Source of the DNA: Cohnella herbarum
Lineage (GTDB): Bacteria; Bacillota; Bacilli; Paenibacillales; Paenibacillaceae
Length of the DNA: 64,000 nucleotides
Assembly: GCF_012849095.1 (NCBI RefSeq)
Contig: NZ_CP051680.1
Location: forward strand, 2,046,001-2,110,000
Reading direction: 5' to 3'
Under the pieces are notes generated by a model. That model made no database searches. It was not told the origin of the DNA and was given only the letters and a program-made list of their open reading frames with translations. Position 1 is the first letter of the stretch, and every line of letters begins with the position of its first letter. A program made the position numbers and the translations under genes. This document shows, piece after piece, positions 1 to 64,000 of the stretch.

Positions 1-506
1 ATCGTAAACCCCGTTCTTCCGAGTCCGAGCACGATGCAATTCGACCCGTGGATCGTTATATCGGTATTCTGAATAGCCATCATCAACGCGCCTTCCGCCG
101 TCGGAATCGAGTTGTATATGGCCACGTCGTCCCTCTCGAACAATTCTACGATTTCCAAATGATTTTTCTCGCACAGCTTCTTAAGATATGGCTTTGCCAT
201 ACCCGTAATCACCTTGCTCGCTTTCGGGATAGCGGCGAGATGAGCATCCGTTAGCCTCAACTCTTGATCGCTGAACAACGTTGGAATGACACCTTCGTCA
301 TCCGTACCTACCGCCGGCAATATCAACACGTCAGCCTGCTTTAAAATATCAGGAGACCACTCCGCTTTAACGACCCCGCTAAAGGGAGTATCCAACCTGT
401 CAAAGCCCGTTATCGTAACCGCGGCATCCAACTCCGTCAACCGCCGAATCACTTCCAACTGCCGGGCATCTCCACCCGCGAGAACGATTTGAACTCCCGT
501 AAGTAT
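1..506 (-). CDS. dpaA: Dipicolinate synthase subunit A (partial, 3' end outside window)
   Basis: Catalytic/NAD(P)-binding subunit of dipicolinate synthase (SpoVFA), which with DpaB makes dipicolinic acid in the mother cell from the DapA product during sporulation. Reading the minus strand I translate ILTGVQIVLAGGDARQLEVI, GFDRLDTPFSG, ADVLILPAVGTDDEGV, FERDDVAIYNSIPTAEGA and the nucleotide-binding loop VLGLGRTGFT, which track B. subtilis SpoVFA closely from its first residue. About 168 codons are present; the rest lies beyond position 1. The start is odd: the residue that aligns with the family's initiator Met is an ATA codon (506-504), eight bases after a perfect AGGAGG (520-515). No ATG lies near; an in-frame GTG at 542-540 has no Shine-Dalgarno and overlaps a candidate promoter. 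Either ATA is used or the start codon is mutated. Identity is very sure; the start is not. Confidence 0.9.
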   Translation of the reverse strand, partial: MLTGVQIVLAGGDARQLEVIRRLTELDAAVTITGFDRLDTPFSGVVKAEWSPDILKQADVLILPAVGTDDEGVIPTLFSDQELRLTDAHLAAIPKASKVITGMAKPYLKKLCEKNHLEIVELFERDDVAIYNSIPTAEGALMMAIQNTDITIHGSNCIVLGLGRTGFT

Positions 507-541
507 CGCAGCCCCCTCCTCTCGGCATTTCTTGCATAGCA

Positions 542-571
542 CATCGTATGCATACGCCCAGTCCGGCGTGC
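542..571 (-). promoter_or_regulatory. Candidate sigma-K-type promoter of dpaA
   Basis: On the minus strand a GCAC element (571-568) is followed after 17 bases by CATACGATG (550-542), which resembles the sigma-K pattern (AC at -35, CATA-NNN-TA at -10). It would start transcription about 20-30 bases upstream of the AGGAGG of dpaA. Known biology fits: the spoVF operon of B. subtilis is transcribed by sigma-K in the mother cell. The match is short and imperfect, so this is inference. Confidence 0.35.
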
Positions 572-610
572 CGACCTAATCCTGCTACCGGCCTCGCTCT
601 TTCGCCTATT

Positions 611-1052
611 CTCATTATCCCGTTCGCTCAGGGTAATCCCTTCAACTTTCCATCAAATCAACTGACTTCCTTCTAACCTACCGCAATACCCGCAATACCC
701 GTTATACCCGTTATCCCCTTTATCCCCGTTATTCCCTACGCTCAGGATCGTTCAAGACTTCAGTCCACTTCCCGCCAGCTATGACCGCTATCCCACTCGC
801 TCAGTGTAATACTCGTAACTCCCCGTCGTTCCATATTATTCAAACTGCTATACCAGCCATCCCGCTCGCTCAGGGTAATCCACATAATTACCAGTCCCTC
901 CACCGGCTATCACCACTATCCGGCTCACTCAGAGTAACTCCAGACAATTACTAGTCCCTCCATCGGCTATCACCACTATCCGGCTCACTCAGAGTAATCC
1001 AGACAATTACTAGTCCCTCCATCGGCTATTATCACTATCCCTCTCACTCAGG
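611..1052. repeat. Array of seven about 22-bp dispersed repeats, left side
   Basis: This gene-free stretch (507-1240) is filled with variants of a motif that reads, on the plus strand, ATCCCGCTCGCTCAGGGTAA. Copies sit at about 611-639, 731-747, 788-811, 857-881, 917-941, 977-1000 and 1036-1052. Between them are short pyrimidine-rich strings such as CCCGTTATACCCGTTATCCC (698-717). All left copies have the same orientation; the same motif recurs on the other side of the transposase-like gene in the opposite orientation. I see no coding potential, tRNA or convincing IS end in this stretch. Confidence 0.75.
881..1052. repeat. About 59-60-bp tandem repeat, three copies
   Basis: Three consecutive units, near 881-942, 943-1000 and 1001-1052, share ATTACTAGTCCCTCC, then CGGCTATCACCACTATCC and then CTCACTCAG. 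Units one and two are nearly identical; the third is truncated and ends just before the promoter region of the transposase-like gene. Each unit contains one copy of the 22-bp dispersed motif, so the array probably grew by duplication of a motif plus its spacer. Confidence 0.75.
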
Positions 1053-1171
1053 TTCGTTTTCAAACTTTTCCGATTGACATACATGATTAATAATTTACTT
1101 ACTCTAGGCTTAATTCAGGAAATCCCCGTCTTCAGCACTCTAAATTTTATCCTAAAATTTAGTAAAATAAC

Positions 1172-1200
1172 TTTAAACAAGAACGCATGTTTGGTATAAT
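1172..1200 (+). promoter_or_regulatory. Extended -10 promoter of the transposase-like gene
   Basis: TGGTATAAT (1192-1200) is a consensus TATAAT with the extended -10 TG dinucleotide. TTTAAA (1172-1177) lies 17 bases upstream of the -10 hexamer as a weak -35. Transcription would begin near 1207, about 34 bases before the ATG at 1241, which is preceded by GAAGGAGGA (1227-1235 region). Confidence 0.55.
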
Positions 1201-1240
1201 TGATTTAGATAACCGATTATCATCCTGAAGGAGGATTAGT

Positions 1241-2161
1241 ATGGAATTGTCCGAAATGACTACTTTTTGTCTGTCCGAGGTAAGCGAGACGCAGTGGATT
1301 CAGAAAATTCACGATTCAAGATGGCCAAATGGTTTTTGCTGTCCGAAATGTAGTGCTCGGCATTCCTACACGATCCGAACCCGAAGATTACCTCTCTACG
1401 AATGCAGCGCATGCGGAACACAAACCTCGCTTACCTCAGGTACGATTATGGAGGGAAGCAGAACGCCAATCAGACTTTGGATTCTTGCCATATATCTTCA
1501 CTCGAAACCTGAAGGCATCAGCGCTTCCCGCTTAACAAGAATAATCGGTACCACCTACAAGACCGCGTGGCTTATTTGCCATAAGATTCGCCATGCCATT
1601 GCCCATTCCGACCAAAGCCAATTATTACAAGGATTAGTGCGTATTAATTTCGCTCAATACGGTCACCCATATAACCCAACTGTTTTCAGGCACCCGCAGG
1701 AGCAACCTCTCTTAATCGGAGCAAGTATGAATGCAGCAGGTGAGTTTACCCATATCAAAATCAAGCAAGCCGTCGAGGAATGTTCGTATCCCCAGTTCAC
1801 TTGCCCGTTGGATAAATTTCCTTTTATTCGTAAACATGTCGATCCCCAAGCCACAGAAATCGTTGCGGTTACCCTAAAGTACAGCAAAGATAGAAACAAG
1901 TCTCTTCTCCGTATCTGCCAAAATGCTTCCATATGGATTAATTCCACTTTTAGAGGCATTGGAGCTAAGCATCTGCAGGCTTATTTGGATCAGTACAGTT
2001 ACGGGTTTAATATGACTGTTCTAAAACAAGATGCTTTCTCTAGTCTTTTTAACCTCAGCATGACGACTTCTGCTCTTCCATACCCGGAACTCATCCGTAA
2101 ACCGAACATTCAACCTAAACTTAGATTACAATATGCTCACTACTTAAAAAATGCCAGTTAG
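1241..2161 (+). CDS. Zinc-ribbon IS1595-like transposase homologue lacking catalytic residues
   Basis: A 306-residue protein and the only recognised plus-strand gene. The N-terminus has a zinc ribbon (CCPKC near residue 30, CSACG near 56), then the helix-turn-helix-like SASRLTRIIGTTYKTAW segment typical of IS1595/ISXO2 transposases. The C-terminal family signature KHLQAYLDQYSYGFN is kept. The catalytic positions are not: where the family has a D-E-T motif it reads RINFAQYG, the second Asp motif reads EIVAVTLKYS, and the IES-W-LKR motif reads ASIWINSTFRG. The frame is intact, with a good Shine-Dalgarno and promoter. I could not find terminal inverted repeats of IS1595 type. It may be an inactive remnant still under translation-level selection or a domesticated DNA-binding protein; the reading frame is certain, function unknown. 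Confidence 0.8.
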   Translation: MELSEMTTFCLSEVSETQWIQKIHDSRWPNGFCCPKCSARHSYTIRTRRLPLYECSACGTQTSLTSGTIMEGSRTPIRLWILAIYLHSKPEGISASRLTRIIGTTYKTAWLICHKIRHAIAHSDQSQLLQGLVRINFAQYGHPYNPTVFRHPQEQPLLIGASMNAAGEFTHIKIKQAVEECSYPQFTCPLDKFPFIRKHVDPQATEIVAVTLKYSKDRNKSLLRICQNASIWINSTFRGIGAKHLQAYLDQYSYGFNMTVLKQDAFSSLFNLSMTTSALPYPELIRKPNIQPKLRLQYAHYLKNAS

Positions 2162-2182
2162 TTTCTAATTCGACATTTTGCT

Positions 2183-2276
2183 GAGCTTTGAATGAGCTTT
2201 GAATGAGCTTTGAATGAGCTTTGAATGAGCTTTGAATGAGCTTTGAATGAGCTTTGAATGAGCTTTGAACGAGCTT
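2183..2276. repeat. 11-bp minisatellite, eight copies
   Basis: GAGCTTTGAAT is repeated head to tail: seven identical units from 2183 to 2259 and an eighth (2260-2270) ending AAC, followed by a partial GAGCTT. It begins about 20 bases after the stop codon of the transposase-like gene. Because 11 is not a multiple of three, an antisense reading gives an 11-residue repeat, but there is no sign it is translated. The perfect identity indicates recent expansion by slippage. Confidence 0.95.
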
Positions 2277-2302
2277 CAGCTTCAAATGAGCTTAACTCTA
2301 AA

Positions 2303-2700
2303 CCTGATCGACGGGGATAATGGAGATATTTGACGAATCGAGGATATAAGTTGGTCATATTGGCTATTAGTCGAATAGTTGATTGGATGGATAATTGATG
2401 GGGTGAATACGGGTGGATTTAGATCTAATGGCTATGGAATTTATATTCAAACGACCAACTGATTGTGGGTTTTCTTCTATAACCGAGCGGCCCTGAGCTG
2501 AGGGGATAATGGGTATACAGATGACGAGGCACAGATGTACAGATGCACAGATGTACAGATGCACAGATGTACAGATGCACAGATGCACAGATTTACAGGT
2601 TACGTGAAACCTGAGCAAAAGGGATAATGGCAACAAGGGTGAACATGTGAACAAGCACTTGCATTCGTTTACGATTATCCTGAGCGAGGGGGATCATGTG
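2303..2700. repeat. Dispersed about 22-bp repeats, right side, inverted orientation
   Basis: This is the gene-free stretch between the transposase-like gene and the dut terminator. Four copies of the motif found at 611-1052 occur here on the opposite strand, consensus CTGAGCGANNGGGATAATGG: about 2303-2325, 2490-2512, 2610-2630 and 2673-2700. The outermost right copy (2673-2700) and the outermost left copy (611-639) match over 28 bases with about six mismatches as inverted repeats. I see no coding region or RNA gene here. Confidence 0.7.
2531..2598. repeat. 8-bp minisatellite, eight copies
   Basis: ACAGATGT and ACAGATGC alternate through eight units (2531-2594; the last is ACAGATTT) followed by ACAG. 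It lies between two copies of the 22-bp dispersed motif. The period of 8 excludes a coding repeat, and there are no spacers as in CRISPR. Confidence 0.95.
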
Positions 2701-2702
2701 CG

Positions 2703-2744
2703 AAAAACCACCCGAGCATCGCAAACGGCTGCGTCAGGTGGTTT
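2703..2744 (-). terminator. Rho-independent terminator after dut
   Basis: On the minus strand AAACCACC (2744-2737) pairs with GGTGGTTT (2712-2705) and continues into TTT. It lies 20 bases after the dut stop and marks the end of the mlpA-dut transcript, and also the right boundary of the repeat-rich island. Confidence 0.8.
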
Positions 2745-2763
2745 ATCATTTTTCTTATTCCGG

Positions 2764-3207
2764 CTATTTGCCGGTATGGCCGAAGCCGCCTTCTCCGCGA
2801 ACGGTTTCCGACAGTTCGGTCACTTCTTCGAGCTTGACTTGCGGCACGTGTTGGAAAACCATCTGCGCGACACGTTCGCCCCGCACGATCGTGAACGGCT
2901 CTTGCCCTAAATTAATGAGCAGCACCTTCACTTCTCCGCGATAATCCGCGTCGATCGTCCCCGGCGAGTTCAGGCACGTAATTCCATGCTTGTAAGCCAA
3001 ACCGCTACGAGGCCTGATTTGAGCTTCGAGCTCCCGAGGCATCGCCATCGCGAATCCCGTAGGGATCAATGCCCGTTCTCCAGGAGCAAGTACAACGGGC
3101 TCCGCCACCGCGGCGTGTAAATCGAATCCTGCTGCCCATTCAGACATTTGACGCGGCAATTCAACGTCTTCATTCCCCGGCAGCCTCTTCAACTGAATTG
3201 GATACAA
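2764..3207 (-). CDS. dut: dUTP diphosphatase (dUTPase)
   Basis: Hydrolyses dUTP to dUMP and PPi, keeping uracil out of DNA and feeding dTMP synthesis; a soluble trimer in the family. All five dUTPase motifs are present in order: AGFDLHA, PRSGLA, GTIDADYRGEVKV, RVAQMVF and the C-terminal lid RGEGGFGHTGK. I start it at TTG (3207-3205), seven bases after GGAGGG, giving 147 residues beginning (M)YPIQLKRLP; an upstream ATG at 3243 would add 12 unrelated residues. It overlaps the end of mlpA by 38 bases, so the two are translationally linked. Followed by a terminator. Confidence 0.95.
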   Translation of the reverse strand: MYPIQLKRLPGNEDVELPRQMSEWAAGFDLHAAVAEPVVLAPGERALIPTGFAMAMPRELEAQIRPRSGLAYKHGITCLNSPGTIDADYRGEVKVLLINLGQEPFTIVRGERVAQMVFQHVPQVKLEEVTELSETVRGEGGFGHTGK

Positions 3208-4450
3208 TGAATTCCCTCCCGATTCCCGACAGCACTTTCTCATTCGAGCCTACTAGTGCAACAGCACAAGGCTGCGAAATCATTGATTTCATTATAGCGT
3301 CCAAATCGGACATTTGCACTTGGTCGATCCGCTCCAGCATTTCATCCAAAGTATAATGGCGGCCTAACATGAGTTCGTTTTTGCCTAAACGGTTCATGCG
3401 GCTGCTGGTGCTCTCTAGACTTAAGATTAAGTTACCTTTCAACTGTTCCTTCCCACGGGAAAGTTCAGCTTCGGTTAACCCTTTGTCCGCGATATCATTC
3501 AACAATTCAACCGTGAGATCGTATACTTCTTTCGTTTGCTTGGGCGCAGTTCCCGCGTAAACCGTAAACAGACCGCTATCCGCATACGAAGTATGGTAGG
3601 AATAAACGGAATAGGCAAGACCGCGCTTTTCCCGGATTTCTTGGAACAAGCGGGAACTCATCCCTCCGCCGATCGTATTGTTCAACAAAATCATGGCATA
3701 AAGGTTAGGCGCCTTGCTCGAGCTTCCGGGGAAGGTTAAGCACAGGTGGTTCTGTTCCGTTTTCTTACGATGAAACAACGCACGAGATTGGAATGTCGGT
3801 ACTTCCAGCACGGAGTCGCTGCCCTTAACATCAAACTGTCCGAAATGATGTTCGAGAAGCTCCAGCACTTCTTCTCCAACGTTCCCCGCAAGACTAATAA
3901 CCGTATTATCAATCCGGTATCTCTCTCCCATATACTTGCGCAGATCATTCGAGCCCATCGCGTTTAACCGCTCTGCCGTTCCCAGAATAGAATAGGCTAG
4001 CGGATGATCGTTATAGGCTGCACGGGAAGCAAGATCGTGGACGGTATCATCCGGCGTGTCGTCGTACATCGAGATTTCTTCAAGAATAACGTTCTTTTCT
4101 TTCGCTAGCTCGACATCGGCCATCTGCGAATCAAAAAACATATCGGATAAAATATCTACAGCGATCGGCAAATGCTGGTCCAAAACTTTAGCGTAATAGC
4201 ATGTATATTCTTTGGACGTAAATGCGTTAACGTTGCCGCCGATTCCGTCGAAACGATCGGCTATATCCTTAGCGCTATGGCGATTAGTCCCTTTGAACAG
4301 CATGTGCTCGATAAAGTGGGAGATCCCGTTGTTGTTCAAATCCTCGTAACGGGAACCGGTTTTGACCCAAATTCCGAACGACACCGACCGACATGTCGGT
4401 ATCGATTCGATCATCACGCGCAGTCCGTTCTTAAGCTCATATTTGTTCAT
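3170..4450 (-). CDS. mlpA: M16 family zinc peptidase MlpA/YmxG
   Basis: 426-residue insulinase-family (M16B) metallopeptidase, the usual length for single-chain bacterial processing-peptidase-like enzymes. The inverted zinc motif HFIEH is at residues 45-49, with the downstream acidic ligand region around ILEEISMYDD. The C-terminal M16 domain carries the GGGMSSRLFQEIREKRGLAYSV signature region. In Bacillus the gene sits next to pnp/ylxY and affects extracellular protease production; the substrate is not known. ATG start at 4450. No signal peptide, so probably cytoplasmic. Overlaps dut. Confidence 0.92.
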   Translation of the reverse strand: MNKYELKNGLRVMIESIPTCRSVSFGIWVKTGSRYEDLNNNGISHFIEHMLFKGTNRHSAKDIADRFDGIGGNVNAFTSKEYTCYYAKVLDQHLPIAVDILSDMFFDSQMADVELAKEKNVILEEISMYDDTPDDTVHDLASRAAYNDHPLAYSILGTAERLNAMGSNDLRKYMGERYRIDNTVISLAGNVGEEVLELLEHHFGQFDVKGSDSVLEVPTFQSRALFHRKKTEQNHLCLTFPGSSSKAPNLYAMILLNNTIGGGMSSRLFQEIREKRGLAYSVYSYHTSYADSGLFTVYAGTAPKQTKEVYDLTVELLNDIADKGLTEAELSRGKEQLKGNLILSLESTSSRMNRLGKNELMLGRHYTLDEMLERIDQVQMSDLDAIMKSMISQPCAVALVGSNEKVLSGIGREFIVSNSVEEAAGE

Positions 4451-4515
4451 CCGATTTCCCCCTTTGCTGAATACCTAACGAACAGTGATACCACTATATC
4501 AAATTACGACAACTG

Positions 4516-5520
4516 TCACAACCGATCCTCTACTCGTTCCGAAGACAACGTTTCCGACACCGTGCCTGGTACGAATCCTTTATCCCTTATTGCCTTGATC
4601 ATTCCTCTAAGCGCCCCCTGCGAAGTCGATGTAGGGTGCATCAAGATCAACGTTCCCGGGCCTACCTTACGATAGATTTTCGAAACGACGGACGAGGGCT
4701 CGGGCTTCTGCCAATCAATCGTATCCAACGTCCATAAAACCGTTCTTAGACCATACTCTGAAGCGACCTTTACCGTCTCGCTATTGTAATATCCGGACGG
4801 GGGAGCGAACCAAACGTTTTTCACTCCGAGCTTTTTCAATAACTGCTCGGTTTTCCCTATTTCCTCCCGTTGCCTGGCCGCGCTAAGCTTGCTCATATCC
4901 GGGTGAGTATAAGCATGATTCGATAATTCATGTCCTTGAGCCAGGATGTTTTGCGCGGTGTCCATATGTTTAGCCAGCCATGTTCCATCGAAGAAAAAGG
5001 TCGCTTTCACTCCCGTTTCGCTTAATATTTGGAGCATAGGAAGCAAGAATTCATCTCCCCAAGCCACGTTGATCATAAGGCCGACCATTGGTTTGGCGAA
5101 GTTGCCGCGGTAAATCGGTTCCATTGGCAAATCGTCTAAAGCTAATTTCGGTTTAACACTCCGATAAATCCATGGAAAACCTTTCGCGTTCTCTGGTTTG
5201 AAGCCGATCAGTTTCGCTTTCAGATACGTAGCTTTTACATCCACTACACGGCCGTCGTAGCCGGGAATCGCTTTCCACACCCTATCGATGACAGGGTTGA
5301 TCGGAGATTGGTTTTGTTTGGCAGCCTCGGATTTGATCCAACTCATCAATTGATCCTCGGATTGCTCATTCATAATTGCCGCGCTCGCGGTCGGGCGTGA
5401 TTTAACGGCTTGTACGAAAGATTGTAACGGACCATATGTCCCGGCTATCAGGATCGTTACCAAGCATGCCAGCATGATCCCTAACTTGGCAGCTGACGTA
5501 TTTCTGTTCAATTGGCGCAC
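4516..5520 (-). CDS. ylxY: YlxY-type polysaccharide deacetylase-like protein
   Basis: 334 residues with an N-terminal membrane anchor/signal segment (about residues 12-36) and a NodB-type (CE4) domain from about 125. The metal-binding HxxxH-like motif is present as SNHAYTHP, motif 3 as FAPPSGYY and a C-terminal LILMHPT. The first NodB motif, normally containing the catalytic Asp (TFDDG), reads INVAWGDE, as in the YlxY sporulation subfamily. Start GTG at 5520 (MRQLNRN). It lies between pnp and mlpA as in Bacillus. Probably outside the membrane and sporulation associated; whether it deacetylates peptidoglycan is uncertain. Confidence 0.85.
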   Translation of the reverse strand: MRQLNRNTSAAKLGIMLACLVTILIAGTYGPLQSFVQAVKSRPTASAAIMNEQSEDQLMSWIKSEAAKQNQSPINPVIDRVWKAIPGYDGRVVDVKATYLKAKLIGFKPENAKGFPWIYRSVKPKLALDDLPMEPIYRGNFAKPMVGLMINVAWGDEFLLPMLQILSETGVKATFFFDGTWLAKHMDTAQNILAQGHELSNHAYTHPDMSKLSAARQREEIGKTEQLLKKLGVKNVWFAPPSGYYNSETVKVASEYGLRTVLWTLDTIDWQKPEPSSVVSKIYRKVGPGTLILMHPTSTSQGALRGMIKAIRDKGFVPGTVSETLSSERVEDRL

Positions 5521-5613
5521 CCCCGTCTTGTCCCTGTTCCCTGCCTCATCCTATGCCGGGAAATTGGGCTTTATGAGTGAGCATCCCATTGAACTCGCTG
5601 ATTTATGCAAAAC

Positions 5614-5644
5614 AAAAAGAGACCAGCTTGTTGGAGTCTCTTTT
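5614..5644 (-). terminator. Rho-independent terminator after pnp
   Basis: On the minus strand AAAAGAGAC (5644-5636) pairs with GTCTCTTTT (5623-5615), followed by TGTTTTG. It lies 28 bases past the pnp stop codon and separates pnp from ylxY. Confidence 0.85.
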
Positions 5645-5671
5645 GTCAATCCTATGCACTTGTTTGTTGGG

Positions 5672-7771
5672 TTATACCGATACTTGCTCCGAATTCAGCA
5701 AAGCTTTGCGGGACAAGTTGATACGGCCCATATTATCGATTTCAGTGACCTTAACTTCGATCTGGTCTCCGATATTCACGACGTCTTCCACTTTCGCAAC
5801 GCGTTCGTTCGCGAGTTGGCTAATGTGAATAAGCCCGTCTTTGTTCGGCAGAATTTCGACGAAACAGCCGAATTTCTCGATCCGTTTAACCGTTCCAGTA
5901 TACACTTCGCCGACTACGACTTCTTTAACGATTCCCTCGATAATTCCGCGGGCGCGTTGGTTAGCCGCTTCGTCCGTAGAAGCAATATAGACGGTACCGT
6001 CTTGTTCGATATCGATTTTCACGCCGGTTTCCTCAATGATTTTGTTGATGATTTTACCGCCGGAGCCGATAACGTCCCGAATTTTATCCGGGTTAATTTT
6101 GAGCGAAATGATTTTCGGAGCGTATTTGCTTAATTGCTTACGCGGCTCTTGAATCGTTTCGAGCATTTTGCCCAAGATGAACAAACGTCCTTCTTTGGCT
6201 TGTTGCAAGGCATCCGTAAGAATTTGACGATCGATTCCGTCAATCTTGATGTCCATTTGGATAGCCGTAATTCCAGCGGCAGTTCCTGCCACCTTAAAGT
6301 CCATATCGCCCAGATGATCTTCCATCCCTTGGATATCGGTTAAGATCGAAGTATGATCTCCGTCTTTGATCAAGCCCATCGCAACACCCGCGACAGGTGC
6401 TTTTATCGGAACCCCGGCATCCATCATTGCAAGCGTGCTCGCGCAAATACTTGCTTGCGAAGTAGAGCCATTCGACTCCAGAACCTCGGATACTAGGCGG
6501 ATCGTGTAAGGGAAATCCACTTCCGACGGGAGAACTTTAAGCAATGCCCGCTCGCCGAGAGCACCATGACCGATTTCGCGACGGCCCGGCGGACGCAAAG
6601 GACGTGCCTCGCCAACGGAAAACGGCGGGAAGTTATAGTGGTGCATGAACCGTTTGGACTCTTGCGGGCTAATACCGTCCAAAATTTGGACTTCGCCAAG
6701 CGGTCCTAACGTACAAATACTAAGAGCTTGAGTTTGGCCGCGGGTAAACAACCCGGAACCGTGCGTACGAGGAAGAATCGACGTATCGCTTGAAATCGGA
6801 CGGATCTCGGACAACCCTCGACCATCGGGACGCACTTTATCATGCGTGATCAGACGGCGAACTTCGTTCTTGACGATATCGTACAATACTTCTTTGACGT
6901 CTTTAAGCTTGCTTGGCGTCTCGGCGTACAAGTTGCCGAAATGTTCTACCGTCTCGCCATTGATAGCATCGATCGCTTCTTGGCGGGCATGTTTCTCGGA
7001 GATGCTAACGGCTTGTACGAGTCTAGCCTGTGCATATGCTTGAACGTCTGCTTCCACAGTCTCGTCCACGCTATGAAGTTTCACCGCCATTTTCGGTTGA
7101 CCGGCTGCATTAACCAATTGATCGATCGTATCTACGATCTTCTTGATCTCATCGTGTCCGAACATGATCGCTTCCAGCATATCCGCCTCGGATACCTCGT
7201 TAGCTTCTGCTTCGACCATCATAATCGCATCTCGGGTTCCCGCTACGACTACGTACATATCCGTGATTTCTTCCTGAGCTTGCGTCGGGTTCACGATAAA
7301 CTTACCGTCGATCCGGCCAACGATTACGCCTCCGATCGGACCGTTAAACGGTACGTTCGAAATCGCCAACGCAGCGGAAGTTCCGATCATTGCGGCAATT
7401 TCGGGAGAACAATCTTGATCCACGCTCAGTACGAGATTTACGATTTGAACGTCGTTCCTAAAGCCTTCGGAGAATAACGGACGAATCGGACGATCCGTCA
7501 ATCGGCTGGCAAGAATCGCTTTCTCGCTCGGGCGTCCTTCCCGTTTAATGAAACCTCCGGGAATTTTACCTACCGCATATAAACGCTCTTCATAGTTTAC
7601 GGTAAGCGGAAAAAAATCGAGATCCTTCGGCTCGTTAGAAGCCGTTACAGTAGAAAGAACCACCGTATCTCCATAACGTACGACGACAGCGCCGTTCGCC
7701 TGCTTAGCCAATCTTCCCGTTTCCAAAGCGAATGTACGGCCGCCAAGCTGCATTTCCACGCGTTGCTCCAA
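5672..7771 (-). CDS. pnp: Polyribonucleotide nucleotidyltransferase (PNPase)
   Basis: Phosphorolytic 3'-5' exoribonuclease/polymerase of the RNA degradosome. 699 residues, standard length: two RNase PH domains (about 1-220 and 310-545) around a helical linker, then a KH domain with the VIGSGGK loop (about 550-610) and an S1 domain ([15 protein letters not shown], about 620-690). Start is TTG at 7771 (MEQRVEM), seven bases after GGAGGG; the next ATG is six codons in. Between rpsO and ylxY; its own terminator follows. Confidence 0.97.
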
Positions 7772-7952
7772 ACTGATTCCCTCCTCTAAGTGCGAGCATT
7801 GCTCGTCACGTCATCCAAATCCTACCATAAGGCGTATCTCACGATATTAGACTTGGGCTAAATAACCTTATGTAATTTCGACACTCTTCTCATTATTTCC
7901 TGCCAAACCGTAGCTTAGGCATGACTCTTAAGATTCGAATCCCTAATATGGG

Positions 7953-8012
7953 AAAAAGCAACCTGATGCCGGAAAGGGCGTTGAGCCCCATTCGGCGAAG
8001 CCAGGTTGCTTT
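7953..8012 (-). terminator. Rho-independent terminator after rpsO
   Basis: On the minus strand AAAGCAACCTGGC (8012-8000) pairs with GCATCAGGTTGCTTTTT, enclosing a GC-rich loop. It sits 16 bases after the rpsO stop. The remaining stretch up to pnp (7772-7952) holds only the pnp leader; I see no strong promoter there, so pnp may depend partly on readthrough. Confidence 0.8.
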
Positions 8013-8027
8013 CGTGCGGGTAATAAA

Positions 8028-8297
8028 TTAACGGCGAAGTCCCAATTTTGCAATCAGGGCACTATACCGGCTTACGTCTTTGTTTTTCAAGTATGCTAGC
8101 AACTTACGACGTTGACCAACCATCTTGAGCAAACCACGGCGGGAGTGATGATCTTTCTTGTGCTCCCTAAAGTGAGTCGTCAGATTGTTGATGTTCTGCG
8201 TAAGGATAGCAATTTGGACTTCCGGGGAACCCGTGTCCGTAGCATGCGTCTTATGCTCTTCGATCAATTCTTGTTTGCGTTCTTGTGTCAATGCCAT
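8028..8297 (-). CDS. rpsO: 30S ribosomal protein S15
   Basis: 89 residues, the standard S15 length, beginning [12 protein letters not shown] with the conserved [30 protein letters not shown] and [11 protein letters not shown] segments that bind 16S rRNA helix h20-h22 and contact the 23S bridge. Preceded by AAGGAGGTGAACAAGG, an excellent Shine-Dalgarno. Monocistronic: own promoter and own terminator. Confidence 0.98.
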
Positions 8298-8422
8298 CCT
8301 TGTTCACCTCCTTCATTAGAATCGCCGTTACCCCAGCAAACGTCGGTGAGCACGAATTGCCAAGATAAGGTTCATTAGCGCATGTACACCCGAGTGAAAC
8401 CCGGATGACAGCAACGTGTTAC

Positions 8423-8452
8423 AGTATAGCATACTATTGGCCTTACATACAA
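8423..8452 (-). promoter_or_regulatory. Sigma-A promoter of rpsO
   Basis: Minus strand TTGTAT (8452-8447), 18-base spacer, TATACT (8428-8423). Predicted start near 8416 leaves a leader of about 120 bases before the rpsO ATG, long enough for the S15-binding autoregulatory structure known in several bacteria; I did not work out a specific fold. Confidence 0.6.
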
Positions 8453-8494
8453 TGCCAGAGTATGAGGGACAACTAAAACATGAATTATTTCTAC

Positions 8495-9472
8495 CTATCT
8501 TTGAACCGAAACGATTTCTTTGGCTTGAGCGGCATCGAGCGATATCTGTGCGACCAACTGCTCGATGGAATCGAATTTTTTCTCCGCGCGTAGGAAGGTA
8601 TGGAATGTCAGGGCGAGTTGGCGCCCATACAAGTCCCCACCGAAATCGAACAAATGCGCCTCTAATCTTAACGCGCCTCCAGGGGCGTCGAATGTCGGAC
8701 GATAGCCAACGTTCAACACTCCGTTATATCGACTTTCGAATTCGCCGGAGTCGGATAGAAGATCGATATAGATCGCATATACGCCGGAGCGTGGAATCAC
8801 GTATGGCTGCTCCGGCAACAAATTCGCGGTCGGATAGCCGAGCAATCGACCTCTCGCGTCGCCATGGACGACTAAGCCCTTAATAACATAAGGACGCCCG
8901 AGAAGCGCGGAAGCTTCAAGGCTTTCACCTTCAGCCAACCTGTCGCGTATTCGGGTACTGCTGACTTTGTCGTCCTCCAGAAATACGGGGGAAACGACTT
9001 GCACTTGAATTTCCCCATTACCATGAAGCCTAAGCGTGTCCGCATTCCCTTCGCCTCGGTGTCCGAACGAGAAATCAAAGCCCACGGTCGTCGCCTTCAC
9101 GCCTAGCGGGTTAATTAGCGTCTTGACGAACTCTTCGGCCGTCACTTCGGAGAACGACCGCTCGAATTGAATAACATACGCCGCTTCAACGCCAAGCTTG
9201 GATAGCAGGGAAAGCTTGTCCGCAAGCGGAGTCAGCACCGTTTGGTACTGAGAACCATGGCCTAAGACAACCCTAGGATGCGGATCGAAGGTCATTACAG
9301 CGGGTACCAAACCTTGTTCGCGCGCCAGAGCGACAGCTTGGCGTACGACTTCTTGATGACCTAAGTGTACGCCATCGAAAAAACCGATCGCTAGCGATAT
9401 CCCTTGTTCTTTCCGTGCTCCTTCAGGGAGAGCTCCCGTTACATTCGCAATTGATAGATCAAACCGTTCCAC
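8495..9472 (-). CDS. ribF: Bifunctional riboflavin kinase/FAD synthetase
   Basis: Converts riboflavin to FMN and FMN to FAD. 325 residues: N-terminal nucleotidyltransferase (FAD synthetase) domain with GFFDGVHLGHQ and TFDPHPRVVL, and STRIRDRL near 185; C-terminal riboflavin kinase domain with GRLLGYPTANL and the YNGVLNVGYRPTF segment. GTG start at 9472 behind AGGAGGGCATCAC. Follows truB by 35 bases as in Bacillus. Confidence 0.96.
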   Translation of the reverse strand: MERFDLSIANVTGALPEGARKEQGISLAIGFFDGVHLGHQEVVRQAVALAREQGLVPAVMTFDPHPRVVLGHGSQYQTVLTPLADKLSLLSKLGVEAAYVIQFERSFSEVTAEEFVKTLINPLGVKATTVGFDFSFGHRGEGNADTLRLHGNGEIQVQVVSPVFLEDDKVSSTRIRDRLAEGESLEASALLGRPYVIKGLVVHGDARGRLLGYPTANLLPEQPYVIPRSGVYAIYIDLLSDSGEFESRYNGVLNVGYRPTFDAPGGALRLEAHLFDFGGDLYGRQLALTFHTFLRAEKKFDSIEQLVAQISLDAAQAKEIVSVQR

Positions 9473-9507
9473 GTGATGCCCTCCTGCTCAGTCGGACGGA
9501 CAATACT

Positions 9508-10449
9508 TTAACTGTCATCCGAAGCGTAAAACACCTTAATCGGGCGGACTGTTTCTCTATTCTCGTCAACGAAGAATAATCCGAGAAAGGCACCGTCCGA
9601 TCGGTAAAGTTTTATTAATCCAGTGCTGTCGGGAGGGGGTTGAAGTCTTGCGGCTTCAATCCTCTTGCCCTGCAATGCATATAACGATTCCGGGTAAGCT
9701 ACCGATGACGAAGGGATTGCCGTTAGCATCGAATCGCCAGCTAGCAGCTTATCTCCCAGTTCCCCTTGCTTAATCAGCTCCGGAATCTGCTCTAACGTCA
9801 CGCACTGCTCTTGTTTGATACCGGCACTTTCCGTACGAACAAGTTCAGCCATGACAGCCGGAACGCCCAACTTGCGGCCAATATCCACGCATAACGTACG
9901 AATGTAGGTGCCTTTGGAGCACGTAACGGAAAAAGTCAGCTCCGGCTGGTCGACTCCGTCAACGACTTTGAGTATATGAATCTCCTGAATCGTTACCCGT
10001 CTGGAAGCGCGTTCTACCGTGATCCCCTGCCGCGCCAAGTCGTATAACCGTTGACCGTTGACCTTGACCGCCGATACCATTGGCGGAATTTGATCGATTT
10101 CGCCAACGAAAGATAAGGCGGCTTCCACCATCATAGGCTCCGTCAGAAACGACGCGTCCTTCTGCTCGATCACTTCGCCGCTTAGATCTTCCGTATTCGT
10201 TGCAATACCGAATCTTAGCTTTGCAACATACGTCTTGGGCATCTCTTGCAAGTACTCTACGAAACGGGTCGAACGCCCGACACATAAGGGAAGTACGCCC
10301 GTTACAGCCGGATCTAGCGTACCCGTATGTCCGATCCTCCGTACCCGAAGCAAACCGCGCGCTTTCGCCACTACATCGTGGGAGGTCCAGCCCGCGGGCT
10401 TCCAAATGGCCAGCACGCCATCCCAATTCTGTTCTGCCTGTTGCTTCAT
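9508..10449 (-). CDS. truB: tRNA pseudouridine(55) synthase TruB
   Basis: Makes pseudouridine 55 in the T-loop of tRNAs. 313 residues with the N-terminal KPAGWTSHDVV motif, catalytic Asp in HTGTLDPAVTGVLPL, GEIDQIPPMVSAVKVNGQRLYDLARQG and the RTLCVDIG segment. C-terminal region from about 245 is a PUA-like tail. Start ATG at 10449 overlaps the nrnA stop by 4 bases (ATGA), so it is translationally coupled. Confidence 0.96.
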   Translation of the reverse strand: MKQQAEQNWDGVLAIWKPAGWTSHDVVAKARGLLRVRRIGHTGTLDPAVTGVLPLCVGRSTRFVEYLQEMPKTYVAKLRFGIATNTEDLSGEVIEQKDASFLTEPMMVEAALSFVGEIDQIPPMVSAVKVNGQRLYDLARQGITVERASRRVTIQEIHILKVVDGVDQPELTFSVTCSKGTYIRTLCVDIGRKLGVPAVMAELVRTESAGIKQEQCVTLEQIPELIKQGELGDKLLAGDSMLTAIPSSSVAYPESLYALQGKRIEAARLQPPPDSTGLIKLYRSDGAFLGLFFVDENRETVRPIKVFYASDDS

Positions 10450-11438
10450 TGTTCATCCAGCGCTTTCTGAACGTAAGCGACGACTTGGGAAATGACTTCG
10501 GGCAAAGGGTCCGTCAGCCTGCAGCCTGCGGCGCGTACGTGTCCGCCACCACCGAAATGTTGAGCCACGGCGGCGACGTTAACGCGTCCAGCGGAACGCA
10601 TGCTCACTTTAACCGACGATTGGCCGTTCTGCTTAAACAGCATTCCGACTTCTACGCCTTCCACATTTCTCGGATAGTTCACTAAACCTTCCAAGTCCTC
10701 GTTCGTCGCTCCCGATTCCTCGAGATCTTCGGAATTCACCCACAGCCAAGCAATTTGCTGATCATCGCTAAAAGTAAGTCGCGACAATCCTCGTTGCGTG
10801 ATGCGAAGCTGTCCCGCCGTCATCCGTTCAAGCAAATGCTCGGCCAGATCCGGACCGTTAACTCCGGCTTCCAGCAACCTCGAAGCCATTGCCATAACTA
10901 ACGGACTCGTGTTGGAATAACGGAAACCGCCCGTATCTGTCAATAATCCCGTATAGATCGCCGTTGCAACGTCGGTATCCATCCGCAGTTCCAACTCGTC
11001 AATCAATTCGAATAAGATTTCGGCGGTCGCAGCCGCATGAAACTTCATTAGGTTTACGCGGCCGTACCCGTCATTCGTTGGATGGTGATCAATGTTCAAC
11101 AACTCGGCATCCGGATCAAACCATTGATTGGTTTGACCCACGCGTGCATAATCCGCGCAATCGACGCAGATCACGTTACGATATTTGCGATCCGGATCCG
11201 GCGGATTTCCGTCTCCATCAAGCGTGCGGATTTCCGAGCTTTTCCATAAAAACTGAAGCCGAGAAGGCACAGGGCCTTCATTCAGCATCGTAAATTTTTT
11301 CCCCAGCTTCTCCAGCAGCCAGCCAGTGGCAACCGTAGAACTTATCGCATCGCCATCGGGCTGCACATGAGAAACGATAAGGAAATCGTCCCTTTCACGA
11401 ATGAAAGCGGCCGCCTCCTTCAAAGCCTGTGCCCACAT
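10446..11438 (-). CDS. nrnA: DHH-family nanoRNase / pAp phosphatase NrnA
   Basis: Degrades 2-5-mer oligoribonucleotides and dephosphorylates 3'-phosphoadenosine 5'-phosphate. DHH motifs: SHVQPDGDAIS, DCADYARVG, NIDHHPTNDGYG and ATAIYTGLLTDTGGFRYSN; the DHHA1 domain ends with FGGGGHVRAAGC. I start at ATG 11438 (MWAQALKEAAAF), after AGGGGGAAATAGC, giving 330 residues; a frame extension to 11480 adds 14 unlikely residues. Between rbfA and truB, as in Bacillus. Confidence 0.94.
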   Translation of the reverse strand: MWAQALKEAAAFIRERDDFLIVSHVQPDGDAISSTVATGWLLEKLGKKFTMLNEGPVPSRLQFLWKSSEIRTLDGDGNPPDPDRKYRNVICVDCADYARVGQTNQWFDPDAELLNIDHHPTNDGYGRVNLMKFHAAATAEILFELIDELELRMDTDVATAIYTGLLTDTGGFRYSNTSPLVMAMASRLLEAGVNGPDLAEHLLERMTAGQLRITQRGLSRLTFSDDQQIAWLWVNSEDLEESGATNEDLEGLVNYPRNVEGVEVGMLFKQNGQSSVKVSMRSAGRVNVAAVAQHFGGGGHVRAAGCRLTDPLPEVISQVVAYVQKALDEQ

Positions 11439-11554
11439 GCTATTTCCCCCTAGCCGATTTCTGTGACAATCAGAATGCATATCATTCGATGTTTTTATAC
11501 CTTTCTGATTGCTCGATACAAACGTATAGCGACGTCCAAGACGGCGCAGCCGTT

Positions 11555-11914
11555 TTACTTGGACTCCAACGAATCTTTGTTGATTTTCGCTAACAGCGAT
11601 TCAATATGGCTGCCATAAGCGATGGAGCTGTCGAAACGGAACTCCATAACGGGAGTATGACGCAATTTCACTCGGCGCCCAAGCTCCGAACGAAGAAACC
11701 CGTTCGCACGGCCGATCGCTTTAAGCGTCTCTTCCTTCTGCTCTTCGCTTCCCAATATGCTTATATACACTCGGGCGAGAGAAAGATCGTTCGTTACGTC
11801 TACTCCTGTCACGGTAATAAAACCGATGCGAGGATCCTTCAGCTCCGTCTGAATGATGGAGCTGATCTCCTTCTTAATCTGTTCTCCGACCCGTCCGACT
11901 CTAAATTTGGCCAT
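11555..11914 (-). CDS. rbfA: Ribosome-binding factor A
   Basis: 30S maturation factor that binds near the 5' end of 16S rRNA. 119 residues, KH-like fold: MAKFRVGRVGEQIKKEISSI, ELKDPRIGFITVTGV, LSLARVYISILG and LGRRVKLRHTPVMEFRFDSS. Starts at ATG 11914, 25 bases after infB. A 116-base gap to nrnA contains no clear signal. Confidence 0.97.
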   Translation of the reverse strand: MAKFRVGRVGEQIKKEISSIIQTELKDPRIGFITVTGVDVTNDLSLARVYISILGSEEQKEETLKAIGRANGFLRSELGRRVKLRHTPVMEFRFDSSIAYGSHIESLLAKINKDSLESK

Positions 11915-11939
11915 CCAGATCCCACCTTGCTTGCTGTTA

Positions 11940-14900
11940 TTAGCGCTCTACGGACTCCATCACGAACGCTTCAATAATATCCCCTTGTTGAAGGTCATTG
12001 AATTTATCGAGCGTAATTCCGCATTCATAGCCTTCCGAAACTTCCTTCGCATCATCCTTGAACCGTTTAAGGGAATCGATTTTACCTGTGTACAAGACGA
12101 TTCCGCCACGGGTAAGACGCGCTTCGGAGTTGCGGGCGATTTTGCCGTCGGTTACCATACAACCGGCAATCGTACCGACCTTGGTCACTTTGAACGTCTC
12201 GCGAACTTCCGCATGACCGGTTACTCTTTCCTTGAATACAGGATCAAGCATCCCTTTCATAGCGTGCTCGATTTCCTCGATTACTTTGTAAATAATCGAA
12301 TGCAAGCGAACGTCCACTTTTTCTTGTTCCGCGATGCCTTGAGCGCGCGGTTCAGGACGAACGTTAAAGCCGACGACGATCGCGGAGGAAGCAGAAGCCA
12401 GAATAATATCGGATTCTGTTACCGCGCCTACGCCGCTGTAGATCGTCCGAACGCGCACGCCTTCGATTTCGATCTTCTCGAGCGAGCCTTTAAGCGCCTC
12501 GAGAGAACCTTGAACGTCGGCTTTAAGGATAACGTTAAGCTCTTTAATGTCGCCTTCCTTGATTTTGCTGAAGAGATCTTCAAGCGTAACCGTTTGGTTG
12601 GCTTTCATCTGCGACTGACGTGTCTTGATCGAACGTTTGTCGGCGATTTCGCGCGCTTTACGCTCGTCTTCGAACACCATGAACGGATCGCCGGCTTGCG
12701 GCACTTCGGTTAATCCGGTAATTTCAACCGGCGTCGAAGGACCCGCTTCCTTGATTCTGCGACCGCGGTCGTTCGTCATCGCTCGGATACGTCCGAAGCA
12801 ATCTCCCGCTACGAAGGCGTCGCCCACTTTAAGCGTTCCGTTCTGCACGAGGATACGCGCGACGGGACCTTTTCCTTTGTCGAGCTCGGCTTCCATAACG
12901 GTACCGCGAGCGCGCTTGTCCGGGTTCGCTTTGTAATCGTTCACCTCGGCTACGAGGAGAATCATCTCGAGCAAGCCATCCAGGTTAATGCGTTGCTTAG
13001 CCGATACTTCGACGAAGATCGTGTCCCCGCCCCATGCTTCTTGAACGAGACCGTATTCGGTCAATTCTTGTTTAACTTTATCCGGATTAGCGCCCGGTTT
13101 GTCGATTTTATTCACGGCAACGATAATCGGCACGTTAGCTGCTTTCGCATGGGCGATCGCTTCCACGGTTTGAGGCATAACGCCGTCATCCGCCGCTACG
13201 ACGAGAATCGTAATATCCGTAACTTGAGCTCCGCGAGCACGCATAGTCGTAAACGCTTCGTGACCAGGCGTATCGAGGAAGGAAATTTTCTTACCGTTGA
13301 TCTCGACTTGATAAGCTCCGATGTGCTGCGTAATGCCGCCCGCTTCTCCGCTAGCGACTTTCGTCTCGCGAATCGCGTCAAGAAGCGTTGTTTTACCATG
13401 ATCGACGTGACCCATGATCGTAACAACGGGAGGACGGGATACGAGCGCGTCCGGCTCGTCGTTCTCTTCGATCGTCTCGAACTGCGTGTCTTCGACGGCG
13501 ATTTTGACTTCTACTTCAACGCCGTATTCTCCAACGACTAGAAGCACCGTATCCAGATCGAGATCTTGGTTGATCGTAGCCATTACGCCCATCATCAACA
13601 ATTTCTTGATCACTTCGGAAGCATCTTTATGAAGTAGCTTAGCTAATTCGCCCACGGTCATGTTACCGCGAACGATAACTTTCTTAGGCGTGTTGTCGAT
13701 TTTCTCGCGAGGAGGCTGATTGCTCTTGCGCGCGTTTTTGCCGCCTTTGCCTCTTGGTCCTCTGAAGTTGCCGCTTCTGCCGTCATCGAACCGGCTGTTG
13801 TTTTCTTTGCGCTTGCCTGCGGCACCCGGACCGCCGCTTGCGCCGCGATTGAAATCCCCTTCGCCCGGACGACCTTTGTCTCCCGGACGTCCGCCGCGAG
13901 CTCCGGCAGCAGACGCAGCCGGACTACGGCCAGCTCCTACGCCTTGACCCGGACGGCTTGCAGCCGTACTGCTAGGTCCGCTTTGCGGACGGTTTCCGCC
14001 GCCGCTGCTGAACCCGCCTTGGCCGCCGCCTTGCGGACGATTGCCGCCGCTGCTATATCCGCCTTGGCCTTGCGGTCGGCTTCCGCCACCGCTGCTGTAC
14101 CCGCCGCCTTGGCCTTGCGGTCGGCTACCGCCGCCGCTGCTATATCCGCCTTGGCCGCTTCCTTGCGGTCGGCTACCGCCACCGCTGCTATATCCGCCCT
14201 GGCCGCTTCCTTGCGGGCGGCTTCCGCCACCGCTGCTATATCCGCCCTGGCCGCTTCCTTGCGGTCGGCTACCGCCGCCGCTGCTATATCCGCCTTGGCC
14301 GCTTCCTTGCGGACGGCTTCCGCCGCCGCTGCTGTATCCGCCTTGGCCGCTTCCTTGCGGACGGCTTCCGCCGCCGCTGCTGTATCCGCCTTGGCCGCTT
14401 CCTTGCGGACGGTTAGCTCCGTCGCGTTGGTTGTAACCTCCCTGAGGACGATTACCGCCGTCACGTTGGTTATATCCGCCTTGGCCTTGCGGTCGGCTGC
14501 CTTGCCCTTGCGGACGAGGAGTATGACCTTGCGAAGGCGCAGACGAAGGAGCCGAAGATGCGGAAGGTTGCGAAGGCGCCGCATTTGCAGTTGGCGCCGG
14601 TGCTGCAGGCGTTGACGCCGATTCCGAAGAAACGGAAGCCGTAGATGCTTGCGCCGCTTTCGGAGCCGAGCTTGGAGCAGGCGCCGCCGGACGTGCCGGT
14701 TGAGCCTGAGCGCTTGCGTTAGACGTATTCGAAGAAACCGGCGCTCCCGACTGCGGACGACGGTCATTCGACGCCGTCGGTGCCGATGGCGCTGCCGGTT
14801 TGGCAGCTTGAGCCATTTTGGCGGCTGCATTCGCTTTAACGTCGCGGAAGAATTTCTCAACCGCTCCGGTCATTCCGTCTTCCATAACGCTCATGTGGTT

Positions 14901-15023
14901 GTTGACCGGCATGTTCTGTCTTTTCAAAATCGTAATGATTTCTTTGCTGCTCATATTAAGCTGCTTGGCATATTCGTAAACTCTGAGCTTATCTTTGTTA
15001 TCCGTACCTTCTTGTTTACTCAA
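11940..15023 (-). CDS. infB: Translation initiation factor IF-2
   Basis: GTPase that delivers fMet-tRNA to the 30S subunit and promotes subunit joining. I start at TTG 15023 ([20 protein letters not shown]) after GGAGGTGGAGAATA, giving 1027 residues, long for a Bacillales IF-2 (B. subtilis about 716). Order: IF2_N helix bundle (about 1-60), Ala/Pro/Ser linker (about 65-190), Gly/Ser/Gln repeat block (about 195-345), basic linker, second IF2_N ([20 protein letters not shown]), then the G domain with [31 protein letters not shown] and SAK, and the C-terminal barrels. Extra length is almost all linker. Overlaps ylxQ by 8 bases. Confidence 0.97.
13990..14440. repeat. 48-bp in-frame repeats in infB
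   Basis: The IF-2 linker holds six consecutive identical 16-residue units [16 protein letters not shown], then three degenerate ones ([44 protein letters not shown]), preceded by two GGYNQRDG(A/G)NRPQ units. At DNA level these are near-identical 48-bp repeats varying mainly at third codon positions (for example CTGCTATATCCGCC versus CTGCTGTATCCGCC on the plus strand). They are expected to change copy number between strains. Confidence 0.9.
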
Positions 15024-15357
15024 TATTCTCCACCTCCGAGTGATGACCCCAACCCTTGGCCAGCATGTCGGCAAATCCTCGATCCGTTACCGCAAACAGT
15101 ACACGCTCGGGTTTACCTACCGCCGATCCGAGTTCGAATCGCGTAAAGCCGACTAACAATGGAACTTGATAACTATTGCATTTATCCGATATCTTTTTCG
15201 TCGTATTGTCCGAAGCATCGCCGGCAAGCAAGACTAGCTTAGCTTCACCCGATCTGATCGCTTTGAGCACGACTTCTTCTCCGCTGATCAGCTTGCCCGC
15301 TCTCGTAGCCAATCCTAATCGGGATAAAACCTTATTCGCCGTCTTCATCGTCGCCAA
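15016..15357 (-). CDS. ylxQ: L7Ae-family ribosomal/K-turn-binding protein YlxQ
   Basis: About 113 residues of the L7Ae/L30e/Gadd45 family, which bind kink-turn RNA. Characteristic segments: [33 protein letters not shown] [18 protein letters not shown] and [18 protein letters not shown]. The start is either TTG 15357 (4 bases after AAGGAG) or ATG 15348; neither spacing is ideal. Overlaps ylxR upstream by 26 bases and infB downstream by 8, so it is tightly embedded in the rimP-infB operon. Confidence 0.92.
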
Positions 15358-15652
15358 CTAGCTCCTTGCCAGCCTGGAACTCCTCTTCCACCTGGATGAA
15401 ATCGGCTTCCAGACGATCATATATATCCGCACCGACCGGCGTCTTCAAGGCGCGCTCGAACGCTTTCGACTTTTTCGCCAGCTTAAAGCAAGCGACTTTG
15501 CCGCATAGATAAGCGCCACGGCCAGGCTTCTTGCCGGTTAGGTCGATTTGTATTTCCCCTTGCGGGGAACGTACGACTCTAATCAATTCTTTCTTGGCCA
15601 TCATTTCCTGACAGGCGACGCATTTGCGCTGCGGTATCTTTCTTGGTCTCAA
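15332..15652 (-). CDS. ylxR: YlxR-family RNA-binding protein (RnpM)
   Basis: 106 residues; YlxR family signature PQRKCVACQEMMAKKELIRVVR, IDLTGKKPGRGAYLCG and a basic C-terminal helix. In B. subtilis the protein (renamed RnpM) is reported to bind the RNase P RNA. The acidic C-terminal extension [20 protein letters not shown] is longer than the usual about 91 residues. Start TTG at 15652 after GGGAGGAATCATC. Confidence 0.93.
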   Translation of the reverse strand: MRPRKIPQRKCVACQEMMAKKELIRVVRSPQGEIQIDLTGKKPGRGAYLCGKVACFKLAKKSKAFERALKTPVGADIYDRLEADFIQVEEEFQAGKELVGDDEDGE

Positions 15653-15702
15653 GATGATTCCTCCCGGCGTTTCGTAAGAAACGCATCACGTAAGCGAAAG
15701 AC

Positions 15703-16800
15703 TCAGTCGATGGATACGCTGTCCTGGTGCATCGTGGCTCCGGTCGATTTCGGACGACCGTATTCTTGTTCGGCCTGCGTTTCGCTCTTAATATCGATTT
15801 TCCAACCGGTCAATTTCGCAGCTAAACGAGCGTTCTGGCCTTTAATGCCGATCGCGAGCGAAAGTTGATAATCGGGTACGATGACGCGAGCCATTTTCTC
15901 GGCTTCGAATACGATCACTTCCAATACCTTCGACGGGCTGAGCGCGTTCGCGACATATTCGTCTATGGATTCGGACCATCTCACGATGTCGATCTTCTCG
16001 CCCTTAAGCTCCGTAACGATCGATTGAACGCGAATTCCGCGTTGACCGACGCAAGATCCTACCGGATCTACTTCTTCGTTACGAGAATAGACGGCGATCT
16101 TGGAACGAAAACCGGCTTCGCGGGCGACCGAACGAATTTCCACGGTGCCGTCGAAAATTTCCGGCACTTCAAGCTCGAACAACCGTTTCAGCAAGCCCGG
16201 ATGAGTACGCGAAAGAATGATTTGCGGGCCCTTGCTCGTATTCTCCACTTTCGTAATGAAGGATTTCACGCGATCCCCTTGCTTGAACTTGTCGGTCGGC
16301 ATCAATTCGGTTAACGGCAATGCCGCTTCCACCTTGCCAAGATCGACGTAAAGATTGCGCAAGTCCATCCGTTGCACGATACCCGTAACGATATCTTGCT
16401 CTTTATCTACGAAAGCATGATAGATGAGTCCGCGTTCTGCTTCGCGAATCCGTTGCGTAACGACTTGTTTCGCCGTTTGGGCTGCAATCCTGCCGAAATC
16501 CCTTGGCGTAACTTCGATCTCCGCGATATCATCCAGCTGATAATGCGGGTTCATTGCTCTTGATGCCTCCAACGAAATCTCCAGACGCGGATCAAGAACC
16601 TCTTCCACGATCGTCTTACGAGCGTATACTTTAATTTGTCCCGTAGTCCGGTTGATGTCGACGCGAACATTCTGAGCTGTATTAAAATTACGCTTGTAGC
16701 TGGAGATAAGTGCCGCTTCGATAGCTTCGATCAGGACGTCTTTGCTAATGCCCTTCTCGCGCTCGATTTCGGACAGCGCTTCGATGAACTCCATGCTCAT
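15703..16800 (-). CDS. nusA: Transcription termination/antitermination factor NusA
   Basis: RNA polymerase-associated pausing and termination factor. 365 residues: RNAP-binding N-terminal domain (MEFIEALSEIEREKGISKDVL, to about 125), S1 domain (IVTGIVQRMDLRNLYVDLG), then two KH domains (SCVGQRGIRVQSIVTELKGE and AIGIKGQNARLAAKLTGWKI). No C-terminal acidic repeats, as is normal for Bacillota. ATG at 16800 (MSMEF) after AGGAGG; the second ATG two codons later is also possible. Confidence 0.97.
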   Translation of the reverse strand: MSMEFIEALSEIEREKGISKDVLIEAIEAALISSYKRNFNTAQNVRVDINRTTGQIKVYARKTIVEEVLDPRLEISLEASRAMNPHYQLDDIAEIEVTPRDFGRIAAQTAKQVVTQRIREAERGLIYHAFVDKEQDIVTGIVQRMDLRNLYVDLGKVEAALPLTELMPTDKFKQGDRVKSFITKVENTSKGPQIILSRTHPGLLKRLFELEVPEIFDGTVEIRSVAREAGFRSKIAVYSRNEEVDPVGSCVGQRGIRVQSIVTELKGEKIDIVRWSESIDEYVANALSPSKVLEVIVFEAEKMARVIVPDYQLSLAIGIKGQNARLAAKLTGWKIDIKSETQAEQEYGRPKSTGATMHQDSVSID

Positions 16801-16877
16801 GTCTTGATTGATTCCTCCTATTGTGCGCGAAATCGCCTCACGTTATCGTGGCGATTTGCCATCACTGTAATGGTTAA

Positions 16878-17339
16878 TTAGAAAACAATGGCCAACCTTG
16901 CGGAGGCCACTTTATCGTAAGGGATGGCCTGTTTGCGGCGTCCTATCGTCACGATTAAGGTCGTTCCGTCGAACTCGTCAAGCCTTCCTTCAAACTCTTT
17001 GGCCCCGTTAATCTGTTCGTAAGTCGTTAAGAATACGTGTTTTCCGACTGCTTTCGCGACGTCCTCTGCCTTCTTGAGAGGCCTTTCGGCGCCAGGAGAA
17101 CTTACTTCCAGGAAATACGCTTCCTCGATCGGATCCAGCTCATCCAGTTTCCCGCTTACGAACTCGGAAACCCGGCCGCAATCGTCGATGTCGATGCCGC
17201 CTTCCTTGTCTACGTAAACGCGCAAAAACCAGTTGCTGCCTTCCTTCACGTATTCCACGTCCACGAGTTCCAACTTATTCTCCTCCAGATAGGAAGCTGC
17301 GAAGTTTTCCACGATGGACTTGATTTGCGGTGAATTCAA
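16878..17339 (-). CDS. rimP: Ribosome maturation factor RimP
   Basis: 30S assembly factor. 153 residues with the two-domain RimP layout: [71 protein letters not shown], and a C-terminal Sm-like barrel. Start TTG at 17339 after GGGAGGTCAACCATT. First gene of the rimP-nusA-ylxR-ylxQ-infB operon. Confidence 0.96.
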
Positions 17340-17402
17340 AATGGTTGACCTCCCGATGCTCCAAATGGATTCCTGCAGCCTTTGATAACCTTAAAGATCC
17401 GC

Positions 17403-17436
17403 AGACAAAACGGAAAGAGTGGGTTTCCCCACTCTT
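17403..17436 (-). terminator. Leader terminator/attenuator upstream of rimP
   Basis: Minus strand AAGAGTGGG (17436-17428) - GAAA-type loop - CCCACTCTT (17423-17415), then TCCGTTTTG. It lies about 100 bases past polC but downstream of a good promoter (17472-17501) and 76 bases before the rimP start, so it is in the rimP leader. In B. subtilis the rimP(ylxS)-nusA operon is autoregulated by NusA through a leader terminator, so attenuation is a reasonable reading; it may also simply end polC readthrough. Confidence 0.65.
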
Positions 17437-17471
17437 CTGCAGACAGTGATATCCACATGATTACCAAAATT

Positions 17472-17501
17472 AATATAACATAACCTTAAAGCCGCTGGCA
17501 A
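17472..17501 (-). promoter_or_regulatory. Sigma-A promoter of the rimP-nusA-infB operon
   Basis: Minus strand TTGCCA (17501-17496), 18-base spacer, TATATT (17477-17472). It lies between the polC stop and the leader hairpin; predicted start near 17465 gives a leader of about 125 bases. Confidence 0.7.
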
Positions 17502-17535
17502 CCACAACTTTCCTGCCGTGCCGCCCCCCTCGCCC

Positions 17536-20500
17536 TTAGAACAGCATGAGCTGGTTGGATTCGGGAAGCCCTCTGAAAGTCCCTAAACCGGTCAACACTT
17601 CCACGATCGTCTTACTCGCTTTGGACCGTTGCTGGAAGTCTTCGATCGACAGGAAATCCCCTTCTTCCCGGGATGCGGCTATGTTGCGGGCGGCATTCTC
17701 GCCGACGCCGGCGATCGCTCCGAACGGAGGAATCAGACTATCTCCATCAATAATGAAGCGCGTCGCTTCCGAACGATATAGATCGACCGATTTGAACTTC
17801 AGTCCTCTGGCGGTCATCTCCAGCCCCATCTCGAGGATCGAGATCATGCTCTTTTCTTTCGTCGTCGCTTGGAAACCTTTCTCTTCGATTTCCAGCAGCA
17901 TCTTCAATATCGCGTCATACCCTTGGCAGAACAATTCCACGTCGAAATCGGCCGCGCGAACCGAATAATAAGTCGCATAATATTCAATCGGATAATAAAG
18001 TTTGAAATAGGCCGTGCGGACTGCCGAAATGACGTATGCCGCGGCATGGGCTTTCGGGAACATGTACTCGATGCGCAGGCAAGAATCTATGTACCATTGC
18101 GGCACCTTGCATCGCTTCATCTCTTCGATCCACTCCGGCGTTAACCCTCTGCCTTTCCGGACGCTTTCCGTAATTTTGAACGCAAGCGATGCATCCATTC
18201 CGGCTTTATAAATAAGAAATAGCATGATATCGTCACGGCAACCGATAACCGTCTTAATCGTGCAAGTATTATTTTTGATCAATTCTTGCGCATTGCCGAG
18301 CCATACTCCCGTTCCATGCGAGAGCCCCGAGATTTGCAGCAGATCGGCGAAGGAGGACGGCTTCGTCTCTTCGAGCATCTGCCTTACGAACCGTGTTCCC
18401 ATCTCCGGCACGCCGAAGGTAGCGACGGGGGAGCGAATTTGCTGCGGGCTGACGCCTAGCGCCGTCACGGAGTTGAACATGCTCATGACTTTAGGGTCGT
18501 TCATCGGAATCGTAGTCGGGTCTACCCCGGTCAAATCCTGCAACATCCGCATCATCGTCGGATCGTCGTGTCCCAGGATATCGAGCTTCAGAAGATTATC
18601 CTCGAAGGCATGATAATCGAAGTGGGTCGTTTTCCACTCCGAGTTTTTATCGTCCGCAGGGAACTGCACCGGAGTGACATCCTCCACTTCGATGTAATCC
18701 GGAACGACGACGATTCCCCCCGGATGCTGACCCGTGCTGCGTTTAACTCCCGTGCAGCCGGCCGCCAATCGATTCAGCTCCGCGCCCCGCCATGATTTCC
18801 CTTGTTCTTCCTCATACTTTTTCGTAAAGCCGAACGCGGTTTTCTCCGCCACGGTTCCTATCGTACCCGCGCGAAAAACGCCTTTCTCGCCGAACATCTC
18901 CTTCGTGAAATTGTGAGCCGTCGGCTGATACTCGCCCGAGAAATTCAAATCGATATCAGGAACTTTATCTCCCTTGAAACCGAGGAAAGTTTCGAAAGGA
19001 ATATCTTGACCCTCGCCTTTCATAATCGTAGAGCAATGAGGACAAGCCTTGTCCGGCAGATCGAACCCGCTTGGCACGCTGCCGTCCAGAAACCATTCGC
19101 TGTGTTTGCATTCCGGGTTCACGCACAGATAATGCGCCGGAAGCGGATTAACTTCGGAAATGCCCAGGAACATGGCGACGACGGAAGAGCCTACGGACCC
19201 CCTCGATCCAACGAGATATCCGTCTTTGTTGGATTTCTTCACGAGTTTCTCGGAAATCAGATAGTTGGCCGAGAATCCGAATTTGATAATCGGAACGAGC
19301 TCTTTTTCCAGCCTGTCGATAACAAGCTGCGGCAATTCGTCTCCGTACATGCTCTTAGCGGTATCGTAGCAAGTATTGCGAATTTCGTCGTCCGCCCCTT
19401 CGATAATCGGGGTGAACAGCTTGTCCGGAAACAGCTTGATTTCCTCGAACCGGTCCGCAAGCTCCGACGTATTTTTGACGACGACTTCGTACGCTTTCTC
19501 GGCGCCGAGAAACTGGAAAGCTTCCAGCATCTCCGCGGTCGTTCGGAAGTGCGCATCCGGTTTGCGCTGGTCTTTCAGCGGACTGAACCCCGTAATGCCA
19601 TGAATCGTAATGTCGCGGAATATTTTCTCCCGGGGCGCGAGGTAATGCACGTTCCCGGTCGCGATCACGGGTTTCGTCAGCTTCTCGCCGATTCGGCAAA
19701 TGCGGCGTAACGCTTCTTCCAAGGCGCTCCGGCTGGCGACTAAACCTTTGTCCAGCAAATGCAGGTAGAAATCGATCGGCTGAACTTCCAGTACGTCGTA
19801 GAACGCCGCCACTTCCTCGGCCTCTTCCTGCGACTTGTTCAGCACCGTCTCGAACAATTCGCCCTTCTCGCAGCCCGATATGACCAGCAAACCTTCGCGA
19901 TGCTCGATCAGCTTGCTCTTCGGAATACATGCAACGCGGTTTAGATAATCCGTATGGGATAAGGAAATGAGCTTAAATAAGTTTTTCTTGCCGACCGCGT
20001 TCAGCGCGTAGACGCCGCAATGGAACGGACGGGTCGTTTTCCAACTATTATCGTTAACTTCATTCAACGCATTTAACTCCGTTACGCCGCGGACCATAGC
20101 GTCTTTCAGCAAACCGGTCAGGATGCCGCCCAAAGCAATCGTATCGTCGATAGCTCTATGGTGATTTTCCAATGAAACCTTGTATAGCGATGCTAGCGTG
20201 TTTAATCGGTGATTCTTCATCGAAGGATGCAGGAACCGAGCCAACTCCAACGTATCCAGCGCGGGATTCGAGATGGGAGGAAGGCCGTGTTGCTTGCAAG
20301 CTTCCTGCATGAAACCCACGTCGAACCTCGCGTTATGAGCGACGAGAACGGCATCCCCGATGAAGGCGATGAACTCCTTCAGCTTCGGTTCGAGTTCCGG
20401 CGCATCCGCGACCATTTCATCCGTGATGTTCGTTAATTGTTGGATGTTATAAGGAATCGGCTCATGCGGGTTCACGAACGTTTCGAATCGGTCGACTTCC

Positions 20501-21846
20501 TGTCCGTTCACCATCTTGATGCCCGCGAGCTCGATGATTTTGTTGTTCGTCACCGAAAGCCCCGTCGTCTCGATATCGAACACGACGTATTCGGCGTCCG
20601 CCAAGCTTTGCTCCCTTGGCTGAATAACCATAGGGACGGCATCGTTGACAACGTTCGCTTCCACTCCGAACATTACTTTAATGCCGTGTTTTTTCCCGGC
20701 TTTGGCCGCATCCGGGAAACATTGGACGTTCGCGTGGTCCGTGACCGCGATCGCTTTATGCCCCCACTTCGCCGCCGTCTTAATGTAGACGTCGACGGGA
20801 GTTACCGCGTCCATCGTGCTCATCGTCGTGTGCAGATGAAATTCGACCCGTTTCTCCTCCGCAGTGTCCTTAGGCTCGGCAGGAGGCATCATCTCGCGTA
20901 TGTCGTTCGGGAACATAACGAGCTCGGGAGGGTTAAGAAACCGATCGTATTCGATCTTGCCTCGCATCTTCACCCATTTGCCGTTAGCGAGCAAGCCGAG
21001 CATCTTGACGTCTTCTTTGTTTTTGCCGAATATCTTAATCGACAACGAATCCGTGAAATCGGTAATATAACATTGGAACAAAGTGCTGCCCGTTCTAAGC
21101 TCCTTCGTCTCCAAGCCGAAGATCACGCCCTGCACGGTAACCTTCTTCTCTTCCTCGCGGATTTCCTGTATCGGAACGGCGGGTTCCTTGATCTCGTAAC
21201 CGTGAGCGAGAGTTTGCGGAGCTTCGCCTTCCTCTACCGGAACTTCCTCTCTCGCGCTGGCCATCAGTTGCTCGATCGCCTCTCGATTTTCCTGCTCGAT
21301 TTTCTGCGTGAACTCGGAGTAAGTTTCCGGCTTTGTTTCTCCAACCGCGAGCTTTACCCGACAAGGACGAAGAAATCGTTCCTCGAAAAATTTAGCGGCA
21401 TATACGTCGATTTCTTTTTTTCGCGCAAGCCCTAAGTTCGTATCGTTAAGTAAAGTAATCGTAAGGATGTCGCCTTCCACGCCCACGTCGGCTTTCGCTA
21501 GCCATCCGTTGACCGAAGCGATTTCTTGCTGCATCCTCTCCACGAATACCATCCAATACTCCTGAACGATACTCTGCGTGGTCACGGTAGGCGCATAGTT
21601 GAATATCATGCCGATCTCCGCGATATGTCCGAGCTTTGCCTTAACCCTCTCCGCGAATCCGGTATAAATGGGTTTAGGAATTATTGTATTCTTCCCGATA
21701 TATAAGGTCCATTCCTTGCTGGAACGGCTGATTTCCACCTTCTCGATATGACCGTCCCGAAAATGTTGCCCTAGCCACTCGGTCGGCAGCTCCGCCTGTT
21801 GCAGCAGTACCTCGAACCGTTTTCGTTGATCTTCCGTCGGCTGCAT
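17536..21846 (-). CDS. polC: DNA polymerase III PolC
   Basis: Replicative Gram-positive-type DNA polymerase. I start at ATG 21846 (MQPTEDQRKRFEVLL), nine bases after AGGAGAGG, giving 1436 residues, the family norm; longer in-frame extensions to 21936 look non-native. Order: N-terminal domains, OB fold (about 240-330), PHP (HLHTTMSTMD), inserted DEDD proofreading exonuclease (VVFDIETTGLS near 419; HNARFDVGFM), second PHP half, zinc finger CVNPECKH...CPHCSTI (about 915-945), palm PDIDLNFSGEYQ near 967 and the fingers/HhH region. Confidence 0.97.
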   Translation of the reverse strand: MQPTEDQRKRFEVLLQQAELPTEWLGQHFRDGHIEKVEISRSSKEWTLYIGKNTIIPKPIYTGFAERVKAKLGHIAEIGMIFNYAPTVTTQSIVQEYWMVFVERMQQEIASVNGWLAKADVGVEGDILTITLLNDTNLGLARKKEIDVYAAKFFEERFLRPCRVKLAVGETKPETYSEFTQKIEQENREAIEQLMASAREEVPVEEGEAPQTLAHGYEIKEPAVPIQEIREEEKKVTVQGVIFGLETKELRTGSTLFQCYITDFTDSLSIKIFGKNKEDVKMLGLLANGKWVKMRGKIEYDRFLNPPELVMFPNDIREMMPPAEPKDTAEEKRVEFHLHTTMSTMDAVTPVDVYIKTAAKWGHKAIAVTDHANVQCFPDAAKAGKKHGIKVMFGVEANVVNDAVPMVIQPREQSLADAEYVVFDIETTGLSVTNNKIIELAGIKMVNGQEVDRFETFVNPHEPIPYNIQQLTNITDEMVADAPELEPKLKEFIAFIGDAVLVAHNARFDVGFMQEACKQHGLPPISNPALDTLELARFLHPSMKNHRLNTLASLYKVSLENHHRAIDDTIALGGILTGLLKDAMVRGVTELNALNEVNDNSWKTTRPFHCGVYALNAVGKKNLFKLISLSHTDYLNRVACIPKSKLIEHREGLLVISGCEKGELFETVLNKSQEEAEEVAAFYDVLEVQPIDFYLHLLDKGLVASRSALEEALRRICRIGEKLTKPVIATGNVHYLAPREKIFRDITIHGITGFSPLKDQRKPDAHFRTTAEMLEAFQFLGAEKAYEVVVKNTSELADRFEEIKLFPDKLFTPIIEGADDEIRNTCYDTAKSMYGDELPQLVIDRLEKELVPIIKFGFSANYLISEKLVKKSNKDGYLVGSRGSVGSSVVAMFLGISEVNPLPAHYLCVNPECKHSEWFLDGSVPSGFDLPDKACPHCSTIMKGEGQDIPFETFLGFKGDKVPDIDLNFSGEYQPTAHNFTKEMFGEKGVFRAGTIGTVAEKTAFGFTKKYEEEQGKSWRGAELNRLAAGCTGVKRSTGQHPGGIVVVPDYIEVEDVTPVQFPADDKNSEWKTTHFDYHAFEDNLLKLDILGHDDPTMMRMLQDLTGVDPTTIPMNDPKVMSMFNSVTALGVSPQQIRSPVATFGVPEMGTRFVRQMLEETKPSSFADLLQISGLSHGTGVWLGNAQELIKNNTCTIKTVIGCRDDIMLFLIYKAGMDASLAFKITESVRKGRGLTPEWIEEMKRCKVPQWYIDSCLRIEYMFPKAHAAAYVISAVRTAYFKLYYPIEYYATYYSVRAADFDVELFCQGYDAILKMLLEIEEKGFQATTKEKSMISILEMGLEMTARGLKFKSVDLYRSEATRFIIDGDSLIPPFGAIAGVGENAARNIAASREEGDFLSIEDFQQRSKASKTIVEVLTGLGTFRGLPESNQLMLF

Positions 21847-21963
21847 CCCCACGTTCCTCTCCTGTCCCACACCCGGTAAATATAAAAGCTTCCGTGAAAA
21901 AGGTCCGATGCACATGCATCCGTAAACCGTCTTCAATCAGAAGCTAACGTTACGCTTTCTATT

Positions 21964-21992
21964 ATTCTACCTGAATGACCATATGCGAGCAA
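21964..21992 (-). promoter_or_regulatory. Sigma-A promoter of polC
   Basis: Minus strand TTGCTC (21992-21987), 17-base spacer, TAGAAT (21969-21964). It lies 40 bases past the S41 peptidase gene, for which I found no terminator, so readthrough into polC is possible. Confidence 0.6.
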
Positions 21993-22032
21993 TACATAAT
22001 CTCGACCGCTTTCGTAGATTTATATTCGTAGA

Positions 22033-23742
22033 TCATCTGCTTAACGCTTCGATTGCGCTCTGCAATTCGACGTCCCGGCCTTCCAGATAACGTTCTCGAA
22101 AAGTGTCTTCGTTAAGAGGAATCCGAATGTCGGGAATCGCTCCCCCGATGCCCGCGCCGTTGGAATCTCCTTGAATCCGCCCCTTCTCGTCAAGCGATCT
22201 GCCGTCGGGAAAATGTACGGCAAGATCTCCGGGCAGCTCGATTTCGATGGGGCTGCTCATAATGCCGAAGGAAGCCGCGGATGGCGTGAAACCGATGACC
22301 GTAACGTTGGGCAAGCCGTCCAGCGCCAGAGGAATGCCTTCTGCCGAACTGCCCGTACGATTGTTGATCAGAATCGCGATTTTACCGCCATAATAAGGCT
22401 CCCGTGGTACCACGGAGATGATTTCATTGCGATTGACCTCGAAACGTCCCGAATTCCGATTGTAATAACTTACCGTTTCGTAATGTTGCCGTTCTTGGAC
22501 GAAAAATGCGGCGATGTCGGCGGCCATTTGATCTTCACCTCCAGGGTTGTTCCTTAAGTCGATAATCAAACCTTTTACCTGCTTCTCCAGAAAGCCTCGA
22601 ATCGCTTCACCAACGCTTTTTGTCGGAGAGATGACACCCGGGCTTGATAACAAATGCTTAATTTTCACGTAGCCGATTCCGTTGTCAAGCCATTGGCTTT
22701 CTACGGGGGACACTTTCAAATCGGCTTCGGTTAGCTTTGGTTTCGTACGTTTTAACGTCTCGAATCCGTCGTCGTAAGCCGTTAATTTTGTTGCAATAAG
22801 TCGTTGTTCCCCCAGATTACGAAACTCCACTCGTACGGAATTACCGACTTTGGCCCGCGCCATAAAACGACCTTTATTTTCGGCTATCGCCTCGATCGTA
22901 GCCGAATTTGCATCGCTCCAAGAGGTACGCTCGAACGCTTCTTCCGCTGTCATGCCGTTCCAACCGACAATTTCCGCCCCCGGTTTCATGCCGCCCAGAT
23001 CGGCCGGACTGCCCGGAATCACAAAGCTGGCAAGCACTTCCCCGTTATCGAGCTTTACGACGCTGATGCCGAATCCTCCGCCGACCGAATCATAAAAGTG
23101 GTTATTGCCATCGTAGACGTTTTCGTTTGCGATTTTTACGTGCCCGTCCTTGAACGAAAACAAGTATTCTCGCAGCGTCCGGTAATATGCGGCTTCGTCC
23201 GAGTCCTGGTCCGCTTTCGCGAAGATCGGTTCGTATTTGTTCCGCAATGCTCGCCAATCGATGTTTTTCCATTCGCCGAACGGATACTCGCGCGATAGTC
23301 TATCGTTCATGCGAACGAACGCTTCAGCGTAGCCGAGCTCGCCGAATTCGCTGGTCGGATTGTACCGCAATACCCCTGCGTACATAAGCGATATTGAGAT
23401 AGGGATGACTCCGAGCAAACCAATGGCCATTCGGACGACTCGAATGAGCGGCTTGCGGGATGGAACCCATGGGCGTTTCCGTTGGAATAATCTTTGAAGC
23501 GTGAGCAGAAACTGCAAGACCGTCAGTCCATAGAGGACTAGGGCGGGAAGCGAAGCGTCTCCGACGATTAACAAGCTAACGAGTGCAACAAGCACACCCA
23601 CGCTCGGAACGAAATCGAACGCTCTAACCTGATTTTTGATCGGCAAAGCATAACGAAGCAACACAAACAACTGGAGTACGATTAGAAATGCGGTGTAGAC
23701 GGTAAGCCACTTAATCGAATCAATCGTGCCGATAAAACTCAT
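22033..23742 (-). CDS. Membrane-anchored PDZ-S41 family peptidase
   Basis: About 569 residues from ATG 23742 (MSFIGTIDSIKW; a GTG four codons upstream lies within the Shine-Dalgarno). Four predicted membrane segments fill residues 1-125, then an extracytoplasmic part: a PDZ domain (GGGFGISVVKLDNGEVLASFVIPGS; GMKPGAEIVGWNG) and an S41/TSPc domain (IGYVKIKHL, GLIIDLRNNPGGED, nucleophile in NNRTGSSAEG). The Lys of the Ser-Lys dyad of CtpA-type enzymes, expected in a GxTxGK motif, is not visible: the site reads GFTPSAASFG. So it may be a tricorn-core-like variant or inactive. Follows the histidine kinase gene by about 90 bases; membrane topology and context suggest an envelope protease under its control. 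Confidence 0.82.
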   Translation of the reverse strand: MSFIGTIDSIKWLTVYTAFLIVLQLFVLLRYALPIKNQVRAFDFVPSVGVLVALVSLLIVGDASLPALVLYGLTVLQFLLTLQRLFQRKRPWVPSRKPLIRVVRMAIGLLGVIPISISLMYAGVLRYNPTSEFGELGYAEAFVRMNDRLSREYPFGEWKNIDWRALRNKYEPIFAKADQDSDEAAYYRTLREYLFSFKDGHVKIANENVYDGNNHFYDSVGGGFGISVVKLDNGEVLASFVIPGSPADLGGMKPGAEIVGWNGMTAEEAFERTSWSDANSATIEAIAENKGRFMARAKVGNSVRVEFRNLGEQRLIATKLTAYDDGFETLKRTKPKLTEADLKVSPVESQWLDNGIGYVKIKHLLSSPGVISPTKSVGEAIRGFLEKQVKGLIIDLRNNPGGEDQMAADIAAFFVQERQHYETVSYYNRNSGRFEVNRNEIISVVPREPYYGGKIAILINNRTGSSAEGIPLALDGLPNVTVIGFTPSAASFGIMSSPIEIELPGDLAVHFPDGRSLDEKGRIQGDSNGAGIGGAIPDIRIPLNEDTFRERYLEGRDVELQSAIEALSR

Positions 23743-23808
23743 TATTCCGTTCACCTCTGTTTACTTTTTCTCTGTCCGCGCGGTACAAAACGTAGCATAA
23801 GAGAGAAA

Positions 23809-23825
23809 TATGAACGGAGCGTGAA
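23809..23825 (-). promoter_or_regulatory. OmpR/PhoP-type direct repeat upstream of the S41 gene
   Basis: On the minus strand TTCACG (23825-23820), 5 bases, TTCATA (23814-23809): an 11-bp-spaced direct repeat, the geometry bound by PhoP/OmpR-family regulators, with a further TTCAGT abutting upstream. It lies between the kinase stop and the peptidase start. Binding by the adjacent regulator is inference. Confidence 0.3.
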
Positions 23826-23831
23826 CTGAAT

Positions 23832-25214
23832 TTAGCGTTTCTTTTCGTTAGGAACTGTCCGATGGAGATGTACGGTTACCGTCGTTCCTTGCTTAACGAT
23901 ACTATCCATTTCGACTTTTCCTCCGTGGAGGGAGACGATTTTATGAACGATTGCCAGCCCTAGACCATTTCCGCCTTCGCTTCTGGAAGTATCGCCCTTA
24001 TAGAAACGCTCGAAAATTCGCCCGAGATGCTCGGAAGCGATACCGATGCCGGAATCTCTAATCGTGACGAAATAACCAGCCGAACCTGGATCGATTTGAA
24101 GCCGAATCCAAATGCGGCCGCCTTTCGGCGTGAATTTAACGGCGTTGCCGAGAAGGTTAAGCCACACTTGGCTCAGCAGCTCCCGGTCGGCCAGGATCGA
24201 ATAAGAACCTCGCGGAAGTTCCAATTCAATACGAATGTTCTTGGCCAACAACTGAGGCTCGCTCGTGACAACCGATTGTCGGAGCTGCTCATCGAGCCGA
24301 TATTGTTCTAGCTCCAGAGGATGACGCTCGGACTCGAGCGAGGCGAGTTTCAGCAGATGGTCGCCCAATTTGGATAGACGCCCGCTTTCCGCGATGATAA
24401 TTTCCAACGCTTGTTCGCGTTCATCTTCAGGAACAAGGCGTTTGTCCTTCAGTGCCTTGGCAAAACCCGAGATAGACGTCAGCGGCGATTGAATTTCATG
24501 GGAGACGTTAGAAACGAATTCTTTGCGCATGTTCTCCAGTTGCCGAAGACCAACCGTCATTTCGGTAAAGCTTCGGGCGAGCGTACCGAGCTCGTCCTTA
24601 CGATCCGTGGCGAGCGCGAGGTCGTAATCTCCGTTCGCGATCTTATTCGTCGCTAACGTCAACGCTTTAATCGGCTTAACGATATATTTCGCGCCCAAGA
24701 GAACGAAGAGACCGCCGATCGCAAGCGCGATAAACAAAATGGCGCCTAGCAGCCTGAAGATAGCCGATTCGTTCTTGGAGGAAGGGGACACGAATAATGC
24801 GAGATGTTCGTCGCCAATGAGAAACGGCAGACCGACTAACGTCTCGTTATCTTGCGCGTTCGAAAGGTATACGTTGCCTTTCCGAACGAATTGTACGGCT
24901 TCCGTGCGGATATTGGTTTGATGAAGCTGACCGGATTCATAAGGAAAATATTGATGAGAGCCATTCGTCGCATACAGATCTAGATCATAAGAGCTTAACT
25001 TAGCCATACTTGTCATGAATGGGGCCATATCGGTTGGATTCGTCTGCCTATAAACTTGTACGATTTCTCTGCCTGCTGCTAGCAAATCCCGGTGACCCGT
25101 CTCGTCGAGCTCCTTCTCGAAAAACAACAAACCGAGCAACACCGCGATAGTCATTCCCGCGATCACCGCGGCAAGAAACGTTAGCGCGACACGGAAGTAC
25201 AACGTGCGGGTCAT
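23832..25214 (-). CDS. Sensor histidine kinase (HAMP-HisKA)
   Basis: 460-residue class I kinase. TM1 about 8-32, extracytoplasmic sensor about 33-152, TM2 about 157-178, HAMP about 178-232, HisKA with phospho-acceptor His239 in VSNVSHEIQSPLTS, then an HATPase domain with N box NLLGNAVKFTPKGG, G1 DSGIGIA, F box FERFYKGD and G2 GGNGLGLAIV. The usual ExP after the His is EIQSP. Start ATG 25214 overlaps the regulator stop (ATGA, 4 bases). Signal unknown; partner is the regulator upstream. Confidence 0.93.
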   Translation of the reverse strand: MTRTLYFRVALTFLAAVIAGMTIAVLLGLLFFEKELDETGHRDLLAAGREIVQVYRQTNPTDMAPFMTSMAKLSSYDLDLYATNGSHQYFPYESGQLHQTNIRTEAVQFVRKGNVYLSNAQDNETLVGLPFLIGDEHLALFVSPSSKNESAIFRLLGAILFIALAIGGLFVLLGAKYIVKPIKALTLATNKIANGDYDLALATDRKDELGTLARSFTEMTVGLRQLENMRKEFVSNVSHEIQSPLTSISGFAKALKDKRLVPEDEREQALEIIIAESGRLSKLGDHLLKLASLESERHPLELEQYRLDEQLRQSVVTSEPQLLAKNIRIELELPRGSYSILADRELLSQVWLNLLGNAVKFTPKGGRIWIRLQIDPGSAGYFVTIRDSGIGIASEHLGRIFERFYKGDTSRSEGGNGLGLAIVHKIVSLHGGKVEMDSIVKQGTTVTVHLHRTVPNEKKR

Positions 25215-25888
25215 TTCGCCACCTCAAGCCGATAACCGAGACTGCGTACGGTAGCGATCCGAAAGTGGCGCTCGTCGCCGGAGAACCGTTCACGAATGCG
25301 TTTCACATGAACGTCTACCGTACGATCATCTCCTTCGTAGTCTATCCCCCAAATTTCCATGATCAGTTGCTCGCGGGTCAATATTTGCCCCGGATAGCTT
25401 CCCAGCATGAACAGTAAAAGAAATTCCTTATTAGGCAATATCAATTGTTCGTTCCCGCGAAAAACTTTGTAAGATCCACGATCCAGCACGATGTCGCCCA
25501 GCCTAATGATCTGAGAAGTCGCGATCCGATAACGCTTTAGTAAAGCTTTGACCCGGAACACCAGTTCAACCGGATCGAACGGCTTGACCATGTAATCATC
25601 GGTTCCGAGCCGGAACGCTCTCACCTTCTGCTCGGATTCTCCTTGCGCGGTTACCATCATGAACGGCGCTTCCGGAAACCGGGAGCGAATCGCTTTGCAC
25701 AGCTCCCATCCATCCATGTTCGGCATCATAATATCGATAATGATTAGATCGGCAGGCTGCCGCTCCATGCTGATCAGTGCCTGAACGCCATCGCCCGCCT
25801 CGATCGTATCGAATCCTTCGTTTCTTAAATATAAAGAGATCAACTTGCGAATGTTAGAATCATCGTCCACGATCAAAATACTCGTCAT
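25211..25888 (-). CDS. OmpR-family response regulator
   Basis: 225 residues from ATG 25888 (MTSILIVDDDSN) after GGAGCAACCAACG; a start at 25909 adds MQKEQPT and is less likely. Receiver: D8-D10 acidic cluster, phospho-acceptor D52 in IIIDIMMPNMDG, Lys in MVKPFDPVEL. C-terminal winged helix ends with EGDDRTVDVHVKRIRERF and TVRSLGYRLEV. Cotranscribed with the kinase. No clear promoter in the 88 bases between it and proS, which are mostly the proS terminator. Confidence 0.93.
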   Translation of the reverse strand: MTSILIVDDDSNIRKLISLYLRNEGFDTIEAGDGVQALISMERQPADLIIIDIMMPNMDGWELCKAIRSRFPEAPFMMVTAQGESEQKVRAFRLGTDDYMVKPFDPVELVFRVKALLKRYRIATSQIIRLGDIVLDRGSYKVFRGNEQLILPNKEFLLLFMLGSYPGQILTREQLIMEIWGIDYEGDDRTVDVHVKRIRERFSGDERHFRIATVRSLGYRLEVAK

Positions 25889-25921
25889 CGTTGGTTGCTC
25901 CTTTTGCATAGCGCTCTTTCT

Positions 25922-25963
25922 AAAAAGAACCTCAATCCCCGCTTACAGCGGGTTTTGAGGTCC
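25922..25963 (-). terminator. Rho-independent terminator after proS
   Basis: Minus strand GACCTCAAAACCCGC - TGTAA - GCGGGGATTGAGGTTC followed by TTTTTAG: a long, strong stem 14 bases past the proS stop. Confidence 0.9.
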
Positions 25964-25976
25964 TCTCGCATACGAA

Positions 25977-27425
25977 TTAGTAAGCTCTAGCAAATACTAC
26001 CGTGTGTGCCGCATCATCGCCGCACACGAGACATTTGGACTTTTGCTCGGCAGGCTCGAACGGAATGTTCCGGCTCGTCGCGCCGGTTTCTTCCTTCACT
26101 TGTTTCTCGCAAGCTTCCGATCCGCACCAACCCGCAAGCGCGAAACCTCTCTTCTCATCCATCGCCGCTTTGTATTCGTCCAGCGTATCGACGGAGAAGA
26201 AGTTTTCCTGTTGGAACGCAAGAGCGCGAGCGAACATGTCGTCGTGAATTTGCGCCAGAAGCGATTGCACTTCCGCGACCAAATTATCCAGCGAAACGGA
26301 CTTCTTCTCTCCGCTTACGCGGGACACGAGCACGCATTGTCCGTTCTCCAAATCCCGCGGACCGAGCTCCAGACGGATCGGGATCCCCCGCATCTCGTAC
26401 TCGTTGAATTTCCAGCCCGGTGATACGTCCGCGCGATCGTCGACGCGTACGCGAATGCCGGCCGCTTTCAATTGCGCGAACAGCTCGTCCGTCTTGCCGA
26501 TGACGACCTCTCTCGTCTTCGGAGGACCAATCGGAATCATGACGACTTGGGTAGCGGCGACCTTCGGCGGCAGAACAAGTCCGCGGTCATCGCCGTGAAC
26601 CATGATCAGCGCGCCGATCAAACGCGTGCTAACGCCCCAGGAGGTCGTATGGCAGAACTGCTGCGTATTCTCGCGATCCAAATATTTAATATCGAATGCA
26701 ACGGCGAATTTCGTTCCGAGATAATGGGACGTTCCCGCTTGTACGGCGCGGCCATCTTTCATCATCGCTTCGATGGAGAAAGTGTCTACCGCTCCCGCGA
26801 AACGTTCCGAAGGCGTCTTCTGACCTTTAATAACCGGAATGGCTAGTACGTTCTGTACGAAGTCCGTATAGACGTCCAGCATTTGCATCGTTTCTTTGCG
26901 CGCATCCGTTTCGTCCTCGTGAGCGGTATGGCCTTCCTGCCACAAAAATTCGCTTGTCCGCAAGAACGGCAACGTTCTTTTCTCCCAGCGCACGACGTTC
27001 GCCCATTGATTAATGAGCAGCGGCAAATCGCGATAAGAGTTAATCCACTTCGCGTACATATGACCGAACATCGTCTCCGAGGTCGGACGAATCGCGAGCT
27101 TCTCTTCGAGCTGCTCTCCGCCCGCCTCCGTTACGAAAGGCAGCTCCGGGTTAAATCCTTCCACGTGCTCCTTCTCTTTGTTAAAGAAGCTCTCAGGAAT
27201 GAACAGCGGGAAATACGCGTTGCGGTGTCCGGTATCCTTGAAGCGCTGGTCTAACTCCTTCTGCATGTTCTCCCATAACTCGTAGCCGTCCGGACGAAAT
27301 ACGATGCAGCCCCGAACCGGGGAATAATCCATTAGTTCGGCTTTCTTGATAACGTCGATATACCAACGGGAGAAATCCTCGCTCTGCGGCGTAATCTCCG
27401 TTACGAATCCTTTATCCTTCGACAT
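25977..27425 (-). CDS. proS: Prolyl-tRNA synthetase, archaeal/eukaryal-like (short) type
   Basis: Charges tRNA-Pro. 482 residues, well short of the about 565-residue bacterial type found at this locus in B. subtilis, and without its inserted editing domain. Class II motifs: LAIRPTSETMFG, RWEKRTLPFLRTSEFLWQEG (motif 2; quoted length 20), and motif 3 around GALIMVHGDDRGLVLPP. The C-terminal extension has CGSEACEKQ and KCLVCG, zinc-binding-like, ending ...VFARAY (terminal Tyr typical of this subtype). ATG at 27425. A horizontally spread enzyme type that has displaced or supplements the bacterial form. Confidence 0.94.
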   Translation of the reverse strand: MSKDKGFVTEITPQSEDFSRWYIDVIKKAELMDYSPVRGCIVFRPDGYELWENMQKELDQRFKDTGHRNAYFPLFIPESFFNKEKEHVEGFNPELPFVTEAGGEQLEEKLAIRPTSETMFGHMYAKWINSYRDLPLLINQWANVVRWEKRTLPFLRTSEFLWQEGHTAHEDETDARKETMQMLDVYTDFVQNVLAIPVIKGQKTPSERFAGAVDTFSIEAMMKDGRAVQAGTSHYLGTKFAVAFDIKYLDRENTQQFCHTTSWGVSTRLIGALIMVHGDDRGLVLPPKVAATQVVMIPIGPPKTREVVIGKTDELFAQLKAAGIRVRVDDRADVSPGWKFNEYEMRGIPIRLELGPRDLENGQCVLVSRVSGEKKSVSLDNLVAEVQSLLAQIHDDMFARALAFQQENFFSVDTLDEYKAAMDEKRGFALAGWCGSEACEKQVKEETGATSRNIPFEPAEQKSKCLVCGDDAAHTVVFARAY

Positions 27426-27444
27426 GGTGATCCCCCAACTCCTG

Positions 27445-27517
27445 GCTTATGCTCACGAAATTCGTTTCTCACGAAACGCTAGCTAATGCTTACGATGTGC
27501 GTTTCTTACGAAACGCT
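27445..27517. repeat. 37-bp tandem direct repeat, two copies
   Basis: Two imperfect units, 27445-27480 and 27482-27517, sharing GCT(T/A)ATGCT(C/T)ACGA and CGTTTCT(C/T)ACGAAACGCT. Each contains the inverted repeat CGTTTC-TTA-CGAAACG, so each can form a small hairpin. Fills the rseP-proS intergenic space. No T-box or other riboswitch is apparent. Confidence 0.8.
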
Positions 27518-27526
27518 TTAAACGGC

Positions 27527-28801
27527 TTAATTTTTCACTAATCCAACGATATCGTTATAGGTAACCACGAGCATCAGTAGCATGAGCATGGCAAACCCCA
27601 CTAGATGCACCATGCTTTCGCGATTCGGATCGATCGGCTTCCCTCGTACCGCCTCTATGCCAAGGAACAGCAGTCGGCTTCCGTCGAGCGCCGGTATCGG
27701 CAGCAAATTGAATATCCCGAGATACAAGCTTAGAACGGCTGCCCATAACGTAAGCTGGTCGATGCCTTCTCTAGCGATTTCAACGCTCACCTGCGTTGTT
27801 TTCACGGGACCTCCTAGGTCATCCAGCTTGAACTCTCCGAAGATCAGTTTCCGGAAGCCCTCGAAAATTCGCTCGGTCATCTCCACCATCGATTTGCTAG
27901 CGAAGTTCAAGGTCTCTCCGGCGCCTGGCTTTCTCATCTCGCCTGCAGGGTAGATGCCGATTTTCCCCGTTTCGGGATCCGGCGTTACTTTAATCGGAAC
28001 GTCCAAGCCGTCCCGGTCCACGATCCAGTTCATTTGCTTGCCGGCGGATGCGTTGATCTGATCGACGAACTTCTGAACGTCGCCTCCGATGGGCTCGCCG
28101 TTTACCGACTTCACCCAATCCCCGTCCGCAAGACCGGATTGTTGCGCTGGCGTATCGGGAAGCACCTTCGAGATGAACACCTTAGACGAGTTTTCTAGCG
28201 GCACTCCGACCTGTATCAGATAAGCGGCAAATAATACAAAGGCGAGCAGGAAGTTCATTACAGGTCCCGCAAAGATTGCAAGCGCGCGTTTGCCTACCGG
28301 TTTGTGACCGAATTGGCGGTCGATAGGCGCGATCTGCGTCTCCCGGCCCCGTGCGATAATGAGCGCCTGCGGATGCACGGAATACCGTTCGATCTCTCCG
28401 TCGACATCCAGCGCAATGTATAAGTCTCTCTCCAGATCGAGCGATTTCACTTCTCCGCGCATGACGCCGGAGCCCGAACGTTCATCCAAACGGTCCAAGT
28501 AAATGCGGGTGACGACATCGTCTTTGTTCACCCTTACCGCCAAGGTTTGTCCAGGCTGAACCTCGACCACTTCCGGGTCCTCGCCGGCCATTCGCACGAA
28601 TCCGCCAATCGGAAGCAATCTTAGGGTATATCGAGTTTCCCCGCGTTTGATGGAAAATAACTTAGGCCCGAATCCGATCGCGAACTCGCGCACCAAGATC
28701 CCCGCCCGGCGGGCGAAATAATAGTGCCCCCATTCATGCAACGAAACCAATAAGAAAAACATTAGCACGATCGACAATGCGACCTGTATATTTCCCATCA
28801 T
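27527..28801 (-). CDS. rseP: Site-2 intramembrane metalloprotease RseP/RasP
   Basis: Cleaves anti-sigma factors and signal peptides within the membrane. 424 residues: zinc motif HEWGH at residues 22-26 in TM1, a PDZ domain in the middle (VLPDTPAQQSGLADGDWVKSV), and the second-half motif NLLPIPALDGSRL with the third zinc ligand Asp. Four membrane segments. Start ATG 28801 (a second ATG follows directly). Downstream of dxr, as in Bacillus. Confidence 0.95.
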   Translation of the reverse strand: MMGNIQVALSIVLMFFLLVSLHEWGHYYFARRAGILVREFAIGFGPKLFSIKRGETRYTLRLLPIGGFVRMAGEDPEVVEVQPGQTLAVRVNKDDVVTRIYLDRLDERSGSGVMRGEVKSLDLERDLYIALDVDGEIERYSVHPQALIIARGRETQIAPIDRQFGHKPVGKRALAIFAGPVMNFLLAFVLFAAYLIQVGVPLENSSKVFISKVLPDTPAQQSGLADGDWVKSVNGEPIGGDVQKFVDQINASAGKQMNWIVDRDGLDVPIKVTPDPETGKIGIYPAGEMRKPGAGETLNFASKSMVEMTERIFEGFRKLIFGEFKLDDLGGPVKTTQVSVEIAREGIDQLTLWAAVLSLYLGIFNLLPIPALDGSRLLFLGIEAVRGKPIDPNRESMVHLVGFAMLMLLMLVVTYNDIVGLVKN

Positions 28802-28883
28802 TCCAACCCCTTTGTACCGCGAACGGCTGATCTTAGATTAACATTATTCTCCGAGCCGTTACAAGAGAATACCACCTTGACCA

Positions 28884-30026
28884 TTATTCTATCGCCGAAG
28901 CCTCGATACGCGCCCAAGAATCCGTCTCCAATATGGCCTCAAGGCTTGGAGCAGCAACGAAATTATGTTTGGACAATACCCGTTCAATGATCTCTTCGAT
29001 GGCGAGAAACGATATTTCGCTTTTAAGAAAACGCGAGACGGCAATTTCGTTAGCCGCGTTGAATACGGTAGTCGAGGTGCCCCCTTCTCGCCCGGCCTCA
29101 TACGCTAATCTCAAGCATGGATATCGGTCGAAGTCCATTTTACGAAAATGCAAGGCGCCCATCGCAAGCAAATCCAACGGAGAAGCCGGCGAAACTTTGC
29201 GTTCCGGGTAAGTTAGCGCGTATTGGATCGGCACTCTCATGTCCGGATTCCCAAGCTGCGCCATCACGCTCGTATCGGCGAACTCCACCATCGAGTGGAT
29301 GATACTCTCCGGATGAAGGACGACGTCGATTTGGTCGTAGGGCAGATCGAATAGCCAATGGGCTTCGATGACTTCCAAGCCTTTGTTAGCCATAGTCGCA
29401 GAATCGATCGTCACCTTCGCGCCCATGCTCCAATTGGGATGTTTGAGCGCATCCGCGACCGTAACGTTCTTCAGTTGTTCGCGCCCGAGATCGCGGAAGC
29501 TTCCGCCGGAAGCGGTCAACATGATCCTTTTGATCGCTTGGCGATTTTCCCCGTTCATGCATTGGAAGATCGCGGAATGCTCGCTATCGACTGGCAAGAT
29601 CGATACTCCCTTTTCCTTTGCCCTCCGCATGACCAAGTGTCCTGCCGTCACTAACGTTTCTTTGTTGGCAAGTCCGATATCGGCCCCGGCTTCGATCGCG
29701 GCGAGGGTCGAGGTCAATCCCAAGCTGCCGACCAACGCGCACACCACATAATCGGCCCCGGATTGACTCGCGATTTCGTTCAAACCTGCATCTCCGTGAA
29801 CGACCTTAACGTCGGAAGGGACTTCCGACCGAATACGATCGGCCAAAGCCTCGTTCGCCGCGGAAACCCACTTCGGCTTAAATTGGCGGACTTGCTCCAG
29901 CAGAAGATTTACATTAAGACCCGCCGCTAAGCCCACAACCTCGAAATCTTCGGGCTGTCGAGCAATAACGTCAAGGGTCTGGGTACCAATAGAGCCCGTA
30001 CTGCCGAGGACGACTATTTTTTTCAT
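28884..30026 (-). CDS. dxr: 1-deoxy-D-xylulose-5-phosphate reductoisomerase
   Basis: Second step of the MEP isoprenoid pathway, DXP + NADPH to MEP. 380 residues: NADPH loop [26 protein letters not shown], metal/substrate motif [42 protein letters not shown] (20 residues) and [10 protein letters not shown]. Supplies precursors for the undecaprenyl chain made by UppS nearby. Confidence 0.97.
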
Positions 30027-30089
30027 GAGAAACCTCCGCTATCAACCTTACGGTTATTACTCTCGAGTTATGTATGGGGAACGAATCGA

Positions 30090-30881
30090 TTACATCGTTA
30101 GAAGGCCAAGCATATGAACTAATGGAAATACGATCAGCCAGCTATCCGTCCGATCCAATACGCCCCCGTGACCCGGCAATAATTGTCCGGAATCCTTGAC
30201 GCCGCGGAATCGTTTGTAAGCGGACTGAACGAGATCGCCCATCTGTCCGGCCACCGCCGCCGTTAATCCGATCAAAGCAGCTTGTCCGTAAGCTAGCCAT
30301 TCCGGCTGGAATGCGGCGAAAATAACGCCTACCGCCACGGCCATGACTAATCCACCGAGTGCCCCTTCAATCGTTTTATTCGGACTAATCGCCGGCCAGA
30401 GCTTCGTTCTGCCGATGGCTTTACCGACAAAATAAGCCCCCGCATCCGATGCCCAAATGCAAGCGAACGTTAGGGCGGACCAGAAGATTCCATGTTCAAG
30501 CTCCCTGGTCAGCGCCATGTAGTGGAAACCCGTGCCCACATATACGGCCCCGAGGAAGAGCACGCTAACATGCTCTAGTTGTATACGGTTTTTGCTGATT
30601 ACGGTTCCGCAAAGAAGGATGAACATAAGAACCCAAACGATAGTCATATCGGAAGGCAATTCCCAATCCGCCGGCAAACTTGGAATGGCGATCAGGAATA
30701 CCGCCACGAATCCGATTAACACATCCGGTCGCAACCAATTTTGTCCGTTTAACCTAACGTACTCCCAATAACCGATAAGCGCCAGGAGTAGGAGCAAACC
30801 GGCGTAGAACCAGCCTCCCGCGATTAGAAGGCCGATGAACGCGGTTCCGGCAACCACGCCCGTAACAATCCGCTGACCCAT
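30090..30881 (-). CDS. cdsA: Phosphatidate cytidylyltransferase
   Basis: Makes CDP-diacylglycerol from phosphatidate and CTP in the membrane. I start at ATG 30881 (MGQRIVTGVVAG), just after the uppS stop, giving 263 residues; the open frame runs to 30938 but that part is inside uppS. About seven to eight membrane segments; family signature RFRGVKDSGQLLPGHGGVLD with DRTDS near the C-terminus. Confidence 0.93.
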   Translation of the reverse strand: MGQRIVTGVVAGTAFIGLLIAGGWFYAGLLLLLALIGYWEYVRLNGQNWLRPDVLIGFVAVFLIAIPSLPADWELPSDMTIVWVLMFILLCGTVISKNRIQLEHVSVLFLGAVYVGTGFHYMALTRELEHGIFWSALTFACIWASDAGAYFVGKAIGRTKLWPAISPNKTIEGALGGLVMAVAVGVIFAAFQPEWLAYGQAALIGLTAAVAGQMGDLVQSAYKRFRGVKDSGQLLPGHGGVLDRTDSWLIVFPLVHMLGLLTM

Positions 30882-30885
30882 GGTG

Positions 30886-31686
30886 TCAAAGCCCCCCGTA
30901 TCGGCGCGCGCGTCTTTGATACTCGCGGACGGCGTCATATAGATGTTGTTCGCTGAATTCCGGCCAATAGACGTCGGTAAACCAAAATTCGCTGTAAGCT
31001 AACTGCCACAACATGAAATTGCTTAACCGCAGCTCTCCGCTCGTTCGGATGAGCAAATCCGGGTCCGGAAGTCCGTTCGATAAAAGGTATTTCTCGAAAT
31101 CAGGTTCCTCTATCGCGTCTAGATCTATTTGACCGGCCACGGCTTGGCGCGCCAATTGCTTAGCTGCATCCAACATCTCTAGCCGGCTGCCGTAATTCAA
31201 TGCAAAATTCAATATAAGTCCGGTATTGTGCTGCGTCTGTCGAACGGCTTCTTCCACTGCCGCTATCGTATGATCGGGAAGAAGATCCCGATTGCCCATC
31301 ATTTTAACCTGAACGTTATTTTCCATCAGCTCGCCCAATTCCAACGACAAAAATTCCTGCGGTAATTTCATCAGGAACTCCACTTCCGCTTTAGGGCGTT
31401 TCCAATTTTCCGTCGAGAAAGCGTATAACGTTAGCACTTTAACGCCAATGCGGTCCGCTGCCTTCGTTATTCTCTTTACGGCCTTCATTCCGTTATGATG
31501 CCCGGCAATGCGGGGAAGTCCCCTCGCTTTAGCCCAGCGGCCGTTGCCATCCATAATAATAGCGATGTGCTCCGGAATATTGTCTCCAGTCGGGAATTCT
31601 TCCGTCTTCACTTGATGCTGCTGGATATCTTTTTCCGTGAAAACGCCGATGCGCAGCTTGCCAAGCCATTTGCTGAACAAACCCAT
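30886..31686 (-). CDS. uppS: Isoprenyl transferase (undecaprenyl pyrophosphate synthase)
   Basis: Cis-prenyltransferase making C55-PP, the lipid carrier for cell-wall precursors. 266 residues with catalytic HIAIIMDGNGRWAK, HHNGMKAVKRI, TLYAFSTENWKRP, LNFALNYGSR and LIRTSGELRLSNFMLWQLAY signature parts. ATG 31686 after TAGGGGGAAGAACC. A small hairpin (TAGCAGG/CCTGCTA, 31702-31727) lies just upstream of the ribosome-binding site. Confidence 0.96.
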   Translation of the reverse strand: MGLFSKWLGKLRIGVFTEKDIQQHQVKTEEFPTGDNIPEHIAIIMDGNGRWAKARGLPRIAGHHNGMKAVKRITKAADRIGVKVLTLYAFSTENWKRPKAEVEFLMKLPQEFLSLELGELMENNVQVKMMGNRDLLPDHTIAAVEEAVRQTQHNTGLILNFALNYGSRLEMLDAAKQLARQAVAGQIDLDAIEEPDFEKYLLSNGLPDPDLLIRTSGELRLSNFMLWQLAYSEFWFTDVYWPEFSEQHLYDAVREYQRRARRYGGL

Positions 31687-31731
31687 GGTTCTTCCCCCTA
31701 ATAGCAGGCAACACTACCCTGCTAGCTTACC

Positions 31732-31762
31732 AAAAGAGAATAAACCCCACCTTTCGGAGGGG
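31732..31762 (-). terminator. Possible terminator between frr and uppS
   Basis: Minus strand CCCCTCC-GAAA-GGTGGGG (31762-31745) followed by TTTATTCTCTTTT. The stem is short but the loop is a stable GAAA and the tail is U-rich. It could partly terminate pyrH-frr transcription before uppS. Confidence 0.5.
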
Positions 31763-31777
31763 CCTTGCGAGTTCGAA

Positions 31778-32331
31778 TCAAACTTCCATGATCTCTTTCT
31801 CTTTAGCGACCAAGATTTTGTCCACTTCCGCTACGAAACGGTCCGTCATCTTCTGCACGTCATCTTGGTGTCGGCGGGATTCGTCTTCCGAAATTTCGCC
31901 TTTTTCTTTTTTCTTGATCTCGTCGTTCGCGTCGCGGCGAATGTTGCGAATCGCCACTTTAGCTTCTTCGCCGAATTTCTTCGTCGATTTGGCCAAATCC
32001 GCGCGTCTCTCTTCCGTTAGCGGCGGTATATTCAATCGGATAATCGATCCGTCATTCGCAGGCGTCAACCCAAGATCGGACTTCTGAATCGCTTTCTCGA
32101 TTGCCGACAATGCCGTTTTGTCCCAAGGAGTAATAATGAGCGTACGGGAATCGGGCGTATTGATGGAGCCCATTTGATTAACGGGCGTTGGCGTACCGTA
32201 ATAATCGGCTTGCACCCGGTCCAACATAGCGGCCGAAGCCCGGCCCGCTCTTAAAGTTAAGAGGTCGCGCTTCAACGCGCCCAATGCTTTCTCCATACGT
32301 TCTTCCGCGTCTTTCTTGATTCCCTGCGGCA

Positions 32332-32332
<1 letters not shown>
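31778..32332 (-). CDS. frr: Ribosome recycling factor
   Basis: Dissociates post-termination ribosomes with EF-G. 184 residues, standard: [43 protein letters not shown] parts, [13 protein letters not shown] and a long C-terminal helix ending [14 protein letters not shown]. Start ATG overlaps the pyrH stop by one base (TAATG). Confidence 0.97.
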
Positions 32333-33108
<776 letters not shown>

Positions 33109-33110
33109 TT

Positions 33111-33137
33111 AAAAAAGAGGGAACACGCCGTGTTCCC
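33111..33137 (-). terminator. Rho-independent terminator after tsf
   Basis: Minus strand GGGAACAC-GGC-GTGTTCCC (33137-33119) followed by TCTTTTTT: a perfect 8-bp stem with U tract, 21 bases past tsf. Confidence 0.92.
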
Positions 33138-33157
33138 GAAAGGGTGTTGCTTTTCGC

Positions 33158-33808
33158 TTATTGTTTAACTTGAGCCATAACTTCTTCTACGAAGTTATCC
33201 ACTTTTTTCTCCAAGCCTTCGCCCAGCTCGTAACGAACGAATCTGCGGATGGAGATTTTTTCGCCGATCGCGGCGATTTTTTCGTTCAGCAACGTCGTGA
33301 TCGTTTTGTCTTGATCCTTCACGAACACTTGCTCCATGAGACAGTTTTCCTCATAGTATTTGTTCATGCGGCCTTCGACCATTTTGTCGACGATTTTTTC
33401 CGGTTTGCCTTCGTTAAGCGCTTGGTTGCGGAGAATTTCTTTCTCTTTGTCAAGCTCGTCTTGGGAAACTTCTTCACGGCTCAAGAACTTAGGATTAGCT
33501 GCCGCGATTTGCATGGCGATGTCTTTAACGAATGCGCGGAACTGATCCGTTTTACCAACGAAGTCCGTTTCGCAGTTTACTTCTACGAGTACGCCGATAC
33601 GTCCGCCAGCATGGATGTAGGATTCGACGATACCTTCTGTTGCAACGCGATCGCCTTTTTTAGCCGCTGCGGAAAGACCTTTTTCGCGAAGAAGCTCGGC
33701 AGCTCTTGTCAGATCTCCGTTTGCTTCATCCAATGCTTTTTTACAATCCAACATGCCTGCTCCGGTTCTTTCACGGAGAGTTTTAACGTCTGCTGCATTT
33801 ACTGCCAC
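33158..33808 (-). CDS. tsf: Translation elongation factor Ts
   Basis: Nucleotide exchange factor for EF-Tu. 216 residues, the short Bacillota/Thermus-like form (E. coli about 283): UBA-like start [20 protein letters not shown], then [21 protein letters not shown] and [17 protein letters not shown] start at 33808 after GGAGGAATCCAC. Cotranscribed with rpsB through an internal terminator. Confidence 0.97.
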
Positions 33809-33874
33809 GTGGATTCCTCCTAAGTTTAGGCCCTCGCTCGGCCGAAGCCTGAGTAAGGTGCGTTAGTTTTTTTG

Positions 33875-33914
33875 AAAAAAAGGGCGGTGAGAAGGTTCTC
33901 TTCTGACCACCCTT
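33875..33914 (-). terminator. Intercistronic terminator between rpsB and tsf
   Basis: Minus strand AAGGGTGGTCAGAAG (33914-33900) pairs imperfectly with CCTTCTCACCGCCCTT, then a run of seven T. Likely a partial terminator that lowers tsf relative to rpsB, a common arrangement. Confidence 0.8.
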
Positions 33915-33945
33915 AGTTTGACGATTCGTATGAATGCAAGGGCGA

Positions 33946-34644
33946 TTAAGCCGTTGTTTCTTCGCCTTGGCGAGCTTCTACGATCGCGTCAGCCATCTTA
34001 GCCGTCAAAAGTTTAACAGCGCGGATCGCATCATCGTTACCCGGGATCACGTAGTCGATCTCGTCCGGATCGCAGTTGGTATCTACGATACCTACGATCG
34101 GAATACCCAGTTTGCGTGCTTCCGCAACAGCGATACGCTCTTTGCGAGGATCGATGATGAACAAAGCGTCAGGCAGTTTACGCATATTTTTGATGCCGCC
34201 GAGGAACTTCTCGAGGCGCTCTTTTTCTTTGCGAAGAATGATAACTTCTTTTTTAGGCAGTACTTCGAAAGTACCGTCTTGTTCCCATTTGTCCAACAGG
34301 TGCAAACGGTCCGTACGTTTTTGGATCGTGGAGAAGTTTGTCAGCGTACCGCCCAACCAACGTTGGTTGATGTAGTATTGACCGCTGCGCTCAGCTTCTT
34401 CTTTAACGGAATCTTGAGCTTGCTTCTTCGTTCCGACGAACAGCATAGTGCCGCCGTTTTCTCCGAGTTGACGCACGAAATTGTAAGCTTCGTCAACTTT
34501 TTTAACCGTTTTCTGCAAATCGATAATGTAAATGCCGTTACGTTCAGTAAAGATGTACTTATCCATTTTCGGGTTCCAACGACGTGTTTGGTGACCGAAA
34601 TGTACCCCTGCTTCAAGCAGTTGTTTCATGGAAATGACTGCCAT
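33946..34644 (-). CDS. rpsB: 30S ribosomal protein S2
   Basis: 232 residues from ATG 34644 ([19 protein letters not shown]) after AGGAGGTGCAGGAAG; the open frame to 34704 is leader. Conserved [38 protein letters not shown] and [20 protein letters not shown] segments. Confidence 0.98.
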
Positions 34645-34776
34645 CTTCCTGCACCTCCTAGTGGTTTTTGGTGAATCTCCGCCGCTTTTCGCTTGTTCCG
34701 CCAAAACTCTCTTGTTTTACACAAGATAAGCACCGTTGACGAAATTGAAAGGCGTGTGTTTTTTACACCGAAAAAT

Positions 34777-34805
34777 AATATACCATATCGACAACCGTCG
34801 CGCAA
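34777..34805 (-). promoter_or_regulatory. Sigma-A promoter of rpsB-tsf
   Basis: Minus strand TTGCGC (34805-34800), 17-base spacer, TATATT (34782-34777). The predicted start near 34770 leaves a leader of about 125 bases, where S2-dependent feedback structures occur in other bacteria; no specific fold worked out here. Confidence 0.6.
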
Positions 34806-34857
34806 TGGCAGAACCGCAACTCTTTTCGTTTTTTGTGCGACGGATTACAGGGATTTT

Positions 34858-35445
34858 CTATTTTTTCCGCACAAGCTCGTTCATGATTTCCTTGTAGGTA
34901 GGCTTACCAATAAATTCGTTTGTACCTACCTTCATTTTTTTCGCTATCGGTTTGGCCTGAACGATAAAATCCTCCGCATTATCGATAACGCCAAGCTCCT
35001 CTAGTTCGCTCGCTACTTCCGTAAGGGACATCCCGTAACTAACGCGCAATATGACTTTCGATTCCGCCGGGTCCTGCTCATCGGGCTGCGCGGATTCCTC
35101 GGAAGGAGTGGCGGACGGCTGCTCTTTGCCCGTCTTTACCGGGGGGGTTAGCGCGGATTCCGTCCCGCTTGCCCCTGCTCCCTGATCCTCTTCCGGCACG
35201 GTCCCCTCTTGGAACGCGGTGACGGCTTCGCTCACTCGCTCGTCTAACTGTTGTTCCGTCAGAAGCAGGTATCCCGCCTTTTTGGCTTCCTCTTTCAATT
35301 GCTCCTGCGTAATCGGCTCTTGCGTAGTCGACTCCTGAGCAACCATCACGGCTTGATCTTTAGCGAACAATATTAATTGAAGCATCGTCGCCCCGATAAT
35401 GATTCCGATCCCCAACCCCATAAACCAATTCCGATGTTTACGCAT
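34858..35445 (-). CDS. Membrane-anchored MltG/YceG N-terminal-like (LysM-type) domain protein
   Basis: 195 residues: N-terminal membrane segment (about 9-28), a Gln/Glu-rich and Pro/Ser/Glu-rich linker (about 35-130), and a C-terminal domain (about 130-195) VILRVSYGMSLTEVASELEE with LGVIDNAEDFIV and FIGKPTYKEIMNELV, which looks like the LysM-like subdomain preceding the catalytic part of MltG endolytic transglycosylases. No catalytic Glu domain follows. It overlaps the swrB-like gene by 8 bases and is the last gene of the fla/che operon before rpsB. Probably extracytoplasmic, peptidoglycan associated; exact role unknown. Confidence 0.65.
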   Translation of the reverse strand: MRKHRNWFMGLGIGIIIGATMLQLILFAKDQAVMVAQESTTQEPITQEQLKEEAKKAGYLLLTEQQLDERVSEAVTAFQEGTVPEEDQGAGASGTESALTPPVKTGKEQPSATPSEESAQPDEQDPAESKVILRVSYGMSLTEVASELEELGVIDNAEDFIVQAKPIAKKMKVGTNEFIGKPTYKEIMNELVRKK

Positions 35446-36040
35446 GTTGCTGGTCCTCCCGACGAACGAGTTGCAGAATCAATTGCACCTCGCCTTTGTT
35501 CATTCCCATTGCTTTGGCGATTTGATCTACCGATCTGCCTCTATCATGCATTTCCAGCAATTCGGGATATCTACCGCGAATGGTCGTTGACGGGGGCTCT
35601 ATGCTTGTTTCTACTCCCGCTAAATCGGCTGCTTGTTCGGAAACGACTGCCGCGAAACGGGAATCCTGAATCAACGATTCTGAAGCGATAGTGGGTGCAT
35701 AAATCTCGTTCGCGGGGAAAGACGAGGTAACCGTCAACGGAGGATTGGAATTCATTGTCGCCAATGCGGGGGGAGATTGCTCCGACCACTTCTTTAACTG
35801 ATGCTCCATATCGACGATCCTGCGACCTAATCGATCTACGGTTTCATCCTGTTCGCGTTTGAATTTCGCCACCGCATCGACTAACTCCCGATTCTCGGTT
35901 TCTAGATCCTCCAGCAGCTGGCTATAGGCAGCTTCGCTGACGAATTCCGAATCCTTCGGTCGGTTTGTCGTTTTGGGCATCATCCATGCATACCCTGTTA
36001 TCGCTACGCCTAGCAGCACAATACTTAACCAAGGACTCAC
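35438..36040 (-). CDS. SwrB-like membrane/HTH protein (DUF6115-type)
   Basis: 200 residues: N-terminal membrane segment (about 4-21), coiled coil (about 35-85), variable linker, and a C-terminal helix-turn-helix-like module RYPELLEMHDRGRSVDQIAK then GMNKGEVQLILQLV (about 155-195), the layout of SwrB, which in B. subtilis lies just after sigD and activates basal-body/export-gate maturation. GTG start at 36040 after AGGGGGAAATAGG. Function by position and architecture, not by close sequence identity. Confidence 0.65.
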   Translation of the reverse strand: MSPWLSIVLLGVAITGYAWMMPKTTNRPKDSEFVSEAAYSQLLEDLETENRELVDAVAKFKREQDETVDRLGRRIVDMEHQLKKWSEQSPPALATMNSNPPLTVTSSFPANEIYAPTIASESLIQDSRFAAVVSEQAADLAGVETSIEPPSTTIRGRYPELLEMHDRGRSVDQIAKAMGMNKGEVQLILQLVRREDQQHA

Positions 36041-36068
36041 CCTATTTCCCCCTTCTACGCCTTAACCA

Positions 36069-36389
36069 TCAACCCATGAAGTCAATATGTTTTCCTTTAT
36101 ATGGGTGCTCCGACGCCTTGATTTCATCCGAAGTTTGCTCTTCGGACTGAGGATTGGAAGATGACGATTGCCGTTTGTTTCGGTTACGAGGCTGGCGCTC
36201 GGAAATTGTGCCGTTCGATGTCGATTCCATCTTCGTGCTTCGTTTCGCTTGCTGCTCGTTCGTTTTCATCGCCTGTTGCGCCAGCAAACTTTGCTCCGTC
36301 GCGGACCGTTGCTGCTGCTGATGTTGCAAAGATGACATCTCTAAAGTGCGAGGGAGAGAAGCTTGCAAATCGATCGATTTGTAACTCAT
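36069..36389 (-). CDS. Small polar protein of the fla/che operon, unknown function
   Basis: 106 residues, Gln/Ser/Asn/Lys-rich and probably disordered (QHQQQQRSATEQ, QPRNRNKRQSSSSNPQ), ending HPYKGKHIDFMG, a defined-looking tail motif. No membrane segment or known domain recognised. Good Shine-Dalgarno (GAGAGGTGACCGGCT before ATG 36389) and position between fapA and the swrB-like gene argue that it is real. Confidence 0.65.
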   Translation of the reverse strand: MSYKSIDLQASLPRTLEMSSLQHQQQQRSATEQSLLAQQAMKTNEQQAKRSTKMESTSNGTISERQPRNRNKRQSSSSNPQSEEQTSDEIKASEHPYKGKHIDFMG

Positions 36390-36414
36390 AGCCGGTCACC
36401 TCTCGTATCATGAT

Positions 36415-37830
36415 TTAGAAAAAGGGAACCATCACGATATCGCCTTCGGAAAAGCGGAACGAAACTCGTTGGGAGCCATCTTTAACGAACCGGGTATAAC
36501 GACCGATTACGATTTTAGTTCCTCCCCACATGGTGTGCACCGCATCCACTCGCGCCGTTGTCGCGTCCTCAAGCGTCTTCTCGATTTCCAGAACCCGTTC
36601 CTTAGCGGCTTGCAGATCATCCAACGTTTGGCGTTTCGTAGTCGACAACTTGATTCGAAGAGCTAGTTTATCCGGCGAGAGATTGCCGATGGCTGCCATC
36701 TGGTCCAGCATTGTAAGTGCTTTCTCGGATTTGTCCGCGTTATCGGAAAGCTGTCTCATCGTCGCTCTCAATTCGTTCAGCTCTTGACGAAGCTCGGGAC
36801 GAACGCCAACCTCGATTACGGTCGCCGTAGACATCGAATTGCCGATCATTCTCGCGGTAACGCGATCACCAGCCTGTATGGTGCCGCCGACGATTAGTCC
36901 CTTAGCTCCGACGCATCGAACGGAACGGCCCGCACGAACGTTGGAATGCATGATGCTTTGCGTGACCGTAATCTCTTCGCCGGCGATCACATTGCCTTCT
37001 TGAACGAAGGAGCATCGGATATTACGTCCCGCTTTCACATAACCTTTGTTACTTCCGATGATGCCGCCGCTGATCTCGATAGATCCTTCGGACTCCACCT
37101 CGGCTCCTTCTATCCCTCCGGTGACCCGAATATCGCCCGAAGCTTTAACCCGGAAGCCGGTCAGTATATTGCCTCTAACGACTACTGTTCCGACAAAATC
37201 GATATTCCCGATATTATAATCCACGTCCCCGTTGACTTCGAATACGGGGAACACGTTAATTTTATCTCGGTCGGTTTTCGTAACAAGGCCGTCAATCGCC
37301 GCGTACATTCCGACTTTCTCGGGATTCACGACAACGTTTTTGCCGATTTTGAAATGAGCGTCTTTGCCTTCCTTGGGAAGAACTTCATCGCCGGTCACGG
37401 ACTTGCCCGGCACGCCTGGCTGGGCCGGTACCCTCTCGGCGATGAGCTGTCCCGTCTTTACGTTGGCTAGCTGCGTAACCTGCTTATAGTCTACGCTGCC
37501 ATCCTCTCTCTCCGTCGGACGGCGCTCTTCGTCATCCGTTTCTCCGTAGAGAACTTTCACAAAACCGTCCACGCCCGGTTTAGGAGGCGTTCCTACGGCG
37601 ACAATATTTTGCGTAAAGTAAAAGTCCTGCGGCCTTTGCGCGATTAAGAAGAGAGTATCGGATTGGAAACCATACTTAATTCCTTGGGACATCAAAAATT
37701 GCTCTAATTCACGAGAAGTAAACTTAAGATCGCCTTCAACACGTTTGAAAACCAAGTACGCTTGCATTTTATCTTCAGAAATCGTGACCTGCAGACATTC
37801 CGCCAATGGCGCAATTCCATTGTCAGACAT
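36415..37830 (-). CDS. fapA: FapA (DUF342) family protein
   Basis: 471 residues. N-terminal DUF342 region with DGLVTKTDRDKINVFPVFEV and NGDVDYNIGNIDFVGTVVVRG, followed by right-handed beta-helix-like repeats (VKASGDIRVTGGIEGAEV; SEGSIEISGGIIG; KAGRNIRCSFVQEGNVIAG) and a C-terminal coiled coil (about 350-420). FapA-type proteins are linked to polar flagellation/filamentous surface assembly; the biochemical role is unclear. ATG 37830 after AAAGGAGGCGC. Directly downstream of sigD. Confidence 0.85.
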   Translation of the reverse strand: MSDNGIAPLAECLQVTISEDKMQAYLVFKRVEGDLKFTSRELEQFLMSQGIKYGFQSDTLFLIAQRPQDFYFTQNIVAVGTPPKPGVDGFVKVLYGETDDEERRPTEREDGSVDYKQVTQLANVKTGQLIAERVPAQPGVPGKSVTGDEVLPKEGKDAHFKIGKNVVVNPEKVGMYAAIDGLVTKTDRDKINVFPVFEVNGDVDYNIGNIDFVGTVVVRGNILTGFRVKASGDIRVTGGIEGAEVESEGSIEISGGIIGSNKGYVKAGRNIRCSFVQEGNVIAGEEITVTQSIMHSNVRAGRSVRCVGAKGLIVGGTIQAGDRVTARMIGNSMSTATVIEVGVRPELRQELNELRATMRQLSDNADKSEKALTMLDQMAAIGNLSPDKLALRIKLSTTKRQTLDDLQAAKERVLEIEKTLEDATTARVDAVHTMWGGTKIVIGRYTRFVKDGSQRVSFRFSEGDIVMVPFF

Positions 37831-37846
37831 TATTAGCGCCTCCTTT

Positions 37847-38635
37847 TTACCCGTTTTGAAGCAATTGTTCCTTTTGTTTAGCTAACGCTCCTCGAAGCCT
37901 TAGAATCGCCTTGGAATGCAGTTGCGATATCCTCGATGGCGACAGGCACATCACTTCCGCGATCTCGCTTAAAGAAAGATCCTCGTAATAGAATAACGAA
38001 ACTACCGTTCGTTCTTTTTCCGTTAATTTCTCGATCCCGTATTTCAAGGAGTCTTTAAGATAGGTTTCATGAACCATCGATTCCGGACTAACGGCTTTAT
38101 CGTCTACCAATAGGGAAAGCCTTGTTTCGGATTCTTCCTCCCGAATCGGATCCTCAAGGGAAAAAACCGCCGCAACCGCGACTTCTTGAAGCATTTGTTG
38201 AAATTCCTTATCGCTAATATTCAAATAGGCGCAAATTTCGTCATCTGAAGCAGAACGCAAATTTCTCTGTTCCAGCACCGCATAAGCGTCCTCCATTTTT
38301 TTCGCTTTGTCACGAACCGAACGAGGAACCCAATCGCCTTGCCTAAGCCCGTCGATGATTGCCCCGCGAATTCTCCAAGATGCATAAGTTTCGAACTGCA
38401 GTCCCCGTTGATAATCGAACTTTTCGATCGCGTCAATTAAGCCCATGGCCCCATTGCTTGCCAAGTCGTCTTTCGTTACGTTTTTGGGTAAGCCAACCGC
38501 CATTCGACTGGATACGTAATCCACGAGCGGCAAATATTGCTCGATCAGAAATTTTCTCGCATCCGGGTCCTCGTCTTCTTTCCATCGCTGCCACAAATCC
38601 TGATGGGATAACCGGGAACGTGTTTGATCGACCAT
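37847..38635 (-). CDS. sigD: Flagellar RNA polymerase sigma factor SigD (FliA/WhiG family)
   Basis: 262 residues. Sigma region 2 (LVDYVSSRMAVGLPKNV, DLASNGAMGLIDAIEKFD, FETYASWRIRGAIIDGLR), region 3 and region 4 (LTEKERTVVSLFYYEDLSLS then EIAEVMCLSPSRISQLHSKA). Directs late flagellar, motility and autolysin genes; antagonised by FlgM, not in this window. Same place as in B. subtilis fla/che, near the operon end, so its dose depends on transcription reaching here. Confidence 0.96.
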   Translation of the reverse strand: MVDQTRSRLSHQDLWQRWKEDEDPDARKFLIEQYLPLVDYVSSRMAVGLPKNVTKDDLASNGAMGLIDAIEKFDYQRGLQFETYASWRIRGAIIDGLRQGDWVPRSVRDKAKKMEDAYAVLEQRNLRSASDDEICAYLNISDKEFQQMLQEVAVAAVFSLEDPIREEESETRLSLLVDDKAVSPESMVHETYLKDSLKYGIEKLTEKERTVVSLFYYEDLSLSEIAEVMCLSPSRISQLHSKAILRLRGALAKQKEQLLQNG

Positions 38636-38651
38636 TGTAGCCTCACCGTCC

Positions 38652-39065
38652 TTATTCGTCCGTCAGACGACGAATCGCCTGAACAACTTCCTCCGGATTA
38701 GGTTTGTCGAGAGACACCAGCCTGGTGGGCTGCAACGGTTGGAAGCCTTTGATCGGCTCCCCCTTGCCGTCCGCCCACTGCTCCTTCATCATCTCCGACA
38801 AAGAATCGCCTTCATCCGGAGTCACGATATCAAGTACCGCGCCTCGATCCGACTCCGTAGCATTCATACTCTCTATCTTCTTACCCGGATTCAACAACTG
38901 TCTAAGTACGAAACCTACCGCAAACGCTAGAGCAGTAAATACTAGAAAAGCGTATAGACTTCGTAGGAACGTCGTACCTAGAGGGTTATTAGACAGGGAA
39001 AACAAGATTGTCAACACTGCGCCGAATGCGCCGAATCCGACATAATAGCGCCATGAACCAGTCAT
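38652..39065 (-). CDS. Two-TM protein between cheD and sigD, unknown function
   Basis: 137 residues: two membrane segments (about 5-22 and 35-58), then a cytoplasmic tail with DRGAVLDIVTPDEGDSLSEMM, a spacer with PIKGFQPLQPTRLVSLD and a helical end NPEEVVQAIRRLTDE. No family recognised. Two bases after cheD and 17 before sigD, with coding-typical sequence, so clearly part of the operon. Absent from this position in B. subtilis. Confidence 0.75.
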   Translation of the reverse strand: MTGSWRYYVGFGAFGAVLTILFSLSNNPLGTTFLRSLYAFLVFTALAFAVGFVLRQLLNPGKKIESMNATESDRGAVLDIVTPDEGDSLSEMMKEQWADGKGEPIKGFQPLQPTRLVSLDKPNPEEVVQAIRRLTDE

Positions 39066-39066
39066 C

Positions 39067-39561
39067 TTAGATCTCCTTTACTCCGAACTGCACGCTTCGA
39101 ATGCTGAATACTCCGGAGTGGCTGTCGAGCTCCACCGTTCGACCGTAATTGCCTCCGGTATCCTCTGAGACGAGCGGGATCGAGAACAGCTCTAACGCTT
39201 GCTTCGTCGCTTCCACGTTTCTTGGGCCGATTCGCATCGTATCCGTACCTCCCATGAAAGCGAACATTTGCGCTCCGCCCGCCATCTTGGCGATTAATCT
39301 CGCCGTGACGGCCCCTTTGCTCTTCATTCGAGTCAGCAACTCCGGCACGGCTGTATCCGCATATTTAGCGATATTCAATTGACCCTCGCGGGCGATCTCC
39401 GAAGAAGGGAGCATAATATGCGCCATCCCGCCAAGCCTCAAATGAGGGTCGTACAAGGTAAGGCCCACGCATGAACCTAAGCCTGTCGTTTTGAGCACCG
39501 CTCCGCCTTCCGCGATATTCAAATCCGCCATCCCGACTTTGATAAGGGTGCCTTCCGTCAT
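39067..39561 (-). CDS. cheD: Chemoreceptor glutamine deamidase CheD
   Basis: 164 residues. Catalytic Cys31 in LGSCVGLTLYD and His48 in GMAHIMLP. Deamidates receptor glutamines and binds CheC, stimulating its phosphatase activity. ATG immediately follows the cheC stop (TAAATG). Confidence 0.95.
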   Translation of the reverse strand: MTEGTLIKVGMADLNIAEGGAVLKTTGLGSCVGLTLYDPHLRLGGMAHIMLPSSEIAREGQLNIAKYADTAVPELLTRMKSKGAVTARLIAKMAGGAQMFAFMGGTDTMRIGPRNVEATKQALELFSIPLVSEDTGGNYGRTVELDSHSGVFSIRSVQFGVKEI

Positions 39562-40179
39562 TTAGAATGGCACTCCTAACGCACGAAAGAGTTTCTCGAA
39601 CGATTCCGGGTCGGGAATAAGGAAGAAATGACCTTCCGCTTCTTGGTGACCTTCGAGAAATGTCGTATCGATAAGCAAAGCATCGTCGCCCATCGTGCCG
39701 AATTGAAGCAAACCGTAGCTTAAGATCGCCCCCGCCATGTCGACTGCCAGCGAAGGAACCGTAGGGGACATCCGCAGTCCGGTGAAATCGGCCAACGAGG
39801 ACAGATAGGAGCCGGCTAGAATGTTGCCGATTTCATTTAGAGCCGATAACTCCAATTCGCTATAATCATCGTTCTCGGCGGCATTAAACCCTAACAACCC
39901 TTGAAGAATTCGACGGGCAGGCTCTCGGTTGATGATAAAAAACATATTTCCCGGCGCATCGCCTTCCACTCGCAGGAAGATGGCAACAACGACGGCTTCG
40001 GATCCGCCGACGCGCTCCGCAATCGCTTCGAATGGCAGTAAATTAACCGTTGGCACCGCCATATCCACGGGCTTGTTCAACAAAGTCGACAAAGCGGTTG
40101 CCGCGTTGCCAGCACCGATGTTGCCAACTTCCCTGAGTACGTCCAACTTGAAATCAGCGTTATTCCTAAACAAGTTCAC
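39562..40179 (-). CDS. cheC: CheY-P phosphatase CheC
   Basis: 205 residues, two repeats of the CheC/FliY phosphatase motif ExxxN-type: LREVGNIGAGNAATALS and LNEIGNILAGSYLSSL. Removes phosphate from CheY in the Bacillus adaptation system. GTG start at 40179 after GGAGAGTAGGCT. Confidence 0.94.
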   Translation of the reverse strand: MNLFRNNADFKLDVLREVGNIGAGNAATALSTLLNKPVDMAVPTVNLLPFEAIAERVGGSEAVVVAIFLRVEGDAPGNMFFIINREPARRILQGLLGFNAAENDDYSELELSALNEIGNILAGSYLSSLADFTGLRMSPTVPSLAVDMAGAILSYGLLQFGTMGDDALLIDTTFLEGHQEAEGHFFLIPDPESFEKLFRALGVPF

Positions 40180-40182
40180 AGC

Positions 40183-40644
40183 CTACTCTCCGAACTGTTC
40201 TAATTGGATGATTTCGTTACGGCTAAGCACCTCTGTCAAGTTAAGCAATATCAATAGCCGGCTTTCGCCGATCTTAGCAACGCCGCTAATGTATTTCGCT
40301 TTAATTCCGCCTACGACTTCCGGTGGATTCTCGATCTTGTCGCTCATCACGTCCATGACGTCGTTAGCGGAATCAACGATAAAGCCGACTTCAAGGTCGT
40401 TCGCGGAAACGATAATAATCCGGGAATTTTCCGTATATTCCGTCTCGGCAAGCCCGAACCGGCCGCGCAGGTCGATTATCGGGATCACGATCCCTCTCAA
40501 GTTGATGACGCCTTTGACGAAGGTCGGAGTTTTAGGAACGCGAGTAATCGGAACCATACGCTCGATCGTTCTTACTTTGTCTACTTCGATTCCGTACTCT
40601 TCATGCGCGAGCGTAAAAACAATGACTTTTAATTCCTCTGCCAT
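40183..40644 (-). CDS. cheW: Chemotaxis coupling protein CheW
   Basis: 153 residues; typical CheW beta-barrel segments VFTLAHEEYGIEVDKVRTIE, ITRVPKTPTFVKGVINLRG, VIPIIDLRGRFGL and ISGVAKIGESRLLILLNL. Couples CheA to receptors. Confidence 0.96.
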   Translation of the reverse strand: MAEELKVIVFTLAHEEYGIEVDKVRTIERMVPITRVPKTPTFVKGVINLRGIVIPIIDLRGRFGLAETEYTENSRIIIVSANDLEVGFIVDSANDVMDVMSDKIENPPEVVGGIKAKYISGVAKIGESRLLILLNLTEVLSRNEIIQLEQFGE

Positions 40645-40674
40645 GGATGAAATCCTCCCTTAGAGTCCGGTATT

Positions 40675-42747
40675 TTACTTAATCAGTGCGTTTGGATCTA
40701 CGATTAATGCCACGTGCCCGTCTCCGAGAATGGTTGCTCCGGAAACGACTCCAAGATTGCCTGCCAAATATTTGCCGAGAGGTTTAAGTACGATTTCGCT
40801 TTGTCCGATAAACTCGTCTACGAGAATCGCGGCCTGCTTGTCCCCTTTGCGTACGATAAGCATTTCCGTTTCCGCTTCCTCTTCATCGCGATAATCCGGT
40901 GAATCCACCAAGGCAGCCAATGAAATGACCGGGATGATCGACTGACGATAGTCGATGATGCGGTTTCCGTGTAAGGTCCGAATCGCGGATCGTTTAACGG
41001 ACCCGGTTTCCACGATTGAAGATAACGGGAAGGCGTATTTCTCGGAACCGAGCTTGATCAACATGGCCGCGATGATCGACAGCGTAAGCGGTAATTGGAT
41101 AGAAAACTTGGTTCCGGCTCCTAATGTCGATGTTACGGTAACATGACCGCCGAGCGCGGTAATTTTGGATTTCACGACATCCAGTCCGACGCCTCGGCCG
41201 GAAATGTCCGATACTTTGTCGGCTGTGCTGAATCCCGCTGCGAATATCAACATATTAACTTCGTCGTCGCTAAGTTTTTTCGCTTCATCCGGACTAACGA
41301 CACCGCGTTTAATCGCCGTCTCCAACACTTTCGGACGGTTAATTCCTTTACCGTCCTCCTCGATCTCGATGAAGACATGATTTCCGCTGTGGAATGCCCG
41401 CAGATGTACCGTTCCGACTTCCGGTTTGCCCAGCTTCACGCGTTCCGTAATAGGCTCTACTCCATGATCGACGGCATTTCGGATGAGATGGACGAGAGGA
41501 TCGCCGATTTCATCGATAACCGTGCGATCTAGTTCCGTTTCCGCTCCGACGATAACAAGATCGACTTTCTTATCCAGGGATTTGGCCAAGTCGCGAACCA
41601 TCCGCGGAAACCGATTAAAGACGCTTTCTACCGGTACCATCCGCAACTTCAGTACGATGTTTTGCAAATCCGCGCTAACTCTGGCCATATGCTCGACCGT
41701 TTCGGTAAGATCGTTACGCTTAACCTCCGAGGCAAGCTGCTCCAATCGAACGCGATCGATCAATAGCTCGCTGAACAGATTCATAAGCGAATCGAGTCTC
41801 TCGATGTCAACGCGAATCGTTCTAGGTGCCGTTCCTCCGGTCGAAGGCGCCGCAGGCGCAGATCGAGCAGCGGGACTCTCCGCGGCCGGTGTCGCGACAG
41901 AACTTGCGGGAGCTAGCGTAGCCGCTACTTCCTGAACCGTTTCCGTTACTTTCTCGGATGAGCCTTTAGAACCTTCCAACATGTCGAGCGACTCTTTATC
42001 GACAACGTTAAGGTTAACGGATTCGATCTCCGACACTCGCGAAATTTGATCGCGAAGCGAAGCTTCATCGACTTGCGAGATATAGTAGACCGAGAAACTG
42101 CGATCGAATTGTTCCTGCTCGATTTCTTGAACGGACGGATGAGCCTTGACGACTTCCCCGTTTCTTTCCAGAACGTCGAACACCATATAAGCACGCGCTG
42201 CCTTAAGCAAGCAATCGTCTCGAACTTTCACTTCTATGAAATAAGCCTTATGTCCGCTTTCCATCGATTGACTAAGCACGGAAAGTTGAAATTGATCCAA
42301 CACGAGAGATGCGGATACAGCTTCCGTAGGCGCCGAAGTTGCCGCTTTAGCGGCCCCGCCTGCGAAGTCGCCTTTTACGATCGCCTTCAAGCGCTGTACG
42401 AGCTCACCTACGTCGCTTTTTCCCGTTCCGCCGTTAATGATATCCTGGACCATGCTTTCAAGAGCATCCAAACACTTAAACAACGTATCGAAAATATGGC
42501 CGTTCATGCGAAGCTTGTCATTCCGAACGAGATCCAGCACGTTTTCCATTTCGTGCGTCAAGGACGCAAGGTCCTCGAAGCCCATCGTCGCGGACATTCC
42601 CTTTAACGTGTGCGCGGAACGGAAAATAATTTGTACGATGCCGATATCCTCCGGTTGTTGCTCCAGCCGAAGCATATTTTCGTTCAGCGATTGCAGGTGG
42701 TCGTTAGACTCGTCGATAAACATGGACATGTATTGATTCATTTCCAC
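40675..42747 (-). CDS. cheA: Chemotaxis histidine kinase CheA
   Basis: 690 residues. P1 Hpt with phospho-His46 (RSAHTLKGMSATMGFEDL), P2 (about 150-260), P3 dimerisation (RTIRVDIERLDSLMNLFSEL), P4 ATPase (DPLVHLIRNAVDHGVEP, EEDGKGINRPK, DISGRGVGLDVVK) and P5 CheW-like. Start GTG 42747 (MEMNQYMSMF) behind AGGAGG with a ten-base spacing. Confidence 0.97.
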   Translation of the reverse strand: MEMNQYMSMFIDESNDHLQSLNENMLRLEQQPEDIGIVQIIFRSAHTLKGMSATMGFEDLASLTHEMENVLDLVRNDKLRMNGHIFDTLFKCLDALESMVQDIINGGTGKSDVGELVQRLKAIVKGDFAGGAAKAATSAPTEAVSASLVLDQFQLSVLSQSMESGHKAYFIEVKVRDDCLLKAARAYMVFDVLERNGEVVKAHPSVQEIEQEQFDRSFSVYYISQVDEASLRDQISRVSEIESVNLNVVDKESLDMLEGSKGSSEKVTETVQEVAATLAPASSVATPAAESPAARSAPAAPSTGGTAPRTIRVDIERLDSLMNLFSELLIDRVRLEQLASEVKRNDLTETVEHMARVSADLQNIVLKLRMVPVESVFNRFPRMVRDLAKSLDKKVDLVIVGAETELDRTVIDEIGDPLVHLIRNAVDHGVEPITERVKLGKPEVGTVHLRAFHSGNHVFIEIEEDGKGINRPKVLETAIKRGVVSPDEAKKLSDDEVNMLIFAAGFSTADKVSDISGRGVGLDVVKSKITALGGHVTVTSTLGAGTKFSIQLPLTLSIIAAMLIKLGSEKYAFPLSSIVETGSVKRSAIRTLHGNRIIDYRQSIIPVISLAALVDSPDYRDEEEAETEMLIVRKGDKQAAILVDEFIGQSEIVLKPLGKYLAGNLGVVSGATILGDGHVALIVDPNALIK

Positions 42748-42790
42748 TGGCCGGACACCTCCTAGTTGGCTGAACTTTCAGCTAATCATA

Positions 42791-44257
42791 TTATGGTTTT
42801 CGAGACTTCACTTCCTGAACGAGAACCGGTGCTATTCCTTGCAGAGGCAATATTTGAGAAACGGCGCCGAGCTCTACCGCCGAACGAGGCATTCCGTATA
42901 CGACGCAAGTTTGTTCCGCTTCGGCTATCGTCGTTTGGGCACCGTCCGTTTGCAACGCCTTCATCCCTTTCGCTCCGTCGCTTCCCATTCCGGTCATCAA
43001 CACGATATGCCGTTTCAATTGGGGATGCCCGACCAAGGATTCGAACATCACGTCAACCGACGGCTTATGCCCGCCTTTCGGGACTTCATCGGACAGCTTG
43101 ATCCGGTAGGTTCCCGTCACCTCTTTCCGAAGCGTCATATGTCTTCCGCCCGGAGCTATGTAAGCGGTCGCGGTCTCGATAAGTTCGCCGTCCACGGCTT
43201 CCCTGACGTTAATACTGCAGAAATTGTCCAAGCGCTGCGCCAACGAGTGGGTAAACTTGGGAGGCATATGTTGGACAACCAATATAGGTGCAGGGAAATC
43301 AGCCGGAATACCGGTTAGCACTTCGTGCAAAGCTCTAGGTCCTCCCGTTGAAGTGCCGATAGCGACCAAGTGCGTAAACGAAGAAGTGGGCTTGGGATTC
43401 GTTGTTGGCGGAATCGCCTGCGATTGATCCCGGTTGGCCTGCGCTTCGGTTACAGTCGTTCGAACGCTCTTCTTAGGCATAGCCGTTTTAAGTTCGAGCG
43501 ATGCGGCTTTCTTAACGGTTTGACTGGCAAGGTCTTTAACAAGAGGTCTCTCCGGCAATCTGGAAGTTGATATTCCCGGGCTTGCGTGATTCGGCTTTAG
43601 TCTACTTGAATCCGGTTTATCCGGAATTCTGTCGAGTTTTCTCGGAAGCTCCGCGTTTCTCGTCTTTACCGGCTGATCCGGCGGCTTGAAGCTCTCTACG
43701 ATCCTCGTTTTGTTGAGCAAAGGTTCTGCCGGCACATCCGGTTTTTTGGTCTTCTCCACGGGCGGTTTAGGAGAGTCAACCACAACGGGGATGATTTCGG
43801 CCGCCGCTTCCCCTTGTTCCTCAACTGCGGGCAACATTCTTAATGCACCGCTGCTTACCGTTTCTAATGCGATATGTAATTTCTCAAGCAGTTGCTCTCC
43901 AACCTGGCGAATATCCAGCTTAACGGCACCATCCGGCTTGCGGATGAAATCGATCGCTCCGTATTGAAGCGCTCTAATCGTATCCCTCGTCCCGTTATCC
44001 GTCACAGCGGAGAGCATGATCACCGGTGTCGGTTGAAGCGCCATAATACGTTTCAATGCTTCGATTCCATTCCAAAGCGGCATTTCCAAATCCATCGTTA
44101 TGATATCGGGCTTAAGCTTCAACGTTAAATCAACGGCTTCTTTACCGTTCGAGGCCGTCGCCAATACTTCGAAGGCAGCGTCAGCATCGATGACGTCACT
44201 GAACACCTTGCGCATAAATGGGGAATCATCTACGATCAACACCTTAAATTCCGGCAT
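42791..44257 (-). CDS. cheB: Protein-glutamate methylesterase CheB
   Basis: 488 residues, long for the family (about 350-360). Receiver domain (LIVDDSPFMRKV; phospho-Asp in IITMDLEMPLWNG), then an unusually long linker of about 165 residues rich in Lys/Pro/Arg (about 125-295), then the methylesterase with catalytic Ser in AIGTSTGGPRALHE, His in VVQHMPPKFTHSLAQRL and Asp in LMTGMGSDGAKGM. Confidence 0.95.
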   Translation of the reverse strand: MPEFKVLIVDDSPFMRKVFSDVIDADAAFEVLATASNGKEAVDLTLKLKPDIITMDLEMPLWNGIEALKRIMALQPTPVIMLSAVTDNGTRDTIRALQYGAIDFIRKPDGAVKLDIRQVGEQLLEKLHIALETVSSGALRMLPAVEEQGEAAAEIIPVVVDSPKPPVEKTKKPDVPAEPLLNKTRIVESFKPPDQPVKTRNAELPRKLDRIPDKPDSSRLKPNHASPGISTSRLPERPLVKDLASQTVKKAASLELKTAMPKKSVRTTVTEAQANRDQSQAIPPTTNPKPTSSFTHLVAIGTSTGGPRALHEVLTGIPADFPAPILVVQHMPPKFTHSLAQRLDNFCSINVREAVDGELIETATAYIAPGGRHMTLRKEVTGTYRIKLSDEVPKGGHKPSVDVMFESLVGHPQLKRHIVLMTGMGSDGAKGMKALQTDGAQTTIAEAEQTCVVYGMPRSAVELGAVSQILPLQGIAPVLVQEVKSRKP

Positions 44258-44325
44258 TAGGCGAGCCTCCTTCGTTAATCTAGATGTGTTTGCGACGGAA
44301 CTTCAAATCATTGCCAAACCTTAAT

Positions 44326-45192
44326 TTAACTCCATAGTCTTTTCATTCTTTGCAAGAAGCCCGGTAGGCCGCGCGCAGAAGACGACTTCGGCTCTTCCAT
44401 CAAGAAACGAGCGGTAATGCTGTCGATTCCTTTCGTCGCTTGGCTATCCGGGAACGCTATAGATAAAGGGGTCTGGCGCTTGACCGCCTTGGAGACGTTT
44501 GCGTCATCCGGAATGAAGCCAAGCACCGGTATTTCCAACCCCAAGTATTTGCTTGCCACTTGGCGGATGTTGTCCGCCGTTTGAACGCCTTCCCTGTCGT
44601 CCGTTACTCGGTTAACGACCAATCGGAAAGAAATATCGTGCCCCATCGTTTTCAACATCTTAATCAAGGCATATGCATCCGTGATAGAAGTCGGCTCGGG
44701 AGTCGTTACGACGATCGTCTCTTCCGCGGCCGTAATGAATCTTACCGTCTCCTTCGACAATCCGGCTCCCGTATCGAACAAAATAAAATCCACATGTCCG
44801 TGCAGTTTGCCGATTTGTTCCGAAAAGTACTCTAGCTCTTGGTCGCTTAACCGTACCAAATCTTGAAAGCCGGAGCCGCCTGCAATAAACTGCAGCCCGC
44901 TCGGTCCAATCTGGATAATTTCCCAGATCGTTTTCTCGCCTTTAAGCAAGTGAATCAAATTGTATTTGGCGGGAGTCCCCAGCAATACGTCAATATTGGC
45001 AAAGCTTATATCTGCATCGAAGACGAGTACGCTATATCCTCTATTTTGCAGTGCCATTGCGAAATTAAGGCTGAAATTAGATTTTCCTACCCCGCCCTTC
45101 CCGCTTGTCACGGTAATGACCCGAGTCGTTCTTGCCGTGCTCAGATCTTTCGAATGAACCAAGTGCCGAAGCGCCTGCGCTTGATCAATCAT
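44326..45192 (-). CDS. flhG: MinD-like flagellar number regulator FlhG
   Basis: 288 residues, P-loop ATPase (YlxH). Deviant Walker A SGKGGVGKSNFSLNFA, Walker B-like VFDADISFANIDVLLG and FILFDTGAGLSKETV. Activates FlhF GTPase and links the C-ring (FliM/FliY) to placement. ATG start overlaps flhF by 8 bases. Confidence 0.95.
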   Translation of the reverse strand: MIDQAQALRHLVHSKDLSTARTTRVITVTSGKGGVGKSNFSLNFAMALQNRGYSVLVFDADISFANIDVLLGTPAKYNLIHLLKGEKTIWEIIQIGPSGLQFIAGGSGFQDLVRLSDQELEYFSEQIGKLHGHVDFILFDTGAGLSKETVRFITAAEETIVVTTPEPTSITDAYALIKMLKTMGHDISFRLVVNRVTDDREGVQTADNIRQVASKYLGLEIPVLGFIPDDANVSKAVKRQTPLSIAFPDSQATKGIDSITARFLMEEPKSSSARGLPGFLQRMKRLWS

Positions 45193-46651
45193 CTGCCGGC
45201 CCTCCCAATATACGGCTTACCAGATCCTCCGGAACGAAAGGTTGAATATCGTCGGGAACGGCTTGGCCGCAAGTGAGATAGGATATTCGGAAGTCGAACT
45301 CTTTCACTAGGTTGATAACGGCTCCGAAGGAGTCCGTCTCGTCGAATTTCGTCAGTAGAAGTTGATTGACTCCGTATTTGACGAATTGGGAAGCTACGGC
45401 TTTCATATCCGCGTATTTATGCGTCATGCTCAGAACAAGTATCGTCTCCGTTTGTTCGCCGGGCGCAAGCAAGCTGTTCACCTCGGAAACGAATAACTCG
45501 TTCCGATAGTTGCGTCCTGCCGTATCCATGAACAACAGATCGTGATCGCTCATTTTTTTGTACGCGCGGGTTAATTCGCTTGGCGAGAATACGACTTCCA
45601 GCGGGATATTCAAAATATCCGCATAGGTTCGTAATTGATCAACGGCAGCGATCCGGTATGTATCGGCAGTAATAAATCCTACGCTTCTTCGATAATTAAA
45701 GGATTGTTCGGCAGCAAGTTTGGCGATTGTCGTCGTTTTCCCTACTCCGGTCGGCCCAACGAAATGAACGATTCGGGTTGTTTCTTCGATTCCGGTCCCT
45801 TTCGCGTTGACCAGCCAGGATAGAAGTACGTTACGAGCCGCTTCATATGAAGCTTCAAGACCCTCATCGCCGATTTCGCTCAGTCGATGGGTAATCGCCT
45901 CCGCGAACTGCTCGACGTAAACCGGCTCGACCCCTTGCTCTGCCAATCTTTTGCTCCATCTCATAACGGATTCCGGCATGCTTCGGTAGGTTTGCTGTTT
46001 CGCCATCTTCGTCATCAATTCTTTCATGGAACGCAATTCCATGAGCAAAGCCGATGTTTCTTCAATCGTATCTTTGTTTTCTCGCGGCTCTAACGTTTGA
46101 ACCGCGATTGCAGACGGAGCAAACGGCTTGTCCGTCCTTTGGGATTCCGTATGGACATCCGGCAAAGGCGATTCCGATCTGATCCCCGGCAACGGACTGA
46201 CTCGCTCTTGGGTTGATTTCGCCAGCTCCAAACTCGCGAGGAAAGCATTCGATTTCGCCGCATCCGATAAACCGGAATCCGTGTGGATGTCGGAATGGGA
46301 TGGCGATGGCGTAATCGGCTTCCTACCGCTATCCGCGAAAGGAGGCTGAGAATAGCGTTCTCTTACCGCATTGGAAGGCAATAGCGGCGAAGGCGCAACC
46401 GGTTCCTCGATCGGAGGAGCAAAAGTTTTTCTCTCCGGAGCCCTTGCAGGCATTGGAGATCGAGCGGGCGGCTTCTTGGCGGCTTCGTCAACCGCCGCTA
46501 TCACTTCCATACGTTTCTTGCGGAACATGCCAAGAAATCCGCCGACGCGGATTTCTTTCGTATTTAGAATGACGGCATCGGATCCAAGCTCGCTGCGTAT
46601 CATTTGCACGGCTTCGGGCACATCATCGACAATATATCTTTTTACCTTCAT
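45185..46651 (-). CDS. flhF: SRP-type flagellar GTPase FlhF
   Basis: 488 residues. N-terminal basic B region (KVKRYIVDDVPEAVQMIRSE; about 1-145 with a Pro-rich linker), N domain (about 195-270), G domain with VHFVGPTGVGKTTTIAKLAA (20), DTYRIAAVDQLRTYA, MDTAGRN and LLTKFDET. Positions flagella with FlhG. Overlaps flhA by 4 bases (ATGA). Confidence 0.95.
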   Translation of the reverse strand: MKVKRYIVDDVPEAVQMIRSELGSDAVILNTKEIRVGGFLGMFRKKRMEVIAAVDEAAKKPPARSPMPARAPERKTFAPPIEEPVAPSPLLPSNAVRERYSQPPFADSGRKPITPSPSHSDIHTDSGLSDAAKSNAFLASLELAKSTQERVSPLPGIRSESPLPDVHTESQRTDKPFAPSAIAVQTLEPRENKDTIEETSALLMELRSMKELMTKMAKQQTYRSMPESVMRWSKRLAEQGVEPVYVEQFAEAITHRLSEIGDEGLEASYEAARNVLLSWLVNAKGTGIEETTRIVHFVGPTGVGKTTTIAKLAAEQSFNYRRSVGFITADTYRIAAVDQLRTYADILNIPLEVVFSPSELTRAYKKMSDHDLLFMDTAGRNYRNELFVSEVNSLLAPGEQTETILVLSMTHKYADMKAVASQFVKYGVNQLLLTKFDETDSFGAVINLVKEFDFRISYLTCGQAVPDDIQPFVPEDLVSRILGGPADD

Positions 46652-48681
46652 GCACTCACCACCCCAACGCTCTGCACTTCAATGCTTGGCTCCAACTCAC
46701 TGTAGGAAATAACCGGAATATCTTGTAAGCTGCGTTCGAGCAACTGGCGTAAATACATGCGAATCGTCGGAGATGTTAGAATGATCGGCTGTTGCCCCGA
46801 TTGCACCAATCGATTGACTTGTTCCGTCAAACGTTGGTAGATCGCTTGAGAAGAAGCGGGATCCATTGCCAAGTAACTGCCTTGATCGGATTGTTGGACC
46901 GCATCCGCGATCTTCTTCTCCACTGCCGGACTCACGGTAATGACCTTAAGAGGCTCGGATGCCGTAGCGTATTGCTGCGTAATTTGCCTCGACAAGCTTT
47001 GACGAACGTATTCGGTCAATACTTCGGGATCTTTCGTAAACTTGCCGTAATCCGCCAATGTTTCGAAAATCGTGACCAAGTCCCGGATCGAAATCTTCTC
47101 TTTAAGCAGCTTGGACAACACTTTTTGTACATCGCCGACGCTCAGTATCGAAGGAATCAGCTCGTCGACAAGGGCAGGATACGTTTCCTTGACGCTTTCG
47201 ACCAACGCTTTCGTTTCTTGTCGGCCGATCAGTTCATGCGCGTACTTCTTAATCACTTCCGTGAGATGGGTCGCGACGACCGATGGAGGATCGACGACGG
47301 TATAACCGGCCATCTCGGCACGCTCTTTGGTAGCTTCATCGATCCATAATGCAGGTAAACCGAATGCGGGTTCCTGGGTCTCGATTCCCGTGACGGAATC
47401 GTCGTCGAACCCCGGACTCATGGCTAAGTAGTGATGAATCAATAATTCGCCACGAGCGACCGTATTTCCTTTCATTTTTATGACATATTCGTTCGGTTTT
47501 AGTTGAATATTGTCGCGAATTCGGATAACGGGGACGATTAATCCCATTTCAAGCGCGCATTGCCGTCGAATCATGATAATTCTGTCGAGTAAATCTCCGC
47601 CTTGTTGGGTATCCGCGAGCGGAATGAGTCCGTACCCGAACTCGAATTCGATCGGATCAACTTGAAGCAAGCTGATGACGCTTTCCGGGCTTCGAACTTC
47701 CTCGATTTGTTTTTCTTCGACGAGCAACTCTTCTTCTTGCTGTTTCCGATTCAGGTTTTTTTGCAATCTATAGCCGGCGATAGCCAAAATCGCTGCATAA
47801 GGCATCGTGCTAAGAAGAGGAATCGGCGTCGCCAATCCAAGCAGCGCAACCGTACCCGCAACGATGTACAACAATTTAGGATAACGAAGCAGTTGCTTGC
47901 TTAAATCATCTGCCATATTTCCTTCGGAAGCTGCCCTCGTGACGATGATACCCGCCGCAGTACTGATGAGAAGAGCCGGAATTTGGCTGACGAGACCGTC
48001 ACCGATCGATAGAATGGCATACGTTTCGAGCGATGTCATGACATCCATTCCGTGGATGGCCATTCCGATAACAAATCCGGCGATCAAGTTTATTAGAACG
48101 ATAATAATGGAAGCAATGGCATCCCCTTTGACGAATTTACTCGCTCCGTCCATCGCCCCATAAAAATCCGCTTCTTTTTCGATCTTTTCGCGGCGTTCTC
48201 TCGCTTGTTGCTCGTTAATCAATCCGGCATTCAAATCGGCGTCGATACTCATTTGTTTACCGGGCATTGCGTCGAGCGTAAACCGGGCACCAACCTCCGC
48301 GACACGCTCGGAACCTTTCGTGATAACGATAAACTGCACGACGACGAGGATGAGGAAGACGACGAAGCCGACCGCCATTTCACCGCCGGCAACGAACCGT
48401 CCGAACGTCTCTACGACGTGACCGGCATCGGCCTCGGACAAAATGAGCCTAGTCGTGGATATGTTGAGGGCCAATCGAAAGATCGTTGTGATCAACAACA
48501 AAGTCGGAAAAATCGAAAAGTGCAACGCATCTCGAGTGTTCATAGCGATAAGCAAAATCATAATGGCTATGGAAATATTGATAATGAGCAAAACATCCAA
48601 AAGCCCTTTGGGAATTGGAACGACCATCATCAGGACAATGCCGATGACGCCTATGAGTATGCTTAAGTCCCGGATTTTCAT
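46648..48681 (-). CDS. flhA: Flagellar export gate protein FlhA
   Basis: 677 residues: about eight membrane segments in residues 1-310, with the FHIPEP-type conserved loop around SERVAEVGARFTLDAMPGKQ, and a large cytoplasmic domain docking chaperone-substrate complexes (about 335-677). ATG 48681. Unusually it is separated from flhB by 224 bases. Confidence 0.97.
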   Translation of the reverse strand: MKIRDLSILIGVIGIVLMMVVPIPKGLLDVLLIINISIAIMILLIAMNTRDALHFSIFPTLLLITTIFRLALNISTTRLILSEADAGHVVETFGRFVAGGEMAVGFVVFLILVVVQFIVITKGSERVAEVGARFTLDAMPGKQMSIDADLNAGLINEQQARERREKIEKEADFYGAMDGASKFVKGDAIASIIIVLINLIAGFVIGMAIHGMDVMTSLETYAILSIGDGLVSQIPALLISTAAGIIVTRAASEGNMADDLSKQLLRYPKLLYIVAGTVALLGLATPIPLLSTMPYAAILAIAGYRLQKNLNRKQQEEELLVEEKQIEEVRSPESVISLLQVDPIEFEFGYGLIPLADTQQGGDLLDRIIMIRRQCALEMGLIVPVIRIRDNIQLKPNEYVIKMKGNTVARGELLIHHYLAMSPGFDDDSVTGIETQEPAFGLPALWIDEATKERAEMAGYTVVDPPSVVATHLTEVIKKYAHELIGRQETKALVESVKETYPALVDELIPSILSVGDVQKVLSKLLKEKISIRDLVTIFETLADYGKFTKDPEVLTEYVRQSLSRQITQQYATASEPLKVITVSPAVEKKIADAVQQSDQGSYLAMDPASSQAIYQRLTEQVNRLVQSGQQPIILTSPTIRMYLRQLLERSLQDIPVISYSELEPSIEVQSVGVVSA

Positions 48682-48769
48682 GACGCGTCCCTCCCGTTCG
48701 CATGTTTAATTCTTGTACGTGTTGCTGCATGCTGCGAATCCGGAAAAGAGGTCATCACTACGCCGCTGG

Positions 48770-48822
48770 TTAAAATCGAGGTTGCCATTGATGAGATGTT
48801 TGCGGATGCAACTCGATTTTAA
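48770..48822. other. Hairpin in the 224-bp flhB-flhA gap
   Basis: TTAAAATCGAGGTTGC (48770-48785) and GCAACTCGATTTTAA (48808-48822) are complementary with a single bulged base, a 15-bp stem with a 22-base loop. No long T run follows on either strand, so it is not a typical terminator. No gene is visible in 48682-48905; the last part holds a plain leader to flhA. Confidence 0.6.
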
Positions 48823-48905
48823 AGGCGGACGTAAACTCTCCGTGATAACCTTTTTCCTCCTTCTACGCGCCACACGCACCGAGATTAAAATGCTCTCTCC
48901 TATAT

Positions 48906-49994
48906 TTACCTCCGGCCTTTGAGCCGATATACGTATGCCAGAACTTCCGCTACCGCTTGGAAGAGATCGCCTGGAACGCTTTGTCCTACTTCCGTCCTCT
49001 CGAACAACGCGCGGGCGAGTGGCTTATTTTCCATAGTTATGACTTCGTTCTGCTTAGCGATTTCCCTTATTCTCAGAGCCAAGTAATCTTGGCCTTTCGC
49101 GATGACCGTCGGCGCATCCATTTTCTCGGAATCGTATTTCAACGCAACGGCAAAGTGAGTCGGGTTCGTAATAACGACGTCCGCTTTCGGTACTTCTTGC
49201 ATCATCCGCATGAGCGCCATTCTTCGCTGGCGTTCCTTAATTTTTGCCTTGATCAGCGGATCGCCTTCTATGTTCTTGTACTCGTCTTTGATGTCTTGCT
49301 TGCTCATTCTCTGGTTTTTCTCGAATTCGTAACGTTGGTAGAAAAAATCTCCGATCGCCAGAATGAATAACAAGGCGGCTACGTAGATCCCAAGCTGTAT
49401 CGTTAGACTGCCGACAAACGAAAATATGTCTTGTATAGGCAGGTGAGCTAACTCCAGCATCCGATCTTTTTTCGACCATAACACCAAATACACGATTAAT
49501 CCGACGGTTATAAGCTTTAACGAGCTTTTGAGAAATTCAACGAGAGATCGTACTCCGAAAAGGTTTTTGGCGCCCTCAATCGGATTTAATTTCTCGAGCT
49601 TCGGCTTCAAAGGCTCGAACGTGAACAACCAGCCGATCTGAACGTAGTAACTCGCGAATGCGACAACCAGAACGACGATGAAAATCGGCGCTAACAAAAT
49701 TAAGATTTGAATCGCGTAATTCCCAAACAAACTAAGAACGTTTTGATCCGTTACTTCCATGTTTAAGCGGTGCATAAAAGCGTCGCCGAACATGGCCAAC
49801 AACTGCCTTTGCAAAAAGGGACCAAGCATGATCAAACAAAAGATACATGCGAGAAGGATCAACGAGCTAGGAATCTCGGGACTTTTCGCAACTTGTCCTT
49901 TATTTCGACTCTCGCTGCGTTTCTTAGGCGTCGCCTTTTCCGTTTTTTCGCCTGAAAACAACTGCAAGTCCATCCTTAGACGATTATGGGGCAT
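48906..49994 (-). CDS. flhB: Flagellar export switch protein FlhB
   Basis: 362 residues; N-terminal GEKTEKATPKKRSESRNKGQ, four membrane segments, and the autocleavage site NPTH in VITNPTHFAVAL. Controls the change from hook to filament export with FliK. ATG 49994, seven bases after AGGAGG. Confidence 0.96.
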   Translation of the reverse strand: MPHNRLRMDLQLFSGEKTEKATPKKRSESRNKGQVAKSPEIPSSLILLACIFCLIMLGPFLQRQLLAMFGDAFMHRLNMEVTDQNVLSLFGNYAIQILILLAPIFIVVLVVAFASYYVQIGWLFTFEPLKPKLEKLNPIEGAKNLFGVRSLVEFLKSSLKLITVGLIVYLVLWSKKDRMLELAHLPIQDIFSFVGSLTIQLGIYVAALLFILAIGDFFYQRYEFEKNQRMSKQDIKDEYKNIEGDPLIKAKIKERQRRMALMRMMQEVPKADVVITNPTHFAVALKYDSEKMDAPTVIAKGQDYLALRIREIAKQNEVITMENKPLARALFERTEVGQSVPGDLFQAVAEVLAYVYRLKGRR

Positions 49995-50023
49995 GATGCA
50001 ACCTCCTCTATCGGCACCTACAA

Positions 50024-50809
50024 TTAAGAGGATGTCTTGATGATGGTAAACAGCTTCTCTAGCGCTTGGAACATGTGATCGAAGATCATTTGAAACAGAA
50101 TACCAAACCCAGGCAAAAGCAGAACCAACAACGCCAAACCGACAATGATTTTTACTGGAATACCAATGACGAATACGTTGTATTGCGGAGCGGTTCGCGC
50201 CAACAATGCCAACCCAAAATCCGTCAAAAACATTGCAACGACGATCGGAGCCGATATTTGTAAAGCCAGCAGAAAGGTATCAGCGAAAGTTCTAGTCAGA
50301 AACTCCGTTATATTCCCGCTGTAATAGATTTGAAACAGTTGATTGTCAAGAGGCAACCATTTGTAACTATCCATGATCGCGGCAAGCAAATAGTGATGGC
50401 CGTTTACGGATAGAAACACGAGCGTCATCAGCATAAACTTCAAGTTGCCCATCATGGGTGCCGAGACTCCGGTTATCGGATCGACGATATTCGCGATTCC
50501 GAATCCCATCTGCATATCCATAAAAGCACCGGAAGTTTGAACGATCGCGAAAAACAGATAAGAAACGTAACCAATAATAAGTCCTGCAAAGACTTCGCGA
50601 ATAATCGCAAGGATAAAAGTCGCGTCCGTCGCGATCTTAGAATCGAAACCAACGGTTAGGAAAACGATCAACGATACAAAGAAAGCGAGACCGATCTTAA
50701 TCGTGGCCGGAAACGTTCGCGATGAGAAAACGGGTGCGACTACAAAAAACGATGTAATTCGACAAAAAACAAGCAGAAAGGCAGGAAAAACCTGCATGAT
50801 TAGTTCCAT
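50024..50809 (-). CDS. fliR: Flagellar export gate protein FliR
   Basis: 261 residues, six or so membrane segments (FLLVFCRITSFFVVAPVFSS; KIGLAFFVSLIVFLTV; DMQMGFGIANIVDPITGVSA). Forms the export pore with FliP and FliQ. Confidence 0.95.
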   Translation of the reverse strand: MELIMQVFPAFLLVFCRITSFFVVAPVFSSRTFPATIKIGLAFFVSLIVFLTVGFDSKIATDATFILAIIREVFAGLIIGYVSYLFFAIVQTSGAFMDMQMGFGIANIVDPITGVSAPMMGNLKFMLMTLVFLSVNGHHYLLAAIMDSYKWLPLDNQLFQIYYSGNITEFLTRTFADTFLLALQISAPIVVAMFLTDFGLALLARTAPQYNVFVIGIPVKIIVGLALLVLLLPGFGILFQMIFDHMFQALEKLFTIIKTSS

Positions 50810-50815
50810 TCGTTA

Positions 50816-51085
50816 TCACCCAATGTAGTTCGCCAAATTTCCTAGCAATCGACTCGTGAAATCGACCATGATATTAAGAATCCACGGACCGAAAATCAAT
50901 AGAGCCAAGAATACGGCGATGATCTTGGGTACGAAAGCAAGCGTCTGCTCTTGGATCTGGGTCGTTGCCTGAAAAATACTGACGATAAGCCCGACGATCA
51001 ATCCAATTCCGAGCATGGGCGCGCTAACTTTAAGAACGGTAAACAATGCCTGTCCCGCTAGACCGATAATAAACTCAGAAGTCAT
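50816..51085 (-). CDS. fliQ: Flagellar export gate protein FliQ
   Basis: 89 residues, two membrane helices: ALFTVLKVSAPMLGIGLIVG and KIIAVFLALLIFGPWIL, with the conserved SIFQATTQIQEQTLAFVPK between them. Between fliP and fliR with short gaps. Confidence 0.96.
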   Translation of the reverse strand: MTSEFIIGLAGQALFTVLKVSAPMLGIGLIVGLIVSIFQATTQIQEQTLAFVPKIIAVFLALLIFGPWILNIMVDFTSRLLGNLANYIG

Positions 51086-51117
51086 GTATACCCTCCTACC
51101 TGACGATTACGCGTTAT

Positions 51118-51864
51118 TCAAGTATTGAAGCTGGTCAACAGAGACTTAACGACAAGATACCAACCGTCGACTAGCACAAAGAGCAATATCTTGAACGGAA
51201 GCGAAATCATTACCGGCGGAAGCATCATCATCCCCATGGCCATTAAAGTACTGGCAACCACCATGTCGATGACCAGAAACGGAATGAAAATCATGAAACC
51301 CATCTGGAATGCCGTTTTTAATTCGCTTATGGCATAGGCAGGAACCAGAACCGTAATCGGAATGTCTTGATATGTAGCCGGCTTTTCGGTTTTCGTGTAG
51401 TTCATGAATAATAGCAAATCTTTTTCGCGCGTATGCTTGTACATAAACTCCTTCATCGGTACGGATGCTTTCTGCAAAGCCTCCGTCTGCGTAATCTCTC
51501 CAGCCAAATACGGTTTAAGAGCCGTTTCGTTTAACGTGGAGAACGTTGGAGCCATGATAAACAGCGTCATGAATAAGGCCAAGCCGATCAATACTTGATT
51601 GGGCGGCATCTGTTGCGTGCCCAGCGAAGTCCTAACGAATCCGAGCACGATAACGATTCTTGTGAAGCTAGTCATCAATACTAGAATGGCAGGAGCAAGG
51701 CTGAGTACCGTAATGAGAAGCAGCATCGATAGAGCGGAAGCTCCAACGGGCTCAGATCCATCGCCTAAAGTAACACCGATAATAGGATCTGCGAAAGCCG
51801 ATGCCTGGAATCCGATCAAAAGCGTTTGCAGCGCCACGAAACTGTAGAGTATCTTTTTCTTCAT
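51118..51864 (-). CDS. fliP: Flagellar export gate protein FliP
   Basis: 248 residues. Cleavable-looking signal peptide (MKKKILYSFVALQTLL...ASAFA), then conserved LMTSFTRIVIVLGFVRTSLG, TQQMPPNQVLIGLALFMT and VPAYAISELKTAFQMGFMIF with PFLVIDMVVAS. Overlaps fliO by 4 bases. Confidence 0.97.
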   Translation of the reverse strand: MKKKILYSFVALQTLLIGFQASAFADPIIGVTLGDGSEPVGASALSMLLLITVLSLAPAILVLMTSFTRIVIVLGFVRTSLGTQQMPPNQVLIGLALFMTLFIMAPTFSTLNETALKPYLAGEITQTEALQKASVPMKEFMYKHTREKDLLLFMNYTKTEKPATYQDIPITVLVPAYAISELKTAFQMGFMIFIPFLVIDMVVASTLMAMGMMMLPPVMISLPFKILLFVLVDGWYLVVKSLLTSFNT

Positions 51865-52403
51865 CTCTTATCTGTCCGATCTCCGGAACGACTATCCTCC
51901 AATAACTGCTCCACTTTTTGTCTTCTCTCGGAGAGCTGGCGCAACCGATTTTCCAACGTCTGCTCGAAGCTTACGTCGTTTCCCGATTGATTGGAGGAAT
52001 TTTCATCGTTTGGCGGATTGTTGCGCCCGGCCCACTTGCGAAGCCAATCAGGCATCGAAGGTCCCGTATTGGCCGTGTTGGAATCGTGCTCGGCAAGCAG
52101 AGCCGCAACGACTTCCGGCTCCGTGATCGACTCTATCAGAGTGACGTCATCCCCTACGCCGAGCACATAGATTCGACCGTTCCATTCTACGATTTGCATC
52201 GATTTGTTCGTCCCGAGAGGAAATCCTCCCAGAGGACGAAGAGATCGATTCATCCCCCAACCGCGATTGCGTTTAGCGAAAAACCGTAAAATCAGAACGA
52301 TCAAACCAATGATGATTCCGAGAACGAACAACACCCAGATTAAATCCCAAGCCGACGCGGATCCAACCTTTGGAACCTCTTCAACGAGCCCGTAACTTCG
52401 CAT
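51861..52403 (-). CDS. fliO: Flagellar biosynthetic protein FliO (FliZ in Bacillus)
   Basis: 180 residues: a short N-terminus, one membrane segment (about 20-44), then the FliO core LGGFPLGTNKSMQIVEWNGR and YVLGVGDDVTLIESI, and a long polar tail. Scaffold for FliP/FliR ring assembly. Lacks the N-terminal signal peptide seen in B. subtilis FliZ. Confidence 0.88.
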   Translation of the reverse strand: MRSYGLVEEVPKVGSASAWDLIWVLFVLGIIIGLIVLILRFFAKRNRGWGMNRSLRPLGGFPLGTNKSMQIVEWNGRIYVLGVGDDVTLIESITEPEVVAALLAEHDSNTANTGPSMPDWLRKWAGRNNPPNDENSSNQSGNDVSFEQTLENRLRQLSERRQKVEQLLEDSRSGDRTDKR

Positions 52404-52429
52404 GAACCTTCAACGCTCCTGACTTTAAC

Positions 52430-52792
52430 TTAACCCAGTGTTTTCTTGATGGCTTCGATAACCCGATCCGCTTGGAAAGGTTTTACGATAAAATCTTTGG
52501 CACCCGCTTGAATCGCATCGATCACCATAGCTTGTTGCCCCATCGCGGAGCACATGATGACTTTAGCGTTCGAATCCAGCTTACGAATTTCCTTCAAAGC
52601 CGTAATTCCGTCCATCTCAGGCATCGTAATGTCCATCGTAATCAAATCAGGAGTAAACTCCTTGAATTTTTCGATCGCTTGCGCGCCGTCTTGGGCTTCC
52701 CCAACTACCTCGTACCCGTTTTTCGTTAAAATATCTCTGATCATCATGCGCATGAATGCTGCGTCGTCTACGATGAGAATGCGGTTTGCCAT
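52430..52792 (-). CDS. cheY: Chemotaxis response regulator CheY
   Basis: 120-residue single receiver: acidic D9/D10, phospho-acceptor D54 (LITMDITMPEMDG), S82, K104 (FIVKPFQ). Binds FliM/FliY when phosphorylated by CheA. Between fliY and fliO as in B. subtilis. Confidence 0.97.
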   Translation of the reverse strand: MANRILIVDDAAFMRMMIRDILTKNGYEVVGEAQDGAQAIEKFKEFTPDLITMDITMPEMDGITALKEIRKLDSNAKVIMCSAMGQQAMVIDAIQAGAKDFIVKPFQADRVIEAIKKTLG

Positions 52793-52814
52793 TTTCTATT
52801 TCCTCCCGATGAAC

Positions 52815-54026
52815 TTATTGGATTTTTTGGACTCGATCCCATTGACTAACGATATCGGTTACGCGAACACCGAAGTTCTCGTCAATAACGACGACCTCGC
52901 CTTTAGCGATCAGTTTGTTGTTTACTAAGATGTCTACAGGTTCGCCTGCCAGCTTGTCCAGCTCAATGATCGAACCTTGGGACAGCTCCAAAATATCCTT
53001 AATTTGCTTCTGAGTGCGCCCTAGCTCAACCGTAACTTTCAAAGGGATATCCAGCAGAAGATTAAGATTCGTTTCCTCCCCTTGAGCAAAACCCGCACCC
53101 TGGAAATTCGCGAATTGAACCGGATTTACGTTCACGTTACGATTCACGCCTCCTCCTAGCGTCTGAGGATAGGTTGGCATCGGCGCCCCATACCCAGGCG
53201 GTATTGCAGCCATTGGCGGCGCTTGTTGAACTGGCGGTTGCGTTGCAGGCGGTGCAACATGCGCTACCGGAGCCGCTTGCTGTACGGGTTGAGCTTGAAC
53301 CTGAGGAGCCGGTTCTTCCGTTACTTCTCCCATTAGCGAGCGAACCAATTCTTTAGCGAACGGTACGGCCAGCAATTGCATAATCGACGAATCGATCAGA
53401 TCGCCGATCTTCAGTCGGAACGAAATTTTGACGAAGACGTTCTCCTGAGGAATGTTGCTAATGCCCGAGTTGTTCTTCACGTCCATAATATCGATGCCTG
53501 GAGGCGAGATATTAACCATTCGGTTAAAAATCGTAGACATAGACGTCGCGGATGAACCCATCATTTGATTCATCGCTTCTTGTACGGCGCTAATATGAAT
53601 TTCGTTTAATTCCTCGGAAGTTACGTTTCCTTCCCCCCCGAGCATTAGATCCGCGATCACTTGCGCATCGTGCGACTTAATGACAAGCGAATTAATGCCC
53701 TCGAAGCCCTCTACGTAACTCACATGCACCGCTACGTGAGGTTTCGGAAATTCGGATTCAAACTGCTCCCTGGCGATCGTCGATACGGTCGGAGTCGTGA
53801 TATCAACTTTCTTGCCCAGTAGCGTAGATAGAGCCGTCGCCGCGCTTCCGAAAGTGATGTTGCCGATCTCTCCGAGCGCATCCTGCTCCAACGGTGTCAA
53901 AAATTCGTTAATGGACTGTTCACCGGCGGAAGACGCAGGAGACTCGCTTGACCCGCCGGAGGACTGATTCAATAAAGCATCAATCTCTTCTTGGGATAAA
54001 TAGTCTTTACTCGTCATGGATTTCAT
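52815..54026 (-). CDS. fliY: Flagellar switch/CheY-P phosphatase FliY
   Basis: About 400 residues (start ATG 54026 or ATG 54017, MTSKDYLSQEEIDALLNQ; Shine-Dalgarno spacing fits neither perfectly). N-terminal CheY-P-binding motif, CheC-like phosphatase domain (LGEIGNITFGSAATALS; VQEAMNQMMGSSATSMS), a Gln/Pro/Ala linker (about 245-305) and a C-terminal FliN domain (PLKVTVELGRTQKQIKDIL). Overlaps fliM by about 20 bases. Confidence 0.95.
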   Translation of the reverse strand: MKSMTSKDYLSQEEIDALLNQSSGGSSESPASSAGEQSINEFLTPLEQDALGEIGNITFGSAATALSTLLGKKVDITTPTVSTIAREQFESEFPKPHVAVHVSYVEGFEGINSLVIKSHDAQVIADLMLGGEGNVTSEELNEIHISAVQEAMNQMMGSSATSMSTIFNRMVNISPPGIDIMDVKNNSGISNIPQENVFVKISFRLKIGDLIDSSIMQLLAVPFAKELVRSLMGEVTEEPAPQVQAQPVQQAAPVAHVAPPATQPPVQQAPPMAAIPPGYGAPMPTYPQTLGGGVNRNVNVNPVQFANFQGAGFAQGEETNLNLLLDIPLKVTVELGRTQKQIKDILELSQGSIIELDKLAGEPVDILVNNKLIAKGEVVVIDENFGVRVTDIVSQWDRVQKIQ

Positions 54027-55008
54027 CTACTCCTTCGCTGACGATCTCATGAATTTGAATCGCCATTTTATCTCGCACGGTGCCTGGGCTGGCAATAAAC
54101 TTAACTTTATCCCCAACTTTTACTTCCAGGCCTTCACCCGTAGGCTTATGTAAAGTAATAACATCGCCGATGGCCAGGTTCAGAAATTCCTGTACGGAGA
54201 TTTTCGAAGTTCCTAATTCCGCAACGATAGGAAGTTTAGCCTTATTGACCCTCTGTTCCAGCAAAATCTGTTCTTCCGGCGCTCTCGTCTTTTTCTGGGA
54301 AACAAACCAGTGATGCACGGATAGCCTCGGCATTATCGGCTCGATGACCACATGTGGGATACACAAGTTGATCATCCCCGTCGTTTCGCCGATTTTCGTG
54401 CTTAGAGAAATAAGGGCAATCGTTTCATTGGGAGATACGATTTGCATAAACTGCGGATTCGTTTCCAACGCCTCTAGACGAGGCTGAATATCCACGATCG
54501 TTCTCCATGCTTCTTGCAAGCTCTCTAACGCTCTACTGAAAATCTTCTCCATAATAATCGTTTCGATCTCCGTCAGGCTGCCGATCTTACTTGGCGCGGT
54601 ACCGCCGCCTCCAAGCAATCTGTCCAGCATGGCGAACGCAACGTTCGGATGAACCTCTAGTACCATTCGACCCTCTAGCGGCTCTGCTTCGAAAATATTC
54701 AATACCGTCATCTTAGGGATGGAGCGAATGAATTCGTCATAAGGCAGCTGTTCCACTTGAACGACATTAATTTGCACGAACGTTCGAAGCTGAGCGGAGA
54801 AGTATGTGGTCAGGAATCTAGCGAAATTTTCATGAATTCGGGTTAAGCTTCGAATATGATCTTTAGAAAACCGAGTCGCGCGTTTGAAATCATAGGCACG
54901 AACCTTTTTCTGCGTATCTTCTTTTTTAAGCTCTTCCGCATCCATTTCCCCCGACGAGAGTGCCGCCAATAACGCATCGATCTCATTCTGCGAAAGTACA
55001 TCTACCAA
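54007..55008 (-). CDS. fliM: Flagellar motor switch protein FliM
   Basis: 333 residues from TTG 55008 (MVDVLSQNEIDALLAAL), eight bases after AGGGG; the GTG at 55017 lies inside the Shine-Dalgarno. N-terminal CheY-P-binding peptide, middle CheC-like domain with the GGxG-type LLGGGGTAPS, and a C-terminal FliN-like domain (FLNLAIGDVITLHKPTGEGL). Confidence 0.95.
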   Translation of the reverse strand: MVDVLSQNEIDALLAALSSGEMDAEELKKEDTQKKVRAYDFKRATRFSKDHIRSLTRIHENFARFLTTYFSAQLRTFVQINVVQVEQLPYDEFIRSIPKMTVLNIFEAEPLEGRMVLEVHPNVAFAMLDRLLGGGGTAPSKIGSLTEIETIIMEKIFSRALESLQEAWRTIVDIQPRLEALETNPQFMQIVSPNETIALISLSTKIGETTGMINLCIPHVVIEPIMPRLSVHHWFVSQKKTRAPEEQILLEQRVNKAKLPIVAELGTSKISVQEFLNLAIGDVITLHKPTGEGLEVKVGDKVKFIASPGTVRDKMAIQIHEIVSEGVDEIHDE

Positions 55009-55102
55009 ATCTCTCACCCCTTTCCTAAACCCGAACGAAACGGTAAGTTATCGTCAAAGGTCAAAGTGTTCAAACAATGTCTCGGTTGCGGGCAATCTTC
55101 TA

Positions 55103-55585
55103 TCAAATAGGAGTCATTACAAATCCTTTAATTCCAACCTTTAGCAGCTTGCCGTCGGATAGAACCTCGTTAATGGAATTAATGAGTCCCGCCGTAAGCT
55201 GGTCTTTACCTTTCGTTCCGTTCATTTCTTCTGGGGTCATTACCCATAACGCACGGTTAACGATAGGTTTAACTTGGTTTTCCTTAATCTTGTCGAATTC
55301 TTCTTTGGCTTTCTCGTTATCGAACTGGAACGAGAAGCTGATCTGAACGACATAGTCCGTATCAGCAAGATTTGTTCTGATATCAATTAATTCGGATGTG
55401 ACCTTAACCATTTCATCCGCAGATATGGGCTCGATTTGCACAGTGCCGGCAACTTCTTTCGCCACCTGATCCGGATCGCTTGCTTTCTTATCCCCGAACA
55501 GATTATTCCAGAAGTAAAACGTGGCAATGACAATCAACGTAATCGCCAATAGTAGCGAAACGAGCCATGGCAACAATTTTCTCAT
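55103..55585 (-). CDS. fliL: Flagellar basal body-associated protein FliL
   Basis: 160 residues: one membrane anchor (about 5-28) and a periplasm-side domain with VVQISFSFQFDNEKAKEEF, RALWVMTPEEMNGTKGKDQL and SINEVLSDGKLLKVGIKGFV. Stator-associated ring protein. Overlaps swrD by 4 bases. Confidence 0.94.
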   Translation of the reverse strand: MRKLLPWLVSLLLAITLIVIATFYFWNNLFGDKKASDPDQVAKEVAGTVQIEPISADEMVKVTSELIDIRTNLADTDYVVQISFSFQFDNEKAKEEFDKIKENQVKPIVNRALWVMTPEEMNGTKGKDQLTAGLINSINEVLSDGKLLKVGIKGFVMTPI

Positions 55586-55815
55586 GACGTAGCTCCCTCC
55601 GATTGCGTGTCCGTAGGGCTTGTAACTGCCGCTAGTACACCGATACTGCGTAAGTAATGCCGGATCGCCCGGATTACATCCGAAGAATTTTCGATAACCA
55701 TAATTTTCTTACCTGTCGTTAGCGTAATGATCGTATCCGGCGTTTCTTCGACGGATTCGACCAGCAGAGCATTAATGTGTAGCTTGCTTCCATTTAATCG
55801 CGTGACGTAAATCAT
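55582..55815 (-). CDS. swrD: FlbD/SwrD family flagellar protein
   Basis: 77 residues starting MIYVTRLNGSKLHINALLVE with the family ITLTTGKKIMVIENSSDV segment. In B. subtilis SwrD (YlzI), at the same place between flgE and fliL, raises stator/motor power. Small cytoplasmic or membrane-peripheral protein. Confidence 0.92.
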   Translation of the reverse strand: MIYVTRLNGSKLHINALLVESVEETPDTIITLTTGKKIMVIENSSDVIRAIRHYLRSIGVLAAVTSPTDTQSEGATS

Positions 55816-55880
55816 TGCCGTGCCTCCCTAAATTGCCAAGGGGAGAGCGTTAGCTCTCCCATGGCAGGAGATCAAATCAA

Positions 55881-56702
55881 TTACCGTTTCAGGTTAACGA
55901 CTTCTTGCAAAATCTCATCCGATGTCGTGATGATTCTGGAGTTCGCTTGGAATCCGCGTTGAGCTACGATCATTTCCGTGAATTCATTCGTCAAATCCAC
56001 GTTGGACATTTCAAGCTGTCCGGAGATGATCGCTCCTGTTCCCGTTTCGGCATTAGCCGCAGTACCGACTTCCAACAATCCTTCCAAATTGGCGTTCGGA
56101 GTCATCCGATAAAGATTTCCTCCGACCTTCTCCAACCCGCCCGGATTCTGAACTTTAGCTACGCCGATTAAGATCCCCGTAGGAGTCGCAAGTCCGTTCT
56201 GGTCGATGGAAATAATCTCGCCCGTCTGCGAAATAGAGAATGCGGTTACGCCTTCCTCCAACGTGATGGGTCCTCCATCTTCAGCCGACATTACGAACAT
56301 TCCGTCCGCATTTACTAATTGACGGTTGGCGTCCAACGTAAAGTTGCCTGAACGGGTTAAATACTGGGTATCCGCTCCGTCCGGGCTTACGACGAAAAAT
56401 CCGTCACCGTCAATACGTAGATCCGTAGAAACGCCAGTCGTCATTGCGCTACCGGGGGTATGAATCGTATCAATAGACGCTACAGTCACGCCTAAACCAA
56501 TTTGCTTGGCATTAACGCCCCCGACTTCTCCTTCTACCGGAGCAGTTACGCCAGACATCGATTGGCTCAAGATGTCCTTGAACATTACGCGCCCAGCTTT
56601 GAATCCTACGGTATTAACGTTGGCGATGTTATTTCCGATTACGTCGAGCTTCGTTTGAAATCCGCGCATACCGGATACGCCGGAATACATTGAACGCAAC
56701 AT
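55881..56702 (-). CDS. flgE: Flagellar hook protein (FlgE by Bacillus naming; FlgG-like sequence)
   Basis: 273 residues of the FlgE/F/G family: MLRSMYSGVSGMRGFQTKLD with VIGNNIANVNTVGFKAGRVM (20), internal TRSGNFTLDANRQLV, and C-terminal coiled-coil segment TEMIVAQRGFQANSRII. Length and position (after flgD, before swrD) match the B. subtilis hook protein, once called FlgG. Automatic tools may name it FlgG; the operon place favours hook. Confidence 0.85.
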   Translation of the reverse strand: MLRSMYSGVSGMRGFQTKLDVIGNNIANVNTVGFKAGRVMFKDILSQSMSGVTAPVEGEVGGVNAKQIGLGVTVASIDTIHTPGSAMTTGVSTDLRIDGDGFFVVSPDGADTQYLTRSGNFTLDANRQLVNADGMFVMSAEDGGPITLEEGVTAFSISQTGEIISIDQNGLATPTGILIGVAKVQNPGGLEKVGGNLYRMTPNANLEGLLEVGTAANAETGTGAIISGQLEMSNVDLTNEFTEMIVAQRGFQANSRIITTSDEILQEVVNLKR

Positions 56703-56789
56703 ATTATGCCTACCTCCAGTGATAATGGATTAAAGCCGCTTCAATCGGTCGGCGGCGTTGGGCTTCCTACGATGAGGACCGGCCCGTTC

Positions 56790-57176
56790 TTAAACAACGA
56801 CTACTGCACTATCGATTTGGGTAAAAATATGTTCTTTCATAGACTGGCCGTCCATCGCGGTAACGACGGTACGATTCGGCACGTTCACGATCATCGCGAT
56901 GTCCCGAAATAACACTAAGGAATCTTTGGCACCCTTCGCCGCTGCTTGATCAACCGCATCCGCAATTCTAGTCAATTGATCCGGTAACAATTCAATGCCT
57001 CTTTGTTGCAAACGTTGTTCGGCGTGATGACTGAATTTCAACTGCTGCCGGCTAAGCACCTCGCGGAACGAAGCCGTGTCCGCTACTTCTTGCTTAGTCC
57101 GATTTACGCTGCGGTTGCCTTGAATCGGTCCCGTAATTCCCGTCGATAGATGTCCGACGAGCATCCGGTCACTCAT
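56790..57176 (-). CDS. TIGR02530-type flagellar operon protein
   Basis: About 128 residues from ATG 57176 (MSDRMLVGHLSTG) after GGAGGTGGCCGAAA. Family features: FSHHAEQRLQQRGIEL, LTRIADAVDQAAAKGAKDSL, and NRTVVTAMDGQSMKEHIFTQIDSAVVV split segments. Function unknown; conserved between flgD and the hook gene in Bacillota. Overlaps flgD by 8 bases. Confidence 0.88.
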   Translation of the reverse strand: MSDRMLVGHLSTGITGPIQGNRSVNRTKQEVADTASFREVLSRQQLKFSHHAEQRLQQRGIELLPDQLTRIADAVDQAAAKGAKDSLVLFRDIAMIVNVPNRTVVTAMDGQSMKEHIFTQIDSAVVVV

Positions 57177-57633
57177 TTTCGGCCACCTCCGGACCTCCGT
57201 CTTCAGTCGGTTCGGAAATCGAAATGATTTCATCGATAGGAACGTTAACGTTCTCTACTTTGGCATACTGCACGCCTTCGCTCCACAACACCGAGCTAAC
57301 CGTTCCACTATGCTGTACGACTCCGGCTTCCGTCTCTTCGAACCACGAGATTTCTTTGCCGATCAAACCGGCAACCATACCCGCCGATTGTCTGAGAGCG
57401 GTCACTTCTTTGGACATATTCATCATTTGTTCCAAAGACGAGAACTGAGCCATCTGAGCGATAAATTCTTTGTCTTGCATCGGTTGCATCGGATCCTGAT
57501 TTCGCAGTTGCGTAACCAGAATTTGCAGAAATTGATCTTTTCCCATCTCTTTTACTGGTTTCCTAGCCGCAGCTTGCACGTTCTGCGAGGAATAGTAAGG
57601 CCAGATGTTCTTGGTTCCGATACTATCAGCCAC
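57169..57633 (-). CDS. flgD: Flagellar hook cap protein FlgD
   Basis: About 154 residues from GTG 57633, eight bases after AAGGAGG; the GTG at 57642 lies in the Shine-Dalgarno. Conserved GKDQFLQILVTQLRNQDPMQ and EFIAQMAQFSSLEQM; then a short C-terminal part. Shorter than the Gram-negative form (about 230) and lacks most of the Tudor/Fn3 domain, as in Bacillus (about 140). Confidence 0.93.
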   Translation of the reverse strand: MADSIGTKNIWPYYSSQNVQAAARKPVKEMGKDQFLQILVTQLRNQDPMQPMQDKEFIAQMAQFSSLEQMMNMSKEVTALRQSAGMVAGLIGKEISWFEETEAGVVQHSGTVSSVLWSEGVQYAKVENVNVPIDEIISISEPTEDGGPEVAENE

Positions 57634-57657
57634 AGGATTCACCTCCTTATACCGGCA

Positions 57658-59091
57658 TTAAGCTGTGACGTTGATAGAGCTTCCGTACCCGAATTCCTTC
57701 AATGAACTGTTTCTTTCCAACTCGGCGGCGAATACTGCCGGATCCTCGAACGATTCTCCGTTGCGTTTGCCGTTAGAGCCGTTCCCGTTACCCGCGTTCG
57801 AATGACGTTGATCCTGGTTCATAAACGTAGAACCCGCAGACGAAGACGGTTGCTGCACAACCTCCAACCGATCCACTTGCAAGCCTTGTCCGCTCAATGC
57901 GGTTCTAAGCTGCGACAATTGATTTTCCAGCAAATCGCGAGCGGCCGAATTTTCCGTCATAAACTGAGCGGTTAATTGTCCGTTCTGCATCACGATACGA
58001 ATATCGACTTGTCCAAGATGTTCCGGCGTCAGCGAAATTTTCGCCTCGGACGTTCCGTTTCCTAACGTCATTTGAAATTGTTTCACTAGGAACTTTTCCA
58101 TCTGGGTTACGAATTGCTGTACAGGAACTTGCATCGGCACCGTCGGTTTGCCGGCAGTCGATTCCGCGTTCGCCAAAGCATCGTTCTGCATGAACGTCCA
58201 TGCCGGCTGAGAACCCGACTGACTCGCTTCTCCTGCTCCCGAGGCGGAAGTTACCGCAACTGGCTGCACGTTCGTGGCCTCAGCCTCGTTCGCGTCGATC
58301 ACGTTAATTCTCCAAATCGGATCGCGAAGAATTTGTGCAGGCCGACGAGTGTCTTGAACGGCTACGGCAGATTGGGTCGCCACGTCTTTCGTAGCGGTAA
58401 GCGAATCGTCCGTAGTTGACGTCGTCTTAGATGCTGACTGAGCGGTCACTGCTGGCTCATCGTTAGCTACGACTTGAACGGCAGGCTGCGCGTTCGTGGA
58501 TTTAGCCGTAATGGAATCCAACAAAGCCTTAAGCTGATCTGCAAACTTAGACGCTACCTGCAAATCATCGTTCCCGGATGCAATCATCGAGGAAAGCTGT
58601 TGCAAGGTTTCCTTCAAGGCTTGAACGATGGGTTTAGAGCTTACTGGAACGAGTTCTTCGGGAATCGATTGCTCCGAGTTCTCCGTCACTAGTTGCCCGC
58701 CATCCGCAACCGGAACATGATTGTTGATCTGTTGCAGCATGCCTTGGAACGCTGCTAACAAAGCGGCTAATTGTTCCTCATCTTCAGTGGATAGAACCTC
58801 CGTGCCGTTTTGTTCCAATTGCTGTAATTGCTCAACTAAGCTAGCGAGCATTTCAAGCAGATCCTGAGATTGTTCGGCGGAAGGTTCGAGTCCCAATTGA
58901 CCAAGCAAACCGACTAAGCCGACCGGCAAAGGCAAACCATTATTAACTGTTCCGCTAGCGCTAGTCCCGTCGATTGCCTGAACCAACGCCCCGGCGAAAC
59001 CGCTCCCCGCCGTCGCCCCGGCCGAAGATCCTGCTGCAGATGACGCTGCTTTACCTGTTGAAACCGATGTTGACGAGATCGCCATATTCAT
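57658..59091 (-). CDS. fliK: Flagellar hook-length control protein FliK
   Basis: 477 residues: Ala/Ser/Gly-rich N-terminus, Gln/Leu-rich middle, and C-terminal Flg_hook domain (FVTQMEKFLVKQFQMTLGNG, KISLTPEHLGQVDIRIVMQN, GQLTAQFMTENSAARDLLEN, QLSQLRTALSGQGLQVDRLE). Measures hook length and switches FlhB specificity. Confidence 0.92.
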   Translation of the reverse strand: MNMAISSTSVSTGKAASSAAGSSAGATAGSGFAGALVQAIDGTSASGTVNNGLPLPVGLVGLLGQLGLEPSAEQSQDLLEMLASLVEQLQQLEQNGTEVLSTEDEEQLAALLAAFQGMLQQINNHVPVADGGQLVTENSEQSIPEELVPVSSKPIVQALKETLQQLSSMIASGNDDLQVASKFADQLKALLDSITAKSTNAQPAVQVVANDEPAVTAQSASKTTSTTDDSLTATKDVATQSAVAVQDTRRPAQILRDPIWRINVIDANEAEATNVQPVAVTSASGAGEASQSGSQPAWTFMQNDALANAESTAGKPTVPMQVPVQQFVTQMEKFLVKQFQMTLGNGTSEAKISLTPEHLGQVDIRIVMQNGQLTAQFMTENSAARDLLENQLSQLRTALSGQGLQVDRLEVVQQPSSSAGSTFMNQDQRHSNAGNGNGSNGKRNGESFEDPAVFAAELERNSSLKEFGYGSSINVTA

Positions 59092-59130
59092 TTGTTTTCA
59101 CCTCCTTTCATATTAGTAGAGGCAAAGTCA

Positions 59131-60042
59131 TTATGGATTTACCGGCATTAACTTACTGACAAGGTTCGCGGTAACTTTCTTATCCAGATCGGACATCGCC
59201 GATAAAACGGAAGAACGAGGAGCATCGTCCAATACTCCGAGAATACGCAACACCTTACTCTGATTCGTGCCTGCAAGCTGGATTAGCAGCGCTGCCGCTT
59301 TATCCGCCTTCATAGCGGAAAACGTTTTGTTAAGCTCCGCCGTATCGAGCGTGGAAGAATCTTCGCCCGACTTGAGCTCAAGCTCTTTAATCCGTGATTG
59401 CAATGCGGCGATTTCGCGGCTATCGACGGTTTCCGAATCTTTGAGCTTCATCGTGACGTCTGCCGCTTTCTTCGGGGTCATTCTCTCTAGTACCCGGCCG
59501 CGCTCGGTAGCCGACATCTCCCCAAGTACGAGAGCGGATTCGTCCAACGTCATACTTTCCAATATCGGTGCCGCCTTGCTCGGCGTCATCTTGCCGTACA
59601 TCTGCGCCAAGGACGAAATTCTCGCATGATAAGCATCGCTTGTTATCGTCTTCTCGGAGCTTTCTTTTGTCAATTGATCTAACTTAACCTGCAGTTCATC
59701 GATCTGCTGCTTCTGCTGAACGGTTTGTTCCGTTGCTTGTTTAAGTGCCGTCTCCCGATCCGTGAGAAGCGCGTTCAGCTCCTCTACCTTCGCTTTGGCA
59801 TTGTTTACCGTGAGTTCTTCGTCTGAATTCGCAATCGGCTCATTCGGCTTGGTAGGATCCGGTATGATCGATTTAACGACCGGAATTTTATTTCCGATTT
59901 CAAGCGCCGCGTTCCGCCATTCGGTATTGAACATCAACAGTAGCACGCCAAGCAATACCGCGGTAAATAAGATCGGGGTAACAAAAAAGAGAAATCGTTC
60001 GAAGCCGCTGTAACTGCTTTTCTCCACATCCGCGCTCGCCAC
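59131..60042 (-). CDS. ylxF: YlxF/MotE-like coiled-coil protein with MgtE N-terminal-type domain
   Basis: 303 residues: short N-terminus, one membrane segment (about 18-39), coiled coil (about 78-135), and MgtE-N-like helical repeats (YGKMTPSKAAPILESM; ALVLGEMSATERGRVLERMT; FSAMKADKAAALLIQLAG). Same place as ylxF between fliJ and fliK. Role not established; possibly a motor/stator or FliK-export helper. GTG start. Confidence 0.85.
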   Translation of the reverse strand: MASADVEKSSYSGFERFLFFVTPILFTAVLLGVLLLMFNTEWRNAALEIGNKIPVVKSIIPDPTKPNEPIANSDEELTVNNAKAKVEELNALLTDRETALKQATEQTVQQKQQIDELQVKLDQLTKESSEKTITSDAYHARISSLAQMYGKMTPSKAAPILESMTLDESALVLGEMSATERGRVLERMTPKKAADVTMKLKDSETVDSREIAALQSRIKELELKSGEDSSTLDTAELNKTFSAMKADKAAALLIQLAGTNQSKVLRILGVLDDAPRSSVLSAMSDLDKKVTANLVSKLMPVNP

Positions 60043-60086
60043 GATTCTCCCCCCCTTCTCCTGCGATTCGTTAGTTTACGTTTCCG

Positions 60087-60533
60087 TCACCCGCGAACGG
60101 CTGACGCTGCACGAACGATCGCGATTTCATCCAGCTCGTTTTGTTCTTTCGCGAGCCTGTCGCTCCTGAACCGTTCAAGCGCTCGATCTCTCGCGTTAAG
60201 CCATACTTTCTCGTCAACCATCTTGTCCTTCAGATGTCCTTGGCGTTTCCTAACGACCAACTCCGCTGAGCGAACGCCTTCATGTTGCCGAGTAATGCGT
60301 CCATCCAACACTTCGATATAACGTTGCAGGATTTGCAATTCGGTTAGAGGCGTCGGCCTCGCGGAAGTGTCCTGCAATTTCCGCTCGAGTTCCCGACGCT
60401 CTTCGCGCAAACTTTCCAGTCGTTCTTCTTCTTCCCGTAATTTCCCGAGAGAAGCGGCGTATTCCCATTCCGCCATTGACTTCTCGCTGCCTTTCAGATC
60501 GACGACCTTCTGCAAGTGATATCGGAATCGCAT
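60087..60533 (-). CDS. fliJ: Flagellar export chaperone/stalk protein FliJ
   Basis: 148 residues, almost wholly a long antiparallel coiled coil: RFRYHLQKVVDLKGSEKSMA, EEEERLESLREERRELERKL. Couples the FliI ATPase to FlhA. Fourteen bases or so downstream of fliI. Confidence 0.9.
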   Translation of the reverse strand: MRFRYHLQKVVDLKGSEKSMAEWEYAASLGKLREEEERLESLREERRELERKLQDTSARPTPLTELQILQRYIEVLDGRITRQHEGVRSAELVVRKRQGHLKDKMVDEKVWLNARDRALERFRSDRLAKEQNELDEIAIVRAASAVRG

Positions 60534-60545
60534 GATCGCTTACTC

Positions 60546-61865
60546 TCATCTCCTGTAAAAATCGATAATTAAACGATCTTGGGCTTCCTTAAGCGTAACT
60601 TTTTCGTTCGTGCGCTGTTGCGTATAGGTTTTAATTAAGTCGTAATATTGGATGGCTTTATCGATTTCGGCATTCGAACCTCGTTGATAGGCACCGATGT
60701 TAATGAGGTCCTCGGAATCCCGATAAATCGCGAGCAGCTTCTTTAATTGTTCAGCGGCGCTTTGTTGTTCATCGCTAACGATGTCATTCATGACGCGACT
60801 AACGCTCGAAAGAACGTCGATTGCCGGAAAATGCCCCTTGTTAGCCAAATTACGATGCAGCACGATATGCCCGTCCAATATGCCTCGAACGGCGTCGGCG
60901 ATTGGTTCGTTCATGTCATCTCCGTCAACAAGAACCGTGTAAAAGGCCGATATCGAACCCGTAGGCCCCGTACCTGCCCGTTCGAGCAGTTTAGGCAACG
61001 CCGCGAACACCGAGGGCGTATACCCTCTCGTTGCCGGCGGCTCGCCGATCGCTAACCCGACTTCGCGTAAAGCCATCGCATAACGCGTAACCGAGTCCAT
61101 CATCAGCATGACGTTTAATCCCCGATCTCGGAAATACTCCGCGATCGTCGTTGCGATCAAAGCGCCTTTCATCCGAATGAGAGCCGGTTGATCGGAAGTA
61201 GCGACAATAACTACCGACCTTGCTAGGCCTTCCGGTCCCAGATCCTTCTCGATGAACTCCAGAACCTCGCGTCCGCGTTCACCGATCAAGGCGATCACGT
61301 TAACGTCCGCCGACGTATTTCGGGCGATCATTCCAAGAAGCGTACTTTTACCTACGCCGGAACCGGCGAAAATCCCTACCCTTTGCCCTTGCCCGACGGT
61401 TAGCAATCCATCGATAGCTCTAACTCCCACGCCAAGCGGGTTAGTCACCCTCGGTCTGTTCAACGGGTTCCCGGGAGAGTTATGCGTAGAGTAATGCGGC
61501 ATTCTTGCAGGCAGGATCGAACCGTCGAGAGGTCTACCCAAGCCGTCCAACACTTTGCCTAGCAGCTCGGAACCGACCTGTACCGTAAGCGGCCCTCCTG
61601 TAGCCACGACATCGCATCCTGGGCCAACCGCGTGTAAATCCCCTAACGGCATCAACAGCACCCGATTGTTGCGAAACCCGACTACTTCCGCCAAGACCGG
61701 CTTGCCGCCCTTCATCGGATGAATAGTACAAACATCTCCGATGCTTGCGTCCGGTCCTTCCGACTCGACGGTTAACCCGATGATCTGAATGACCTTCCCG
61801 TTCACCCGAACGGGATCCATTTGACGAAGGGATTCCATATAGCGATTAAGATCAAGGAGCGGCAT
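60546..61865 (-). CDS. fliI: Flagellum-specific ATPase FliI
   Basis: 439 residues from ATG 61865 (MPLLDLNRYMES), nine bases after AGGAGG; longer reading to 61949 is inside fliH. Walker A GIFAGSGVGKSTLLGMIA, ALIGERGREVLEF, Walker B VMLMMDSVTRYAMALRE and the family PSVFAALPKLLERAGTG segment. Drives export with FliH and FliJ. Overlaps fliH by 14 bases. Confidence 0.96.
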   Translation of the reverse strand: MPLLDLNRYMESLRQMDPVRVNGKVIQIIGLTVESEGPDASIGDVCTIHPMKGGKPVLAEVVGFRNNRVLLMPLGDLHAVGPGCDVVATGGPLTVQVGSELLGKVLDGLGRPLDGSILPARMPHYSTHNSPGNPLNRPRVTNPLGVGVRAIDGLLTVGQGQRVGIFAGSGVGKSTLLGMIARNTSADVNVIALIGERGREVLEFIEKDLGPEGLARSVVIVATSDQPALIRMKGALIATTIAEYFRDRGLNVMLMMDSVTRYAMALREVGLAIGEPPATRGYTPSVFAALPKLLERAGTGPTGSISAFYTVLVDGDDMNEPIADAVRGILDGHIVLHRNLANKGHFPAIDVLSSVSRVMNDIVSDEQQSAAEQLKKLLAIYRDSEDLINIGAYQRGSNAEIDKAIQYYDLIKTYTQQRTNEKVTLKEAQDRLIIDFYRR

Positions 61866-62694
61866 TTCTGTCGCCCTCCTCGCCTCTATGGGCTGCCAAC
61901 TTAAGCAATTGCTCCCGAATAGCTTCAAGCTGGGTATCGATACGCGCATCGATGCTTCCGAACGCGGAACGGATAATACACCCTCCGTCTTTCACGCTCG
62001 AATCCGGCACGATTTGAAGCTCTGCCTGAGCGTCCAGCGAAACGATAAGTTCATCTTTCGCGGCTTGCATATACGCGAACTGCGAAGGCGCGACGCACAG
62101 TACGATAACTCCTTGCTCTCTCCTTCTCGAGAGTGCTTTCTCGAACAGCTTCATTGCCATTTCCGGTGATTTGGCAAGCTTACGGTCCAATATTTTCTCG
62201 GCGATCGAACAACTTAGTTCGACCAAGAAGGATTCGCCTTCCATTATGATTGCTTCTTTGGCTATGTATGCTTGCTCCACGGTGGATTGCGCCTCTTGTA
62301 GACGAGACTCCCATAGTCGCCCTAAATCCTCTTCCGCTTGCGCGGAACCCGCCGAATACCCCTCATCGTGCCCTTGACGGTTAGACTCCTCGCGATGCTG
62401 CGCATCCTCTTCCCGCCGAAGCCGCCACCATTCCTCAATTTCCTGTTCTGCATTAACGCGAACTTCTGCCGCATCCGCCTTGGCCTGCTCTAAGATTTGT
62501 CGGGCAGTTTGTTCCGCATCCGCGATAATGCGATCCTTTAAAGATTGAGTTTCGACGTCAATCGCTTGATTCCCTTCGTTATCGACGCCGAATTCCGAAA
62601 TATTTTGCGGAATCGGCGCGCTTCGTCGAATAAGCTCCAACCTTTTGAGATCTTCTAGAGACACGACGTGAGAGGATTTGATGAGATTAGACAA
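61852..62694 (-). CDS. fliH: Flagellar assembly protein FliH
   Basis: 280 residues, TTG start at 62694 overlapping the fliG stop by 8 bases. Long coiled-coil N-terminal half (DRIIADAEQTARQILEQAKA) and C-terminal FliH domain (VELSCSIAEKILDRKLAKSP; SSVKDGGCIIRSAFGSIDA). Inhibits and anchors FliI. Confidence 0.92.
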   Translation of the reverse strand: MSNLIKSSHVVSLEDLKRLELIRRSAPIPQNISEFGVDNEGNQAIDVETQSLKDRIIADAEQTARQILEQAKADAAEVRVNAEQEIEEWWRLRREEDAQHREESNRQGHDEGYSAGSAQAEEDLGRLWESRLQEAQSTVEQAYIAKEAIIMEGESFLVELSCSIAEKILDRKLAKSPEMAMKLFEKALSRRREQGVIVLCVAPSQFAYMQAAKDELIVSLDAQAELQIVPDSSVKDGGCIIRSAFGSIDARIDTQLEAIREQLLKLAAHRGEEGDRNAAP

Positions 62695-63697
62695 TGATAT
62701 CGTCTCCTCCGCCGCGAGCGATAATGATTTCCCCGGCCTCTTCCAATCTTCGAATCGTCGCTACGATACGAGTCTGGGCTTCCTCGACATCGCGAAGCCG
62801 CACGGGTCCCATATATTCCATCTCTTCCTTGAAAGTCTCCGCCATCCGCTTGGACATGTTCCGGAAGATCGACTCCCTGACTTCCTCGCTGGCCACCTTG
62901 AGCGCCAACTGCAAGTCGGAGTTCTCGATGTCGCGCACAATACGCTGAATGGAACGATTGTCCAGGTTGACGATATCCTCGAAAACGAACATCCGCTTCT
63001 TGATTTCTTCCGCCAGCTCCGGATCCTGAATTTCCAAGGAATCCAAAATCGTGCGTTCCGTACCGCGGTCGACTCCGTTCAAAATTTGAACGATCGCTTC
63101 GATACCGCCGGCATTCGTGTAATCTTGCGTAACCGTCGAAGACAGCTTCTGCTCGAGAACTCTCTCGACTTGTGAGATAACCTCCGGAGATGTGCTATCC
63201 ATCAACGCGATTCTACGAGCCACTTCCGCTTGCTTCTCTTGAGGCAAGGAGGAAAGCACGGCGGATGATTGCTCCGGCTGCAAGTAAGACAAGACCAACG
63301 CGATCGTCTGCGCATTCTCGTTCTGAATAAAGTTGAGGATTTGCGACGGTTCCGCTTTTCTAGCGAAATCAAACGGGCGAACTTGCAGCGTTGCAGTCAA
63401 CCGATTGAGAATATCCATCGCTTTCTGCGAACCGAGAGCTTTTTCCAAAATCTCTTTCGCGTAAGTAATACCGCCCTGCGTAATATACTCCTGCGCTACG
63501 CAGATTTGATGAAACTCGCTTAGAATCATATCTTTCTCGCCCGCGTCGACTTTGCGTACGTTTGCGATCTCTAGCGTTAGCTGCTCGATCTCATCATCTC
63601 GCAAGTGTTTGAACACTTGCGCGGACACTTCAGGTCCGAGGGTAATGAGGAGAATAGCCGCCTTTTGTCTACCCGACAACTGTATCCCCTTCGCCAC
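62687..63697 (-). CDS. fliG: Flagellar motor switch protein FliG
   Basis: About 336 residues; three clustered GTG codons (63706, 63700, 63697) follow AGAGG, and 63697 (MAKGIQLSGRQKAAILLITL) has the best spacing. N-domain SGRQKAAILLITLGPEVSAQ, middle EHPQTIALVLSYL-type ENAQTIALVLSYLQPEQS, C-terminal torque helix FEDIVNLDNRSIQRIVRDIE. Rotor interface with stators. Confidence 0.96.
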   Translation of the reverse strand: MAKGIQLSGRQKAAILLITLGPEVSAQVFKHLRDDEIEQLTLEIANVRKVDAGEKDMILSEFHQICVAQEYITQGGITYAKEILEKALGSQKAMDILNRLTATLQVRPFDFARKAEPSQILNFIQNENAQTIALVLSYLQPEQSSAVLSSLPQEKQAEVARRIALMDSTSPEVISQVERVLEQKLSSTVTQDYTNAGGIEAIVQILNGVDRGTERTILDSLEIQDPELAEEIKKRMFVFEDIVNLDNRSIQRIVRDIENSDLQLALKVASEEVRESIFRNMSKRMAETFKEEMEYMGPVRLRDVEEAQTRIVATIRRLEEAGEIIIARGGGDDIIV

Positions 63698-63708
63698 CAC
63701 TGCCACCT

Positions 63709-64000
63709 CTATTCATCCACTAACCAAGTCCGGAGAAGATTGACGAACTCGTCCGGCTTGCGTTTGGCCAAGCTTTCCAACTGTTTGCGAACTTGGCTTT
63801 CATTGGCAACATTGTCGATATCGATCGTAGGCAGCTCAGCGCGCGGAAGCGCTTCAAGTTCGGCCGCTTCCCGAGCAGTTTTACGACGACGGTAGATATA
63901 GTACCCGCCACCGCCAAGCAATGCCAACGCCAACAATCCTGCTCCCGCTAACCAGAACGTGGAAGCCGATGTGCCGCCACTGGATACGTTGTTGCCTGCG
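63709..64000 (-). CDS. fliF: MS-ring protein FliF (partial, C-terminus only)
   Basis: The last about 96 residues; the 5' part lies beyond position 64000. The C-terminal membrane helix (FWLAGAGLLALALLGGGGYY, 20) is followed by basic RRRKTAREAAELE and the FliG-binding tail ESQVRKQLESLAKRKPDEFV and NLLRTWLVDE. Stop TAG, then fliG. Confidence 0.92.
   Translation of the reverse strand, partial: AGNNVSSGGTSASTFWLAGAGLLALALLGGGGYYIYRRRKTAREAAELEALPRAELPTIDIDNVANESQVRKQLESLAKRKPDEFVNLLRTWLVDE

Follow-up and report, generated by a model that had tools for sequence, protein, structure and literature searches.

An IS1595-transposase homologue lacking catalytic residues, flanked by arrays resembling IS1595 terminal inverted repeats, in Cohnella herbarum

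The 64-kb stretch of Cohnella herbarum DNA analysed here (the window) contains, between dut and dpaA (gene names by NCBIfam), an island in which a plus-strand gene for a 306-aa IS1595-transposase homologue (1241-2161) is flanked by 11 copies of a 20-nt repeat. Read from inner to outer, the repeat is CCTGAGCGAANGGGATAATGG, with its inner CTGAGC end facing the gene. Seven copies lie on the minus strand to the left, in an array spanning 612-1051 (612-631, 726-745, 785-804, 854-873, 913-932, 973-992 and 1032-1051), and four on the plus strand to the right, within 2304-2699 (2304-2323, 2493-2512, 2611-2630 and 2680-2699). With up to three mismatches allowed, the window holds 11 motif matches, ten in the island and one stray at 42958, against a mean of 0.03 and a maximum of 1 in 100 shuffles of the window; the further island copy, at 854-873, has four mismatches. 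These counts confirm the arrangement of seven and four copies in opposite orientations given in the initial annotation; its statement that the motif is not found in core genes holds within the window, with the stray as the one exception. The outer inverted pair, described there as 28 nt with six mismatches, is found in closely similar form as 26 nt with 85% complementarity (613-638 and 2673-2698). The array was also said to begin next to the dut terminator; indeed, a minus-strand stem followed by a U-run at 2702-2747 (-23 kcal/mol, z -3.3), the probable dut terminator, lies 2 nt from the outermost right copy.

Other repeats are superimposed on this layout. The left array partly coincides with a 59-bp tandem repeat at 847-1051, and two minisatellites are found 3' of the gene: one with an 11-bp unit, TGAGCTTTGAA, present in 8.6 copies between the gene and the right array (2182-2276), and one with an 8-bp unit, ACAGATGC/ACAGATGT, present in 9.8 copies within the right array (2517-2592). 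The spacing of the copies displays no helical phasing (R at 10.5 bp 0.057, a value reached in 1105 of 2000 jittered data sets). No known RNA family was detected in positions 1-4500 of the window and no match to phages was obtained; a simple terminator scan of 400-3300 returned none, probably owing to its loop limits.

The promoter of the gene lies at 1172-1200 on the plus strand: the -35 element is TTTAAA (1172-1177) and the -10 element is TATAAT (1195-1200), preceded by TG, for a consensus score of 10/12. Between the two elements lies the box GAACGCATGTTT (1181-1192), of the form GAACN4GTTY, which we take to be the LexA/DinR type, as in Bacillus. Of the 99 genes collected from the same genome, the genus and the order, 84 have a GAACN4GTTY box in the 150 bp upstream, versus 9 of 1757 background windows; among the 15 genes without it, at least three (L060, L061 and L063) have an internal assigned start codon. 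The same type of box occurs just upstream of lexA in this genome, in at least four copies. The gene thus carries in its promoter a feature typical of the SOS regulon, and would probably be subject to LexA control in vivo.

The encoded protein combines a zinc ribbon, an HTH and an RNase-H-like fold devoid of catalytic residues. The N-terminal zinc ribbon matches PF12760 with 41.4 bits (cut-off 25.4), while DDE_Tnp_IS1595 (PF12762) remains below its cut-off, with 16.4 bits against 27 and coverage of profile positions 103-153 only, as does NF033547, with 65.2 bits against 75; two of seven scanned homologues exceed the Pfam cut-off for PF12762, through the same C-terminal piece alone. The RNase-H fold is retained despite the failure of PF12762. 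A Foldseek search against the PDB gave nothing at E of 0.001 or lower, the best match being ISCth4 (E 1.2e-3). Homologues from named relatives, for which the scan gave two loci, are those of Cohnella mopanensis and Cohnella cholangitidis, at 73% and 69%.

Loss of the active site is general among the homologues aligned: both catalytic Asp positions are acidic in none of 205 aligned homologues, a set that covers 93 of the 99 loci together with database proteins of 265-345 aa drawn from 120 of 1171 matches. The catalytic residues of the comparators are D, D and H, and the window protein has N136, a gap and L223 at these positions; zinc and HTH residues are conserved among the homologues. Replacement of Glu by Asn had been considered as the mark of the dead site and proved wrong in detail, the third residue being His in the comparators and mostly Leu or Ile in the dead family.

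The repeats follow the gene well beyond this island. The 8.52-Mb genome contains 122 copies with up to three mismatches, versus 4 for the reversed pattern, and all five full-length paralogues are flanked by minus copies to the left and plus copies to the right; two short partial matches (C1:5156041 and C1:8199362), zinc-ribbon IS1595-like, have no repeats nearby. Within the stretches of this genome that were examined, 22 of 108 copies fall within ORFs of at least 150 aa, which make up 83% of the bases; the copies form 42 clusters, ten of them with both strands; in nine of these ten all minus copies precede the plus copies, and a stray with four mismatches accounts for the tenth. Across the 99 loci (98 genes, L076 and L141 being one and the same), copies are found on both sides at 84, only on the left at 14 and only on the right at one, and no locus lacks them; 406 copies are oriented as expected and 12 are opposite, and ten loci have a single copy in all. 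All 37 genus genomes contain 14-127 copies each, against at most one control match. In the order, the repeat occurs in 19 of 20 genomes with the gene (none in G173), whereas 20 genomes without the gene gave two stray matches and the control one; the pattern used fits one repeat form only, and kinship confounds this comparison, because the two sets belong to different families and were picked from longer lists. Thus, of the possibility raised at the outset, that the motif is common and unlinked to the gene, the first half is borne out and the second is not. In two genomes, G213 (C89:198861-199760) and G157 (C60), tandem arrays of minus-plus pairs make an exception to the polarity; such a layout is named BIME for REPs in PMC8266576.

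The origin of the motif is suggested by insertion sequences of the same order. IS1595 elements with intact catalytic residues were taken from order-mates, a recognisable frame being present in 11 of 15 stretches. The island motif is similar to the terminal inverted repeat (TIR) of those in G251 (CCTGAGCTAGTTGGATAATC), in the same orientation: their right ends, inner to outer, are CCTGAGCTAGTTGGATAATCAAA, and CTGAGC points to the gene. The right ends of L202 and L203 and both ends of L205 are within 4 of the 18 specified motif positions; no end of L204, from the same genome, or of five G110 loci reaches this limit, and the G110 ends, inspected by eye, retain parts of the scaffold. Target duplications of 8 bp are present at four of five intact elements in G110 and one of three readable ones in G251, and the intact elements of both genomes have a GAACN4GTTT promoter of the same kind as the window gene. 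The G110 elements (L197-L201) are several near-identical copies with D-D-H residues and a LexA-type box near the promoter. Since the orientation is the same and three of the four G251 loci have an end this close to the motif, what was originally called an inverted-polarity array is best read, from sequence comparison, as a set of multiplied IS1595-type TIRs.

The gene is for the most part under purifying selection. The dN/dS ratio is 0.07 for the dut-site orthologues (two of ten pairs with defined dS) and 0.10, 0.11, 0.24, 0.26 and 0.28 in other groups, with 0.71 in the youngest pair, L141/L142; the copies used were 11 of 17 in the G023 family, 4 of 5 in G008, 3 of 6 in G127 and 5 of 9 in G037. 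Repeat and protein also vary together: at the variable repeat positions, the left and right arrays of one locus agree at 0.63, against 0.43 when shuffled, and repeat similarity correlates with protein identity (r 0.41), neither value being reached in 5000 permutations with 34 representatives. The agreement between left and right arrays can also be explained by duplication or shared descent.

Arrays are found without the gene as well. For two gene-less arrays, at 2.026 and 2.317 Mb, G001 and G005 contain a counterpart located between the same genes, and in G001 a single pair occupies the place of the 14-copy array at 2.447 Mb. At the 2.317-Mb site the repeats agree at 0.82-0.85 between genomes and the spacers at shuffled level; since copies were selected through their match to the motif, the similarity of motifs between sites is overestimated. 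Gene-less inverted TIR pairs 34-50 nt apart also occur (L020, L049 and L221). Six of the ten clusters with at least five copies in C. herbarum lie in one zone (C1:2.02-2.45 Mb), as do 27 of 32 copies in G001 (4.21-4.65 Mb) and, among those listed, the copies of G005 (0.39-0.70 Mb); in the first two genomes, and for the listed G005 copies, the zone is 0.6-1.2 Mb from the point opposite dnaA.

Some gene copies have long occupied the same position: those at dut-dpaA and at sigG-ylmC are each common to six Cohnella genomes, and a copy beside yunB is found in twelve order-mates, mostly with one flank matched. All three sites adjoin sporulation genes. The dut-dpaA survey (7 of 37 genomes gave no locus) found the gene at 6 of 30 sites examined, 14 gene-less sites with dpaA in reach and 10 uninformative ones. 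Five of the 14 carry 10, 4, 3, 1 and 1 copies of the repeat and nine carry none; occurrence of the motif at this junction without the gene, which might have broken the association, takes the form of arrays or single copies that remain, and does not refute it. No target duplication is shown by the 14 gene-less genomes, whose gaps are too diverged, and the multiplied copies are too old.

In other genomes the whole unit has multiplied: 17 of 19 copies examined in G023 are about 90% identical in DNA, a pair in G008 is 94% identical and one in G127 97.6% over 1013 bp. The unit ends are ragged, and no clean target duplication was seen in the copies read from these three genomes. By eye, many multiplied G023 copies (ends of L143-L158) abut apparent transcription terminators, and the outermost repeat of L164-L166 runs on into a CCCTTTTTCGAAAAAGGG-like hairpin. 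At E 0.001, PF12762 had no match in 7 of 23 genomes (G000, the C. herbarum genome, where none rises above the cut-off; G016, G029, G024, G127, G113 and G222), two of which, G024 and G127, contain 13 and 9 homologue matches; G023 has one match over the cut-off, and G251 and G226 hold both intact and dead forms.

The island probably goes back to an insertion sequence of the IS1595 family in which the transposase lost its active site. This protein is predicted most likely still to bind the TIR of the element, and multiplication of the repeat would have produced both the arrays flanking the gene and, elsewhere, the gene-less arrays and inverted pairs. Given the LexA-type box in the promoter, the protein is expected after DNA damage, when it would occupy or bridge the arrays without cutting by the normal chemistry; selection maintains the protein, with arrays growing locally and whole units multiplying now and then. 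What the sequence establishes is the anatomy, the resemblance to TIRs, the missing catalytic residues, the selection, the promoter box, the covariation, the co-occurrence and the fixed positions; DNA binding, LexA control in vivo and the cellular role of the protein are put forward at a lower level of certainty. With confidence a little above even, we regard the system as REP-like TIR arrays accompanied by a TIR-binding protein that is catalytically dead, under SOS control and domesticated or semi-domesticated. The repeat-based mobile or domesticated unit first proposed was in essence right, with the repeats now read as IS1595-type TIRs, and is partly supported overall.

Against this reading stand the multiplied units, the dN/dS of the youngest pair, the end mismatches in G110 and at one of four G251 loci, the lack of helical phasing and the ten loci with a single copy; the multiplied units, also those of G127, where PF12762 finds no match, look more like a mobile element than a settled gene. 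An element that is still autonomous, its protein mobilising the unit by way of an unorthodox active site or with the help of a host nuclease or of replication, would agree with copies at differing sites, also in G127, with the want of any PF12762 match above cut-off in C. herbarum and with selection on the protein; the missing acidic triad, the ragged ends lacking target duplications in the copies read and the long stay at fixed sites make it unlikely. Comparably doubtful is a self-spreading REP-like replicator, in which the dead transposase synapses TIR arrays upon damage and host repair or replication copies the gene with its arrays; units would then spread without DDE chemistry, which the copies in G127 and G023 could suggest.

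The TIR likeness to intact elements, the presence of both forms in G251 and G226 and the single match in G023 would suit a relic that is non-autonomous, is mobilised in trans by intact IS1595 transposases sharing the TIR scaffold and encodes a protein that does nothing; this is improbable, as six of seven groups have a dN/dS of 0.07-0.28, the promoter box is conserved together with the zinc and HTH residues, repeat and protein covary, and G024 and G127 lack a PF12762 match. We give equally little credence to a brake on intact IS1595, by which the dead protein, under the same SOS control, competes for element ends: the intact G110 and G251 elements do have a like promoter and a like TIR, and C. 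herbarum is without PF12762 above cut-off, but G251 and G226 contain intact forms alongside dead ones and a brake needs no arrays. Least probable are chromosome-organising sites of the parS/matS kind bound by the protein, to which the single zone and the gene-less arrays at conserved positions would point; copy number at one site varies from 14 to one pair, sites are missing from many relatives, helical phasing is absent, and old conserved sites together with local spread may by themselves account for the zone.

The preferred reading, a TIR-binding protein without cutting activity, has its parallel in eukaryotic domesticated DDE transposases, where selection acts on a transposase-derived DNA-binding protein without cutting; the kept DNA-binding protein is common to both, while here the host is bacterial and the protein's own TIR arrays are retained. 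Gene-less inverted TIR pairs recall MITEs, from which the system differs in having numerous TIRs on each side, arrays that grow in situ and a genome without PF12762 above cut-off. The IS1595 family comprises the groups ISPna2, ISH4, IS1595, ISSod11, ISNwi, ISNha5 and IS1016, and the family features used here are those given in PMC8101967. Zinc ribbon, HTH, RNase-H fold, one gene, TIR scaffold and promoter box (as in the G110 and G251 elements) are shared with it; in contrast, here the catalytic residues are gone, TIRs are multiplied into arrays, positions are fixed over several species and no target duplication was seen at the dead units read.

The closest resemblance is to the RAYT/TnpA-REP systems, which likewise have a chromosomal gene of transposase origin with its own repeats inverted on either side, intergenic repeats dispersed as inverted pairs and tandem arrays, protein-repeat covariation and a gene under selection. 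RAYT, according to PMC8266576, belongs to the HUH enzymes, is akin to IS200/IS605 and has a catalytic Tyr, palindromic repeats and mostly one gene copy; here, conversely, the lineage is the DDE-type IS1595 without catalytic residues, the TIR is non-palindromic, the promoter has a LexA-type box and there can be several gene copies per genome. By eye, the 20-nt repeat lacks both the self-complementarity and the GTAG foot of a palindromic REP, and Pfam and NCBIfam scans detected no HUH motif with catalytic Tyr and no IS200/IS605-like protein, giving instead IS1595-type and weak zinc-ribbon or factor matches. The system thus works like RAYT/REP, yet is no member, because the enzyme superfamily is the wrong one and the repeats are non-palindromic. 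A literature search with few subscription papers within reach found no description of it, and none of four terms sought in PMC3733652 occurred there.

It looks like an independent invention, in Cohnella and soil bacteria related to it, of the transposase-plus-repeats system, so far known from an unrelated enzyme family. If true, this would be a second independent origin in bacteria of a domesticated transposase with dispersed cognate repeats, from the RNase-H (DDE-type) lineage. Because the ancestral insertion sequence can still be recognised, together with its ends and promoter, the transition from such an element to a repeat system would be testable; some hundred natural protein-repeat pairs would be at hand for decoding recognition, and a repeat system would be linked to the SOS response. 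Many genes annotated as transposases in Cohnella and Paenibacillus would then probably encode proteins unable to cut DNA in the known way.
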